In this document: positions 1-64,000 of the stretch, in pieces
How the letters are laid out: each line of letters begins with the position of its first letter
Position numbering within the stretch: the stretch's first letter is position 1
Assembly (NCBI GenBank): GCA_031763025.1
Contig: JASSKH010000005.1
Location: 7,293,570 to 7,357,569 of the forward strand
Source: Macrocystis pyrifera
Lineage: Eukaryota > Sar > Phaeophyceae > Laminariales > Laminariaceae
Direction of reading: 5' to 3'
Length of the DNA: 64,000 nucleotides
The notes under the pieces: model-generated
What the model was told of the DNA's origin: nothing
Database searches by the model: none
What the model saw: only the letters and a program-made list of their open reading frames with translations
Made by a program: the position numbers and the translations under genes

Positions 1-265
1 TAGTGTCAGCCGAGTATAAACGTATGAATGTATGTATGGTCATTTGTCTCGGTTATCGACATGTCAGTACAAACGTTCAGTTCGTGCTTGGTCCTATCCT
101 GGACGTTTTTTGTTCAAGCACGAGCTAGAATGCAAAAGCACACTTCGTATTTATTACGGCAGGCACGGGCACACCCAGATACCGCCTCCCAGATTTTGAA
201 ATCTGCTATCAATCGTGAAGTGTCTTGAGTTGAGTTTGTAGGAGTTCAATACACTTTGCTGTCAT

Positions 266-356
266 TATACGCCTCCCAAGCACAACAAACACGATCCCGA
301 TGCCCAACACCAGATAATTACCGGCCTTTCTGCCTCTTTCAAAGCAGTATCATTGC
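266..356 (-). repeat. partial copy of the element-A-type LTR
   Basis: About 90 bp match, on the minus strand, the first third of the 280-bp repeat at 390-669, 25545-25822 and 42142-42421. The rest of the repeat is absent. It lies just outside the complete copy at 390-669, so one copy may have landed beside an older one. It is a non-coding fossil fragment. Confidence 0.6.
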
Positions 357-389
357 AGCTTCGCACCGGTAGGCTCATGAATGTGTCGA

Positions 390-669
390 TGTTAAGTTCA
401 AGGTCGGGACACTTTGTATCCCTTGTTAGGTTTGCATGTTGAGCAGGTGCTTGTTGGGGCTCACGTGTGAAGTTTGCTTGGAGATGAAAGAAGATCAGCT
501 TAATTCCTTTCGAGCACGATGGGCGACCTAGAGCAAGGCTCGTGCCTCGCGCGAAAAACCCCTGGTTTTCCATCTAAGATACGCCTCCCGAGCACTACAA
601 ATACGATCCCGATACCTGAATCCAGGTGTTTACCGGCCTTTCAGCCTCGGTCAAAGCTGCACCATAACA
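390..669 (-). repeat. solo LTR (element-A-type family)
   Basis: This 280-bp unit begins TGTTA and ends TAACA, the usual TG...CA ends of an LTR. It is flanked on both sides by TCGA (386-389 and 670-673), a 4-bp target-site duplication. It matches the copies at 25545-25822 and 42142-42421. No internal element sequence is attached, so it is a solo LTR left by recombination. The family assignment rests on these shared copies only. Confidence 0.7.
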
Positions 670-966
670 TCGATCGGGCGTGCGCTTTGGCAGGGGTGTT
701 GACCTACTTATTTCTGAGGCTCCTCCTCGCTTGCTCTATATCTCCCTCAAAAGCATTTTTTTTTTTTAGAAACTGAATAAGCGCGCATAACCTGAGCCTA
801 CCTAGCTAAGGTGCCGTTCGAAATAGTATCGTCCTTGGCAACGATGGTGTTCCCGGTGACATTGGGCAGTTCTAGTGTCTCAGCTGAGGAACAACGTCGG
901 CCAGAAAACTTTTGGCGAAAAAATTGCAGCCCCGACCGTAGCACGTTTCATATATATATATATATA

Positions 967-1228
967 TTTTTTTTAATCATCACTTTTGCTTTCCAGTCTA
1001 ACTCGTGGGAGGTTTTATTTACCCTCACCGGCCTTCTTCTGGACAAGTCGTGGTCACAGGTGTCGTCCCTTTTCCCCCTCAGGTACGTGCCTTTACTTTT
1101 TTTGGTGGCGGATAGGGTTCAGCATTCCCACTGCTCGTCGATTTCCATCGAATGTAGCTAACTCACGCTCTCGCGCTTTCCAGCAGTCATTTTTTTTAAT
1201 GCAAGAAAAGTCCCTACGAGCATGCATT
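967..1228 (-). repeat. SINE copy, tRNA-like head missing
   Basis: This matches the body and 3' end of the SINE at 42908-43265, in reverse orientation. A T-run at 967-974 corresponds to the A-rich tail. The tRNA-like promoter head is not present, so this is a 5'-truncated copy, the usual outcome of LINE-driven retroposition. It lies tandem to the next copy. Confidence 0.65.
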
Positions 1229-1305
1229 TAAAAAAAAAAAAAAAATGCTGCCCCCGTTGCATTGTAGGTTTGTTAATCTGCCACTTGTGGGCCAGGTTAT
1301 TGCAA

Positions 1306-1630
1306 GTTTTTTTTTTTATTAGTATCACTTTCACTTTCCAGCTTGACAGGTGAGAGGTTCTACCCCTCAGCGGCCTTCTTCTGGACAAGCCGTGATCACA
1401 GGTTTCGTCCCTTCTCCCCCCCCGGTACGTGCCTTCTTTTTTTATCGCGCATTGACAGGGTTCCCACTGCTCGTCGATTTCCATCGAATGTAGCTAACTC
1501 GCCCTTTCGCGCTTTCCGGTAATCGCTTTTTATGCAAGAAAAAGTCCTTACTGGTATGCACTCGGTGAGACTTGAAGCCACGGAATTGATCTTCGTGGGC
1601 ACGCGGACCACCTACCAAGCCACCGGGGAC
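1306..1630 (-). repeat. SINE copy with tRNA-like head
   Basis: Reverse-strand copy of the SINE at 42908-43265. On the minus strand it starts with an A-box-like GGTGGCTTGGTAGGTGG and carries GTGGCTTCAAGTCTCACC at the B-box position about 45 bp on. It ends in an A tail, seen as the T-run at 1307-1317. These are the internal pol III promoter elements expected of a tRNA-derived SINE. Confidence 0.7.
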
Positions 1631-1745
1631 GCCGGCATGTACACATACATATATATATATACCAGGTATGCACTATTAGTAATTACGTATTAACATGTGT
1701 TGTTTTCTTCACGTCCCTTCTCCCGGACAAGCCAAGCGGACTCAC

Positions 1746-4700
1746 CCTCAGGCATCTGTGGAACTCCCGGATGATGATGCGCCCCACCACATCTCGGTCG
1801 AAAAATCCCATGATCTTTTCGACATCCCCTCCGGGACCATCGTCTACGTCGACGCCAAAATTAGCGAGGCCCTGGCAGAGCTCAGACCGCTCCAGGAGCC
1901 CCGACCCGTCCCCGTCCATTCGCTCCAGGTGCGCTCGGAGAACGCGGAGCCCGCTGACGCCACCGCGCGCAAAAATCTGAGCGTTGAACTGTTGATTGTA
2001 GAGCGAGCCGGGGGGGGGGGGGTCAGAGAGAGGTGCGCGCTTGCGTGTGCACGTGTGCGCGTGCGCACGTTTGTGTGGAGATGTTTTTTGGTTGTCGCTC
2101 GCGATGTTTTAGTTTTGCTGCCGGGGGAAAGTTTGAGGTTGTCTTTTTGTCGCGCGGGCTAGAGTTTGTTTTTTTTTTTTTCGTTCGAGTTGTATCCTAA
2201 GAAGGCGTCAAGACGGTGTAAAAAAATTGATGACCTTGGTGTCTTGTGCGTGAGGCTGCTGTTAATATACCCAAAGGGTGTATTGGAAGATTAAAGACTG
2301 CAAGTTTGGGCGTGGTGTGTGGGCGCAAAGGAGGGGCAACCTTAGTTGAGCTTCGTTGGATCTATTCCTCTCTCTCTGTCGCCATGTGCGTGCTGCACGA
2401 ATGAGAGTTTACCGTGAATGCGTCACGTAGTCGGGATTGGGCTTGCCGCGCCGGCGTCGAAAAATTCGAGGTACCTCGTGTATACAGTTTTGCGATTCTT
2501 AAGACTTAATTATCGATCAGCGAGATTCATCCGTCCCTTCTATCTCAGAACATATCACAACAAAACAAAACAGAGGAGAGGTTTGGCTGAGGCATTTGAT
2601 CTCACGAAAACTAGAAGCTATCTTCGTGCACCGCAAGCTCGTACGAACTATATATACACTGCAGGCGGACTACTACTGTACTTTCCCGTCAATTATTCAA
2701 GTAAAAGGGTCATTCCTGACAAACGCAAGCAGATCACGGAGTATACCAGCATATCCCCAATGCGCCGCCAAGGGTCGCCAAGTACGGCAGGCAGGCGACG
2801 TTATTTTTGCGCACCCGGTCGATCATAGACCGCGACGTCGAGTTCATGGCGATGTGCTCCCCCATTTCAAAGAGGTGATCGCACAAGGCCTTGTAGTCGA
2901 TCGTGTTGGAGCAGTCTTCGTCGTAGCGGTCGAACAAGCTTTCCAGCTCCCGCTTCGCGATCGTGGCCCATCACCGGAGCACCGACAATGAAAAAAAGGG
3001 CGACCAACATGCGTGTAGAGAGGTACAATCTGTCACTTGTCTACACAACTCATGTAGTACAAGAGGTACGCAACTACTCGTGAGGTCAGTCACCGGGGGC
3101 AACATGAAAAAGGGGAAAAGTATGATTTTTATAAATTTTGAAATACGTCAGCTGTGAGTTCGACTGAATAAATAGTTGATACTCAACTTTGCAAGCTGCG
3201 TAATACGCCTCGTATATATTCCATTTTTACCGAATTTTACAAGTATTGTGATAATTACGACATGTATGATGGTGGTGATAATGATGATGTTGTTCTGACG
3301 TCGAGGACAATATACTGCCTATCAAACACGGACTTTTGTGGGTTGGTGGGACCACGCCGACCTTTGAGCTCGACCTGAGGCTAGCGAGTTGAACGTGTTT
3401 ACGCGTACTTTTGGCGAGTGGTAACTCCCAGTTGCATGTACAGGTCCTCCTGTCCAGACATGGACGCGCTACGTGCTTGAACCCGGCACATCGCATACAA
3501 CGACAGAGGAATGCCTTCGACCTACAGTACGAACTACTGTACCTGTACTCCGTGTACAACATTACAACAGCATGTGCATGTCGGGAGACCTCGTGCGAGC
3601 TTGGGGACTGGCCACGCGTATGGGTATGACACGCCGAAACGGTAGCGGAGCCTCGACCGAAATCATATAGATGCCTCGACAGGAGATCTGGCCTACCACG
3701 AGTACACTTGCTCCTCTCCGCTCTGCCCAACGCTCTGCGCGCACACAGGCCAATAATAGCGGTCGCCGCAGGAACAGCATGTTGGGCGGCCCTCCAAGCA
3801 ATGCCACAGAGCATCTCATCTATACACTGGCACGCTGCAGCTAACCAAGGGCCACACCTGAACGCCGACGAAGTTCAGTCTTGTCATAGCAGCGAAAAAA
3901 AACTGGTTGTAATCGAGCCGCCCGGTCAGTCCAACGTCGAAGTACTTGAACACCTGGACTTGTCGGCGCCGAGTTCAACGCACGAGAAAATAGATGATAA
4001 ATATCTGCCTATATTCGTAGATAATGTTTGACCACCATAATCTTCGCGGGTACGTACAAATCATAGGGATAGCGAGTTCGTGAGAGCTAGTTCTACGTAT
4101 AGGGGACGTACGTGAGTGGCTTGCCCTTCGTCGTAGACGTTACGATACGCATACTCGTAGGAAGCGATCGTGCAGTATGCATGACCATGTAACCTTTGGA
4201 GGCGACTGATACAGTAGTAGTCGTATCAATTAATAGGTCAGTTTCGTGATTGTGGCTTCTTGAACTCTGGAACCCGCGTCCGCTTTGACGATTCAACACA
4301 GAGCAAGATCTGGCTGCGGGCCTCTGGATTCTCGGCACGTGGGAGATTGCTTTAGTGCTACGCCGTGTATGCAGTTAGTGTACGAATGCGCTTGTTCGAG
4401 GCGTTCGTGACGTCCTTCAGTACGCGCATACAACACACTTCTCTGACTGATCGGTCAAATTTTCAACGGAAAAAACTACAACGCTGAGAACGATTGGATA
4501 TCCCACAAAACCATGAAAGGATAAGGGGCAATGGATGCCAGGGTTTATAAGTCGATCTTGACGCTTACAGCAAGACATGATGGTGACTCGACGGCATGGA
4601 ACATGATATGACAGCGTTCTCGTGGAATTCATGAGGCACTCAACGTTCGCAACCGCCATTTCTCTCACTTTGTGCAGAGCGCGGCTTTTCCCCTCTACGT

Positions 4701-4782
4701 CCGAGAAGCCTGTCATCGTGTCAATCTTAGCACGCATTTTCTCTTCCAGCAGATCCACCCGGTCCTCAGATATATCGGCCAT
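1746..4782 (-). CDS. EF-hand protein, calcyphosin-like (multi-exon, partial)
   Basis: Three exons on the minus strand fit one gene. Exon 1 (4782-4669) starts at ATG, encodes MADISEDRVDLLEEKMRAK and onward, and ends at GTGAGA. Exon 2 (about 2952-2800) encodes an EF-hand with loop DRYDEDCSNTID. Exon 3 (1976-1746) encodes FARGGVSGLRVL, then loop DGDGSGLLERSE and a weaker second hand, and ends at GTGAGT. All junctions are phase 0, giving about 166 residues so far. An ARGG-x-G segment before an EF-hand pair is typical of calcyphosin-like calcium sensors. The exon 2 donor (GTCGCC) is unusual and its boundary is uncertain. The last EF loop is poor and may not bind calcium. Further 3' exons probably lie to the left or outside the window. 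A hairpin repeat sits in the first intron. The gene is divergent from the LYR gene. Confidence 0.6.
3126..3246 (+). repeat. R1 hairpin repeat, copy 1
   Basis: A 120-bp unit starting TTTTTATAAATTTTGAAATA. It contains an imperfect inverted repeat: TACGTCAGCT near the start pairs with AGCTGCGTA, and an inner GAGTTCGAC pairs with GTTGATACTC. Near-identical copies occur at 43432, 48665, 55671 and 55793. This copy lies in the first intron of the EF-hand gene. Confidence 0.75.
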
Positions 4783-5722
4783 GACTTCCTTGCAAGGCTT
4801 TAAGAATTTGAGTAGCGCCTACGCGTTGCGGCTGGAAGCTGGGGTCGGTCAACATCAATTAAGATGCGGCCAGAATGCGAAACGTTTTTTTGTATAGAAA
4901 ACGCCGCGTGTACGCCATGGAAAACCTCCGAAGACCACGCGGCCAACATCGCAAAAAAGCAACGCACCGAAATGTTCCGATCATCTCGACGAGTTGCACC
5001 AGGTGAAGGTTGGTGTTATGGATGTTTGCCATTGGGAAGTGTATCTTGCATATGTCTAGTGTGGAGCATGCGCACGAATGGTAGGGTCGTTGATTTTGCC
5101 TGCCGAAACAGCACAAGCCAAGTATGAGCACCAGTACCTGATAAACATCAGTACTTTATGTAAGTACATTGCTTACTGGGTACGTACGGCAGACAGTGTG
5201 GTGCCCTGACCGTCTACCAGAGGCAGGGTATCGACGGCAGGATTACTACCAGGCATACTAGTACAGCAGACAACAGCACGGCATACCTGGTTCCTGGTAC
5301 GGCGTACAGACTGCGCAATCGCGTGACGTGCGGGTCAGGAGGCAGGAGGCTACTTTCGCAGCAACCGTCCATCACAGCTTGGTCTGCGGTTGTGCTGGTT
5401 TTCACGTTTTCACCTTGCACAGCAGTGCTTCTCCAGGCCGGCACATTCGTACATCCTGCGCCGTGTGCCCCGGCCGTGGGTACTCGTGTACACAATATAA
5501 AACGTCGATCGAAGCTGGTATGTAGCCTTCCCTACCCCCGCCTGCAATTGCACGTACCTGTCCGTCGTGTCATGGATGCACATGATAATCCCTATCGAAA
5601 CCTCAACCTTGCCCCCAGGAGTCGAGATGTCGTGGGAGGTTCAAGTAATCACAAAATCCCTCCACACACCCAGTCTGCGACCGAAACCCGACGTTCACTA
5701 AAACGCCTCAGCCAATTCCTCA
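4783..5722. other. divergent intergenic region (EF-hand / LYR genes)
   Basis: About 0.94 kb lies between the two divergent start codons. It should hold both promoters. I see no TATA box, CpG pattern or repeat that I could defend as a specific element. Confidence 0.35.
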
Positions 5723-7766
5723 ATGTTTTACGCACCGTGTCTCGCAACCACCGCGCCACCACCAACCTCAGGATGCGTCCGAATGTTTCGAGACGCCAAA
5801 GAGGCATTTCGAGAAGCGCATGTCGACAGCACCTCCACCACCATCGGCAACAACAACAACAGCGGGGGGGGGCTACGCCGGGCTTCGACGCAACCGGAGA
5901 CCTCCTTAGGCAAAGCGGCCTTGGGCGGGCGCGGGCCGGATCGGCGGCGAGCTAGCGTGGGGAAGGCGGGGGGTGCGCTCGGGCTGAAGGAGTTTATGCA
6001 CCGCGCCCGCGTCCTGAGCCTGTATCGCGGGATCTTGAAGGTGTGGGCCGGCGCTACTGCGCCTACGGCACTACTACCGTATGAACGAACCTGTTGCTTG
6101 AATAGAGCGCCTGGTAGATTCCGAGAGCTGCTTTATGAGCACGTACGTACATTATCTTCAGTGTCATATTATACGTACGTACCCGGTACGTTCTTGCTAC
6201 TGCTACGACGGCTGTGCACAGAGTAGTGTCTGTCGGGCTGGAGATTTTGTGCGTGAAAGCAAAAATATGAAGTTTCAACGTTCGCAGAATGCTCGTAATA
6301 TTAATGGGAAAAAAACGAAAAATACCGAAAATACTGAATATAACTGGAAAAAAAAAAGTGAAAAACAGTCCTCGTGTCCTCGTTAAGTCCTACAGGAAAA
6401 TACCGAAATTTCGGGAAAAAACAGAAAAAAAAAACTGAAGAACAGTCCTCGTTAAGATCGACCCTTCATAGTGCTTTGCTTTTTGTGCATTTTTTAGTAT
6501 CATCTGCATATTTGCACAGCAGTCACGAATACACACTTTTGTGTCCGATGCTGCTCTGTTCCTGGGCACTGTCGGTACGAGCAGGTCTTGATACGGAACG
6601 CAAGACTCGCCAGGGTGGCTATTATTAACTGTCGCGGGAAGGATAGGCTCAAGGAGGTGCCTATCGGCACTCGTAGCTGATAGATTCAGCCGAGTCGGTA
6701 CCGGTAGCTGTCGTTGAAGTTATACTGGTAGGTGTCTAAGTGCCTGTCGACACGAGCCGTCTCTGAAACGACATGTTCAGCCAAATAGTTCGCAAACGCT
6801 GTCGTATGCTCGTAGAAGGACAGACTTCCTGTCGTGACAACCGAGTCTACAAAAAAAAAATAAGACTGAGGGAAGTACTTATCGATACGAGCTATCTTTG
6901 AAGATACAGGTTCCGGAAGGTGTCTACATATAGTTGTCGTTTAAAACGATAGACCCAAGGTGGTGTCTGTCGGCATCTGTAGATATGGCTGAAACAATGG
7001 GCTCGGCAGGGTGGTTATCGCCAGCTATTCGCTGGATCTAAAAAGGTCGAAGAGGGTGACTATTATTACGGGGGGCCATATTAAATAGGACCTACGGTAG
7101 AGACAAAAACCTATATATTTTGCTATTTTTACTAACAATATTTGGTCCTATTTACTATGCCCCCCAGCTACCGTTGGAATGATCGCTTCAAGAAGGCTTA
7201 TATCGATAGGTATAGTTGGAATGATGGCTTGGCAAAATGGTTATCAAGAATTATGGCGCTGCGCCTAAAGGCAGGGCAATTTTGTTTAGTACGACGCATT
7301 ATTTTTGGCCAATACCCGATAATGTGAGGGGTTTACCGAGCGAGATTGATTACGAGTTTCAATTACGACGATCTTTATTGGCCAAGGGGCCGAAATCACC
7401 CCGAATTTCGAATCGCGCTCACTGGATTGTCACGTTTCGTGTACAAGCGGGACCGTCGCCGTGGCGCCAGCACATCATCAGCAGAGCAGTAGCCGCACAG
7501 CAGTAGCGGCATAGCAGCAGCAGCAGCAGCAGCAGCAGCAGTGGCAGCAACAGCAGCAAACGAGGCAGTCAGAGCTCTCCGTGTCAGGCTCCAGACGCTG
7601 AAGAGGAGGAGCAGTGCGAGGGGGAGTACCAACAACACCCAGCAGCACCCGCAAAGCAGCCGACTTCAAGGAGAAGGCCGTGCTAGACAGAAGCACCCGT
7701 GCCAAGACCATCAACAGCAAGCAACAGCAGCCGCAGCAACAACAACCACCTCAGCAATACCAGCAA

Positions 7767-7819
<53 letters not shown>

Positions 7820-10800
7820 AGCAGCCGACCAGGCAGCTCGAACTGTCCGTCGAGACCAGGCGCAGGATCTGAGGGGGGCAACTGCTTGAAGCCGCCAGTT
7901 CTGTTGAACTCACAGGTGAACTGCGGGTTGTACTACTCTGTTTTTTTTTACACGCTTGCTCCAGAGCGCAGAAGAACAACTACCAACGTAGCAGTGATAC
8001 GACGGTGGCCAAGAGCAGGCACCCCCAGATGACTCCTGTGCTGACCGCCCATTGCTTCAACGGGTGGTTCGCGAGCTTCAGAAGGCAACGGAGATCAGCT
8101 TGTACATGGAGAAGGAGTTGACCTCCGTGATCCAGCCGGACCTTTTTCTTCAAATACTGGAGATGGAGTTCCTGCCGAGTATCGTGTTCGACCCCCCCGC
8201 CACCGCCGCTGCTGTCGGTGTCCTTCGTAAGAGCGACCAGCCGGGTGGAGGAAAAGGAGGTTCTTGGTGTACGCACGGAGTGGGATACAGTCGATTCGGA
8301 GGGCCAAAAATGGTGGCCATCAATGTATCCCCTCAGCAAGGCGCGCTCTTCCTCTCCCATTTGCAGAGGGTTCCTTCTGGGTCCACCAAGGGGACGTTCC
8401 CTACTGCTCTCGATGGTCTACTTGTGGGCCCCAAAATAATTAAGGTGAGCGTAGCTAACCACGATGGTATGGCAATAACGTTGTTGTTGTTGTTGTTGTT
8501 GTCTTCACATTAAATCTTCCTTTCTACCCAGCTTCATCAGTGCACCCAGTGTCCGTCCTGATTCCTTATCCTAGAGAGATACTGATTCCGTGGTCACAGA
8601 CTGCTGTGAGACAGAGGAAGACCAAAAAAAAAAAAAAAAATCGCAAATTCAAGTGTCAAGCAAGTGAAATGTCAGCGTACCAGGTACGAGAAACAACAAC
8701 ACAAGCATGTGGGTACGTTATTGTACCTTTTATTGTGGCAGGATTTCCTGCGCTCTTTTGGTCTGTGCACCAACTTGCACGGCGACCGACTTTTTGCTCG
8801 ATGAACCCCCTCCGCCGAGTGGTCTCGCCATCAAAACGAACGCTGCGCACGCCTCCAACAGCTGCGGCGTAGGAGCGGCGAATACCTTGCACTTGCACTC
8901 GCTGGCTAAGTTTGAAATTGAGAGCAAACTCGTCTTGATAACACGCTGCCACGACGGTATGCCTGCTGGGGAAGCAGTTGCCGAACAGGGCCATTCCGTT
9001 CTCCGGCTGCACGAGCGCTCGTCTCAACGACACACAGCAGGACTAAGGTTATCTGATACTTCACCTCGGTCGTTCCGAATAAAGCGATGGTCGACTCGAA
9101 GTATGCTATCGCCTCGCCTTTGCGTTCCCTGAACCTGAGGACCTGGCGCCCGGTTAGAATTGCGAGAGAATACGGTGGCCGGTCAAAGCTCTTATCATCG
9201 AATATGTCGGTACTTACAGTACGTATCCGTAACAACTAGCACCCCTCAAGTTCTACACACAAAAGTACCCTCATCCTTTCCGCCCTCGTTCACGCTTCTC
9301 TCCGTGAAACAGGTCTCGCCTACGCCCTATCCGCGAAACAGGTGCGCCTGTACAGCTTCAGCTGCCCTGCGCGCGTGAAGCTCTCTGTCATTGGAAAGCT
9401 CGGACACAGCTGGTCGGGCGGTGTAGAGCGATCAAAATCACGAGGGAAACATTACTAGGTGCCTTCGTCCTGTACGCCCGGTCGACGCCGATACCTGTGT
9501 CATGAAAGGCCGGGCAAGCGACGAGCAAGCGTTGCACGGAACGACACGCTGTATCCACTGCCGCAGGCCGGGGCGCAGCGCCCCGAACCGGCGCCCTACT
9601 TCCCACCTGACGAGGAGTTTGATGCAGCCGCAGAGGCGAGCGTGCTGCCCAGGACGGAGGAGGGTTCGTTGAGGGAGGGGGGGGGGTGTACGCGAAGATA
9701 AAAACACGGCCAGAGTCTGCTGCATCTGCTTCTTTCGAAGATTTAGCGTTGCAGGGCGTATGTATCATCCGCATGCGGAATCTTACAAGTCACCGCTGGA
9801 CGATGGTGCGGACTCACCGGCGACTTCAGCAACGAGAACCTTCCTACGGGGAACACCGCAAAGGGAGTAGGTGAGCCATCGGTCGTTTGCTGGAGCTCAA
9901 ACGTAAGGATGGCGACATGAGTGTCAACATTCTACGGGTGTTTTTTTTTTTGCGTTCGGTGGAATCTGACACTTGGGATGTAAGCGAACGACATCGTGTA
10001 GCCCGCGCGTGTGATTGAAACTCGCTTTCACTGTCCTATACGCTCATCTGGCGTGGACCGCATAATTTTCCGTTCAATTGGCAGATAGCATTGATGCCGG
10101 AGGTGACGACGCTGCAGGTGGAGCCAAAGCAGGCAACGAGTGGACCGGTCTCGCCCTTGGTCAGGACGACAAAGTCGCGGGTCTAATGCGACCAGGCGAC
10201 AAGGATGTACAGGTGAGCAGCTGGGCTAGATCCTTGCGTAACTATCAAAACAACATGTAAAGGCCTCCAAACTTCGGTGCGTGTGTTGGCAACCTACTCT
10301 CGGTTGCGAGCCGTGCTAAGGCATGGGGAGTGCTCTTGTTGGCGGGGAGATGACTGTCTAGCGTCCTTGAACAAATCGATAGCGGGGTTATTACGGGGGT
10401 CCATAGTTAACAGGACCTATGGTGTACATAAAAACCTATATATTTTCCTATTTTTACTAACAAAATTTGGTACCATTAACTATGGACCCCCGTAATAGCA
10501 ATATATCATCTACAATTTGATATGTAAACGGGGTCAAATGCGCGCACGTTTCGGATGTGCAGGAGTGGCTGCTCACCTAAATTGGCGGAACAGCTTCGAA
10601 GTCGTTTTCGGGCCACAACCAATCACCGCTGTCGCGGCAACACTATTCTCGTCTTCTTGTTGCGCCCCTCATGTTCAGGGCTGCCGCCGGTATCTCTGCA
10701 CCCTCTTCGTCTTTTCCATCAACAGGAAGATAGCCAGCCAACTACAAAGCCATGCTTCGGTGTTTGCGAAACGCGCATGGCTCCCGGTCATGAAAGTGGC

Positions 10801-12776
10801 CGCGGAGTTGTCAGGGGGATGAGGCAGCAATCACCGCCCAAGAGTGTGTGCACTACCGTCCTCACGCCTCGAATGCTTGCTCTCGAACCCTCATTGCGGG
10901 ATTCGTTGGCGCCATCCATCGTCGCGGCCGGGACGGTGGGGGCAGGGGCGGAGACGAGTCCGCGCATTGCGGGTGGGTATCGCCAGGGGGAGATGGGCGG
11001 AGGGCATGGCGGTCGTACACAGATGGAGAAATCCGGAGGTTGCCAGGAGTGCGGACACTACAAGGGTGGATGGTCTCAGATCGACCCTGGACCCCTCTTT
11101 GGACGAGCAACGATGTATCAGGCCTGCTGATCCTCGTCCAGGGACGGAAAACGTGTTAATCAGAACGCAGAGGAAAATCGACCGGCCGGGCGAAGCACTG
11201 CTGCCTTGGGGCATGACGACGGACGATTCCTGGGAGGCCCAGCAACGCCGGGCGTACACCATGGCTCTGGTGGTCAGCCTCCGGAAGGCGCACGACGCTT
11301 CTTCCGCCACCGTTTCTTTCCTCCCTGCAAGTGCCCTTTGGTCCGTGGGTCGTACAGGGAACTGGATAGGGCTGGCGTGGTTGCAAAGGCGAAAGTCTTC
11401 AGTTGCCGCTGACGTTGAACATGGGCTAACGTGCAGGATATTGTCTAGCACTGGTCGCTGACGGTACTTTTTGCGATTGGTTTTGTCCTGTTCTTAACAA
11501 ACGTCTCGGCGTTTTCGGTGTATTGCAAAATGTTTTCTTGGAGAGGGCCGAGGGCGGCGTAGCCTGCGTTGTGTGTTGTCTAAAATACAGTGAGCTTCGT
11601 CATTGCACCACCACACAACTCTCCATGTATCCATGTTAAACATAGCAGTATGTTTTACGAGATACCAGTTCCTCTTTACACGTTGCAGTGAGTATCTCAC
11701 GTGTGATCGTTCTGTGTCGTCAGCGACCAGAGAAACATTCTAGAGCAGCTATTACTAGCTGCAGTCGTACATAATGTTTTTTTTCTAGGTTTTCTTTGCT
11801 TATTTTGTGACGCCACGCCCACAACGCTTCACCAGCAACAATCATCCCGGCACTGCCAGTCTATCCGAACCAATCTCTTTATATTTCTTGAACCCTACCC
11901 ATGGTCCCCGAGCCAGCGAGTTATGGTTTGAACAATAGAGTCAACAAACTAAAGGGTTCATCGCCATTTGCTGTTTTTTATACGGCGAGGTTTCGCTCTT
12001 TATACCTGGTATACGAGTAAACAACAACTATTGAAAGGGCTGAATGGTTCGTTCTATCGATAGCTCGGGCGCTTCCCTAAACCTGTCGTTCCGACGTTCA
12101 TCAAAATGAATATATCGAGGAAAGAGCGCATCGGTAGCTATCGTCTGAACGACACGTTGACGAAAGTGCTTGTCGACAGCTAGCTGGATCACAGCTGGGT
12201 CGGCTTTGCCGCTGCTCTGCCACTGTTTTTTTTTAATTATTATTACCGTGGGTAGGTTACACAAGCTCGCCCATACGCAACTTCATCGTTCTGTCATGCT
12301 CCGAGTAACTTCTGCGTGAAGGAGTTGTTGTCTCGCCTGTACTGTAAAAAAAAACCGTCCGGACTTCCCCCCAACGCTTAACCACGGCCTCACAGCTCTC
12401 TGTTGACCTCTGCCACCACCCTCCCCCCCCACGGGCCCCCGCTCCGCCCCTGCAACTGAAAACCTGTGCCGAAACCCTCCGGTACCCGTGTCTTTCTTGC
12501 TCGAAAACGCTCTATATCTCCGAACGATAATAGCGAGCTCGGACTCTTGGGGACAAGGACGTCGCGGCTGATGCTCGGAGACAGTTTCAGTCATCCCGGG
12601 ATGAGGCGGACCCGTTGAAGCTCCAGATGTTGATGGCGGACGCCACGAACTACCTTGAGGCCATGCAGGGCTCCACGAGGACGGGGCCTAGCGGCGGTGG
12701 CGGCTCGTGGCTAGATATTGAAGACCCTGAGGACAAGAGGGGGCGGGTGGGAGAGGGGTTTCCATGGCAGCGGTAG
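5723..12776 (+). CDS. LYR-motif protein, LYRM2-like (two exons)
   Basis: Exon A runs from ATG 5723 (or the in-frame ATG 5783) to 6040 and ends in LKEFMHRARVLSLYRGILK, before a GTGTGG donor. Exon B (12534-12776, preceded by ATAATAG) begins RARTLGDKDVAADARRQF, continues through DPLKLQMLM and stops at TAG. Both junctions are phase 0. Across the splice the spacing from LYR to RRQF is 25 residues, as in the LYR (Complex1_LYR) family. The total is 186 or 166 residues. LYR proteins are small mitochondrial helical proteins that act with acyl carrier protein in assembling respiratory complexes or Fe-S proteins. LYRM2 is linked to complex I. The N-terminal 85 residues are Arg/Ala/Ser-rich and could hold a transit peptide. 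The C-terminal 30 residues are a Gly/Asp-rich tail. The 6.5-kb intron is filled with repeats. Confidence 0.7.
6300..6460. repeat. imperfect direct duplication, A-rich
   Basis: Two related blocks carry AATACCGAAA, A-runs, then ACAGTCCTCG and CGTTAAG (about 6306-6390 and 6398-6455). It is low-complexity intron DNA with no coding signal. Confidence 0.45.
6610..7260 (+). repeat. degenerate short tandem repeats
   Basis: A loosely repeated motif of roughly 40-60 bp, of the form AAGG-GGTGTCTATCGGCA...GTAG-TGATAG, recurs across this stretch with much decay. A MITE copy (7064-7167) has inserted inside it. No open frame is convincing. Confidence 0.4.
7064..7167 (+). repeat. MITE family 1, copy 1
   Basis: A 104-bp unit with terminal inverted repeats: TATTACGGGGGGCCAT at the left, and a decayed ATGCCCCCC at the right end. 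The inner arms are AATAGGACC and GGTCCTATT. It matches the copies at 10389, 49220 and 59283. It has no coding capacity and would have to be moved by a transposase in trans. Confidence 0.75.
7514..7889 (+). other. CAG-repeat region, possible polyQ exon
   Basis: (GCA)n runs at 7514-7541 and a perfect (CAG)16 at 7770-7817 sit in open frames on the plus strand. One frame reads KAADFKEKAVLDRSTRAK followed by a long polyglutamine stretch, which looks more protein-like than the polyalanine and polyserine frames. Splice boundaries cannot be fixed. The region could be the first part of a gene continuing into the exon-like block at 8029, or simply intronic microsatellite. Confidence 0.3.
8029..8226 (+). 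CDS. candidate internal exon of unknown gene
   Basis: The segment is bounded by a good acceptor (CACCCCCAG) and a good donor (GTAAGAG). It encodes 65 residues without a stop, including LLQRVVRELQKATEISLYME and SVIQPDLFLQILEMEFLPS, an amphipathic helical sequence. I do not recognise the family. It lies on the plus strand inside the LYR intron, so it would belong to a nested gene or to an alternative transcript. Its phases do not match directly with the exon at 9755. Confidence 0.4.
8495..8710 (+). repeat. R2 dispersed repeat, copy 1
   Basis: About 215 bp from TTCACATTAAATC through CCTAGAGAGATACTGATT, an A-run and AACAACAACACAAGCA. It is nearly identical to 48118-48337. The first half recurs at 43652-43775 and 43285-43352. 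A (GTT)n run precedes it. The internal A-run and variable 5' extent suggest a retroposed repeat. The class is not determined. Confidence 0.6.
8886..9222 (-). CDS. two weak exon-like segments, minus strand
   Basis: A segment near 9222-9066 encodes DDKSFDRPPYSLAILTGRQV and then GEAIAYFESTIALFGTTE, ending at a GTGAAG donor. A second, near 9010-8886, encodes ENGMALFGNCFPS and DEFALNFKLSQRVQVQ, bounded by TGCAG and GTATTC. I recognise no family. They lie antisense in the LYR intron and may be chance open frames. Confidence 0.22.
9755..10212 (+). CDS. candidate two-exon gene segment of unknown function
   Basis: Exon 9755-9870 (acceptor TTAGCGTTGCAG, donor GTGAGC) and exon 10085-10212 (acceptor CAATTGGCAG, donor GTGAGC) have matching phases. 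They encode AYVSSACGILQ, then GDFSNENLPTGNTAKGV, then after the splice SIDAGGDDAAGG and NEWTGLALGQDDKVAGLMRP. About 81 residues result. An upstream open block near 9530-9660 (NDTLYPLPQAGAQRPEPAPY) may be an earlier exon. The family is not recognised. The second exon ends in phase 0 and could in principle also join the LYR last exon at 12534, so an alternative transcript of that locus is possible. Confidence 0.4.
10389..10497 (+). repeat. MITE family 1, copy 2
   Basis: A 109-bp unit, best preserved in its ends: TATTACGGGGGTCCATAG at the left and the reverse complement CTATGGACCCCCGTAATA at the right. The interior is A/T-rich with CCTATATATTTTCCTATTT. It has the same orientation as the copy at 7064. 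Confidence 0.8.
11185..11217 (-). repeat. 33-bp fossil match to the element-A reverse transcriptase
   Basis: On the minus strand these 33 bases are identical to element A at about 29351-29383, covering the RT motif VMPQGSSASPG. The flanks do not match. It is either a tiny retroelement relic or filler DNA copied in during break repair. It has no function of its own. Confidence 0.5.
11218..12533. other. LYR intron, distal part, no gene seen
   Basis: Open frames occur on both strands between 10.8 and 11.5 kb but have no recognisable family and no consistent splice signals. From 11.5 to 12.5 kb the sequence is A/T-rich with homopolymer runs. I see only intronic DNA here. Confidence 0.4.
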
Positions 12777-12959
12777 CGTTCCCTGTTTAGTTATTGACGC
12801 TGGTTCAATACGCGTGCGCCGGCGGTCACGATCCTGCCTAGATTATACAGGACGTGGGCGTCACCTGTCGAGGGATACCGGCAGCATATCATAGTGACAG
12901 CACATCCAATACACGTGGGCTTGTGCGAGTTGTGATTGTGACTTGATCATTTGATTTGA

Positions 12960-13280
12960 TTGCCTAGCCCGGTGGAAACACTGCGGCGTGAGGTAGCGAA
13001 GAGGGCAGGAATTGGGACGGGACCTACTGGTGGTAGTGGCGCAGTAGGCGTTGAGTACGGGGAGGTGCGCGAGGCCTACACCTCCAAGTTGTGCTCCAGG
13101 TGCCACGAGGCGCTCCAGCCGATGCTTGACGAGCGACGCAAAAATATTCACGCCGTACGCCGTTGTTCCACAACGAGCTGTGTGTGCCTGTGGAATTGGG
13201 ACGTAGGCGCTTGTCGCAACGTCAGGGTTTTTTTCCCCACGATAACACGCACCACGGCCAGCGACCGGGAAGATTCATAA
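12960..13280 (+). pseudogene. Fanzor / TnpB-like C-terminal remnant
   Basis: The open frame encodes EAYTSKLCSRCHEALQPML, then a second cysteine pair in RRCSTTSCVCLWNWDVGACR. This is the zinc ribbon embedded before the last RuvC motif of OrfB/TnpB proteins, with the catalytic Asp in WNWDVGACRN. The EAYTSKLCSRC form and the wide spacing between cysteine pairs match the eukaryotic Fanzor branch. Fanzors are RNA-guided nucleases carried by eukaryotic transposons. Only about 100 C-terminal residues are seen. The wedge and earlier RuvC motifs are not found upstream, where the LYR gene ends at 12776. The frame closes with a stop soon after the last motif. It is probably a truncated insertion behind the LYR gene. 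Confidence 0.65.
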
Positions 13281-13289
13281 GGGCCTACC

Positions 13290-14110
13290 ACCGTGCTCCC
13301 TCGTATTAATAGTTTAGTTCCACAACTTTTTTTCGTGGCATGCCCTTTATTATATATTACCAGGTATTATTTTGGACTCTACAAGGGGGGAAGTGTGACG
13401 AGAGACGGGTCAATAAGAGATGAAGTACTATTTGGGGGTGGTTTAGGGGGTGTAGAGGTTCCAGTGTTTTTTTCATTAAATGCCTGCCTACCTCTGCTTT
13501 TACTGCCTGCTCAAGAGGCAACCGGTGTAGTAAAAATGGAGTCACAAACAAAAAATCAGTTTTCTCCATTCAACTACGATTAAATTTGCCTCCCTGTTTC
13601 TCCAACATGCGCGGTACTCTGTTAGTGTTTGTGTACGGTGGAGAGAACGATGAAGATATGTTGTTCCCGATCAAAATTAACAAACAGCAATATAGACTTA
13701 CTTACAGACATCTTCCTCGCTGAGCGTGCTCGATTGGTACATCCCTGACATCTCAGAGCTCCCACTTGGACACCGCCTCCTTCTACTCCTTCCCGGCGCG
13801 AGCCTTTTATCCCTTTTTTCTTCTTTCGTTTTGTGTGTGTGCGTGTACCCAAAGCGCGGCACCGCGGGCGAGCCCGGCGCCGTCGTGGGTGTCAGCGGGC
13901 GCTGGCGGGTAGAGGGGGGGTTGAAAGGAGCGCGGTGGCCGTTTTCGTGGCCAGGCGTCGCGTGTGCCTCGAGACACGAGGGAGGCATGAATGGGCTCTG
14001 TCTGGCGTCCTGGTGTCGGGTTGGATATATTATGTACGAGTCTGTAAGGGCCGTTCGGGATTGCAAATATAATTCAAGCGGCGCTTGTTTTTGCGACCAA
14101 GCTGATTTTC
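13290..14110. other. no recognisable gene
   Basis: The open frames here (for example 13726-14133) show no family, and their composition follows the local G/T bias. I see no repeat shared with the rest of the window. Confidence 0.3.
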
Positions 14111-14212
14111 GCAGAGAGAGCATCGCAGTCTGAGCACCAACATTGTCGAGCTGGCGAACGAGGGCCACGGTCAGCACCGGGCTTCACCCGAGGCGCGCGA
14201 CGGCGGTAAAAG
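14111..14212 (+). repeat. duplicated exon-like segment, copy 1
   Basis: About 100 bp are nearly identical to 22418-22512. One frame reads REHRSLSTNIVELANEGHGQ. It is preceded by TGATTTTCGCAG, a good acceptor. The open frame continues to the right into the gag-like fossil. Confidence 0.55.
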
Positions 14213-15357
14213 CCCACGGAAAAGTCACGGCGGACCTGTGGCGGTCCTGGGTCCTGGGAAGGACAAAAGTTTTACGTGGCGCGTGGTTGCTTCCACGTGT
14301 CCGAGGGAATGTCGCACGGCCTCGTGTGTCACATCCCGACGACGGTCGCCGGAGCACCAGATGGTGCGGTGGAGCAGCTGCGCTCTTTGTCGGGTTTTCT
14401 GGTGCTGGACTTCTGCCCAACCGCGCCAGCGGGGGGGATTCCCAACGGGTATGCCCGCCGAGATCCACTTCGGCACCTTCATCGCCGCATTCATGGCCGT
14501 CCTCGACCACCGCATGGAGGACGCCCCGGTGATGTGCACGTACACAGTCAGGAGCGTGCGGGATGCGCTCGCGCAGGTCGAGGGAGAACTCCGGGCGTAC
14601 CTGCAGTCACATCGCCTGGTCCTTGCCCCGTACAACGCGCAGGTGCGAAACGTGCTCGTACAGACCATCAACGCCGGGTCAAAATATGCCATGTACAAGC
14701 TCGCCGTCGACGTAGCAGTCGTGCCGAGGCAGTATCCCCTCGTGCCACCTTCGCCGGGCAGCGGCCCTCTCAGCCGCCCGCCTTCAAGCAGCTACGGGCG
14801 CTCGTGAAGGAAGGCAGCACGAACAGTCTGGTCGTGCGCTCTGAAATGTAGTCCCGCGTGCGCGCAACCACAAAGGGTGGGGGCTCGGGTAAGTGCAAGA
14901 CCCCCCAGGCGCCAACAGACGAAAGACAACTGTCGCGAAGGGCGGTACGGGCTCCGGGGGTGTGGGGGGGACGCCCTCCAAGCGGCCCGCCGCCCTGGGT
15001 AACCTGCCGATCAACGCGTGTCGCTACGCGTGGAGGGGTGACGACTGCCCCAGGCCCGCCTGTCCTTTCGATCATCACCAAGTCTCCCCTTCAGCCCGCG
15101 CTGGAGGCGCAGGCCAGGCGCGAAGCACGTTATCCCTCCCCCCCCCACTCCTCCTCCGCCCCAGCAGCTGCAGGCTTCCGTCGCCGGGGGAAGCGGCGCA
15201 GCTGGGGGGGCGGGGGACGGCCGCCGAGTGTCGCGCGGTTCAGCAGGAGTTACACTGGGAGCGGGAACGGTGCGGCCCCCTCGGGCGCTGGAGCGGCCAG
15301 GGGTGGAGGCCGCAACTGACAATACGGCCTCTGCCGCCAGGCAGGGCCGACCACGAC

Positions 15358-15388
<31 letters not shown>

Positions 15389-15430
15389 AGCGAGGCTTTC
15401 GTTGACGCCTTGGGGTCCGTGGGACTTGCA
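14113..15430 (+). mobile_element. gag-like retroelement fossil with CCCH finger (tentative)
   Basis: The region has dense coding character, with EIHFGTFIAAFMAVLDHRME and later SYAMYK-like helical text, followed by a Gly/Pro-rich tail and the cysteine/histidine pattern CRYAWRGDDCPRPACPFDHH (near 15010-15075). A CCCH-type finger at the end of a helical protein is what the gag of element B (33.0-33.7 kb) also shows. I infer a gag-type protein of a retroelement, possibly of the DIRS-like element that follows. It is an interrupted fossil. No terminal repeats were found. Confidence 0.35.
15358..15386 (+). repeat. 29-base poly-G run
   Basis: An uninterrupted G tract of 29 bases. It could form a G-quadruplex, and it is also a place where assembly or basecalling length errors are likely. 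Confidence 0.85.
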
Positions 15431-15754
15431 CGGCGCTCCCACACCAGGGTCGGTTTCGCCGGCCTTGTTTCATGGTGAGTGTCTTGACACTAAACAGCCT
15501 GGTGTGAATACGAACTACGCAGCACAGAGAGTGTTGACGTGCCATAAATGGGTTGGCGGTAGGGAAAGCAGGACAGCAGACCAGGCGGAATTTATTGCAG
15601 CGTCGGGCGCCGCAGGCCCGGGTAGGTCGATTCACGTACCGTCCATGCCAGATCGTCTCTCCCTCGCCCTCTCTTCGCACGAGCACCCGGGCGTGTTTTC
15701 GTGGTTGAGGTAGGACGACCACGAGGGTGCACGCAACAGACAACCACGAGGGCC

Positions 15755-17745
15755 AGGTTTCCTCTTTCCCTTTAGACATGACAACCGCCCACAGCCTACA
15801 GCTGCCTGAGTGCGAGGGCCTGCCCCCCCCAGGCTTGGCCCCCCCACCCGCGCGCGTCGGCCGTACCGACCCGCGGGATGGCTCATTCAACCGTCGCCAG
15901 TGAACCAGGACTAAGTTCCCCCGTCATGCCCACAGAACAAGCTTTCACAGCCTGCAGCTGCTTGACTGCGAGGGCTAAGTTCCCCCTCCTGCGAGCGTCG
16001 ACTGTCCCGACATCGCGAGAGGCTCGTTTAGCTTTGGTGTTTTTTGTTTCAGAGGACTGGGTTCCCCCTTTTCCCTTGCAGACGAAGCAATATTTCACAG
16101 ACTGCAGTTGCGCAAGTGTGAGGGCTCGGCCCCTCAGGGCTCGGTTCCCCTTGCCGTGCGTGCCGCCTGCCCCGAACCACGGGAGACTCATGCAACCCAT
16201 GCAACCGCTGCTCGCGTACGGGGCTAGGTTCCCCAGGGTGTTGGTTCCCCCTTCCTTCGACAGGAGGGCGTTCATAACCTGCCTTTGCTTAAGTGCGAGG
16301 GCTAGGTTCCCCCCCCTTGCGAGTGCCGGCAGCACCGACATCGCGAGATGCTCACTCCGTTTTGGTATTTTGCTTTCGAGGACCAGGTTCCCTTTTTCCC
16401 GTCAGACAAGGCAACCGTCCGCAGCCCACAGCTGCGTGAGTGCGAGGGCTGGGTCCCCCCAGGGCTTAGTTCCCCCTTCCGCGCGTGTCGGCCATACCGA
16501 ACCGCGGGGAGCTTCATTCAACCGTCGCCAGCGCACAAGGGCTAGATTTACCCAGGGCTAGGTTCCCCCGTCATGTCAACAGAACAAGTTTTCACAGCCT
16601 GCAGCTGCTTGAGTGCGAGGGCTAGGTTCCCCAGGGCTAGTTTCTCCCTTCCGCGAGCGTCGGCTGTCCCGATAACGCGAGAGGCTCGTCCGGCTTTGGT
16701 GTTGTTATTTCCGAGGGCTGGGTCCCCTCGTACCCTGTCAGACATGACAACAGTCTATAGCCTGCAGCTGCTCGAGTGCGAGGGCTAGGTTCCCCAGGGC
16801 TAGCTTCCCCCTCCCGCGAGCGTCGGCTGGGTCGACATCGCGAGAAGGTCATTCAGCTTCGGTGTTTGTTTTGCTTTCCGAAAGCCGGGTTCTCTTTTTC
16901 CCTTTCAGGCGGGACGACAGTTCACAGCCGGTAGCTGCTTGAGTACGAGGGCTAGGTCCCCCAGGGCTAGGTTCTCCCTCCCGCGAGCGTCGGCCGTGCC
17001 GACATCGCGAGAGGATCTTTTAGCTTTGGTGTGTTTGTTTCTGAGGGCTGGGTTCCCTCTTTCCCTTTCAGACGGGACAACAGTTCACAGCCTGTAGCTA
17101 CTTGAGTGCGAGGGCTAGGTTTTCCAGGGCTAGGTTCCTCCTCCCGCGAGGGTCGGTGCCGACATCGCACAAGGCTCGTTCAGCATTGGTGTGTTCGTTT
17201 CCGAGGGCTGGGTTCCCCCATTTCCCTTGCGGACGGGACAACAGGTCACAACCTGCACCTGCTTGAGTGCGAGAGCTAGGTTCCCCTCTCGTGAAGGTCG
17301 GCTGTGCCGACATCGGGAGAGGCTCATTCGGCTTTGGTGTTTTCTTGTTTTCGAAGGGTTGGGTTCCCACTTTCCCCTTCAGAGGGGGCACCCAGTTCGC
17401 ACTCGGCAGTTGGGCGAGTGCGAGGGCTCGGACCCCCAGGGCTCGCCCTCCCCCTCCCGCGCGTGTCGCCAGTACCGAACCGCGGAAGGCTCATTCAGTC
17501 GCCGCTTGTGTACGAGGGCTAGGTTCCCCAGGGCTAGGTTTCCCCCCCCCGGTAAAAGGTCAACGTTCGCAAGCCCGCAGCTGCGTGAGTGCGAGGGCTC
17601 GGTTCCCCGGGGCTAGGTTCCCCAGGGCTAGGTCCATTGTTCCTTCAGATAGGAGAAGGTTCACAACCAGCTGTTGACCGAGTGCTCGGGCGCGGTTCCC
17701 CTGGGACGGATTCCCCCTCCCGCGAGGGTCGTCTGTGACAACCTC
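15755..17745 (+). repeat. tandem array, about 12 units of about 160 bp
   Basis: Landmarks CAGCTGC-TGAGTGCGAGGGCT recur near 15810, 15965, 16115, 16295, 16440, 16613, 16780, 16947, 17107, 17270, 17430 and 17592, so the period is about 145-180 bp. Units are of two kinds. One carries CGACATCGCGAGAGGCTCGT, and the other carries CCGAACCGCGG-GGCTCATTCA. Many units contain a pyrimidine tract ending TTTCCCTTTCAG, which looks like a splice acceptor. Unit length is not a multiple of three, so the long open frames here (such as 15878-16561) are not proteins. The array abuts the DIRS-like fossil. Confidence 0.85.
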
Positions 17746-20700
17746 GCGCCAAAACTCCGAGGTAGTGGGGCCAGTCACCCCTAACCGCGGCGCGAGCGTA
17801 CCCCGAACAAACGCACAACAGAACGCAAGAAAGATAGCGAGAAAACAGAGGGACAGATACCCGGGAGCCGGCAGCGGCTCACAACGGTACCGCAGCCGGA
17901 GCCCGAAGACCGTAGTCCATCTTTCGCGCGGGTCGACGGTACCAGCCGGGCAAAAGGATCGCTTTGAAGGACTGTCTACCGGTGACAGTTCGCGCCGTAC
18001 TACCCTCGTACAAAACGAAGGATGCCAGCAAAACCCGTACGTGCTCGAACACATGCGCATTTCAGGATCGAAACAGTGGCCGTCGGAGCCGCGGCGAGGC
18101 GAAATATGCCGGCCACGAGTAGCCAAGCACACATTCGATCGGGTCGAGTCGCGGACAGGTAGCGGGTCAGCACGCTCGCGGCTTCCTGATGGGGAGTCGC
18201 TCAGTCCACCGCGGACCGAACTCATGGTACGGACCTGGGATACAGAAAAAGCCAACCTTGTTGAGGAAAACCTCGATGCACCCGGCAAAAAGGAACTGCT
18301 GTACAAGCTTACCGACATTCGCACTGACCTGACGAGACATTACCGTGGCGTCGTAGGCGACGTCGCCTGAGCGCTGGGAGGGTCTCTGATAGCCCCACCG
18401 GTAGATGCCACGAAAAGACAGCGGTATTTTGATGACATGAAAAGTGTTGGTGCCATTAATAAATTGATCACGATAGTTACCAGAGGGGTCCCGGTGAAGC
18501 CAGTACCCCACAGGTGGGGTCTGTGGGGTCTGGAGTATGGTAACCACCGCAGCGCCTCCGGGCACTTGCCAGTGACTTGGGAAGGATTTGTTAATATGTA
18601 AGACGTCAGAAATGTCTCGTGATAAAGAAAGCGGCCGGACACGAAATTCCGAACCTAGGGGTGTCACCGCTGGGAGAAGTCGTCACGCGCAAAGGTCCGG
18701 ATCATTAACGACTTCTCCTTCGAGACGTAGAACAAGAAAAAAGGGGGTTTGAAGGCAGACACCGACTCGGACAGCGTGCCGCAGTGCCTGTGCGCAGAGG
18801 CCTTGCCAAAACAAAATTCCTTGCCGAATTAGTCAGTTTGAGAAAGAAATACCCGACGAAACTTATTTTGATCAGCAAGGCTGACGTGTCTGACGCCTTT
18901 CGCAACGTTGGAATAGACCCCGATGAGGGAATTGGTGGTCATCGATTTTCCTCTGACGTTCGGGTGGTCAGGGTCCCCGGGTTTCTGGGGCAAGATGTCG
19001 GCAGCCGCTGAACACGCTCACTGTAACACCACGGTGGCGCCGGCCCAGATACTGAGGAACGTACATGATGGCTCACGTGAAGGTGGTAGACCAGTGGGAA
19101 GAAGGAAACCCAACGACCGTACCCGCCGACGCTAAAAACCGAGCCAATCGTGGGGATGGGGGGTCGGACCCCATCTTCGGTACCGTATATGTGGACGACT
19201 ATTAATACTTGCGAATCAAGGTACAGCATTCAGACGTAGACTCGTCCGCGTTAATCACCTCTGCCTCACTAGCCTCCGACCACGTGCGTTTGTTCGGGGC
19301 AGGCCGATCCTAGCGCCAAAACAGAGTACAGATTGGAACTCCACGATTGATGCCCTGGGATTCACCATAAACTCGCACACTGTGAGAGTCTCCTTGACAC
19401 GTGAAAAAACCGAAGCGATCAAAAGCCTGTTGTTCGATCAATGATCAATGGCCTATGTGCAGACGACACGCCAAAGCGAGGGACGTCCTCAATATGGCGG
19501 GGGAAAAGCTCTGGAACCTGACATACGTAGTACGCGCCTGCAGATATTTCATGTGGAGACTGTTGAGGCTCACGGGGCTGCGTAATGAGCGAAACCCTAG
19601 GGATCAGCACAGCGTGAGACTAGGCAGGGAGTTTCATGCCGACCTCCTCTTTTGAAAGTGGGCGATAAATTGCAAGCTTCTACAAGTAGCGAGGGCAACT
19701 AGTGCGCCCTGTTGCACCGCGCCAGAGCGACCGGCCAAACGGCACTACCTATTCGATACCAGTTTCGAAGTGGTCGGTGTGTACTGCGTCGAGAAGAAGG
19801 TTTACTGGAGCTGCGGCCTACCGCCTGCATTATCGGCAGAACTGACACGGGAGGCCGGACGACGCGAACCTTATACCATCACGATCGACTTCTTGGAACC
19901 ACTGGGGGTGGTAGTGACGGCGTGGGTGATGCTTTAATTGACAGGGGACAGGCCAGTGTCGGTAGAAGATCCGATCGCGATGCGTGGCGATGATGTGGCC
20001 GCCGCCACGTGGGTTAATTAGTGCGACGAGGCGAAACACAGGAGGACCTGCTTACTGATGAGAATGCTCGACCGCCTCGAAATCAAGGGCGGGTGCAGCC
20101 ACGTTCCCAAGCAGATACCCGGCGTGCAAAATGCCTTAGCGGATGGCATATCGCGCTGGCCCCGAGCCGACCTGGCAGAAGAAGTAAGGGAAGTGACTGA
20201 TGGTAACGAACGGGTGGAGCAGGATATCGGCCACCAGAGGTTCAAGATCTTTGACGTCGTGCTCGGACCCAAATAACATTTCTAGCCGGCATGATGATCG
20301 GTTGTGGGACGTCATGGTCGACGGACCGGACTCGGTTTGAACTTGCGTGCACGGCACCCTGTGGGGACCACACTGCACCCCCCCCTCGTCCCCCCCTTTC
20401 ACTCCTTTTTAGCCGGTGGTGTCAACAGGAACAGGGCAAAGAAAGATGGAGGATAAGAGGGAGGTGGCGCGTTCTGTGGAGACGGTAGCCCTGGGGTCGG
20501 TTGGAGAAAGTACGCAGAAAAATTGCTCGAGTAGGTGGAAGGTCTGGGTTGCGAAAAGGGAAGCGCAGGGCAAGGGGTCCTGGCTGCAACATAATCCCGA
20601 CAACCCCAAGCTAGTCCTGTCGGAATTGATGGAGAGAACATGGCGAGTCGGTGCTACGTGCAGAACCAGCAGTCCACTGTGAGGGAGTATCTTGCCGCTA

Positions 20701-21540
20701 TCAAGTTCTTCCACAAGATGTATGCAGGGTGGGAACTGCCCACCTCACACTGCATGCCTGTTGCTGTGGGAAAGGGGATTGATCGCGCGCACGGTGCCCC
20801 GCAGAAATCCGCGCAGGTTAGGTTGCCACTAACCTCGGCCATTTTAGCCCACGGTAGGCAAGTAGTCACAAGCATGGTAGACGGAGGGAATATCATGCGG
20901 TTGGGTCTCGCTTTATCGTATTTCCTGGTATATCACGCGTCGGAGTTGTGAGATTACGTGAACGGAAAAGTGCGCCCCGAGTTTGTCTGACGTGAAACTG
21001 CCTTACCTTCTTTCGAGGGGGAGTACAGGTCTCGAAAAAGAACAGATCGATCGCGGACTTGGTACAGGTGCGGTTCGTGGTGTCGACGACCGACCAGAGG
21101 AGGGCGGGGTGCACGATCACTGGGACGCGGGTAGCAAAAGCGGGCGACACTGGGAGGGGTCTGGTGGGTGCTTTCGAGGTGCTGCTGGACCTCCTCGCCG
21201 TTCATCCGCGGCTTCCGGGAGGATCACCCTTGGCGGTTGGGTGTACGCCACATGGGTGGAAACCTTTCGCGCGGACGGAAGCCGCAGCAGCGTTGAGACT
21301 CATGATCGGGAGTAGCGGTAGAGACCCGGCACAGCACGCGTTGCACTCCGGGAGAATCGAGGGTGCAGCCCAGCTGGCTGCGCACAGGGTGTCAGAGCTG
21401 CAAATCCAGCGCGCAGGTAGACCGAAGCCGCGAGCGTTCATGACGTACGTGCGGGCAGCGGGGGAGAGGCAGAATCCATCTTCGTCGCACTCGCGAGATC
21501 GGGGTAGAATGGATAACGGGCTAGCGTACAAGTAGCACGG
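17735..21540 (+). mobile_element. DIRS-like tyrosine-recombinase retrotransposon, fossil
   Basis: Parts in order: a basic Arg/Ser-rich region (about 17.7-18.4 kb), and a reverse transcriptase (about 18.6-19.25 kb) with RIINDFSFE, SKADVSDAFRNVG, FGWSGSPGFWGKM and the YVDD box. Then an RNase H tail (to about 20.2 kb) ending in GVQNALADGISRWP, and a tyrosine recombinase (about 20.4-21.5 kb). The recombinase shows the helical core-binding part TVREYLAAIKFFHKMYAG and a C-terminal part with the H-x-x-R motif in ALHSGRIEGAAQLA followed by TYVRA. RT plus a tyrosine recombinase, with no DDE integrase, defines the DIRS order. It is broken in many places and therefore old. I could not find its split direct or inverted terminal repeats, so both outer limits are uncertain. 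Confidence 0.75.
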
Positions 21541-22060
21541 GACGTACGATTATTGGTCAGGCTGGCCTTATGGTGTGAGATGTTACATAGTCCCGCAGCG
21601 GAGGGCGCGGGCCATAAGCTGCGGGTTCGCCGGTCTCATTGATTTTCGTGGGGTTTCGTAGTGGGTAAAATTAACGGTAAAATTAGCGGGGACCCCACGA
21701 CGGGTCCAGGTGTTTGGTGGCGGGTTGTCACATCACTGGCAGGCCTTTTCGGCATGGCGACGAACGTGCCTTGCCTGCAATAGGAAAACTAATACGATAA
21801 TTCTTGAGCAATAACAAAATCAAGATTCGTGACATTTGTCGTGTCTCAAAATACGCCTGATCAAGGCACGACGCAACCCACGCGCACCAACTGTATCCAA
21901 AGGCCGGTATAGGGGCATATGGCGGTCTCTGCTTCGTACTCCGCTTGTAGACAACAGGCGGCTACCCAAAGACACCGCTGGGCGTGGGCTAGCGAGAGCA
22001 GGGTGTGGCCTCAAAATTTCGAGGAGGAGGAGCCACAGCTCGAGAGAAAAAAGCGAAAAT
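21541..22060. other. no recognisable gene
   Basis: Possibly the 3' flank of the DIRS-like fossil. No repeat or frame can be supported. Confidence 0.3.
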
Positions 22061-22064
22061 GATC

Positions 22065-22260
22065 TGAGAAGGTCACAGGCCAGGCCGGGGAGACGGCCTA
22101 CGAGATGGAATCTCGTGGACCGGGCTTGGCCAACGGTCGGTGAGATTGGAATATCGCAGGCTGGGCCTGGCTTCGGTCTGTGATTCGAATATATCACGGG
22201 CCGGGCCAGGCGAGGTCGGCCCGACCCGGCCTGACCGTGCCCCACTTGCGAGAGTTGGCT
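22065..22260 (+). repeat. GGGCC-rich degenerate repeat block
   Basis: Short units such as GAATATCACGGGCCGGGCCAGG recur three times with decay, next to complementary GGCCCGACCCGGCC. The style resembles the GGGTC units of the hAT-like element at 50234-51093, but the sequence is different and no terminal repeats are seen. Confidence 0.4.
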
Positions 22261-22417
22261 TTTTGAAATATCGGAGATTTTACAATTTGAAAATATTACG
22301 AAACGTGACGTTGTTCAGTTTTTGTCGTTAAAACTGAAAGGTCACGGATCGTGATCTTCAGTAATGCCAAAAGGTCACAAATCGTGTTTTTTTTTTTGTT
22401 CGTTAGGAACGGCTCCT

Positions 22418-22512
22418 AGAGAGAGAGCATAGCAGTCTGAGCACCAACATTGTCGAGCTGGCGAACGAGGGCCACGGTAAGCACCGGGCTTCACGCGAGG
22501 CGCGCGAAGGCG
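22418..22512 (+). repeat. duplicated exon-like segment, copy 2
   Basis: Near-identical to 14111-14212, again with the frame REHSSLSTNIVELANEGHGK, here preceded by TTGTTCGTTAG. The same frame stays open to about 22600. A GTAAGC follows the GGCCAC codons, so the shared part could be a short exon. Confidence 0.5.
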
Positions 22513-22599
22513 CTCATTGGGGCAGAGAGGCCGGAAAGCGTTACCCGGACCGAATCGATGGCAAGGTGGTCGCGACAGGGGTGGGCAGCGTACGAGGCT

Positions 22600-23109
22600 A
22601 AGAGAAGCTCTTTCTGCTGTTCAATTTGTTTTGACCGGCGCAAGGTGTTCCAACTATTTAATAGGCGGGAAATAATTACATCAGAGGGGACGGGGATGGT
22701 TTCTACTTTTTCAAATTTTCGTTTTCCTTCAATTTTTATCGTTTTGCGGTACGCTACCGTGCTGTGCTTTCTCTTTGGTACATATCAGAATAAGAAAATA
22801 AGTATGTACGTTCATTACATGCGGCGTCCGGGTTGTTTTCGTGGATGGAGAATGGAGCTCTTCGCATTCGCAAGTCGCCTGTTTGCACCTACTAATTGTT
22901 TAGATCATTACCGGTTCCGTTCCCTTCTGCCTCGTGAGCGAGCATAGCGGGCGGAACCGCCCGGTGCGCGAAACGCATTGTATTACTTACAAAATTTGAA
23001 AAAATAAACAACAGCTGAGAGATCGAAAATTTCGTCGAAACTCATCTTTGCAAGCTGTGTCCTCGATCGCGCATACTGCGGTTTTGGCATGGCCTAAGGC
23101 CAGCTCATA
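22600..23109. other. A/T-rich spacer, no gene seen
   Basis: No family is recognised. Near 22985-23060 is a decayed sequence, CAACAGCTGAGAGATCG...ACTCATCTTTGCAAGCTG, that resembles the R1 hairpin repeat. Confidence 0.3.
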
Positions 23110-23586
23110 TGCCGTCGGATTTGCAGTCAGTTAAAGAAAAACTTTCAGTACGTTCGCATGAGCTTTTGCCGTAGAAATCATGGAATTTGCTGTTTCTCGC
23201 ATCAGATTGTGTCGGATCTCTCCAAGGTCTAACTGGGGGTCTGTTCCGCTTCTCCAGGAACCCAGATACAGGAAATTTCCGTTCGCACTGTTTTATTCAA
23301 ATGGGTCAAACACGATCCGAACCCCGATCGCTTCGAAAAAAACGTGTGTTTGGATCCGATCCCCGATCGCAATCATATTCACCTCTCTTGGATCGACAGA
23401 GAGCCGACGGTGATTTCTTCAAACTGGGCCCCTCGAGAAGCGGGGAACGCCGCCAGAGACAGGTCTTGGAGAGAACTCCGACACATTCTGAGGCGAGAAA
23501 GGTCAATTTCCAACATTTTTCCGGGGCTGCAGCTCATGCGAACGTGCTGAAAGGGACCTTTTCAACTGACTGCGAATCCGACGGCA
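23110..23586. mobile_element. fold-back element with about 140-bp inverted repeats
   Basis: The left arm begins TGCCGTCGGATTTGCAGTCA and continues with similarity for about 140 bp (through TTCGCATGAGCT and GTGTCGGA-CTCTCCAAG) to the reverse complement of the right arm, which ends CTGACTGCGAATCCGACGGCA. TA lies immediately outside both ends (23108-23109 and 23587-23588). A TA duplication and long inverted arms suit a non-autonomous Tc1/mariner-like or fold-back element. There is no transposase. The middle holds CGATCCGAACCCCGATCG-type repeats. Confidence 0.7.
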
Positions 23587-23654
23587 TAAGAATTGGCCCA
23601 AAAGTGCAGGAAATACAGTCCGTATATGAGGAAGACATTAGTATATACACATGC

Positions 23655-23890
23655 AAGGGTTTCACATGGGTAGGGCCGGCGAGAAGTTGGAGTTCGCTTC
23701 GACATAGCGAACAAAAATTGAAATTGAAGGTAATGCCAAGGGTTTGGTATACACTAGTCTCACGTACATCATCAGACTTTGAGGTTCGTAATACGAAGGG
23801 AGGGGAAACACGTGACACACAACAAAGAAAGCAAGCAAACTTGAAAACACCGCTGTTGTAGAAGCGTCGTGGTCTAGTGACAGTCAAGTC
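23655..23890 (+). repeat. R6 dispersed repeat, copy 1
   Basis: About 235 bp are shared with 51915-52132. Common blocks include CACATGGGTAGGGC, TACATCATCAGACTT and CAACAAAGAAAGCAAGCAAA. The copies differ by many substitutions. The class is unknown. Confidence 0.55.
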
Positions 23891-24112
23891 AGCGTATAAC
23901 TGTAAAAAAAAATAGTGTAGAAACAAAGGAAGGAATACAAGAACCTGCATTGTTTCGAGGCGAAACGAAAGAGGAACTAACTGGCACTAAAATGGCCGTT
24001 GAACGGAATAGAAAATAATTTTGAAATGGAGTTATTGACGACTGGAAAAAGAAAGGCGCCGATGATGAGCCTTGGAAAGCCCCTCCGGACTGACTTCTAC
24101 GATACACGAACA

Positions 24113-24665
24113 ACTTACTCCCGGAGGAGCACACAAAGACACAGAAGGTCCTCCGCGTACATATATATCCGGGCAGTGTTTTTGTACCAAAAACCTGGGG
24201 CGTATCCGTCGCCCAGTTTCTGAAACCGCAGTATCACAAGCAGCCTCCCAACTCGGCGCGAGAGACGGGAGGTTTTGAAGAACTTAAGACAGACTCCCAA
24301 GTAAGACGGCACACCCCCAATTCCTTAAAAGACGCTGCCAGGGTAAAACGGCAACCCCAAATACCATAATCAATAATTGCCAACGTAAACCGGCAATTCG
24401 ATATTCCAGCATCGATCAGTACTTGCCGAGGTAAAACAGCCGTCAGGGGCTCGACGATCAACAACTCATCATCGCGAACACCCCCCTCGAAAACCATCGT
24501 GCCAACACGCAATCCGTAAAATAGGTAACTTGAAAAAAAAAAAATCCATCATCAATGATAGCCAAGGTAGAAGGACAAATGCCTACCAGGTATATACCAA
24601 AAACATTGACCATGAGCCATCCTCTCTTATTCTCTGGATTCGAGCCTCGCAGACCGACAGATATT
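24113..24665 (+). repeat. R5 dispersed repeat, copy 1
   Basis: About 550 bp are shared with 55560-56435. They run from CTTACTC and GCACACAAAGACA through CGTCGCCCAGTTTCTGAAACC, TTGCCAACGTAAACCGGCAA and CGACGATCAACAACTCATC to TCTGGATTCGAGCCTCGCAG. This copy is the uninterrupted one. The short CCAACGTAAACCGGCAA motif recurs in variant form several times within the unit. There is no convincing protein. Confidence 0.65.
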
Positions 24666-24869
24666 GTATTGTGTATTGAGAGGTTCCAAAAGAAAGCGAG
24701 GCAGGGCCTACTGGAAGGGGAAAAGGCAACGAAGGGAAGGGGACAGACAACAGAAGATTTCCTCAAATCTTCCTCTTTCTAAACAAACAAACATGTTTAA
24801 CTTGTAGTGAACACACGTGATTTGCCACAACAGTGGGGCTCGACGATCAACAACTCAACACTAAATAAC

Positions 24870-25544
24870 CCCCCCCCCGCTATTGGATATAATAGGTACA
24901 ACAAGGGATGGTATAGAGAGGGATAATGCAGGAGCTAGGAGAATAGAGGGATGGGAGCAATGGGTCAAGACCACAACAAGTAAAGTAATAGGGAAGAAGT
25001 TGATAGTAGGCAACATACCAGTAAAATGGTGGGATAGGGAAGTGAAACAGGCGAAAAGAGTAAGGAGACAGTCACACGCAAGATATGGATCGAGTAAAAC
25101 GGCGACAGGATGAGAGGAATATGCTACAGCTAGAAAGACAGCAAAAGGGATGGTAGAGAAAGAGTAGAAAGGGATATAGAAATACGTAGTAAATAAAACG
25201 AACGAAGACTTTGAGGGCGGGATGTCGCAGATGTGGGTAGGGATGCCGGGTAAACAAGCAGAAGAGGCAGACACGGGAATAGTTACCTTAAGAGCACAGA
25301 ACGGTTAGTAGTTCGAGGGGAAAAGGGAAGTACCAGTAGAGCATTGCCGTAAGTTAGGAAGACCCACAGCCAACGAATTGTTCGACGCAGAATTCGAGAA
25401 GGAAATCAACGCGTGGGCAGAGGCGAACGCAGATGCATCAGAAAAGGAAGACAGTGGTTCGGGAGGGTTACAGAGAGAGTTCACAAGGGAAGAAGTAAAG
25501 AAGTGTGTAGCTAAACTTAAGAATAGAAAGGCAGCAGAGGCAGA
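24870..25544 (+). mobile_element. LINE (non-LTR) fragment, linker and RT start
   Basis: An open block at 24883-25113 encodes VKWWDREVKQAKRVRRQSH, the basic linker found between the endonuclease and RT domains of non-LTR retrotransposons. After interrupted text, 25378-25544 encodes FTREEVKKCVAKLKNRKAA, the first RT motif region (family form: EEV..AI.KLKN.KAAG.DG). The frame is then cut off by the LTR starting at 25545, and the rest of RT is not found to its right. The 5' part (endonuclease) is also missing. It belongs to the same broad class as the 3' piece at 44.2-44.9 kb, but the two do not overlap, so relatedness is unproven. Confidence 0.65.
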
Positions 25545-25822
25545 TGTTATGATGCTGCCTTGTATGAGGCGGAAAGCCCGGTAATTACCTGGGTTCAGGT
25601 ACTGGGATCGTATTTGTAGTACTTAGGAGGCGTATCTTCGAGGGAAAACCAGGCGTTTTCCCAGCGAGGCACGAACTTGGGTCTCAGCCTCCGCGTGCAC
25701 GAAAGGATTAAAGCTGCTCTTCTTCTATCTCCAAGCAAACAACACACGTGAGTACCAACGACTACCGACTTAATAGGCAAACCTGCGCAGGGATACAAAG
25801 GGTCCCAACCTTGATCTTAACA
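25545..25822 (+). repeat. element A left LTR (probable)
   Basis: It starts TGTTATGATGCTGCC and ends CTTGATCTTAACA. It is followed by AGTGGCGTCGACGGCG, whose TGGCG is a plausible start of a primer-binding site. It interrupts the LINE fragment to its left. Confidence 0.6.
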
Positions 25823-27089
25823 AGTGGCGTCGACGGCGGGACATGGATCGTTGGCCGTGACTTCGAATCTCATGTCCACCACGAAATCGCTTTTAAAGAA
25901 AAGTGAATTCTTCATGTCAAGAATCTGAAAAAATGCTTCCGGATCCCCAAAAATTGGAACCGCATGTTGGTGGCACGTCGACCCGTGTATCCGGTCCGTT
26001 CCGGGGGGGAGAGTGTTATAAGGCTTTCATTTGGGTAGGTGATTGGTTAACCTTTTACCAATAGCGCAACGGACGAAGACCTCAACATATGGCGTCGTTG
26101 GCAGGACCAAATTTCTGCCCGTCCGCCGCCAGCATTGCCGGGAGAAAAAAGATTGACTTCACAAGATGCTCGTGTCCCAGGCTCGCTCAGTGCTCGGCGC
26201 CGACCTACCCCGATCTCGCCCCGCACGTTACCCCGTACTTCGGACCGACGCAGCGACTCAACCTCACTTGTTTCACCGGGGAACCCCCGGGCGTCTCCCC
26301 TGGCGTCGGGAGTCCGCGCCTTCAACGCCACTCCCCTCGGCCTGGGCACGAGAGCAGGCGCACCAAACGCCGCTCTCCCGAACCACGCACGGCGCAACAC
26401 CACGAGTGTCGCGCCTTCGCGTTTATTTTTTCAGCGAAGGTGTCCCCCTCCTTCACCCCCCGGCCATGCGGTGGGGGTCGGTTTGAAGTGCGGGAAGGCC
26501 AGCAACGAAACCCCTAGATCTCGGTTGAAGCCCGACTCGGCATTTCCTCGCAATAACGGTGGCCGCTCCACCCTTTTTCTATCAATGAGGTGTCGGCAAG
26601 ATTAGCTACCTCGTCCGCCTTCCCCACCAGGTCTACAGAAAGGACGCCCTCTCCGGTGGGCACTTTGTTGCCCCCCACCCGAGCACCGTTCTTGAAGTCG
26701 TCTACAGGGTCTGCAGGCCCTCTCTCGTCTTCGCGCACGCCACTCCACGTGCGCAGCGCTACTTCGACTCCAGTGGAACAGGGGAAACCTGACACTGCCC
26801 GTCGAGCCAGTGGTGACTCCATGGCCTCCGGTCAGATAAACTGGACGGCATACCCGTTAAATAGGGAGAATCGCAGATCTTGTCTCTAGAAGAACGGGCT
26901 CAGAGCCTCCTGCCCCCTTTGGCCCAAGACAGAGACCATCGGGCGCAGTAAAAGAACTTTCTGGTATTTTTTTGCCTACGGGCAATGGTGACACAGAGCC
27001 AGTATACGTGGAACCGGACTCGTCTCGTGCACCAGGGGCTCAGTGTTCTCAGAGAAGCACACTCCCCCCCCCACACGCCGCTACTGCGG

Positions 27090-27615
27090 CCACCGACGAC
27101 TCGGCACCGTCGGTCTTTGACCCTACTCTCGCGTATTCAACGGAGCGGGTGGTACTGTTCTGGCAGCCTCCCCTCTTATTTTTCGCAGCGGTCCCCTTCG
27201 TCTTTTGTCATCGACGATGTGTCATTTTCCTGCGCGGAGCAGTAAATGAAGGCTGAAAAGGCTCGCCTTTTTCAGGACCACGGCACAGCGGAGCGAATTA
27301 TGGCCTTGCCAGACCCACGCGAGCACAAACACCTCGGTCGAGGCGTGCATAACTTCGACAGCGCTATCTGGGACCGTGTTCGGGAAGACGCCGTCTTTGA
27401 TGGTAATTTTACCAAATTCTCGCAGAACCCGGTCATGAAGCAGCACCTATTGAGCACTGGCACCAAAATTTGGGCTGAAGCCAGCCCTTTTGATGCCGTG
27501 TGGGGCATCGATCTCCGGGCAGACGAACCCGAAGCTCAAGACCCCTCTCGGTGGCGTGGGAAAAATTTGCTCGGTAAAGCTCTTTCCGCCGTTCGCGACA
27601 CCCTCAGCTCAAGTG
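27090..27615 (+). other. NADAR (YbiA-like) domain inside element A
   Basis: The text SSFVIDDVSFSCAEQ, MKAEKARLFQDHGTAERI, NFTKFSQNP, EASPFDAVWGI and RWRGKNLLGKALSAVRD follows the NADAR (DUF1768/YbiA) family from its second strand to its last helix. NADAR proteins are N-glycosidase-type enzymes: YbiA cleaves riboflavin-pathway intermediates, and other members act on ADP-ribosylated guanine or are linked to NAD/ADP-ribose metabolism. Its C-terminal half and the retroviral-type aspartic protease lie in one reading frame (27.25-28.09 kb), so it is part of the element and not a neighbour gene. It sits between gag and protease. The element is a broken fossil, so present activity is not claimed. A role against host ADP-ribose signalling or nucleic-acid ADP-ribosylation is inference. 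Confidence 0.85.
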
Positions 27616-30600
27616 AGGCCGGGTTGGCACACCCCGCCTCCTCTCATCAATTTTGCACCCCAACCAGGACTGACAGAATTCATGAGATTGCACCAGCGCC
27701 GCCCCGCCCTTTGGCCGTGGCCCGCGTTTGCCCAGGCCCTCCTTTGGATTTTTCGACCTATTTTTCTGACGCGCCGGCTGATCACAGCCCCGAGGATTTG
27801 GCTGTCGCACCTAGTGTCGACTCCTCCCTCGCGCTGCCAGAACACGGCCCCTGCCTCGTCGGGGGCACCATTATCCTCGATGACGCCTCTTTTACAACCA
27901 AAATCGCGGTTCACAGCGGAATTGGCGTTCTTGCACCTTTTGGTTGCGTGGCGCTTCTTGACACTGGCTCCCCACAGACTTTCATCCGACGAGATGTTTT
28001 GGATCGCATGCACTCGATTGGTGCGGCATCCCTCGCGTGCGAGCAGAAAGGCGCCCCTCGTTCTTGGGAGGTTTTGGCGAATCGGCCCCTCTGAAGACTT
28101 CGACGAGTGTGCGCCTGAGAGTCCATTTTTTTCGAGAAAATGAGCCTACCTGCTCCCTCGCAGTTTGGGCCTGCGAGGTTCCCCCCTCGGTGATGCAGCA
28201 TGCTGTATTATTGGGACGTGACAGCTGGGTGCGTTTTAATAGTCGCTCCTACCGCTCTCTGCCACCTCGGCCGTCTGATCAGCGCGTTTTCGGTGGGCTG
28301 GAGTTAGTTCACTACGCCCCGACCGGCATGTCCGTGTACGCCATCGACCCCGCCGCTTCGGGTGGAGGCCTCCATCTACGCTACGAGGGCGCGGCAGGCC
28401 TCACTCTGTCCGACGATCCTCAACTGCCTGTTGTTAACGTGGTTCGAAGCGATGGCTCCCCGGCCCTCACTGGACACTACTTGGTCGACATGATGCCCCA
28501 GCCCGACCTACCCTCGGTCGAGGAGCACTTCGTCTCCTCCGGACGACAGGTTCTTCCCCTCGTTGGAGTGGCGGCGCTCGAGCCGGGGGATATCCTCGGC
28601 GTTGCCCACGCCCCACTGCTGAGCGTCCCGCTGGGCGTTTTGCAGCGGGACAACCGAGCCCCCAGCCCTCCCTCCGGACTAGCTGAGGTGTGTCCGGTCT
28701 CAGCAGTCACTGCTCCCCCCCTCGCAGCTCCAGCCTCGCCCTCGCCTGCACTGCTTGAGCGTTTGACCTCAGAACAGCGCGCTTCGTTCCTGCGCGTCTG
28801 GGCACGCTTGCCGTCACATCTGCGGGAGGGGGCTTTTGACCTCCACGGCACAGGCTGAACCCCTGGGATCATCGAACAGCTCGGGGACATTCTCTGCGAA
28901 TTTCCTGACGTTTTCTCGAAGTCCAAGTCTGATTTTGGTTCCTGTTCGTTGATGCCTTTCGTGATCTCGGTCCCGGAAGGAAGCGCTCCTGTCACGTCCA
29001 GGCCGCACCGTATCAACCCCATCCTGGCCAAGGAAGTGGAGGCCACCTTGGATCAGTACCTAGCGGCAGGTCTGATCCAGCACTCGACTTCTCTGTACTC
29101 AAGCCCGCTGGTGGTCACCTCCAAGAAGTCTGGAGACGTTCGGATCACCGTGAACCACAAAAAACTCAACCAGATCAGCAACCTCAGTCAGCTGCCTATT
29201 CCTCGCGTGGACCAAGTCCTCGACTCCCTGGGGAAGGGACCGGTGTTTTCCCTCTTCGATTTGGTCTCCTCGTTCCACCAGATTACCGCGCACAAGAACA
29301 CCGTCCCTCTCACGGCGTTTTGCACTCCCACGGGCCTTTACGAGTGGCTCGTCATGCCCCAAGGCAGCAGTGCTTCGCCCGGCTAGTTCGTCAAAGTGAT
29401 TAACGAAGTCATTAAAGGCCTGGCACAAGTGGCGGCCTACCTTGATGATGTGATCGTTTTCGACTCTGACCCGACGACCCACGTCAGGACGATACGATCC
29501 CTCTTCGAACGCCTGCGTAAACACAACCTCAAGCTCTCCCCATCGAAGGCTCGCCTCGGCGCCACGTACGCAAATTTTCTGGGCCACTCCATTTCGCCCG
29601 CGGGTATAAGCCCTAATGCGGAAAAAGTTTCGTTTGAAAATGCCCATGCCCAAGAACCTCAAGCAGGTCCGCGCCTGATGGGCGGCGTAGGATATTAACG
29701 CAAATTCCTGCCCGACCTGTCTAAACGGATACGTCCTCTCACCGCCCTTCTCCGGAAGGGGGTCAAGTACGTCTTCACGCTGGCTATGGAAGGTATCGTC
29801 CGTCAGATCCTCGCCGAGCTCGCTGCCCCACCGATTTTGGTCTTCCCTGACTGGGACGCCGTAGCCGACGGCTCCCGCCCCTTCCACGTGTACTGCGACG
29901 CCTGCATCGACGGTTTTGGTGCCGCGCTCGAACAAGAACAACCGGACGGCCCGGTACGGCCCATTGCTTATATCAGCCGCGCTACCCTCGATTCCGAGAG
30001 GCACTAGACACCGTTGGACCTGCAAGCTGGCAGCATTGTCTGGGCCATCAAGCGACTCTGAGGTTACCTGTGGGGTACGAAGTTTCGAATATTTTCAGAC
30101 CACAAAGCACTTGAGAGCATCGGCATAGTAGGGGACCACAACGCCCGAGTCTAGCGGTGGCTCGAGTTCCTCACCGCGTTCGACTGCACCCTCGAGTACC
30201 GCAAGGGCAGCGCCAACGGAAATGCTGACTTTCTCTCTCGCTTGCCGGAGCCCGCCACAAAACACGACCGCAGTGGGTCTAGCTGCCTCAACCCCGTCGA
30301 GGACGGTGGTATCTTCCTCATCCGAGCCTGCGGGCTTCGCACTCGCTCTTCGCCGACCCCTGGTGTCGGTTTGGGTGGGCTGGTGTCCCGCAGTGAAAGT
30401 GCCGTCTTGGGTGGGCTACCTTTCACCTCTTCGGATTTTCGCGATTTTCGCACACACGGGCCACGTATGAGGATTGACGACCTCTCTGCTCCTTCGGGGA
30501 GATTCGTCGCTCGTGTAGCTGCTTCCGTCGCCACCGTCGACCGCCGTCCTGGCTTGAGGGCTTTTTCACCCCCCGCCAACTCCGCTTTCGCTTCGGTTTT

Positions 30601-32324
30601 TGTCGTTCCCTCCGGGGACGACCAGGGCTCTGCAGAAGCTCCCGCTGCAGTGATGATTGTCGCCCAGCGCGCTCCTCTCCCGACGAGCACTTTACAGGGC
30701 GAAGATTCCACCGTGAGCACTGCTCCGGCCGCGTCTTCCCTTTCGGGCCAGGGCTCTGCAGAAGCCCCCGCTGCAGCGACGATTGTCGCCCAGCTCGCTC
30801 CTCCCCCGACGAGCACTTTACAGGGAGAAGATTTCGCTGTGATCACTGATCCGGCCGCGTCTGCCCCATCGCCGCCTGGCAACCCGGCGCCTCTGAACGT
30901 TTTGCCGTCTTCAGGCCGCATCTCAACTCGGACGCGCCGAAGAACAGCCGCCGCCGCTGGCACCGTGCCGCCTGCTGTTGATTTTGGCTTCGGGCCCGGT
31001 GGGGCCCCTAGACCACCAGCCCGGCGTGCTATCCCCGCCGCGAGCCCCACGGCCACGACCGCCCGCACTCGTCGTTTGGCCCCGATTCCTACCGCCTCGT
31101 CCGTCCCGACGGTACCCATCTAGTCCGGCCGCGACCGCGCCAAGCCCGTGGGAACTCCTCCTTTACGGCTTCCGCCGCCAACTGACGCACCTCCCGTCAC
31201 CTCGACCGACTTGGACGCCCTCGGCGCAGCTGCCGAATTTCAGTTCGGTGATTCCGCAGCGCGCTATTCGCACGCCGACTGAGCTCGGGAACAACAGTCT
31301 GAGCCCGCGTGCAACGCCGCCATGCGCTACATAGCCCTTGGCCGGCCGGAAGTTTTGCCAGACGACTTTTTGTCGGGTTTCCCTTCCCACCAGCGCCCTT
31401 CCTTTTCGGAGGTTCAGGAGCTGGTCAACAAAGGCCGCTTGCACTCCACCGACGCGGGCATCGTTCTACTTGTCCGACAACGGTCCCCCCCCCCCCCCTG
31501 CGTCGGATACGCAGCGCCCGGTGGGTCGTACGGCCTGTTTATTGGACGACGAGCCTATTCGCATTTATGTGCCGCTGCTCATGCGCCCCTGGGTCATGCA
31601 TGCTTGCCATTCCACGGCTTCCTGCCACCTAGGAACCGCGCGCACCCTACGTATGCTCGAACGTTTCTACTGGTGGATCGGTATGAGCATCTGCACCCGG
31701 TGGTGGCTACGCAACTGCTTAAAGTGCCAAGCGCGGAAAACGTCGCGGCAGACGGTCCGGTGGCCCTCCATCACGTTGCCCCTGCCAGAAAGGCCCGGCA
31801 TCGCCGTCAGCATAAACTATTTCGGCCCTCTCCCGGTGACGCCTCGAGGTAATACCTACATCTTGCTTTTCACTGATCGTTTCAGCCGCCGAGCCGACAT
31901 GTACGCCGTCACCGCTACAGAGTTCACCGCTGAGGGCACGGCCAACATTCTCATCAACCGGTATATCCCTCTTTGGGGGTGCCCGCGCAGCATCCTCTCG
32001 GACAACGGCCTCCAGTTCTGCTCCAAGCTTTCGCACGCCGTATATCAGCTTCTCGGGGTTCGAACAATTGCCACCAGCTCCTGGCACCCAAACGGCAACG
32101 GTGGGGTGGAACTTGTAAACCACACGATGGCCCAGATGCTGGCAATGGTCGTCAACGAGCTCCAAAACAACTGGGATGAACAGCTCCCATACGTCGAATT
32201 TGCGTACAACAATTCCGTCAGTGCCACCACGGGTTTGGCTCCCAACGAGGTACATATGGGTCGGCTGCCACGCCTCTCTCTCACGATTTTCGAGCGTGCT
32301 GGAGTCGCCGGCCACCAGAGCTTG

Positions 32325-32845
32325 TGTTGCAGCGCCGACAGTGCTTCGAGGAGGATAATACGGCGCGAGACAGCTGTTCTGATCAGTGTCACGCGTCGGG
32401 TCTATTCGATAGGCAGAGGGAAAGCTTTGGTTAGCATCCTCTGGGCGGATCTTATAGAGGCAGGGAGGATCCCCGGTGTGGGAATGCCTTCGGTCTCGGG
32501 TACAGAGCCAGTAACGAGGTTCCGAGACCACCCGGTGTTTACAAAACACCACCAAGTGAAGAAAGAAAGTCAAAGCCAAGTGATCTGTGATACCTGTCCT
32601 ATCGATCCCCAGCCCCTTGGGCCCTGCCTTGCCCGTCGTGCCCGTCATCGTGTCTGTGATGCTTCGTTGAGTGTTCACGCTGACTGCTTGCATCTACCGC
32701 ATTGCATCCATCCACGTTCTGCGTGACCCGATCATTACTGCTTGAAGGCACTTCCTCGAACTCCCAAACAACAGGTGGGCCGGCCTCAGAGATCTAACGA
32801 GCGCAGGTCCTTTTTACGGTCTGAGAGCTGTACCCTGCTGTAACA
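32325..32845 (+). repeat. element B left LTR
   Basis: 521 bp, TG...CA ends, pairs with 39888-40407. Confidence 0.9.
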
Positions 32846-35800
32846 CGGTGAACCCAGGGAGAATCCAGGTGGGAACTGACGTTAAGCAATATCTCACTCC
32901 GGTACACGTGGACGCCGGTAAACCTCTGGATCCGTACATGGTACACCGCGGAGAAGTTTCTCACGGCATATTCTACGGCTTGATCAATGCACTGCTCACC
33001 CGGTGCAGTCGTTACCCCCTAGCCACGGCACCCCTGACGGGACGGAGCCGAGGCAGCGTAGCGGGGCTAACGCAGAGTCAGCGGCTGCCCCTGGGGCAGA
33101 ACGAGAGACGAAGGGGTTTCCGTCGAGGGAAGAATGGGGGGAAAGAGGTAAACCGCGCACCAGGGAACTACCCAAGGCGTGGAGGAAGAAGGTAGAGGCG
33201 CTCCGGGACAGCGCGTGCGCGGCGCTGGCTGCTGTAGACGGGGAATTTTCCTCTGAGGGCGAGGAGGAAGAGGGGAAGGACGTGGAGGAGGAAGCGTTTG
33301 ACGATCGCCCAAACGTCGCGTCCTTTTCCAACGTCCGCGCTTCCACCCCGGGTGCACATGGAACCCCGTTTGTAAGCCGCAAAGGTGACCGAAACGACCG
33401 CCCGGGCAGTAGGAACCGAGAAACAACGGACCGCAGGGAGGAATGGGACGAACTACCGAGCCAGGATGCCGAAGACAAGGTGATTATCGACGCCTTGCGC
33501 CAACGAAGGGTCTGCTTCTTTCATGCGAGGGGTTCCGACTCCCCCTATAAGAGCGCTGCCGGTGGAGGAAGGTGCCGCTTCTCGCACGACGAGGACGTCG
33601 TGCCGTACGGATCGTACCCCCGCAAGACCACCCCGACGCAAGCCCTGCAGCTAGAGCCTGGTATGCTTATGGCACTCGAAATGCTGAGCACGTACACGGC
33701 CGAGGAGGGTGGGGCCGCCGCAGGTGCCTCGCGTGTCTTGCGGGCCTGAAGACGCGCCCCAGGAGGTTCTCTCCTGGGGAACAGCAGCCAAAGTGAGCAA
33801 CAAACGCGGGGTCGGGAGGAAGAAGAGGAGAGACGCAGTACCTACGACGCCGCTTCGACAAAGGGCGGGGGGGGCGCTAACAACGATGAGGTCGTCCCGG
33901 TGCAGCAGTACAGCAACTTCGCGTTGAGCGCCCTAGATGTGGACACCCCAAGCAGCGTGGCGGCCATGGGAGCGGGGGCTAAGCAGGTGTGGGTGCGCGC
34001 ATTCGTGTGGTACCACACCAGAACCAGTTGCGGCATTCCTGTGGAGGTGCTGGTCGACACGGGGGCAGGGGGTGGAAATTACTCTTCCGCGGCATTCGTA
34101 CGCTCCGTCGAACGCAGTGGAAGAGGGGGGCAATCGATGATGAGCCCGAGGGGACAGGGGTGGTTGAGGGCAGCCAACCCCACGAACAGCGCAGTCCTGC
34201 CAATGAAAAATTCCGGGTCGTGCGAGCTCCCGTTGGTGTTCAGCCCGGAGAACAGGGTGCGCAAGGTACTGGTGCGGGTGGTGGAGGATCTCCCGTACGG
34301 CCTTATCATAGGAGCAGCGTTCCTGAGAAAGAATGGCAGCACTATCAAACCGGCACCAGAGTCACCTTGGGTGCCCTTCATCTCGTCAACAGGAGCCTCC
34401 TCGTCAAAGGTGGCGGAGCGGAAGGCGGTGAGCTGGCATGCGTCTGTCCAACCGAGCAGAGCAGAAGTGGAGCCAGTGGCGGCCGGGAACACGGCAACGT
34501 GGGAGAAATTTTGCGCCGTCAAGCCACCCTGTGGAGAGGGAGAGCCGGCGGAAGTAACCGAGCCGCCCGCACAACTCAGCGAGGGCTCAGCGGCCTGGGA
34601 GGACGATGGCACCCTACAGTGGGAGCTACGTCCAGCCCAACATACGGTGGTACCGGGTTTCGTCAGCGCGCAGGTGGACGCTTATGCCAAGGGAGTCCAA
34701 CCCCAAGACAGGCAGCTGGTGGTAGTGGAACCGAAGGCTTCATACGACATGGAGACGGGGGCAGAGTTGGGGATCGCGCGCGGGGCGCAGTGGTGGCGCC
34801 CCGGAACGCCGCTCCAGTGCAAGGTGGTGAACCGTTCGAAAGTACCCTTAGCACTGAAGCAGGGCGGGGTCGTTGCTCGGATTTACGCCATCAACACGAG
34901 GGACAAGGAACGTATGCGGATGCTATTAGACCTCGTCGTTCAGGCAGACGGCACATCGGAGATGAAGGAACAGTCAGTACTGGTGGTGCCGGAGGAACGC
35001 GCGGGCGAGGGGGCGGACACCGACGGGGTGGACTTGTCGATGGCCAACATCGCTCAGACGAGTGCCCCAGTGAAGGAAGCCCTGATTCGAGCGTTGGAGA
35101 AGTACCGCCATGTGTTCCCGGTGAACCCGAAGATTGTCCCGGCCTGCAATCGAGCTAAGTTGCAGCTTCCGCTGACTGACAACAGTTGCACGCCCCACGC
35201 AGCGAAACAGCGACGGTATTCGCCGGAAAAAACGGCCATGATCCACAGCGAGGTGGCGAAGCAACAGAAAGCAGGGACAATTCGCCGGTCGCAGTCAGCG
35301 TGGGCAGCAAACTGCGTCGTTGTGGCAAAACAGGATGGCACGGCGAGGGTCTGTCAGGATTATCGAGGGCTGAACGCGTTGCTGGAGTCCAATAGCGGAG
35401 GGCTGGGGGATATCGCAAGCATTTTCGACAACATGAGGGGCGCCACGTGCTTCACGTCCATTGATCTAGCGTCAGGTTTCACCCAGTTGGAAATTGCCGA
35501 GGAAGACAAGCACAAGACCGCATTTTGTGACGCCCATGGGGATCTGTGGGAATTCAACCGGTGCGGTCTTGGGCTGAAGATCCTTCCTTCCGGCTTTGCG
35601 CCTATGTGGGGGAGACTCTGGGTCCGCTAAAAGGAAAGGCGTGCAGAACTGGCTTGACGACATCATCATCCACACCAAAACACGTCGAGGGACATGTGGG
35701 CCTGGTGGAGAAAGTGCTGGCGCGGCTCCAGCAATTTGAGTTGTCGGTGAACCTGGCCAAATCGACTTGGTGCGCTCCGCAGCAGGAGTTCGTCGGCATG

Positions 35801-36689
35801 GTTGTCGGCAGACTGGGCGTACAACCGTCAAAAACGAAGATAGAAGCGGTGGCCAGACTCTCTCGCGCTAACACTGTGGAGGAGGTCAGGTCACTTTTGG
35901 GCATGCGCAGCTACCTCAGGAAGTTTGTGCCCGGATACAGCTCGATCGTGGCGCCTATCTCGGACCTGCTCAGGGACAAGCGGTTCGCGTCAAAAAAGGC
36001 AAGGAGGCTCCGGGTGCCGTGGGGGGTGGAGCAGGACAAGGCCCTGAAGGCGCTGATCGAGCTCCTCACATCGCCATTGATTTTGGCGTTGCCCAATCGG
36101 GAGGTCACGTTTCAACTGCATACGGACGCCAGCGAGCTGGGTGCGGGAGCGGCGCTTACGCAGGATACCAGGGGAGAGGAACGTGTCGTTGGATACGCGA
36201 GCCACCGGTGGTCAAGGACGGATGCCAAACGGTCCGCAACCGAACGAGAGGTGATGCCAGTGTTGTGAGCCATCCAGCATTTCAGACCGTATTTGTGGGG
36301 AAGGAGATTCGTTCTGTTCACCGACTGCTCCGCGCTCACGTAGCTGTTCAAGAGCCAGGCCCTCTCGTCGAAACTCCACCGGTGGGCGCTCAGGTTGATG
36401 GAGCACGACATCAACCTCCAGTGACGACCGGGGGCAAACCATCAGTTCCCGGACGCCCTCTCGAGGCTGCCGCCGAACGACGCGCCGCGCATGGACATCG
36501 ATGACTCATTCCCAGACGATCCCTCGACGAGGACCACGTACCGGGGCCCCAAGGGACCGGTGCTCGACGGCGTACTGCTCAGCGAACTGGGGGCAGACGA
36601 GGTGAACAAGCCAACGGGGGAAAACGCGGCGGTTGCGGCAAGCGTAATTTTTACCCCAGGCAGAGCCGTCGACGCAGACACTGAGAGAG

Positions 36690-37240
36690 CCGCCACAACG
36701 TCCGCAGTCGAGGAGCATCCAGTCGCCGTGGTACTCTGCTGCGGGGGGGGAGGTGGTCTCATGGCGGCGAAGGAGATGGTCGCAGTCAAGGGTGCCACCG
36801 ACCACGACTGGAGAGCGCTCGAGTGTGTTAGGGAGAACGGGTTGGACCAAGGAGTTCGACTGGTGAGAGCGGAACCAGAGGGGAAAGATTGCAAAAGGCT
36901 CTTGAACGACTTGAGCCCGAGCGTCGTGATGGGAGATGCATCCAGAAAGTCAGACCAGCGGGGACCCGGTGGAGCAGCAACCTTGGCAACGAATATCGTG
37001 AAGGCCTTCATTGATTCGACGGCCAGGGTTCTCCTGCTGGAATGCTACCCGAATCTACTTCGGTCGACGGAGTGGGGGCAGGTAGTGCTGCCTGCGTTGA
37101 AGGAAGCGGCGTGTACGGTGGAGACAGTCGAAATGGCGGCGGACATCGTGGGGGTTCCGTCGGGGAAGAGGAAGGCGTTCGCTGTCGGCGTGGAAGGTGA
37201 GAGGCTAAGGGAGTGGAGGAGGGATATAGAAAGGCGCGAC
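36690..37240 (+). other. cytosine-5 DNA methyltransferase-like domain inside element B
   Basis: The order of motifs follows the C5-methyltransferase fold. A glycine-rich SAM-binding start VVLCCGGGGGLMAAKEM corresponds to motif I. LNDLSPSVVMGDASRKSDQR lies at the motif III-IV position. VLLLECYPNLLRSTEWGQVV corresponds to the EN(V) motif VI region. VEMAADIVGVPSGKRKAFAV corresponds to motif VIII (Q-x-R-x-R) and the end of the catalytic part. Not every signature is recognisable, so I call it methyltransferase-like and make no claim of activity. It lies between RNase H and integrase, inside the LTRs. Capture of C5-methyltransferases by retrotransposons of some algae is known, to my knowledge. Self-marking or escape from silencing is the proposed role, which remains inference here. 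Confidence 0.7.
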
Positions 37241-39887
37241 CCAGGGTGCACATTTCTAGGTAGATTCTTGGGGAGGAGGTGAACCCACTTCCTCAAGCGA
37301 GGCGTGGAAGAGAGGGGGGTCTATTCTTTTGACGATCCAACCATTTCCATCACTCGAACGCACATCATGGGCGAGAAACTCCCCGAAGGAACGTACATAC
37401 CGCACCCCTCGGACCCAAGCGATATCGACCAAGCAGACGAGCTGACTTTTGCGGAATACAAAAAACTCGCCACCGGACGAGCGGACTACCGAGTGCTCCC
37501 AACCGTCAGCAGGGGAGCAGCGGCCGCGATGTTGGCGGACTTTTCATTGCCACCTATGGCGAGAGAGGCCTTATCGGGGTTGTGGGCAAAGGGGCTGTTG
37601 ATAGACAAAGCCAGGGGGGGGCAGCTCCACGGAACTAAATCGCTGGAAGGCTTGCAGGCGCTCTTCGAGGAGGACATAGCCGAGGTAACGTCGGCGGTCA
37701 CGAGGTCCAGAGCGGGCGTAGTGGGAGGAAGGTCAACAGAGCAGCATGCGCAGGTGCCAATGCCGCTTGTTACACAGTCGACCCCGTCAGCACTGCCGTC
37801 GTCATCGCAGGTACAACCCACGTAAAACTTGCCGCCACAGTCCAGAGCACAGCCCCAGCCGAGGCGGCGAGCACCGAGAGCGGAATACTCGGAATACCCG
37901 GGACCCCTTCCTTCCATGGTCGACTGGGTAGCGGAAGTGCTGAGTGATAAGCCACGACTGGTGCAACGGCAACGGGAGGACGCGCGACTTGGCCCCATTT
38001 GGGGCAGATTGCGAGGAAGAGGTGACAGGCAGTCACCGGAAGGGATGGCGAACTACGTTCTCGACGACAACGACTTATTGTGGAGCGCGCCTCGGGGGGA
38101 GGCACCGAAGTTGGCCATTCCGCGAGCATTAGTGCCAGGGGTGCTGGCACTCGTGCTCAGTACCTACGGCCACTCGGGAGTTGCGCGGACCCTCCTGCTG
38201 ATTAAGGGCAAGTACGGATGGCTGACAGTAGCCCAGGACGTCAGGGAGTACGTACTGTCGTGCGGTTGCAAGAGGAGAAAAAGGGCCCGGAGCCAATGCG
38301 TGGCCATGATGCCTGCTCGGTTACTGTGGCCTTGGGAAGTGCTTGAGATGGACCTCCAGGACATGAAGCAGGTATCCAGCGCAGGGGATAGGTACCTGCT
38401 GGTAGTGGTGGATCGGGCCAGCCAGTTCCTGTTTTGCGTACCCGCTGGAATCTAAGGATTCGGTGGGAGTGGCCAGGAAACTCCTGGAGCTGTTACTCAC
38501 GTTTGGCGTGCCGCTGTCGATTAGGAGCGATGCCGGGGGGGAGTTCACCGCTAAGGTGGTCGCTCACCTGTGCCAGTGGCTCAGGGTGGAGCTAGATCAC
38601 GGTCCTGCTGACCACCCTCGTAGTCAAGGAGCCGTGGAAAGGATGGGGGGGTGACTTCAGGAGGTCTTGGCGGAGCTTTGCAAATCTGGGCCGGCAAGGT
38701 GGGACGAATATGTAAGCGCGGCTTGCTGGATTCAAAGGACTACGCCGGACCCGCGTCTCCCGTCAGGTGGGACGCCCTTCAAGATTCTGTTTGGTCGTGA
38801 TGCGCGCACAAACTTGGATGCTCTTACTCCTGCGCTGGACGGCGAAAATTTCCGCCCTGGGCTCGACAATTTCGTGGCGGAGAGACACCAGACGTTCATG
38901 GAACTGCGGGCAATGTTGAAGAAGCGTCAGGAGGACAAGAACAAGCGACGCGTAAGCCACAATGCGGCCATTAGGCGACACTCTCCAGGCGAAGGGGCGC
39001 GAGTGGGAGACCCGATGCTGGTAAAGGAGGCAGACAGCAAGATGGCGCGGGAGGGCACTCACGTCAAACTAGCACATGAACACTGGACGGGGCCGTGGCG
39101 GGCGACAGCCATTGCACAGCCGGGTATCAGCTACCAGGCGACCATGAGCGGCCGCCGGACCCGGAGGAGGACGGTTTCGGTTGCCAACATTAAGGAATTT
39201 CACGTGCGGCCGGAGCATCTGCGCCATGCCTTCGAGGACGAATTCGCGCATCTGGCATAGGGCGTGGACTTGGGGTTGGCAGACACCTCGACGGTGGCGG
39301 TGCCGCTCTATACCCTGACGGACCGGCGAGCCATGGAGAGCACGGGGACCGGGTGGGAATGGCAGTACCGAGGCCGATACCAAAGTGGGGTGGAGTCAGA
39401 GTGGCTACCTGAACAGGAAGTAAGGGACAGCTTCACCCCTCTGCAACTCGACGTCTTCCATGCCCTCTGGGAAGTGTACAAGGGAAAGGACTGCCGCCTC
39501 CGGCCGCCGGAACCACTACCGAAGGAAGAGCGTGACCAGGGGCTGCGAACGAGAGCGCTGCAGGACTTTCCGACGGGGACGCAGGTCAGGCGGTCGTTTG
39601 CTGGAACTGATGGGGTGAGTCGAGCGGCGGTAGGAAAGGTGTGCGACTTTAGGGAGCCGTATTGGCGAGTGAGACACCCCTGACGGAGATTGGGAGGAGC
39701 TTAACCGCAGCGAAGTGACTCGCGGGGTCGAGGAACACCGGAGCGCCGCGGGCCAGAGATGACCCCCGTCAGCAACAGGCGGGGAACGGAAGCGGTGAGC
39801 CGATTAGCATGGGGGGGAGAAGAAGAAGCATTCGGCTGCTGGGGGGGGCCGTTTTGCTCCGGTGCATGCTGCGTCGGGCAGGGGGGG

Positions 39888-40407
39888 TGTTGCAGCGCCG
39901 ACAGTGCTTCGAGGAGGATAATACGGCGCGAGACAGCTGTTCTGATCAGTGTCACGCGTCGGGTCTATTCGATAGGCGGAGGGAAAGCTGTGGTTAGCAT
40001 CCTCTGGGCGGATCTTATAGGGGCAGGGAGGATCCCCGGTGTGGGAACGCCTTCGGTCTCGGGGACAGAGCCAGTAACGAGGTTCCGGGACCACCGGTGT
40101 TTACAAAACACCACCAAGTGAAGAAAGAAAGTCAAAGCCAAGTGATCTGTGATACCTGTCCTATCGATCCCCAGCTCCTTGGGCCCTGCCTTGCCCGTCG
40201 TGCCCGTCATCGTGTCTGTGATGCTTCGTTGAGTGTTCACGCTGACTGCTTGCATCTACCGCATTGCATCCATCCACGTTCTGCGTGACCCGATCATTAC
40301 TGCTTGAAGGCACTTCCTCGAACTCCCAAACAACAGGTGAGCTGGCCTCAGAGATCTAACGAGCGCAGGTCCTTTTTACGGTCTGAGAGCTGTACCCTGC
40401 TGTAACA
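39888..40407 (+). repeat. element B right LTR
   Basis: 520 bp, differing from the left LTR by about ten changes. It is preceded by a G-run (polypurine tract) and followed by the CTTG duplication and the resumed element A integrase. Confidence 0.9.
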
Positions 40408-42141
40408 CTTGGCCTGCGACCACCTCGCCTACTGCGACTTGGCGACGGACCGCCAGCAGCGCGCGTACGATGTCGTTCGAGAACACCACGCCCTCACTGT
40501 TGCTCGCGTGAACCGCCACAACTCCACCCTCTCCGACGCCCGGCGTCCGGTCCCCAAATTTGACGTTGGCGGTTGGGTGTGGGTGTACAATACGGCGGCC
40601 ACCATCCGCCAGGGCGCGAAACCAGACACGGACGCCAAGGTCCTCAAGACCAAACTCTCACTCAACTGGACGGGCCCCCCTACAAAGTTCTCGCAGTTGG
40701 CCCCTGCTCCTCAGCGGACGCCCCAGATGGATTTCCTCTCGGAGCAAAGCTCCTGTTTTTGGATCTTCCTTCCGATATGCCCGGCGCTGAGGCTCGCCGG
40801 CGCGTATCTGTTCAACGCTGCAAGCCCTGTGCCAACCCCCACGACCGTGGTGACATGCCGAAGTATTTGCCGGCGGGGTTGACGCAATACGTGCTCAATA
40901 ATTTCTCCAAGACATCCCCCCCGTACCACGTCACCGAGGACGACGTTTCGACCCCTCTTGAACGACTCGAAGTGGAAAAGATTACTGGACATCAATCGGT
41001 TAGAGGTCGAGGTGGCGTCATCGCGGTGATGTACGAGACGCACTGGACAGGACTATCCCGGCTATCCTGGGAACGGGAAATGGACCTTTTGCTTTCTCTC
41101 CACGCAATTTTGCGCTACTGGGCCGGCACCCCGAACCAACACCGCCAAACCAACCGCCTGTACCGCCGAATGAGAATTGGTGGGGCACAACGGGAGCTTT
41201 CTCGGAGTAACGGCGAGCGGTTTCTGGCGCCCGGCTATGGCTGCGTATCGCACGTCGATTGGCTCCGCCGACACAGCAAAACTGTACTTCCCAACGGGGC
41301 CCACTTTTGGTACAAGGGTGACGACGGTCTGTGGTGGCTCGGGAAAATCAGCGCGACTACACCGACGGATGGAGTATATTTGGTTCGATTTTTGGACGAC
41401 CCGGGACCAATCAAGCTTCCTCTTTCTCCGGCGCGCTACACGACTTCGACGAGAGCTGTACGAGGTTCTTGGTGTCTGCAAATTCACTTGGCTAGCGCGT
41501 TTGCACGGGGGGCCCAGCGTAACGTAAATGAATCTCGAGGCGCCGCCGTGGATAGCTGATTTTCGCTTCTTGACTGCACTCGATATTTATCTTTTTTGTC
41601 GTTTTCCTGGACTTTTGGAGGTGTTTTTAGTTTTTTTTTTGTTTGTTCTATGTGTTTCTGGTTTGCTTCCTCTTCTTTTTTTTTTTTTGGGCTGGGTTGG
41701 GGATGTGTTTTTGCGTAATTTGTCCTGCCTACCCCCCCCGCTCAGTGCCGGGTCTGGTCTGGGTAATCGGCCGCTCATTTGCGGCCCAGGACGCGTTTAC
41801 AGAGTTGTGGGCTGGGTTTAGGTGGTTCTTGCCGTCTTCCGTGTTATTTTTCTTTTCGTTTCCGTATTCAGCTTTCGCTTTTCCATGCATCTTCCTCGCC
41901 TCCCCCCCCCGTGCGGGCTGCACGGCGATGGCTTTCATTGACGATTTCTTCCTGCCCCTTAAGGCTAGGTCTTCCCTTCATTTTTTTTTACGTACTTTGC
42001 CGGCTTCGGTGTCTCGCCGTTCAGAGGTGTGGGAGTGGGTTTTGAGGAGCCGCATCTTCGACTTATGTTCTAGTTCGTGGAATCGGGGTTTCCATGAATT
42101 CCCCATAATTCTGCATATACGGCTCATCAGAGTGGGCTAGT

Positions 42142-42421
42142 GTTATGATACTGCTTTGCATGAGGTTGGAAGCCCGGTAATTACCTGGGTTCAGGCACTG
42201 GGAACGTATTTGTAGTACTTGGAAGGCGTATCTTAGATGGAAAACCAGGGGTTTTCCAGAGATGCACGAGCTTAGTCTCAGTCTCCGCGTGCACGAAAGG
42301 AATAAAACTGCTGCTCTCCTTCTATCGCTAAGCAAACAACACACGTGAGTACCAACGAGTACCGACTTAATAGGCAGACCTGTCCAGGGATGCAAAGTGT
42401 CCCGCATGCTTGATCTTAACA
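42142..42421 (+). repeat. element A right LTR (probable)
   Basis: It starts TGTTATGATACTGC and ends CTTGATCTTAACA. It is about 88% identical to 25545-25822 and also similar to the solo LTR at 390-669. Confidence 0.65.
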
Positions 42422-42907
42422 TTATACCTTCACCGGCGGTTTTGTGAGGTGATTGATGCTCGAATTGATTGATGCTGCTGCATTATTATTAGGCTTGCCA
42501 TCCGATAATAATGTGCAGCTTCACCGTTGATCGATCAAAATATTCCTGAAAGGAAGAAATCCCCGCATACAATGGAAACCTATATGCACAAGGTCTATAT
42601 CTATTATTATGAATACGTTATATGCCTACTCTTCCTTTTATGCTTTATCTACGATACTGCTGTTATATCCTAGAATATACCTTGGACGTATGTTGTTCTC
42701 TTTGTCTTGGTACATCCATACGCGGACAGGAATAGATGGAGTGTGGACTCGTAGCGTGTGGACTCGTAACCAGGCCACAGCTAGCTGCTTGCTGCAGCAG
42801 TGTCACCATAATTATGTCGCGAGAAAGCAAAAGGGTTGATACCGGGAGATCCGGAAAAGGAGTGGAGGAGCACGAGACTTGCAGCAGGAGGGGTGTCGAT
42901 AATGGAA
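42422..42907. other. spacer, no gene seen
   Basis: A/T-rich sequence without a recognisable family. It is the right flank of element A. Confidence 0.3.
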
Positions 42908-43265
42908 ACCCTCCCAGGTGGCATGGTAGGTGGTCCGCGTGCGTGCCTATCAAGATCAATTTCGTGGGTTCAAGTCTTACCGAGTGCATACTCGTACGAG
43001 TAGGGACTTTTTCTTGCATTAAAAGTCGATTAGCGGAAAGCGCGAGAGCAAGAGTTATAGCTATATTCGATGAAAATCGACGAGCAGTGGGAATGCTGAA
43101 CCCTATGCGCGACAAAAAATAAAGGCACGTCCCCGGGGGGAGAAGGGACGACACCTGTGACCACGGCTTGTCCAGAAGATCGCTGAGGGTAAAACCTCCT
43201 ACGAGTTAGGCTGGAAAGTAAAAGTAAGTAAGTGATGATTTAAAAAAAAAAAAAAAAAAAAAAAA
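42908..43265 (+). repeat. tRNA-derived SINE
   Basis: The head holds an A box, TGGCATGGTAGGTGG (42919-42933), and a B box, GGTTCAAGTC (42967-42976), 48 bp apart as in tRNA genes. A tRNA-unrelated body of about 260 bp follows, and then a poly-A tail at 43241-43265. Two reverse copies at 967-1228 and 1306-1630 share body and tail. Pol III transcription from the internal promoter and mobilisation by a LINE are expected from the class. I cannot assign the parent tRNA. Confidence 0.75.
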
Positions 43266-43284
43266 TTAGGGGGGATGTGTGTGT

Positions 43285-43352
43285 TCTTCGCATTAAACCG
43301 TTCTTCTACTCGTCGACATCCAGCAAGCCCAGTGTCCGTGCTGATGTGAGGT
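43285..43352 (+). repeat. R2 repeat, fragment
   Basis: Matches the first part of 43652-43775: CATTAAACCGTTCTTCTACT through CAGTGTCCGTGCTGAT. Confidence 0.5.
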
Positions 43353-43431
43353 GGAAGAGCGATGTTTTTATGATGATAACAATACATATATACGTCAGAG
43401 CGACAAGAGAGGAGGAGGATTAAAGATTAAG

Positions 43432-43532
43432 ATTTTTTTTTTATAAAATTTGAAATACGTCAGCTGTGAGCTGATTAAATTGTTGATACGTACTCAACTT
43501 TGCAAGCTGCGTAATACGCCTCGTAGATTAAG
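43432..43532 (+). repeat. R1 hairpin repeat, copy 2
   Basis: About 100 bp with the same arms as copy 1 (ATACGTCAGCTGTGAG and CAAGCTGCGTAATACGCC). It is preceded by a T-run and has slightly altered loop sequence. Confidence 0.7.
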
Positions 43533-43651
43533 ATTAAAAAAAAGATGAAAAAGACAAACTATTAATAAACAAAACATACACATGCCATGTTGGCAGTACG
43601 TACGAGAGCTGCAAGTACGTACTACAAAAGCGCATGTGTGTGTGTGTGTGT

Positions 43652-43775
43652 GTTTCTTCACATTAAACCGTTCTTCTACTCGTCGACATCCAGCAAGCCC
43701 AGTGTCCGTGCTGATTCTTCACCCTAGAAAGATACGAGCTCTGTGGTCACAGACTACGACACAGAGATAACACAC
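43652..43775 (+). repeat. R2 repeat, copy 3 (diverged subfamily)
   Basis: Shares CTTCACATTAAA, CCAGTGTCCGT and GTGGTCACAGACTAC with the copies at 8495 and 48118, but with a different centre. It follows a (GT)n run. Confidence 0.5.
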
Positions 43776-44237
43776 CGTGATGCATTAATAGCCTACGTAA
43801 TACCATGCCTTCGCACTAGGTGCGGCCGACACAACATACATACATACGCCAGCAACCAAAATACACCATAAAGAAAGAGAAGCAACGAAAAAAAAAAACC
43901 AAACCGAAAAAGAACAAGAAAAAGAAAAAGAAAAGGAGAAGAATCCCAAATAAATAAATAAAATGGGAAGCCAAAGCTCAGACACATACATACTTACCCC
44001 GAGCATGAGCCAAAAGGGACGTGCAAGGGGAAAGATACGAGAAGGAAAAAGGGGACTATGCATCCCGGTGAACACTTAACTAAGTAAAAAGAGCAATAGT
44101 GAGTGGGCCAAAATACGCTCGTCACCCACCCACTATGTAGTACTTCTTTCATAAGGATAGGAAGGGAAAAAAATAAAAATGCATACCGAACGGCCGCAGC
44201 AGTTGGCGGTACGAGTAGCAAAGAAACGTCCAACCTA

Positions 44238-44903
44238 TTAGTCGGCCTGGTACCTTGCTACCCTATCTGCGGTCTCTCTGCTACTCTCTTCTACCGCGGT
44301 TTCCCTTCTACTCCTCCTGTTCCCCCCCCTGCCCCCATACACTTGTACGGTGTTCCCTCTACCCCTCCTGCTGTTACCCCTCCCCCCATTCCCTCTAACA
44401 CTACCTGCAGCGGATGCACGGCGCTGTCTACTCAGCTTTGCCTCAGCCTCGTGCCACCTGCCCATGAACTGTTCAGCTGCTTCGAGGATTCCCCGGTACC
44501 ACTTTCCCGTCTGTTTTGCTGCAGTGGGCCACAGTGCGGTCCCAACTCCGAAGACTAAGGGGGAGTCTTCCGTTGATCCCTCTGAGGCTTTGAACACTCT
44601 AAGGTCCTCAGCAATTGCCCTAGGCCAAGTCTTAGGCTGCCCGCCTGGTTTCGGGCTCCCCCCACCAGCGATCGTCCCGAACATCAACCGACTGGGCAAT
44701 CGCCCCTCGTGTTGCCGCACCACAGCCCCCGCAAAGAAGAGTCGCCGTTTACGGATGGTCGTTTCGATACTTTCGCATCGTGTTATCCTGAGCGCCTTCG
44801 CATACGAGAGGGTGGTGTGGTCGGTGAGTACCACGTACTGAAACAGTTGGAACAACAGACAACTACCGCCGTGTGTACACACGCTGCAGTCAGTCGAGTT
44901 CAA
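44238..44903 (-). mobile_element. LINE 3' end (RT C-terminal region), minus strand
   Basis: The frame contains TTLSYAKALRITRCESIETT, IRKRRLFFAGAVVRQHEGRL, PSRLMFGTI, GGQPKTWPRAIAEDLRVF and TGKWYRGILEAAEQFMGRW. This is the conserved region behind the RT of many non-LTR elements (R-R-LFAG...RLP...MFG...G-P...W...I..DL). The last 45 residues are Arg/Gly-rich repeats (GNGGRGNSRRGRGN). The RT core and endonuclease are absent, so this is a 5'-truncated copy. The A-rich stretch at 43780-44237 may be its 3' UTR. The first residues of the frame are probably flanking DNA. Confidence 0.75.
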
Positions 44904-45039
44904 TGGACCAACGAATAACCAACTCTCTCTGTGACTGCGAGAAATACGGCTACCTACCTGTGCCTGCGTGTGCTATGCCTGCCTGCTCTCCTGCAGGCAG
45001 CACCAACATATTTTATAAGAAACTAAGAAAGCACGGCAG

Positions 45040-45185
45040 GCAGCTGTGAGTTTAACCGATCGGCAGATCGGTCGATACTCAACTTTACAAGCAGCGTGAA
45101 CCGCGCGCGTTTTCCATTATTTCCCTCGCGATTGACTGTACTGGCCAGAGACTCCCCTGGATGCCACCAGGGTCGACGAGACGAT
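45040..45185 (+). repeat. R1 hairpin repeat, copy 3 (diverged)
   Basis: It keeps GGCAGCTGTGAGTTT, GATACTCAACTTTACAAGC and the distal block GGCCAGAGACTCCCCTGGAT, which matches the end of the copy at 55793-55966. It shows that the full unit is about 150-170 bp. Confidence 0.55.
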
Positions 45186-46462
45186 AATACTTACTTACAG
45201 CTGGTTCGATTTCCAATTGATTTCGGCCAGTACCATTTCGCGCACTGAATCAGCAGATCGACACGTGAGGGCCGGGGTACACAAGACAGTCGAAAGTTGG
45301 TTTACAGCAGTTCACACGTGACATACACACCAAGACACCGGAAATTATGCTGTGCTTGCTGGTTGGGCCGGGGTGTTCTTTTCGCGAGCAAACAATTTTT
45401 TTCCAACTATTATTTGTGGTGGGTGTATCTCAGGTTCGACCTGCTATGAGATGGGTGTATCTCAGGTTCGACCTGGGCCTGCAGCAAGCTTCTCTTCGTG
45501 TAGGGTGTAGCGTGGAGGACACGCCAGGTATCGGTGATACCTACGTAATAGGTAAAAGTACGTAGTACCCGTATTTGATCCCGAACTACCTGCTACAAGT
45601 TAGTACGTAGCGTGAAAGGCATTGTTTCATTTTCGCTTTCGGTTGGCGGTACGATGCTATACACCCACCACCTACCTGTACCTCGTAATCTGCAGGCGTT
45701 CCCTGCCCTCATTCAACTGCTGCTGCTTCTTAGGTTTTCTGCTTCGTACGTTTCTGTTTGCGGTGTCCGTGGTTCATGAACAAATGAGCGAAGAACAAAA
45801 AAAACACGAAAGAAAACATAACACACGAAAAACACCTATTAATATTTTTCTCGTACGTACCTGCTGGAGACCGGGACTTTGATAACACACCAAGTTGGCG
45901 TACTTCATTTTTTTTTTTTTTTTTGCTCTCTTGTTTCCCAGAAAGTGTGTGTCGTATCCAGTATTTTATTAAAAACTAAAAATGACAGATGATGACCGTG
46001 CGGCATTGCATTGTGTACATGTAGTACGAGTATCTCTGTGGCGTAGCTTCGTGACCTCAGAACTTCAACTTTTGCATCTCTCTATTAATAATAGGACTGA
46101 AAAATCGGCACGGACACTATGTGCTGCTGCTGTGGTGCTGTGTGGTGGATGTCGACGGGTAGAAAGAGGAACGCACAACCCGACCGCCGGACAGCCAATC
46201 GGCCGATCGGATAACTCTCGTCGCTCATTGACTACAAAATAAGGCTATTCGGCGAATAGTATCGATTCGCCGCAATCTGGTTGCGCCGCGAGAAGAAAAA
46301 GGGGTGGAAACTACTGCTTGCATGGTGCTTTGACCACATCTCAGATCTAGACTACGCACGCATCTACCACCATAACTCCCGGCACCAAGCGCTGCCTGGG
46401 GGACGCACGAGAAAGAAAGGAACTGGAGCTCTCAGCACCCGCGCTGCGGCTACGGGAAGACC
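45186..46462. other. spacer, no gene seen
   Basis: It holds a 32-bp tandem duplication at 45421-45475 (GGGTGTATCTCAGGTTCGAC twice) and a T-run near 45908. The region 46281-46462 leads into the phosphatase exon and may contain its promoter. Confidence 0.3.
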
Positions 46463-46731
46463 ATGCTTGCCCCATCATCCAACCACCTTTCGATGCCGGG
46501 ATCGGCGACCGGAGGCGCTGGGGCAGCGCTAGCCGGCGCCGGCTTCTCCTCGTCTAAGATGACCGAGGCGCCTGCCGGCGAGTTTGTCTCGGCACCGGCG
46601 CCGCCACCAGCACCGCGCTTCAAATGTGTTAGCTTCATGCGGCACTCGATAGCGACGCACAACGAGGCGGCGGCGAGGAGCACGGACGCGATGGAGTCAG
46701 TTTACTTGAGCGAGGCGTATGCGGATTCGAG
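46463..46731 (+). CDS. histidine phosphatase (phosphoglycerate mutase-like), first exon only
   Basis: From ATG 46463 the frame gives a Ala/Pro/Gly-rich leader of about 50 residues. It is followed by FKCVSFMRHSIATHNEAAAR and VYLSEAYADSR, and ends at a consensus donor (CGAG|GTGAGT). RH-x-x-x-THN is the N-terminal catalytic motif of the histidine phosphatase superfamily, with the His that forms the phosphohistidine. The YL...AYADSR text precedes the 'LT..G' motif in the family. The usual RHG reads RHS here. Later exons (LT..G, the second His) were not found within 2 kb downstream. The rest may lie behind long introns, or the gene may be broken. Substrate is unknown: this superfamily includes mutases and many phosphatases. 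Confidence 0.55.
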
Positions 46732-48117
46732 GTGAGTTGGTCACGCATCGCACGCGGCGGCTTCGCGGTTCTGGGTTTGGTTTTTGGTTGGTCATCCCAC
46801 AGGAACTATTTATGATATGTTGCTGTTTCGGGTGACACGCACACAAGAGAAAAAACAACAGTCTTGCCTAACCTGCCATTCGTTCCGGCAGCTGGAAGCA
46901 GCGCGCGACAGGGGCGGCTCTCTGTTTAGCGTCGAGAGCAACCTACTTCTCCCAGAGCGCCTGGGTGTATCACTACTGTTTGCGTTTGACCCGCGTCCAG
47001 CCTATTCTTGGGACTTTTGGGACGCAAGCTGTATGATCGAAAAACCATGCCAAAAATGAAATAGGAGATTTCTTGTTGTGTTGGTTGGACTATGGATGGA
47101 GTCACACTGCAGACGGGACAGCAGTACAGCAGTAGCAGACAGCAGTCGCCCGTTGTATTTCGTAATTTGATTTTTGTTGCACATTTTATATTTCCGTCGA
47201 AGCAACGAAGTCCTACATGATGCGCCGATAGCCCGTCTCCAGCTCACGCCGTTAGCATGAAATCATACGGCGTTTCGCCGTGTGCGCTGATCACCAATCG
47301 ACAAGCAGTGGGAAAGGGGCTGCCTTCTTCTGTCGTACTACGTATTAACATTAAACACGAGTTACTTCGCTGGCACTGCTGATGTCTGCGCCCCTTTTCA
47401 TGCTGCTTTTTTTTGTTCAATTATTGAAGTTTACAACAAGCGGCCTGTTCTCCAGCATTAATCGATCGATCCGTCGAGGAAATACGTACGAGTCTCCATT
47501 TCCTCGTAGTCATGGGTAGGCTGCCTGCCACCTGCCACCTGCCACGATGCCACGACTACGTAGGCATGACACCGGCCACAATCATGGCCTACACGGAGCT
47601 ACACTCGGGATACTCGGGTTCTGGGTTCGGTTCAGCACACACACGCATCTGTTGTCGAAACTGGAGGACAACGTTGACATTTTGTCATACATACCAATAT
47701 AAAAGTATCTGCTGCTGCTGTGGTGCGTCACTTTTTTACTTTTTTTTGTGAAATATTTTTTTTTTCCCCTGCTGTTTCGAAAGAGCCGACCGTCCGGCCA
47801 CACCCTTCGTACACTCCACACTCATGGATGGGGACCACAGCAGTCGGCAGAGGCGCGGCCACGAGCGGTGTGATGGCCGTGATGGCCGCGCAAGTTTCGA
47901 GATTCACCGTTACGCACCCCGCCGATGTTGGAGACGCCCCTTCTCCCGATCTATTGCTGCGTGTTCAGTTTTCGTTTACACTTGCACGATCGATCACACA
48001 TCGACGTACGAGTTGTACCCTCCTTGTATTTTTCATCACACTTCTCCTACTTTATATCGAGTACTTCAACATGCACATGCGAGTAGTTCGTACCGAGTAC
48101 AGGTATATATACCTGTG
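46732..48117. other. probable intron or spacer, no further exon recognised
   Basis: Several short open frames but none continues the phosphatase fold. A CCTGCCA triplication lies at 47522-47542. Confidence 0.3.
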
Positions 48118-48337
48118 TTGTCTTCACATTAAATCGTCCTTTCTACCCACTGCCCAGCTTCATCAGTACACCCTGTGTCTGTCCTGATTCCTTATCCTAG
48201 AGAGATACTGATTACGTGGTCGCAGACTGCTGTGTGAGACAGAGGAAGACAAAAAAAAAAACAATAATCGCAAATTCAAGTGTCACAAGCAAGTGAAATG
48301 TCAGCGTACCGGGTACGAGAAACAACAACACAAGCAG
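48118..48337 (+). repeat. R2 dispersed repeat, copy 2
   Basis: Near-identical to 8495-8710, including CCTAGAGAGATACTGATTAC, the A-run, CGCAAATTCAAGTGTCA and AGTGAAATGTCAGCGTACC. Confidence 0.65.
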
Positions 48338-48601
48338 GACCAAAAAATAAGTGTGGTACCTATCGTACCATTAATACTTTTAGGTATTAATATTTAATAG
48401 TAGAAATCATGCGTTACGTGCGGTACGGAGGGTAGCTTGCCACGAAGAAGTGGTAACCTCTATCAGTCTGATGTTACGCCCAGAGCTGAGGACCCGAGGA
48501 ATGGAGTTGAATTGAAGCTATTTGATACCAGCAGGTACTCCTGTACGGGCAGTAGTATTAATAGTACGAGCACGACGTCTAATAATGATAACTTCTGTGT
48601 T

Positions 48602-48790
48602 CTATAAAATTATGAAATACGTCCGCTGTGAGTTCGACTGATTTAAGTATTTTAAGTACGCGTATTTTATAAATTTTGAAATACGGCAGTTGTGAGTTCG
48701 ACTTGATTAAGTTGATACTCAACTTTGCAAGCTGCGTAATACGTCTCATCTATACTCCATTTTTTCCGAATTTTACAAGCATTGTGATGG
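48602..48790 (+). repeat. R1 hairpin repeat, partial plus full copy
   Basis: A first fragment (48602-48650) ends after GAGTTCGACTGATTTAAG. A full copy follows (48665-48790) with TACGGCAGTTGTGAG...CAAGCTGCGTAATACG and the tail TTTTCCGAATTTTACAAG, as in copy 1. Tandem placement also occurs at 55671-55966. Confidence 0.7.
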
Positions 48791-49219
48791 TAACGTGTAC
48801 CGGGTATTATCGTGGCTCGTTCGGCCAATATTGGCATTTTACAAGAAGTTCGCATGCAGTTCCGTCCCGGAGCAGCTTTTTCCCGTCACCGGCTCGACCG
48901 CCGTGGGCACTTCTCGATTGATCTATTAATACGCATATTTTGTCCCGTGTGCATCAAGTAGATACCATAGGTAGAGTATATGTACGAGTAGCTTCAACCA
49001 GGTTCAAGACTACGAGTACAGCAGTACACACACGCCGGGCAGTACGGCAGCATATGCACGCAGTTTCGGGCATCTGCAACAGCAGCAGCAGCAGTGTTTA
49101 TGTGTTTATACCGTTATCACGAGGAAAAAAACGCGTAATATCTGCGGCAAGTGAGCGGCGTGTTGGTGCTTGCCGTTGATGTTGCTGTTGTCGCCACCCC
49201 CAAGACTAACATACACTAT

Positions 49220-49328
49220 TATTACGGGGGACCATAGTAAATAGGACCAAATATTGTTGGTAAAAATAGGTAACTGTAGAGGTTTGTGTGTGTACCGTAG
49301 GTCCTATTTACTATGGTCCGCCGTAATA
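49220..49328 (-). repeat. MITE family 1, copy 3
   Basis: 109 bp with ends TATTACGGGGGACCATAG and CTATGGTCCGCCGTAATA. Orientation is opposite to the copies at 7064 and 10389, since the AGGACCAAATATTG arm comes first. Confidence 0.8.
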
Positions 49329-49734
49329 CAAGTTACCATGGTACTTATTATTACCATGATACCAATACTTATTATTATGACTTGCCTGGCTCGTCGGTGG
49401 AAATTTTAGTGAGTAACAGCCGTCTCCACCTGCCTCGTCAGTGGACCTGGGTCCTCGCATGCCCCAGCCAGTTGATTTTGTTCTCTTTGAAACATTTAGA
49501 CACATTCTTCCTTCCTCGGTACAAGTACGTAGTAGCAGTGATAATAGTTGTATCTGAATATTAATACAAGACCTGCTGCAACATGGCCTCAATAGGATGA
49601 TGTGTATTAAACAAACTTTCCAGTGTCTTGTGTGCCCCGGCCCTCACATGTGAACTGCTGCTCAACACAACTTTCCAGAGTGTCTTGCGGCCGAAGTCAA
49701 TTGGAAGTCGAGCTTAAACAATGTATATGCATGT

Positions 49735-49965
49735 TGTGTGAATTTTTCGTACTTTTCCAGCCGTTCTCTTTGTACGAGTACTTTTCGGCAAAACGCCAAG
49801 AACGCCGGTCGGCATTGGTCGAGGTCTCGGCGCGACCCGTGCACTGCTGTGGAGCGCGTGGCGGGCGCTCAAAGTGTTTTCCCGGCGGCAGTGGATTAGA
49901 CGATTTCTCCGGTTTACAGTAAGTTCGAGAGGCCTTATTTTGTACGTACGTACGTACCAGTAAAA
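49735..49965 (+). repeat. R4 dispersed repeat, copy 1
   Basis: Contains GGTCTCGGCGCGACCCGTGC, GAGCGCGTGGCGGGCGCTCA, then CCGG-GG, GTGGAT-AGACGATTTC and AGGCCTTATTTTGTACGTAC. It is repeated next door (49995) and in reverse at 58727. Confidence 0.65.
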
Positions 49966-49994
49966 TGTAGTCAGCTGTTTGACACGTTGGAAGC

Positions 49995-50155
49995 CGGCCA
50001 GAGACATTGGTCCAGGTCTCGGCGCGATCCGTGCACTCTGGAGCGCGTGGCGGGCGCTCAGAGTTTTTTTTTTTTTTTTTCCGGGGTGAGTGGATAAGAC
50101 GATTTCCCTGGTTTCAGTACGGGAGGTCTTTTGTTGTACGTACGAACCGGTAAAA
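49995..50155 (+). repeat. R4 dispersed repeat, copy 2
   Basis: Shorter tandem neighbour of copy 1 with the same core, a longer T-run at 50065-50080 and the same tail ending near TTGTACGTACGAACC. Confidence 0.65.
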
Positions 50156-50233
50156 TGTCGTCAGCTTTTTGCCATTTCACGGGCACACAGCCCAGGCACG
50201 TATCAAATAGGCAACAGACAACAAGCAGAGAAC

Positions 50234-51093
50234 CAGGGCTTTTCGCGGGTCATGACCCGACCCGCTGGTCGGGTCACGGGGTGTTCAAAATGTCACGGGT
50301 CGGGTCGGGTCGGGTCAGAAAATGTTCAAAATCTCACGGGTTGGATCGGGTCGGGTCAGGAGTTTTTCAAATCTCACGGGTCGGGTCGGGTCGGGTCAAG
50401 AGGTGATAAAAAGCTCACGGGTCGGGTCAGGTCATGACCCGCGAGAAACGGGTAACTCGCGGGTCGGGCCAGCGTGACCCGCGAGTTCTTTTCTGCTGAC
50501 CCGCGGGTCGGACCCGCGCATCCGGCCCGCGGATCTGACACTCAAACTTGCCGCTCTCTTACCCAAAGGCTTTTCTCGTGCAAATACTCAATAATACTCG
50601 TTTGGTATCTTATTCAAACATTAAAACACTGCCAAATCCGTATACGCATGCATGCCCGCATCCATTTATACCCACTACAGCCAGGCCACATATCGCTTGT
50701 GGGCACAAAAATGAATATCAAATAGTTTTTGAAGTGTCGGCCCACGGGCCAGATCCGCAGGTCGGACCTGCGGGTCAAGATAAATAATCTCGCGGGTCAA
50801 GGTGACCCGACCCGCATGAAACCCGGGTCTCACGGGTCAATCCGAAGGTTACGGATCGGGTCGGGTCGGGTCAGGAGGTTTTGAAATCTCGCGGGTCGGG
50901 TCGGGTCGGGTCAGGATATTTTCAAATCTCACGGGTCGGGTCGGGTCAGGTCAACAACTTTTTAAATCTCGCGGGTCGGGTGGGGTCGGGTCAAGAGACG
51001 TTCAAAATCTCGCGGGTCGGGTCGGGTGCTGACCCGACCCGACCGACCCGACCCGACCCGACCCGTGAGATTTGACCTGCGCGAAAAGCCCCG
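50234..51093. mobile_element. hAT-like non-autonomous element built of GGGTC repeats
   Basis: CAGAGAAC is directly repeated on both sides (50226-50233 and 51094-51101), an 8-bp target duplication. The ends are CAGGGCTTTTCGCG and, reading inward from the right, CGGGGCTTTTCGCG. An 8-bp duplication with C-A/G-GGG ends is typical of hAT elements. The interior consists of about nine units of about 40 bp of the form AAATCTCACGGGTCGGGTCGGG in two groups, plus reverse-complement GACCCGACCCG runs, around a 240-bp unrelated centre (about 50530-50750). There is no transposase, so it depends on one elsewhere. Confidence 0.75.
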
Positions 51094-51586
51094 CAGAGAA
51101 CACAACGTTACAACGCTGCAGCGCATAACCACCAGCAGGCAACACTGCTGTGCGTGTGACACACTATCTGCGCTGTACTGCTGCTGTGTAGTTGTGTTAG
51201 TCAGATCCTGCGATCCGTCATCCACCATCTACCTATCTTTGCTGCTGCTGCTGTGTGTGGCAGAACCACGCATACTCTGAACGGAAATCTAAGGACCGTT
51301 TGGATTGGATATGAGTATCTCAACTGTCCTTATATTTCCGATGCTTGGTGCGCAAACACAAGAAATCTAGACATGCAACCTGGCGAAGAACACAAACAAC
51401 GTTACAACCCCGCCTACTGCAGCAGCGGGCCGCACAACGCGCGTGTCTCAGGTCCGTGGTGTACTGGTATGGCTAGTTGCGTCATCGGAGGCTGCAGTCC
51501 GTCGTTTATCATCACCGCTCTCTCTTCTGCTGTACTGCTTTGCATGTGTATGCGGTGAAAAATAATACCAGGTACCAGGTAATCTG

Positions 51587-51665
51587 GATCTTTGTTGATA
51601 TAGTAAAATGGTCACGATGCTCGATTTTGGAGTTGAAGGTGCGAGTTTGATCCTCGCAGAGATCG
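51587..51665 (+). other. tRNA-like sequence (degenerate)
   Basis: GATCTTT (51587-51593) can pair over 7 bp with AGAGATC (51658-51664). GCGAG-TTTGATC-CTCGC (51641-51657) is a perfect T arm with a 7-base loop. TGAT...GGTCA can form a D arm containing TAGTAAAATGG. The anticodon arm does not form properly (loop GATTTTG lacks U33), so this is not a functional tRNA as read. It may be a relic or the head of a SINE. Confidence 0.3.
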
Positions 51666-51914
51666 TGTGTATTTTTCGTTACTTTCTTGTTTCTACTTTT
51701 TTTTCTATCGTGTACTACAGCCAGTAGCAGTTGTACGTATATACGCCCCCACCCATGCGCGGAGACGCAGACGGTCGTCAGCCCGCCGCGGCGAAGCTCC
51801 CCTTGTACTTTTTTTTTCTCGTCTATTCTGGACTATTAATAGATTATGTTTTATTACGAGAGGGCTGATCATGGCTGTTGTATTAATAATTGTAGTTGTG
51901 CGATGTTTTATAAT

Positions 51915-52132
51915 TGTACACGCGCTCCACATGGGTAGGGCAGTGAACAAGTTGGAGTTGTTCGCTTGGACATAAGCAAACAAAAATAGAAATTGCTATC
52001 AATAGTATGTCATGTACATCATCAGACTTCGAGGTTCATAATATGATGGGGGAAATACATCGTATGCAACAAAGAAAGCAAGCAAAGTTGAAACACTGTT
52101 TTAAAAGCGGCGTAGTGCATTCAAAGTAGCAT
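51915..52132 (+). repeat. R6 dispersed repeat, copy 2
   Basis: Diverged match to 23655-23890 over its full length (CACATGGGTAGGGC...CAACAAAGAAAGCAAGCAAA). It ends where the transposon nest begins. Confidence 0.55.
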
Positions 52133-52135
52133 TCA

Positions 52136-52877
52136 GGGCCGGTCCTAACGAGGACAAAAAAAGCGAAACAAAAGAAACAAAATAGACGGAACAGGCTTTG
52201 GCTTTAAGCAAAAACAGCAGGTTGAGTTCTTACGAGAAAGAAAAAAACGAAGAAAAAAACGAAATAAAAAGGAGCCGAGTCCAATTTGTCCGCGGTGCAA
52301 TTTTTCAGAGTGACTCAACCGCCACAGCACGTGATTGCCGGGGATAGCGCTCGACGACGACGGTGGATAGACACAACTTGCACACGCGAGGCACCCTCCA
52401 CAGCAGGCGGTTGTCGTGGTCCAACCCACTCCCTCGGGAGTGCTCCAGAAGTTGTGTATTGGCCTTCGCTGTTCGATGGCAGACGTTTGAATGTTGAGTG
52501 GAACTCATGTCGAAAAATATACCGCCACAGCCACTTCATCATCCCCAGGTTTCTTGCGAGGGCACCCTTTGGTGATGCCCTACCCATGTATGCTCGCCCC
52601 GTCAGCAGACAAGCCGCGTGGCAGCCACATGTACTACCTCGGCCATCGTGCGCTTGCCAACCGGTCGTATAAACTTTATCGGAACTTCATCCCAACGCTT
52701 CGAGCTCCTCCGATGTTCCTCTTCGACCCTGGGCAAACCCATATTTCGTTTATTTGGCACCCATTTCGTGAAAATTAAGTCCTCTGGGACTTGAAAAAAC
52801 GAAAGGTGAAAACGGAGGTATCGAGATCTCTACTTCTAACTTTTTTGTTTGACCAATAAAAGTCACGTACTCTTTAA
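52136..52877. other. left flank of transposon nest, unassigned
   Basis: It begins GGGCCGGTCCTAACGAGG, similar in style to the terminal repeats that follow, and has A-rich stretches with CGAAATAAAAA. A faint reverse match lies at 55500-55555. It may be an outer, older element. The open frames 52286-52778 have no recognised family. Confidence 0.3.
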
Positions 52878-53873
52878 GGCCCGTATTAACGAGAAACTTT
52901 TTTTTTTTATGATACGCCGCCAATATTTTTTTCGTTTGATTTGCTTTGCATCTGATTGGTCGAAAAGTGAATCATCAATCAGGCATTTTGACTTTTGATT
53001 AGAATAACACGAAAAAAAAAACGAATTCGACAGCGAGTCTTGTGGGACTTCTTTTGCTCTTCGTGTTATTCGATTCGGGGAGTTTGTCCAAGTCGACGTG
53101 ACATGTTCCTGAAACCAAAGCAAGCCACGCAAACTTGAGCCGTGTCGTCGACTGCTTCACAGGTGAGATCCACCATTCCCGAGCGACAGGGCCACCGGAG
53201 CAGCCGCAGCTCGAGGTCCGACGGCCCCTAGCACAGAGTAGACCATCCGCGATGCTTCAAAAATTTACAAGGCTGTCGCAAACCCAGCTTTTCATCCCTC
53301 TTTGCCTCGCAAACCACACGAGCACCGACCAGGTCACGGCTTCGCTCAGAAGTGCAATCGCTGTATCCCCGTCGCTGCTGCATGCGTGGGGCTTCGGGGC
53401 TGCGCCAACCACCCAAGACATCCCAAGAGCGATAGCCTCTTCGGCGGTGCCGGCAGAAACAATCGGCCGCTGACCGTGGCACCCCGGGGAGGACGCGGGC
53501 CGTCGCTCTCCTCCTTGGTTGCCTTTGGGTGTTCGTTTACCCATGCGCATTTTTCGATTTTTTTAGCAAAATACGTTACGAACGTCTTCGATAGGACCCA
53601 CAGGCATATTTTTCATGAAATTCTATTCAAATAAAATCAAATTCATTTTTTACCATTCGATTAACATGAAAAAGGTTTCTCGTTAAGGGCCGTTCTAATC
53701 GAAGCGTCAAAATTTCCAAATTTTCCAAATTCTTGATCTGGATTTCCTTAAAAATGCGATGGGCATTCTTATCGAGGGCGGAGTTGTTTTTGTCGTGATT
53801 TTCCATATTTTTTTTAAAACGACCCCCACTCCCACACAACACCAGCCGGCACTCTCGTCGTCACAGAGCAAGC

Positions 53874-54177
53874 ATGAGCCAATCAACCCCAAGGCCACAG
53901 AGGAAAACACCTGGGCCATGTAGGTTTATGCAACCTAGCGATATCAGCGATGACAGGGCCACCGCGGGCCCAAGCCGGGCGGTGATGCCTGGTTTTTCAG
54001 GTAGAACCAGCGGGGCGAGTTTGGCGCCAAGCAGTAGAAGTGAACACGACAGCAGCAACAACAGCTACGCAAGAACGAGCAACTCGGTAGCATGCCCACC
54101 TCTGGGGAAGGAGGAGGAAAAAGTGGGCCAGGATATGCTGTCGGGCGGCGGTGCTGGGAGTGCGGGGAGCTTGGCCG

Positions 54178-54224
<47 letters not shown>

Positions 54225-54488
54225 TGGGAGGATCGACGGGCCGGGAGTAGAGATATACTACGTGGGTTTTTCGATCGCAATCAAGCAACAGCAACAGAAA
54301 GGATACTGGTGCACACCGTTACCAGCTTCAAAATCGTTCACTGCAGCAGCAGTACTCGTCCCATGTCCCGGTTTGCCACGGATAATTGCTCTTGTATTGG
54401 CAAGCTAGATTTCTGTTGTAAAGCTGCTGCACATGCAGCTGCTAGAGCAGGTTCATTATTGCTGCTGCTAGCCACGTACGGGTTCTAA
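53874..54488 (+). CDS. Ser-rich open frame in the Harbinger element
   Basis: A 204-residue frame starting MSQSTPRPQRKTPGPCRFMQ, with a (CAG)n-derived polyserine run near residues 102-117 (54179-54224). PIF/Harbinger elements often carry a second, Myb/SANT-like gene divergent or convergent to the transposase. The position would suit that, but I see no SANT motif, so the coding status is uncertain. Confidence 0.3.
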
Positions 54489-54845
54489 CGCTGCTGTCGT
54501 ACGAGTAGAGCTGGGTTCGAGCGACAGCGCGAAGGTTACACACAACTCACACACACCTGGTATACAGAAACGGGGTTTCATACCACGTGTACGTGTATCA
54601 GGTTTCACGACTTCTAGCTTTGCCGCACAACGTTTCACAGTGTCAGGTGGCGTGCAAGGTGCTCGTAGTGCGTCCAGATTGTATACAGCACCAGTTGCGG
54701 TGCAAGATACCAGAGGCACCCAAACTACTACACACGGAGACTATGCTAGATGAAAGTCGACCCAAGACAGCGATAACGACGATAACTGAGAGGTGAGCAA
54801 GAAGTGGCGCCAGCGCGCTACAAGGAAACCACAACACACACGAAA

Positions 54846-55224
54846 CAGTCGTATCACGCTCACGTCCATAGTGCTCGTCTTTTTCAAGGACTGGGCGGAG
54901 CAAGTCGGCGAGCTTCGCGAAACTCTCTTCAGGCATCCGAAAAGTCCTCCGGAAAGCTTTCCGGCGACGGAGGTCTTCCCTCAACTCTGCCCACGAGAGC
55001 CGGTACGGCTCATGGATCGGCGATCGTCTCTTGGGAACATGTGGTGTAGCTCCTGCTGTCATGAGCATGCCCAGCACGACGAGAGCAGCAGCGTCGTCGT
55101 GCTGGATCGCCTTCAGCATGTTTCTGCGCCTCGCTTCTGGAAAATTATAGGGGTTGAATCGTTGTCTCGTACGACTCAATGACGAGTCCTCCGGAGACCC
55201 GGACCGCTTCCTTCCACCTTCCAT
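54846..55224 (-). pseudogene. Harbinger transposase, N-terminal part
   Basis: From ATG 55224 on the minus strand: MEGGRKRSGSPEDSSLSRTR, later ELREDLRRRKAFRRTF and RMPEESFAKLADLLRPVLEK. The last is the F-R-M-x-x-x-x-F-x-x-L-x-x-L-x-P segment found just before the DDE domain of Harbinger transposases and the related host protein HARBI1. After about 126 residues similarity stops, near possible GTGTTG and GTTTCG donors. The DDE catalytic part is not found in the remaining 1.1 kb, so this copy is internally deleted. Confidence 0.6.
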
Positions 55225-55559
55225 AATATGTGACCTCCCTGGCCAACGTCTCAAGCTACCCGCTTGTCCCAGCGTCGAGCGACGGCGCGGGTTGGAACAC
55301 TGCCTCGAATATCGTGAAAATCGTGAAAGGTGTGATTGGTTTTCCAAAATTTGGAACGGGAACACTTCGTGATTTTTCAGGGGCTGAAGAATTTCCAAAA
55401 TTACGACAGAACGCCTCCGTATCTTTATACAGATTTCCAATATTTGGAAAATTTGGAAAAAAAAGACATCGATTAGAACGGCCCTAAGACGGGCCCTTGG
55501 TTCTGCTCTTCGTTTTTTTATTTCGTTTTTTTTTTTTTTCCTCGGTATTCGGGCGGTGT

Positions 55560-56435
55560 CTTACTCAAAGGCAAGCACACAAAGACAAAAAAAGGTGCTG
55601 CACTTTCGCATATGTTCGCGCAGTGTTTTTGTGCCAAGCACCTGGGGCGTTCGTTTCCGTCGCCCAGTTTTTTTTATAAATTTTGAAATACGTCAGCTGT
55701 GAGTTCGACTGATTAAATAGTTGATACTCAACTTTGCAAGCTGCGTAATACGCCTCGTCTATATTCCATTTTTACCTAATTTTACAAGTATATTTTTTTT
55801 ATAAATTTTGAAATACGTCAGCTGTGAGTTCGACTGATTAAATAGTTGATACTCAACTTTGCAAGCTGCGTAATACTGTGATAAACCGAGCGCGCGTATT
55901 CTATATGTGATTGCTTGTCAAAGATATAGGCCAGCGGCTCCCCTGGATGCTACCCGGTTTTTATAATTTTTAATCCCCAGTTTCTAAAACCGTGGTACCA
56001 CCACAAACAGCCTCCCAGCTCGGCGCGAGAGACGACAGGTTTGGAGCAAGTGACTGCCAAGTGAAATGGCACATCCCCAATTCCTTAAAATACGTCGCCA
56101 GGGTGAAACGGCAAAATCCCAAACACCATGGTAAACAATTGCCAACGTAAACCGGCAATCCAAAATTCCAACCAACATCATCAATCAGTACTTGCCATTT
56201 GCCATTACGAGTCGTAGGTGCCCGACGATCAACAACTCATCGCGAACCCCCCCCCCCTTCCAAAATCATGGAACCAACACGCGATCCATAAAAAAGGTGA
56301 TGAGTGACTTCAAAAACTAAAACATCCAACAACAGCCCAGAGTAAAAGGACAAACGCCTATTATCCCAAAAGCACTGACCCTCGGAGCCATCCTCTCTAC
56401 ATCTCTGGATTCGAGCCTCGCAGACCGACAGATAT
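55560..56435 (+). repeat. R5 dispersed repeat, copy 2, with insertion
   Basis: Matches 24113-24665 on both sides of a 305-bp insertion (55671-55975). CCCAGTTT is present once in copy 1 and on both sides of the insertion here. Confidence 0.7.
55671..55975 (+). mobile_element. R1 hairpin repeats, two tandem copies inserted into R5
   Basis: Flanked by CCCAGTTT at 55663-55670 and 55976-55983, an 8-bp duplication, with the empty site visible in the R5 copy at 24113-24665. The insertion holds two R1 units. The first ends after TTTTACAAGTAT, and the second ends in GGCCAGCGGCTCCCCTGGAT and a T/A-rich tail. So R1 is, or travels within, a mobile sequence. The T-run at the left could be the poly-A tail of a reverse-oriented retroposon. 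Confidence 0.7.
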
Positions 56436-56885
56436 ATATATATATATAATATACAAGGTTCCCCTCCGGGAGGTGCCGTATTAGTAGGGGAGTGGCGCAA
56501 GAGCGAAATAATAATACTCGTATGAAACCCTGCACACTTGTTTAGAAGTAGCATCTGCACCCACCCATCATTTTAACGTGAAGAACACACACACGACATA
56601 TTTTTGAGGACAGACTATATTATACTGCTGTTCGCGGAATTAGTGTGGGATCATTACTACAATAATATATAATAGGGTATCGGTAAGCGGAGATATATTG
56701 ATCCAGCTGACTCGCGGCGATTAATTCGTAAGTACATAAAAGTTGCGCGAGGTCGAGGTTGCGCCATAATACTTTGTGATCGGCTGAGTAATAAGGTGCA
56801 GCACATACATACATACATACTGGTACTACAATATATATGCTCCCCCAAAATAAATGTTTCTTGGTGGTCAGGGTATAGTATCAAG
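56436..56885. other. A/T-rich spacer
   Basis: (TA)n at 56432-56451 and CATACATACATACATAC near 56804. No gene seen. Confidence 0.35.
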
Positions 56886-56889
56886 GTTT

Positions 56890-57760
56890 CACAGGTAAAT
56901 GCTCGAGAACAAATCGTAGTCCGAGTACTGAGAGTATTGGAGTACTGGCGGAAAAACTACTGCGAGTACTGAGAAGGCCCAAGTACTGAGAGTAATGAGA
57001 GTGTGAGCAGTACCGAACCCCGAGAATACAGGTTGCTTAAAGTATGTACCCGCAGTAGTATCGCAACACGAAATAAATACTTGGGGTGAAAGCAATATAT
57101 GCGCAGTACAGAACCTCGAGATACTGAGTGCATTCGCAGTCATGCATAATATTACATCGAAATACTGGCAGACTGCTTTGAGTGCTCAAGTTGTCTCCAG
57201 CGAAAGGAGTTTGCTCCAACTCCCACTCGTGTGGGACTATCTGGGTGTGCTTTGTGCCGAACGCTGGTCCTGAGACTTGTCGACACGGTGCACAAACGGT
57301 TGAAGTATACTTCATACTCGAAGTATACCGGGCATATTGAGGGTATTTCATTACTGCGAGTACTGAGTCTCGCAGAAGAAGCAGCAGTACGAACACTACC
57401 AACGGACGAAATACTGCTGCTATAGACTAGTACTTACTGGTATACTTGTACCCGCGGTACAGAACCCCGAGATACTTGAAGCACAACAGGCGGTATCCTG
57501 CCAGCAGCAGTAGCGAACCCCGCATTAGTGCGAGCCCGAAGAAAGTATACGCAGTAGTATCTACAGAACCTCAAAATACTGCGTGTACTCGCAGTATCTC
57601 GAGTACAAAAACCCCGAAATACTGCGAGCGTACGAAGTACCTACGGTAATATGAATATAGCAGCAGTATTTTCTCGAACATACTTTTTGCTATACTCCCA
57701 AGTATTCGGAGTAGCTGTGAAATGTCGAGGTATGAACGCACGCCACACGCAAGCGCGCCC
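56890..57760 (+). repeat. degenerate GTACTG / GAACCCCGAGATACT repeats
   Basis: The motif GCAGTACAGAACCTCGAGAT and close variants recur near 57017, 57099, 57454, 57559 and 57607, with GAGTACTGAGAG units between them. It looks like a decayed tandem family. No coding potential is evident. Confidence 0.5.
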
Positions 57761-58726
57761 AAACTCTTTTATTTGGGCTAAAACACACAAGTAACATGTA
57801 CTTTTTTTTTTTTTAATGCCCCGGAGAGCGAGAAGTAATCTATCATATTATACGTTCAGAAAAGCAAGGTGTGGACGAATGTATTATTATTACTGTAGTA
57901 CTACTATCGTAGTCCGGGTACAAAAATAGTCAGAAGTGAAATTGAAAAAAAAAACGTGGATGGTGCGAGTCGAACCTCGGAAACGAAAATATTATCCAGC
58001 GCAGTATAAACGTATACCAAGTACGCTAGAACTAGTGCTCGTACAACTGGCATGTCGTGTTTTTTACGCAAATCTAGAACACTTTGCACGATCTCCTACA
58101 GCAGTAGAGTAGCTTGTACAGGTACGACTGCATATTCAGGAGTACTGCTGTAAAATGCAACGCGAGGAACGTACGTGTACTAATCCCCTTTCAGCTGGCT
58201 CTAGGATCTATCGGTCAGCAATGTAGGACACACTGCAATCACAGAAGAACTACTGTACTGCTGTAAGTATATTTTGTACGAACGCTGCTGAACGAATGAG
58301 CCGCAGTATACGATCATCCATACGCGCAAGGTGTGCCCACTGCTGCTGCCGGGCAGCAGGGTTGGTTGTGGTGCTGTAGGAAGCTGGAGGTAAGGACGCT
58401 CTGTGCACTGCTGTGGATATGGTTCTCTAGGCGGTGGTCCGTGCTCCGTGCAACAACCCGAAAAAATGTATGTATGGGATATTTTTACACGTCATCCTGG
58501 GTACATGCCGATAAAAAAATATATGGCAGACGATGGAGTGCGGACAAAAGGCTCCGACAGACACAACCAACCACAGCAACACTGCGCATATGGGTGTGTC
58601 GAACACGCACGGCGTGTGGGCGGCAGCGTTGGAACGATGGGATCTGTGCATGTTGTCTGTTGTGTACCTGGTATATGCCTGAGAGCTGTGTGCTCACAGC
58701 TCATGAGAGCCGGGGGGAGAAAACAG
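57761..58726. other. spacer, no gene seen
   Basis: A minus-strand B-box-like GAGGTTCGACTC near 57970-57985, followed by a T-run, is too isolated to call. The open frame 58333-58854 is unsupported. Confidence 0.3.
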
Positions 58727-58960
58727 ATACGTACGTACAAAATAAGGCCTCTCGTACTGAAACCAGGGAAATCGTCTTATCCACTCCCGCCGGAAAAAAA
58801 AAATTTAAGCGCCTGCCACGCGCTTCAGAGTGCACGGATCGCGCCGAGACCTAGACCAATGTGTCCGGCAGGGCTTCCCGTGCCCGTGAACTTACTGTTT
58901 TGCCTAAAAGTGCTCGTGCGAAGAGAAAAGTTGGCGAAGTACGAAAATTTCACAAATATA
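58727..58960 (-). repeat. R4 dispersed repeat, copy 3
   Basis: Reverse complement of 49735-49965, sharing GTACGTACAAAATAAGGCCT, AAATCGTCTTATCCACTC, GCACGGATCGCGCCGAGACC and the GTACGAAAATTTCACA end. Confidence 0.6.
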
Positions 58961-59282
58961 CGTATACATATATTATATGTTGATTGTGTATAACTGAGCT
59001 CCCAAAAGAATGCGAGTCAATAACTACGAGAAGGGGAAAAGGCAGCAAATGTTTTTCTCGAAATCTTGCTCGTATCAATTAAAACTAAATAGGATCTTGG
59101 CATACAGAAGAGTAGGAAGATCAAATATTCCCCCGAAAAAAAGGTATCCTATTTCGTGTGCCCGAAGACGGAAAGTAAATAATTCTCTCTATTTCCTACG
59201 AAATAATTAAATTGAAAATTTTGTATTACGATTAATAGTGTATGCTCATGAAAGAGCAAACATTCCTCCGAAAATCAAATAT

Positions 59283-59403
59283 TATTACGGGGGACCATAA
59301 ATAGAACCAAATACTGTTGTAAAAATATAAAAATATAAAAATATAAAAATATATAGGTTTTTGTGTGTACCGTAGGTCCTGTTTACTATGGACCCCCGTA
59401 ATA
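59283..59403 (-). repeat. MITE family 1, copy 4
   Basis: 121 bp, ends TATTACGGGGGACCATA and TATGGACCCCCGTAATA. Orientation is as the copy at 49220. The centre is expanded by four AAATATAAAAATAT units. Confidence 0.8.
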
Positions 59404-61800
59404 TGAACGAATGATACTCATGGTACGTACTTGTTGCTGATACGCTGTAGGTACCCTTGAACCTGGTCGGGATACATCCTACTTTTGGAACGTGGATCGT
59501 ACGAATAGAATGAATGAAGCGCAGCAGATACTTGAACCACACTACTTCAGTACTGCTGAAACTGCCGTTGACCCTGGCACCACTAATAGCAGTAGCTGGT
59601 AGGTTGTGGCTTGAGGATGGGCGGCGGAAATGGATATACCTGATATATGTATAGCAGTGCGAATATATTAACTGCTCGTACGAACCTATTTCCGGATACA
59701 TTCTGCGTACGCTTTCGAACTATTGGAGTGCTCGTACTTTCATTATTAGAAGAATAAATTTCAACTAAATTAGACTCGTCGTCGATGCCCCCCCCCCCTC
59801 CGGTAAGTCGTGATCCCACATCTCTCTGCGTTAGCAGAGTGTTGTTGCTGTTGAACTACGACGCCTATTAATAGAGTGTATGACAACTCGGGGTGTGACA
59901 GGAGTACGATGACAGGATGAGACAGGGAGAGATGATGAGTGAAAGTCGAGGGGCGAGCAATCATGGTTGCTCTCGCGGCGCTTGGGTCACAGGACAATTC
60001 AGCGGGGCCTTCCTACTTGCTAACTTCCGCTGCGGAGAGTCCGCTAGGCAGAATAGCCGCCGCCGAGGATCCGTCAACGGAACGTGCAGGAGAAGGCTCC
60101 GTGGCGTGATCCAGACATTACAATCTCCCGAGTTCCCCGAGCATAGCTTCTGGAAGAGCTTTTCTCGAAGGACGCTGGGGTCTCGACTATATGGGTAGAC
60201 GTGTTGGTTCGGAGGACATGGTATCCACATCACCCCCCAGTTTTGGTGATGATAAAGCTCGAACTCCACCAAAACACGAAAGCAATGGAGCCAGAGTAAT
60301 CTTGAAAGCTTGATGCCTGGAGTTATATACAGTCATTTAGACAAGGCAAACTACAAAACGACGAACGTGGTATATAATTGCCAGACATATGATAATGAAT
60401 GATATAGACATGACAGCAGAAAATAATTTTTGCTGCAGTTCCGTCTCAAACAGACGGATACTTATCCGGACATACAGCGTTAGGATTGGACAGGAAAACA
60501 GGAAGCCATGACAAAAGAGTAAATCCATTCCACAAAGAAAGCTGACGTGCTCTTTTAGTTTTTAATAAAAACATGGATAGTACACATCATTGTGGCTGGC
60601 CAGCGGGTGGGTTATGAAACGGATCTCGAAAAACATGGTACTCGGAATCCTACGATTCATACTCGTACTCACTTGTACTCGTAGTTGACAGGTACCTGAT
60701 ATCCTAAGTATACTCGTAGTTGATAGCGACCATACCCTTTGGAACGACATCGACGTGCGTTGCACAGCACAGCCTGTACGACACAGACACAGCACGCGCG
60801 CACATGACACAGCCTTCACCCGCAGACCTGCGATGACCAAACAACCACAGCAATGTCAGCAGCAGTACGCTGGAGCCCGTGCTGTTGCTCCGACAGCAAA
60901 TACTCGTACTCGTACCCCTCTTCAATTTGTTTCTTCTCGCAGCAAAGATGTACTACACAGCAGCAGTAACACGGACAGACTCTTTGGAGGGGCAATGAAA
61001 AAGGCGAACAAACAATTTTTCCTACTGCTGTGCAACAGCAAATTAAAAAAGCTACCCCGTTCGACCGCGGGGCGCCACAAATTATTTCACCATCAGCCCC
61101 GTCCCACACGGAGCTATAAAATAATTTCTCGGCCAATCACCTCCGACCTGCACCCGCCCACTGCGGTCTTTCTACAGCAGTTTCAACTAGAGCCATGACG
61201 GACATTGCCTGCATTAGACTTCCCTGACTTTGACTGTATTACATTTACCTCGGCAAGAAAGTTGTCCGTCCTGGCCACACTTGATTAAAAGGCCTTGCTG
61301 TGCTCTGAGCTCCCGCCCGGAACATGCCTGCCTAACTCCACCTCTTGGAGAACCTTCCGGGCGTCATTCTTCGATAGACTTGCGGAACCTTTTTTTTTCT
61401 CCGAAGATCACACTCAGTTCAACTCAGCTCTTGACCGAAAAAAAATCGACATTAATTTCGAAACTTTTTTTTCAAAGAGTCAAAAAAAAATCAAGAAATG
61501 GATGTTCAGAAGTCGAGTCAGACAGAATCGAAAAGCAGCCGAAACTGAGCGAGATAGCCCCACTCCCATACTGAATTCAAGATTAATAACCACGAACGAG
61601 AAACGAAAAAAACTCAGCGCAGCCCAAGCTTTTTTCGTACGTACCAGGCTTTCCACCGTACGAAGCACAAGTAATGTAGGTCAAAGAGAATAGGGGAGAG
61701 GAGAGGTTCAGGTATTTAAATGGGGTGTCTGCGCATATTTTTTTGGTTTGTCAAGGATTTTCGTCGGAAGGGCATGCGCATAATCGGAGACGAAAAAACG
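59404..61800. other. no recognisable gene
   Basis: Many short frames but none with a family or consistent splice signals. A few CAG-rich and A-rich patches occur. I see nothing else to report. Confidence 0.3.
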
Positions 61801-62097
61801 CAAAATATTGGAATCTCATGTTGAAATAAAAACACTTGCAGCAGCGGCAGCATTTGCAAAACGAGCAGAGGTCGTACTATTAAATAGCAGCAGTACCTAC
61901 CTGCAGCAGCCAGCAACAACAGCAGCAGCAGCCAAAGCAGCGAAAACAGTAAGCAACATCGAGTACCAACAGCCAGAAGTTAGTGCGGTCTATCCTGCGC
62001 TCCTCGACAGTGGCTGTGCAATCAACGCAGCCACAACGAGAAGGTCGCTCTCCTTCTTCGTTGTCCTCTCCGCCCGAGAAGGGGCGTAGCGGCGAAG

Positions 62098-62330
62098 ATG
62101 AGGAGCGCAGCCTCAAGCAGCAGCAGCAGCAGCGCTTGCGCCCTTGCTTGTAGCGACTCCCTTGCTTGCAGCAGCGCTTGCTTGCCACAGCAGCGCTTGC
62201 TTGCCGCAGCAGCGCTTGCATGCAACAGCAGCGAGCGCTTGTTTGCGGCAGTGCTTGGTCGCCGCAGCGCTTGCAGCAACAGCATTGCAGCAGCGCAGCA
62301 GCTTACTTACTCGCAGCAGTAGCAGCAGCA
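62098..62330 (+). repeat. CAGCGCTTGC minisatellite and CAG tracts
   Basis: GCAGCGCTTGCTTGCCGCA-type units of about 19-20 bp recur about eight times between 62130 and 62280, with AGCAGC runs on both sides (62113-62132 and 62310-62340). The Ala/Cys/Gln-rich frames through it are by-products. Confidence 0.65.
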
Positions 62331-64000
62331 GCAGCAGCACAGCAATATCACCTGACGTGCTGCAGCAGCAGGCAACAGAGGCATGCTGCAGCAGCGTCAG
62401 CAATGCTTGTCGCAAAAGCTCGCCGGTAGCAGACATGGCCCGAGGCCACTCTCGGGACCAGCTTGACCAATCCAAAGCGCCTGGAGAGTTTTCGGCGAAC
62501 ATAATACATCGGTCGAATCTCTTAGTCACACCAATATGGCTCTACTTTAGTATTTCATTCAAAAATGGTTAAGTTCGTCGCATTTGTGCAAATTTGAATA
62601 GGCTTTTTGACTACGTAGTCGTCGGGAACGGGAGAATACATGAGCATTTTTAATTTATTTTTTAATTGGGCAGACACTCACTTTAATGGAAGAACAAGAA
62701 ATGTCAGCACTTTTTTTTCCATTTTTTTTTTTTTTTTTCAAAACAAAAGAGCGTTTTGTTTTCATATTGTTTGTAGAGAAAAACTGAAGAAGTGGAAGAA
62801 AACAGGAGAAGAAAAGTCGGTATTGCAACTACGAACAAGCAGTACATACTCGTAGTACTTTTCTTATTCATGCATACGACATGTATATCTGGCATCTGTC
62901 TTCGGTTTCTGCCCAAAAAAATATTACGAAATGCTTGGGACATGAAATCCACGGGGCACAACGAGCTAAAAGCGAGCTAAACGGCGATGCAACGCGCTTC
63001 GTTCGGTCGGACCGTCGGTCCGCTCGCTCGCGTTTCTGCGTCAGCTTTTCCCCTGACATTACCCGGTTCGCTCGCGACTTGGACCTTCGTCGCTTTACGT
63101 ACTGCAGTAGTAGTACTACTGTGTACTACAGTAGACCTCTGCTGTACATACATCGTGCCGTGTACGAATACAAACATACGTGAATAAAGAAAAACAGTAG
63201 CAAAACCTTGAAAAGTTCACACACAAGAGGCATCCAACCGCGGGTTCGTCTCCACCTGACTTGTAGGCAGGCGTACAGCTCATACGGCTTAGCTTTCGAG
63301 GCACGTCCGGGGAACGAGCTCTATCACCGATGTAGATAGAGGAGCCATGGTCTAGGAGTATCAGGTTTCGTCACATTGGAGAGAGGCTTGAAGACAGCGT
63401 GCTGCAGCATCGTGTCCTCCCTTCTCTGCTGCTGCGCAGAATACCACTTGCTGAAAGCAGCCCCGCACCGAACGACCGAACACCCTGTACCCTTGAACAC
63501 AAAGCGCCTGTCAAGCGCCGCCCCGGTCCGCGTTGCTATGCATAAGGACGGTCGTCACCGAGCCGAGACGGTAACTTGGGCTGAGGATGGGTGTCGTCGT
63601 GACGAGGGTAGGGGTGGGGGAGGAGCTCGGTGGGCTGTGCAACCGAGCCGTGTGGTAGAGTCAGGTAACTCTCATGTTGAAGTTTCGTTCCGGTCCGCCG
63701 TGCGTCATGTTTGGCTACTGTGATTTGTTGAGAGCAACGCGGACAACGGCCGTGAGGGTCTCGGTGTTGATGGCATGCCACAAGTACGAAGTTCTTCCTT
63801 CTACGATATAAAGCCTGGGATTGAAAGTCGTGAGCTGTTGAAGTTGAGTGGTGTTTGTTGGCTTCTTTGTTTTTCGAGCACGAGTAGGAGGTAGGCACCT
63901 ATTTTGCCACAACACCACAACAACCCCGAGATCCAGCAGCATGTTTTCTTCAAGCGTACATAGCGACTCTCCCGTGAATAAACCCAAGCCTTCAAGCCAG
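62331..64000. other. no recognisable gene
   Basis: T-rich tracts at 62709-62738. The remaining frames are short and unsupported up to the window edge. Confidence 0.3.

Follow-up and report, generated by a model that had tools for sequence, protein, structure and literature searches.

A predicted NADAR domain at the start of Pol in Ty3/gypsy retrotransposons of the kelp Macrocystis pyrifera

Members of the NADAR family, including an orphan eukaryotic protein of the YbiA type, hydrolyse guanine-ADP-ribose, an activity that has been demonstrated for the Phytophthora NADAR (PMC11543638). In September 2025, a Gypsy lineage of the brown alga Ectocarpus (Gypsy-12_Ec32) was described whose Pol carries a domain of this family at its N-terminus, and a horizontal acquisition was suggested on the grounds that the blastp matches from outside Ectocarpus were almost all bacterial (PMC12477816). 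NADAR-bearing Gypsy elements of brown algae have therefore already been published (PMC12477816) and are not reported here for the first time; beyond that paper, no report of a NADAR domain in an LTR element was found among the passages returned by our literature search.

Here, we analyze one such element in a window of 64,000 nucleotides from the kelp Macrocystis pyrifera (contig JASSKH010000005.1, positions 7,293,570 to 7,357,569 of the forward strand), together with its relatives in the same genome and in protein databases. The present work adds a second genome, in which the elements are present in many copies, their division into families, a subfamily from which reverse transcriptase (RT) has been deleted, evidence on the active site and the fold, and a result on the nearest kin of the element NADARs. 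Coordinates are counted from the first letter of the window, and all features lie on the plus strand unless stated otherwise.

Anatomy of the copy in the window

Judged by its domain order, the window copy appears to be an old, dead, gag-deleted brown-algal LTR retrotransposon of the Ty3/gypsy type, and the Pol polyprotein of its lineage is predicted to start with NADAR, in the arrangement gag / NADAR-protease-RT-RNase H-integrase. The copy is called dead, or a pseudogene, because its NADAR domain contains a stop codon and a frameshift, gag is mostly deleted, the two LTRs have diverged to 87% identity, and pol is interrupted by a second LTR element.

The 5' LTR (25545-25822, with TG...CA ends) is identical to the 3' LTR (42141-42421) at 246 of 283 positions; the former matches LTR pieces in the relatives L014, L015, L020, L025, L026 and L027, and the relatives end at the latter. 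By eye, no target-site duplication is visible at the ends of the copy, which, for a copy of this age, is weak evidence. ORF text at 25312-25544, which we take to resemble the reverse-transcriptase region of a LINE, runs up to the start of the 5' LTR and ends there, as would be expected if a LINE had been the insertion site of the NADAR element. Elsewhere in the window, positions 390-643 of the minus strand match the LTR of the NADAR element at ~74-76% and are probably an old solo LTR or a fragment of one.

Downstream of the 5' LTR, a leader is fused to the end of gag (25823-26115), and most of gag is deleted: L015, L020 and L025-L027 carry a gag-like ORF of ~1 kb ahead of their junction with the window at 26113-26115, and this sequence is missing here. 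The motif CX2CX4HX4C is absent from the plus-strand frames of 25545-27140.

An earlier, sequence-only reading of the window had assigned the stretch 27090-27615 to a NADAR domain of the YbiA type, and this identity was borne out by a Pfam profile search, in which PF08719 matched the ORF starting at 27246 with an E value of 3.5e-38, over profile positions 44-162 of 163. The domain starts at about 27116-27150 and ends at 27605, so that the span of that reading began slightly early and ended about right. Its N-terminal part continues in the frame of the 27246 ORF back to ~27180, past an in-frame TAA (27243-27245), and the NADAR sequence before ~27170 lies in another frame; the domain is thus broken by a frameshift near 27170 and by the TAA, with the remainder open. 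The C-terminal 120 residues of NADAR share the frame of the ORF at 27246-28094 with the aspartic protease motif LLDTGSPQTF (27954-27983), in agreement with the earlier claim that the C-terminal half of the domain and this motif are read in one frame. On the window, the Pfam protease profile reaches an E value of only 0.24, and all 20 long loci read from the same genome (see below) contain a counterpart of the protease segment, at 47-94% identity.

The reverse transcriptase (28859-29698; RVT_1 E 2.8e-9) has a broken frame, with 92% identity and one TAG relative to an RT query from family A, the family of the window copy. The end of RT and the RNase H region (29699-30007) are 93-98.5% identical in 8/8 family-A loci, and an RT_RNaseH domain is present in the open frame of L009. 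Two tandem units of ~124 bp lie inside pol (30622-30871), the unit being matched by the relatives at a varying number of places. The integrase (31335-32324) comprises an H2C2 zinc-binding domain (PF17921, E 1.7e-12) and a core (rve, E 2.1e-6), the latter scoring 28.3 bits, under its cut-off of 32.6 bits.

A different Ty3-like LTR element, with direct repeats at ~32324-32831 and 39887-40393 (97-99% identical) and an RNase H of its own (RT_RNaseH_2, E 1.4e-18), is nested in the NADAR element at 32325-40407. The relatives break off at 32324 and restart at 40407-40409 (in L009, the two parts overlap by 4 bp); they run across the insertion site, and therefore the second LTR element jumped into the NADAR element. 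The NADAR element is old and broken, and the nested LTR element is younger. On the far side of the insertion, the C-terminal part of the NADAR-element pol (40564-41559) is continuous with the relatives and includes a chromodomain-like stretch that stays below threshold (Chromo E 0.048, 14 bits against a cut-off of 25.1; in L020, E 0.17, also below the cut-off); no chromodomain was found in the two family-B loci that were scanned.

Copies and families in the kelp genome

A NADAR profile search of the genome yielded 1264 candidates, the best 150 of which were scored, all 150 exceeding the cut-off, with E values as low as 9.4e-51. The match was stop-free at 126 of these 150 places and contained stops at 24, in a sample that is biased towards conserved copies by the choice of the best-scoring places. 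Twenty long loci, all on the plus strand and chosen mostly for long open frames, were then read. NADAR, protease and RT follow in this order in 20/20 loci, including eight family-B loci with only 42-53 matching RT residues; an RNase H segment is present in 12/20 and integrase in 18/20 (the exceptions being L014 and L028). NADAR and the protease motif occupy a single stop-free frame in 17/20 loci (all except L011, L025 and L027), which rules out that NADAR is an unrelated neighbouring gene, and a chance match to the family is ruled out by the PF08719 E value given above together with the 20/20 loci.

Gag-like homology precedes NADAR in 19/20 loci, L009 being the exception, and a CX2CX4HX4C knuckle is found upstream in 5/20. 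The label "gag" rests on position and on this knuckle, because a Pfam scan of two of these upstream ORFs identified no gag domain. The gag-NADAR-protease order that the sequence-only reading had proposed thus recurs in other copies, and its assignment of the domain to a Ty3/gypsy element is upheld by the flanking LTRs, by the protease-RT-RNase H-integrase order and by the many copies. Its description of NADAR as cargo between gag and pol is correct for those copies with gag-like sequence upstream, but not for the window, where gag is mostly deleted.

Pairing of the two domains was also followed across the genome. Between the best-150 NADAR list and the best-150 RT list, 49 of the 150 NADAR places are followed, on their own strand and at a distance of 1.2-1.9 kb, by an RT match, and there are no NADAR-RT pairs that are reversed or on opposite strands. 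NADAR is found upstream of 74 of the 150 RT places when these are compared with the best-150 NADAR list plus 100 matches from the search for a kelp copy of the stand-alone gene discussed below. Missing partners are uninformative in either direction, because each list holds the best 150 matches and the RT query comes from family A. Beyond the kelp, a search of 5.8 billion proteins returned 187 relatives at E <=1e-3; among the 120 of these that were listed, 23 have NADAR followed by the protease motif, metagenomic relatives included.

Sequence comparison indicates at least three NADAR-bearing families in the genome, namely A (the window type), B and C. Their RTs are 78% (A-B), 72-76% (A-C) and 76-81% (B-C) identical, and their NADAR domains 51% (A-B), 54-57% (A-C) and 44-48% (B-C). 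Family C accounts for 10 of the 14 loci in a further set, 4 of the 10 having an in-frame protease motif within the 1.1 kb read. A protein search with the family-B NADAR domain gave 23 proteins, among them P0172 and P0243 (54% identical).

RT is deleted in 8 of the 12 family-B loci (L011, L013, L016-L019, L023 and L024), all of which keep NADAR, protease and integrase. The deletion of RT/RNase H is identical in all eight, with breakpoints at ~3966 and 5140 of L010 and a net loss of 1175 bp each, and the simplest reading is that this subfamily arose by a single deletion and then multiplied, presumably in trans.

Active site, selection and origin of the element NADARs

In the Phytophthora NADAR, ADP-ribose is contacted by E43, K50, R79, Y84, D86, W89, R93, E125, D130 and W133, and K75 lies nearby (PMC11543638). 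From an alignment with the structure of this protein (8bau) and a numbering offset of two derived by hand, the counterparts of E43, K50 and E125 are columns E33, K40 and E113, respectively. Among 42 rows (41 distinct family-A and family-B copies and the window), E33 and K40 are each kept in 40, with two gaps each, and E113 in all 42; the window copy has both the E43 and the K50 equivalents. Across 31 diverse NADARs, the equivalents of E43, K50 and E125 are invariant. In ten aligned rows, R67, W77, R81, D118 and W121 (by hand, the counterparts of R79, W89, R93, D130 and W133) are likewise invariant and K63 (K75) is nearly so, the Y84 position is occupied by Phe, and D86 is not conserved. In family C, compared by eye, the first glutamate is present in 9/9 rows covering its position, the last glutamate in 9/9 and the lysine in 7/9, with Asn in its place in L172 and L180. 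The E125 position holds Glu in the kelp elements, Asp in BC4488 and the DarT1-linked NADARs, and His in phage NADARs; this glutamate marks the YbiA subfamily and not the DarT1-linked or phage types.

An AF2 model of the NADAR domain of one copy (pLDDT 96) has the fold of the ADP-ribose-bound Phytophthora nicotianae protein (8bau; TM 0.91), with which the element NADAR has ADP-ribose contacts in common at 32% sequence identity. Escherichia coli YbiA (2b3w) has the same fold at TM 0.80 and is 26% identical. Both are cellular proteins and, unlike the element NADAR, are not part of a Pol polyprotein.

Between L009 (family A) and L010 (family B), dN and dS are 0.44 and 2.59 for NADAR, 0.376 and 1.71 for the protease, and 0.154 and 1.99 for RT, and the NADAR-protease linker has a dN of 0.93 with saturated dS; A-B ratios are rough because dS is near saturation, and they would have no bearing on selection inside the element if A and B took their NADARs from different sources. 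The median pN/pS between A and B is 0.46 for NADAR (96 pairs), 0.43 for the protease, 0.20 for RT and 0.18 for RNase H; within A (28 pairs), the corresponding medians are 0.52, 0.35, 0.33 and 0.72. Within B, the pairwise NADAR median of 0.14 (0.143; 66 pairs) differs from the ratio obtained by variant counts, which give 0.411 nonsynonymous to synonymous changes per site in 12 B copies (0.367 in the eight RT-deleted and 0.726 in the four full-length loci, the latter from 7 variants) and 0.479 in eight A copies. All within-family ratios are lowered by the choice of copies on NADAR score. Purifying selection among copies, a point raised by the sequence-only reading, is thus favoured by the NADAR dN of the A-B comparison, which is below that of the linker, but the within-family picture is mixed, the A-A ratio of NADAR not being below those of the protease and RT.

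In three trees, the A- and C-type NADARs join stand-alone brown-algal proteins (support 99, 98/96 and 100/99). These stand-alone kin, so assigned from protein length and content, come from Ectocarpus sp. 13 AM-2016, Ectocarpus fasciculatus, Pylaiella littoralis, Scytosiphon promiscuus and one further eukaryote, and the protease motif is absent from all five. In four of them (P0141, P0177, P0199 and P0216), the N-terminus is rich in Cys and His (PGCS ... C ... H) and may form a small zinc finger. No kelp copy of the stand-alone gene was found among the best 150 matches, all of which are <=59% identical, and introns could hide one. Family B forms a separate clade with its metagenomic kin (100; 100/100; 100/100 in the three trees) among bacterial and other rows; the scan of bacterial genomes contributed 80 of 227 relatives as loci and that of viral contigs 46, and only samples of these entered the trees.

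Topology tests bear on how many captures are needed. A tree in which all 29 element rows form one group, with the brown-algal proteins left out of it, is worse by 27 log units (p-AU 0.0367), and a single element-NADAR clade with these proteins outside is weakly rejected (AU p 0.0302 and 0.0367 in two tests). With the brown-algal proteins included as part of one clade, the cost is 9 log units (p-AU 0.215), and the AU test does not reject this arrangement (p 0.224 and 0.215). A grouping of the brown-algal proteins with A but without C has p 0.551, and A plus C without the brown-algal proteins receives a support of only 89/71. For A and C, a bacterium as the direct donor is not favoured, the nearest kin being the stand-alone brown-algal proteins (98/96, 100/99), although a bacterial root could lie further back. 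A NADAR tree, which had been proposed as the way to the donor lineage, thus places A and C nearest to stand-alone brown-algal proteins but leaves B apart. Either B would derive from another source, or a single capture would have been followed by the origin of the brown-algal cellular gene from an A/C element.

It is conceivable, although we regard it as doubtful, that NADAR has been exchanged on more than one occasion between genes of brown algae and the Pol of Ty3/gypsy elements: the element lineage may have taken up the domain at least twice, in which case the source of B would differ from that of A and C, or once, with the cellular gene later arising from the element, and the domain may have been repeatedly useful as a shield against nucleic-acid ADP-ribosylation. 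We know of no report of nucleic-acid ADP-ribosylation as a defence in algae, and no measurement of this modification in brown algae was found among the passages returned by our literature search.

Possible roles and relation to known systems

The explanation that we tentatively prefer, at somewhat less than an even chance, is that the window holds a dead, gag-deleted copy of a NADAR-Pol element whose NADAR is predicted to remove ADP-ribose from the RNA or cDNA of the element. The domain would be made as part of Pol and would be packaged into the virus-like particle alongside the protease, RT and integrase, where it could be cut free or stay tethered. There, it would hydrolyse ADP-ribose off nucleic-acid bases (guanine) on the element RNA or the nascent cDNA, and this removal would keep the template copyable where the host attaches ADP-ribose to nucleic acids, be it as damage or in defence. 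Such a counter-defence role fits the guanine-ADP-ribose hydrolase activity of other NADARs and the conserved binding residues. Against it, we count the results of six-frame searches, which found no match to DarT in the genome (a weak negative) and only one exon of a PARP, as well as the lysine missing in 2/9 family-C rows and the unclear within-family constraint, with copies chosen by NADAR score.

The conserved ADP-ribose-binding residues are equally compatible with a domain that acts on small ADP-ribose derivatives or on by-products of RNA repair or processing, and not on base adducts of the element. Processing of RNA intermediates was suggested for the Ectocarpus elements (PMC12477816), and many viral NADARs have been argued to target soluble derivatives or RNA-processing by-products (PMC9503650). 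The same source holds that the NADARs in polyproteins of eukaryotic RNA viruses primarily target macromolecular ADP-ribosylation (PMC9503650), and the element NADAR is likewise a polyprotein domain; we consider a small-molecule substrate unlikely. If the domain were no longer an enzyme and instead had a structural or binding function within Pol, such as tethering ADP-ribose or nucleic acid, the large A-B divergence outside the active site (51% identity) and the loss of the lysine in two family-C rows would be readily accommodated, but the two glutamates and the lysine are kept in nearly all A and B rows and across the 31 diverse NADARs, and this role appears improbable.

Carriage of a captured NADAR without benefit to the element is consistent with its persistence in the RT-deleted B subfamily (8/12 B loci, with the common 1175-bp deletion), with the near-identity of many B copies, which leaves little time for decay, and with the unclear within-family constraint. 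The domain has nevertheless been retained in three families with RTs 72-81% identical, metagenomic relatives keep NADAR ahead of the protease motif (within the 23 among the 120 of 187 listed), and its dN (0.44) is well below that of the linker (0.93), all of which makes passive carriage quite improbable. A metabolic role, as an N-glycosidase on riboflavin-pathway intermediates or in cleaning the nucleotide pool, could draw on the ribosyl N-glycosidase activity on riboflavin intermediates that has been assigned to NADARs (PMC9503650), but it offers no reason for a domain inside Pol, nothing in this analysis supports it, and we judge it very improbable.

If the element NADARs do remove ADP-ribose from element RNA or cDNA, as we prefer to think, retroelements with an ADP-ribose eraser would suggest that brown-algal transposons may be under pressure from the ADP-ribosylation of nucleic acids. 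The high copy number (the best 150 of 1264 candidates all being over the cut-off) offers a large set of natural variants, and a cellular counterpart for comparison is available in the stand-alone NADAR proteins of brown algae.

Among known systems, the NADARs of nidoviruses and of hepe-like and picorna-type viruses also belong to the polyprotein of an RNA-based replicator; they are likened to the kelp elements by description, and their carriers differ in being animal RNA viruses without a protease-RT-integrase Pol (PMC9503650). A Tx1 LINE of Crassostrea gigas, again likened by description, has NADAR inside a retroelement protein too, but in ORF1 instead of Pol, and in a non-LTR element (PMC12477816). 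The stand-alone brown-algal proteins, the nearest kin identified here, are not discussed in the passages of PMC12477816 that deal with these elements. Closest of the described elements is Gypsy-12_Ec32 of Ectocarpus, which has NADAR in the N-terminal region of Pol, as do the kelp elements; it also has a putative C-terminal chromodomain (PMC12477816), and the kelp copy in the window has a chromodomain-like stretch that scores below threshold. The two sets of NADAR-bearing Gypsy elements belong to different species and are compared by description, and what the kelp adds to the Ectocarpus lineage is a set of three families, a subfamily that has lost RT and, as nearest kin of A and C, the stand-alone brown-algal proteins.
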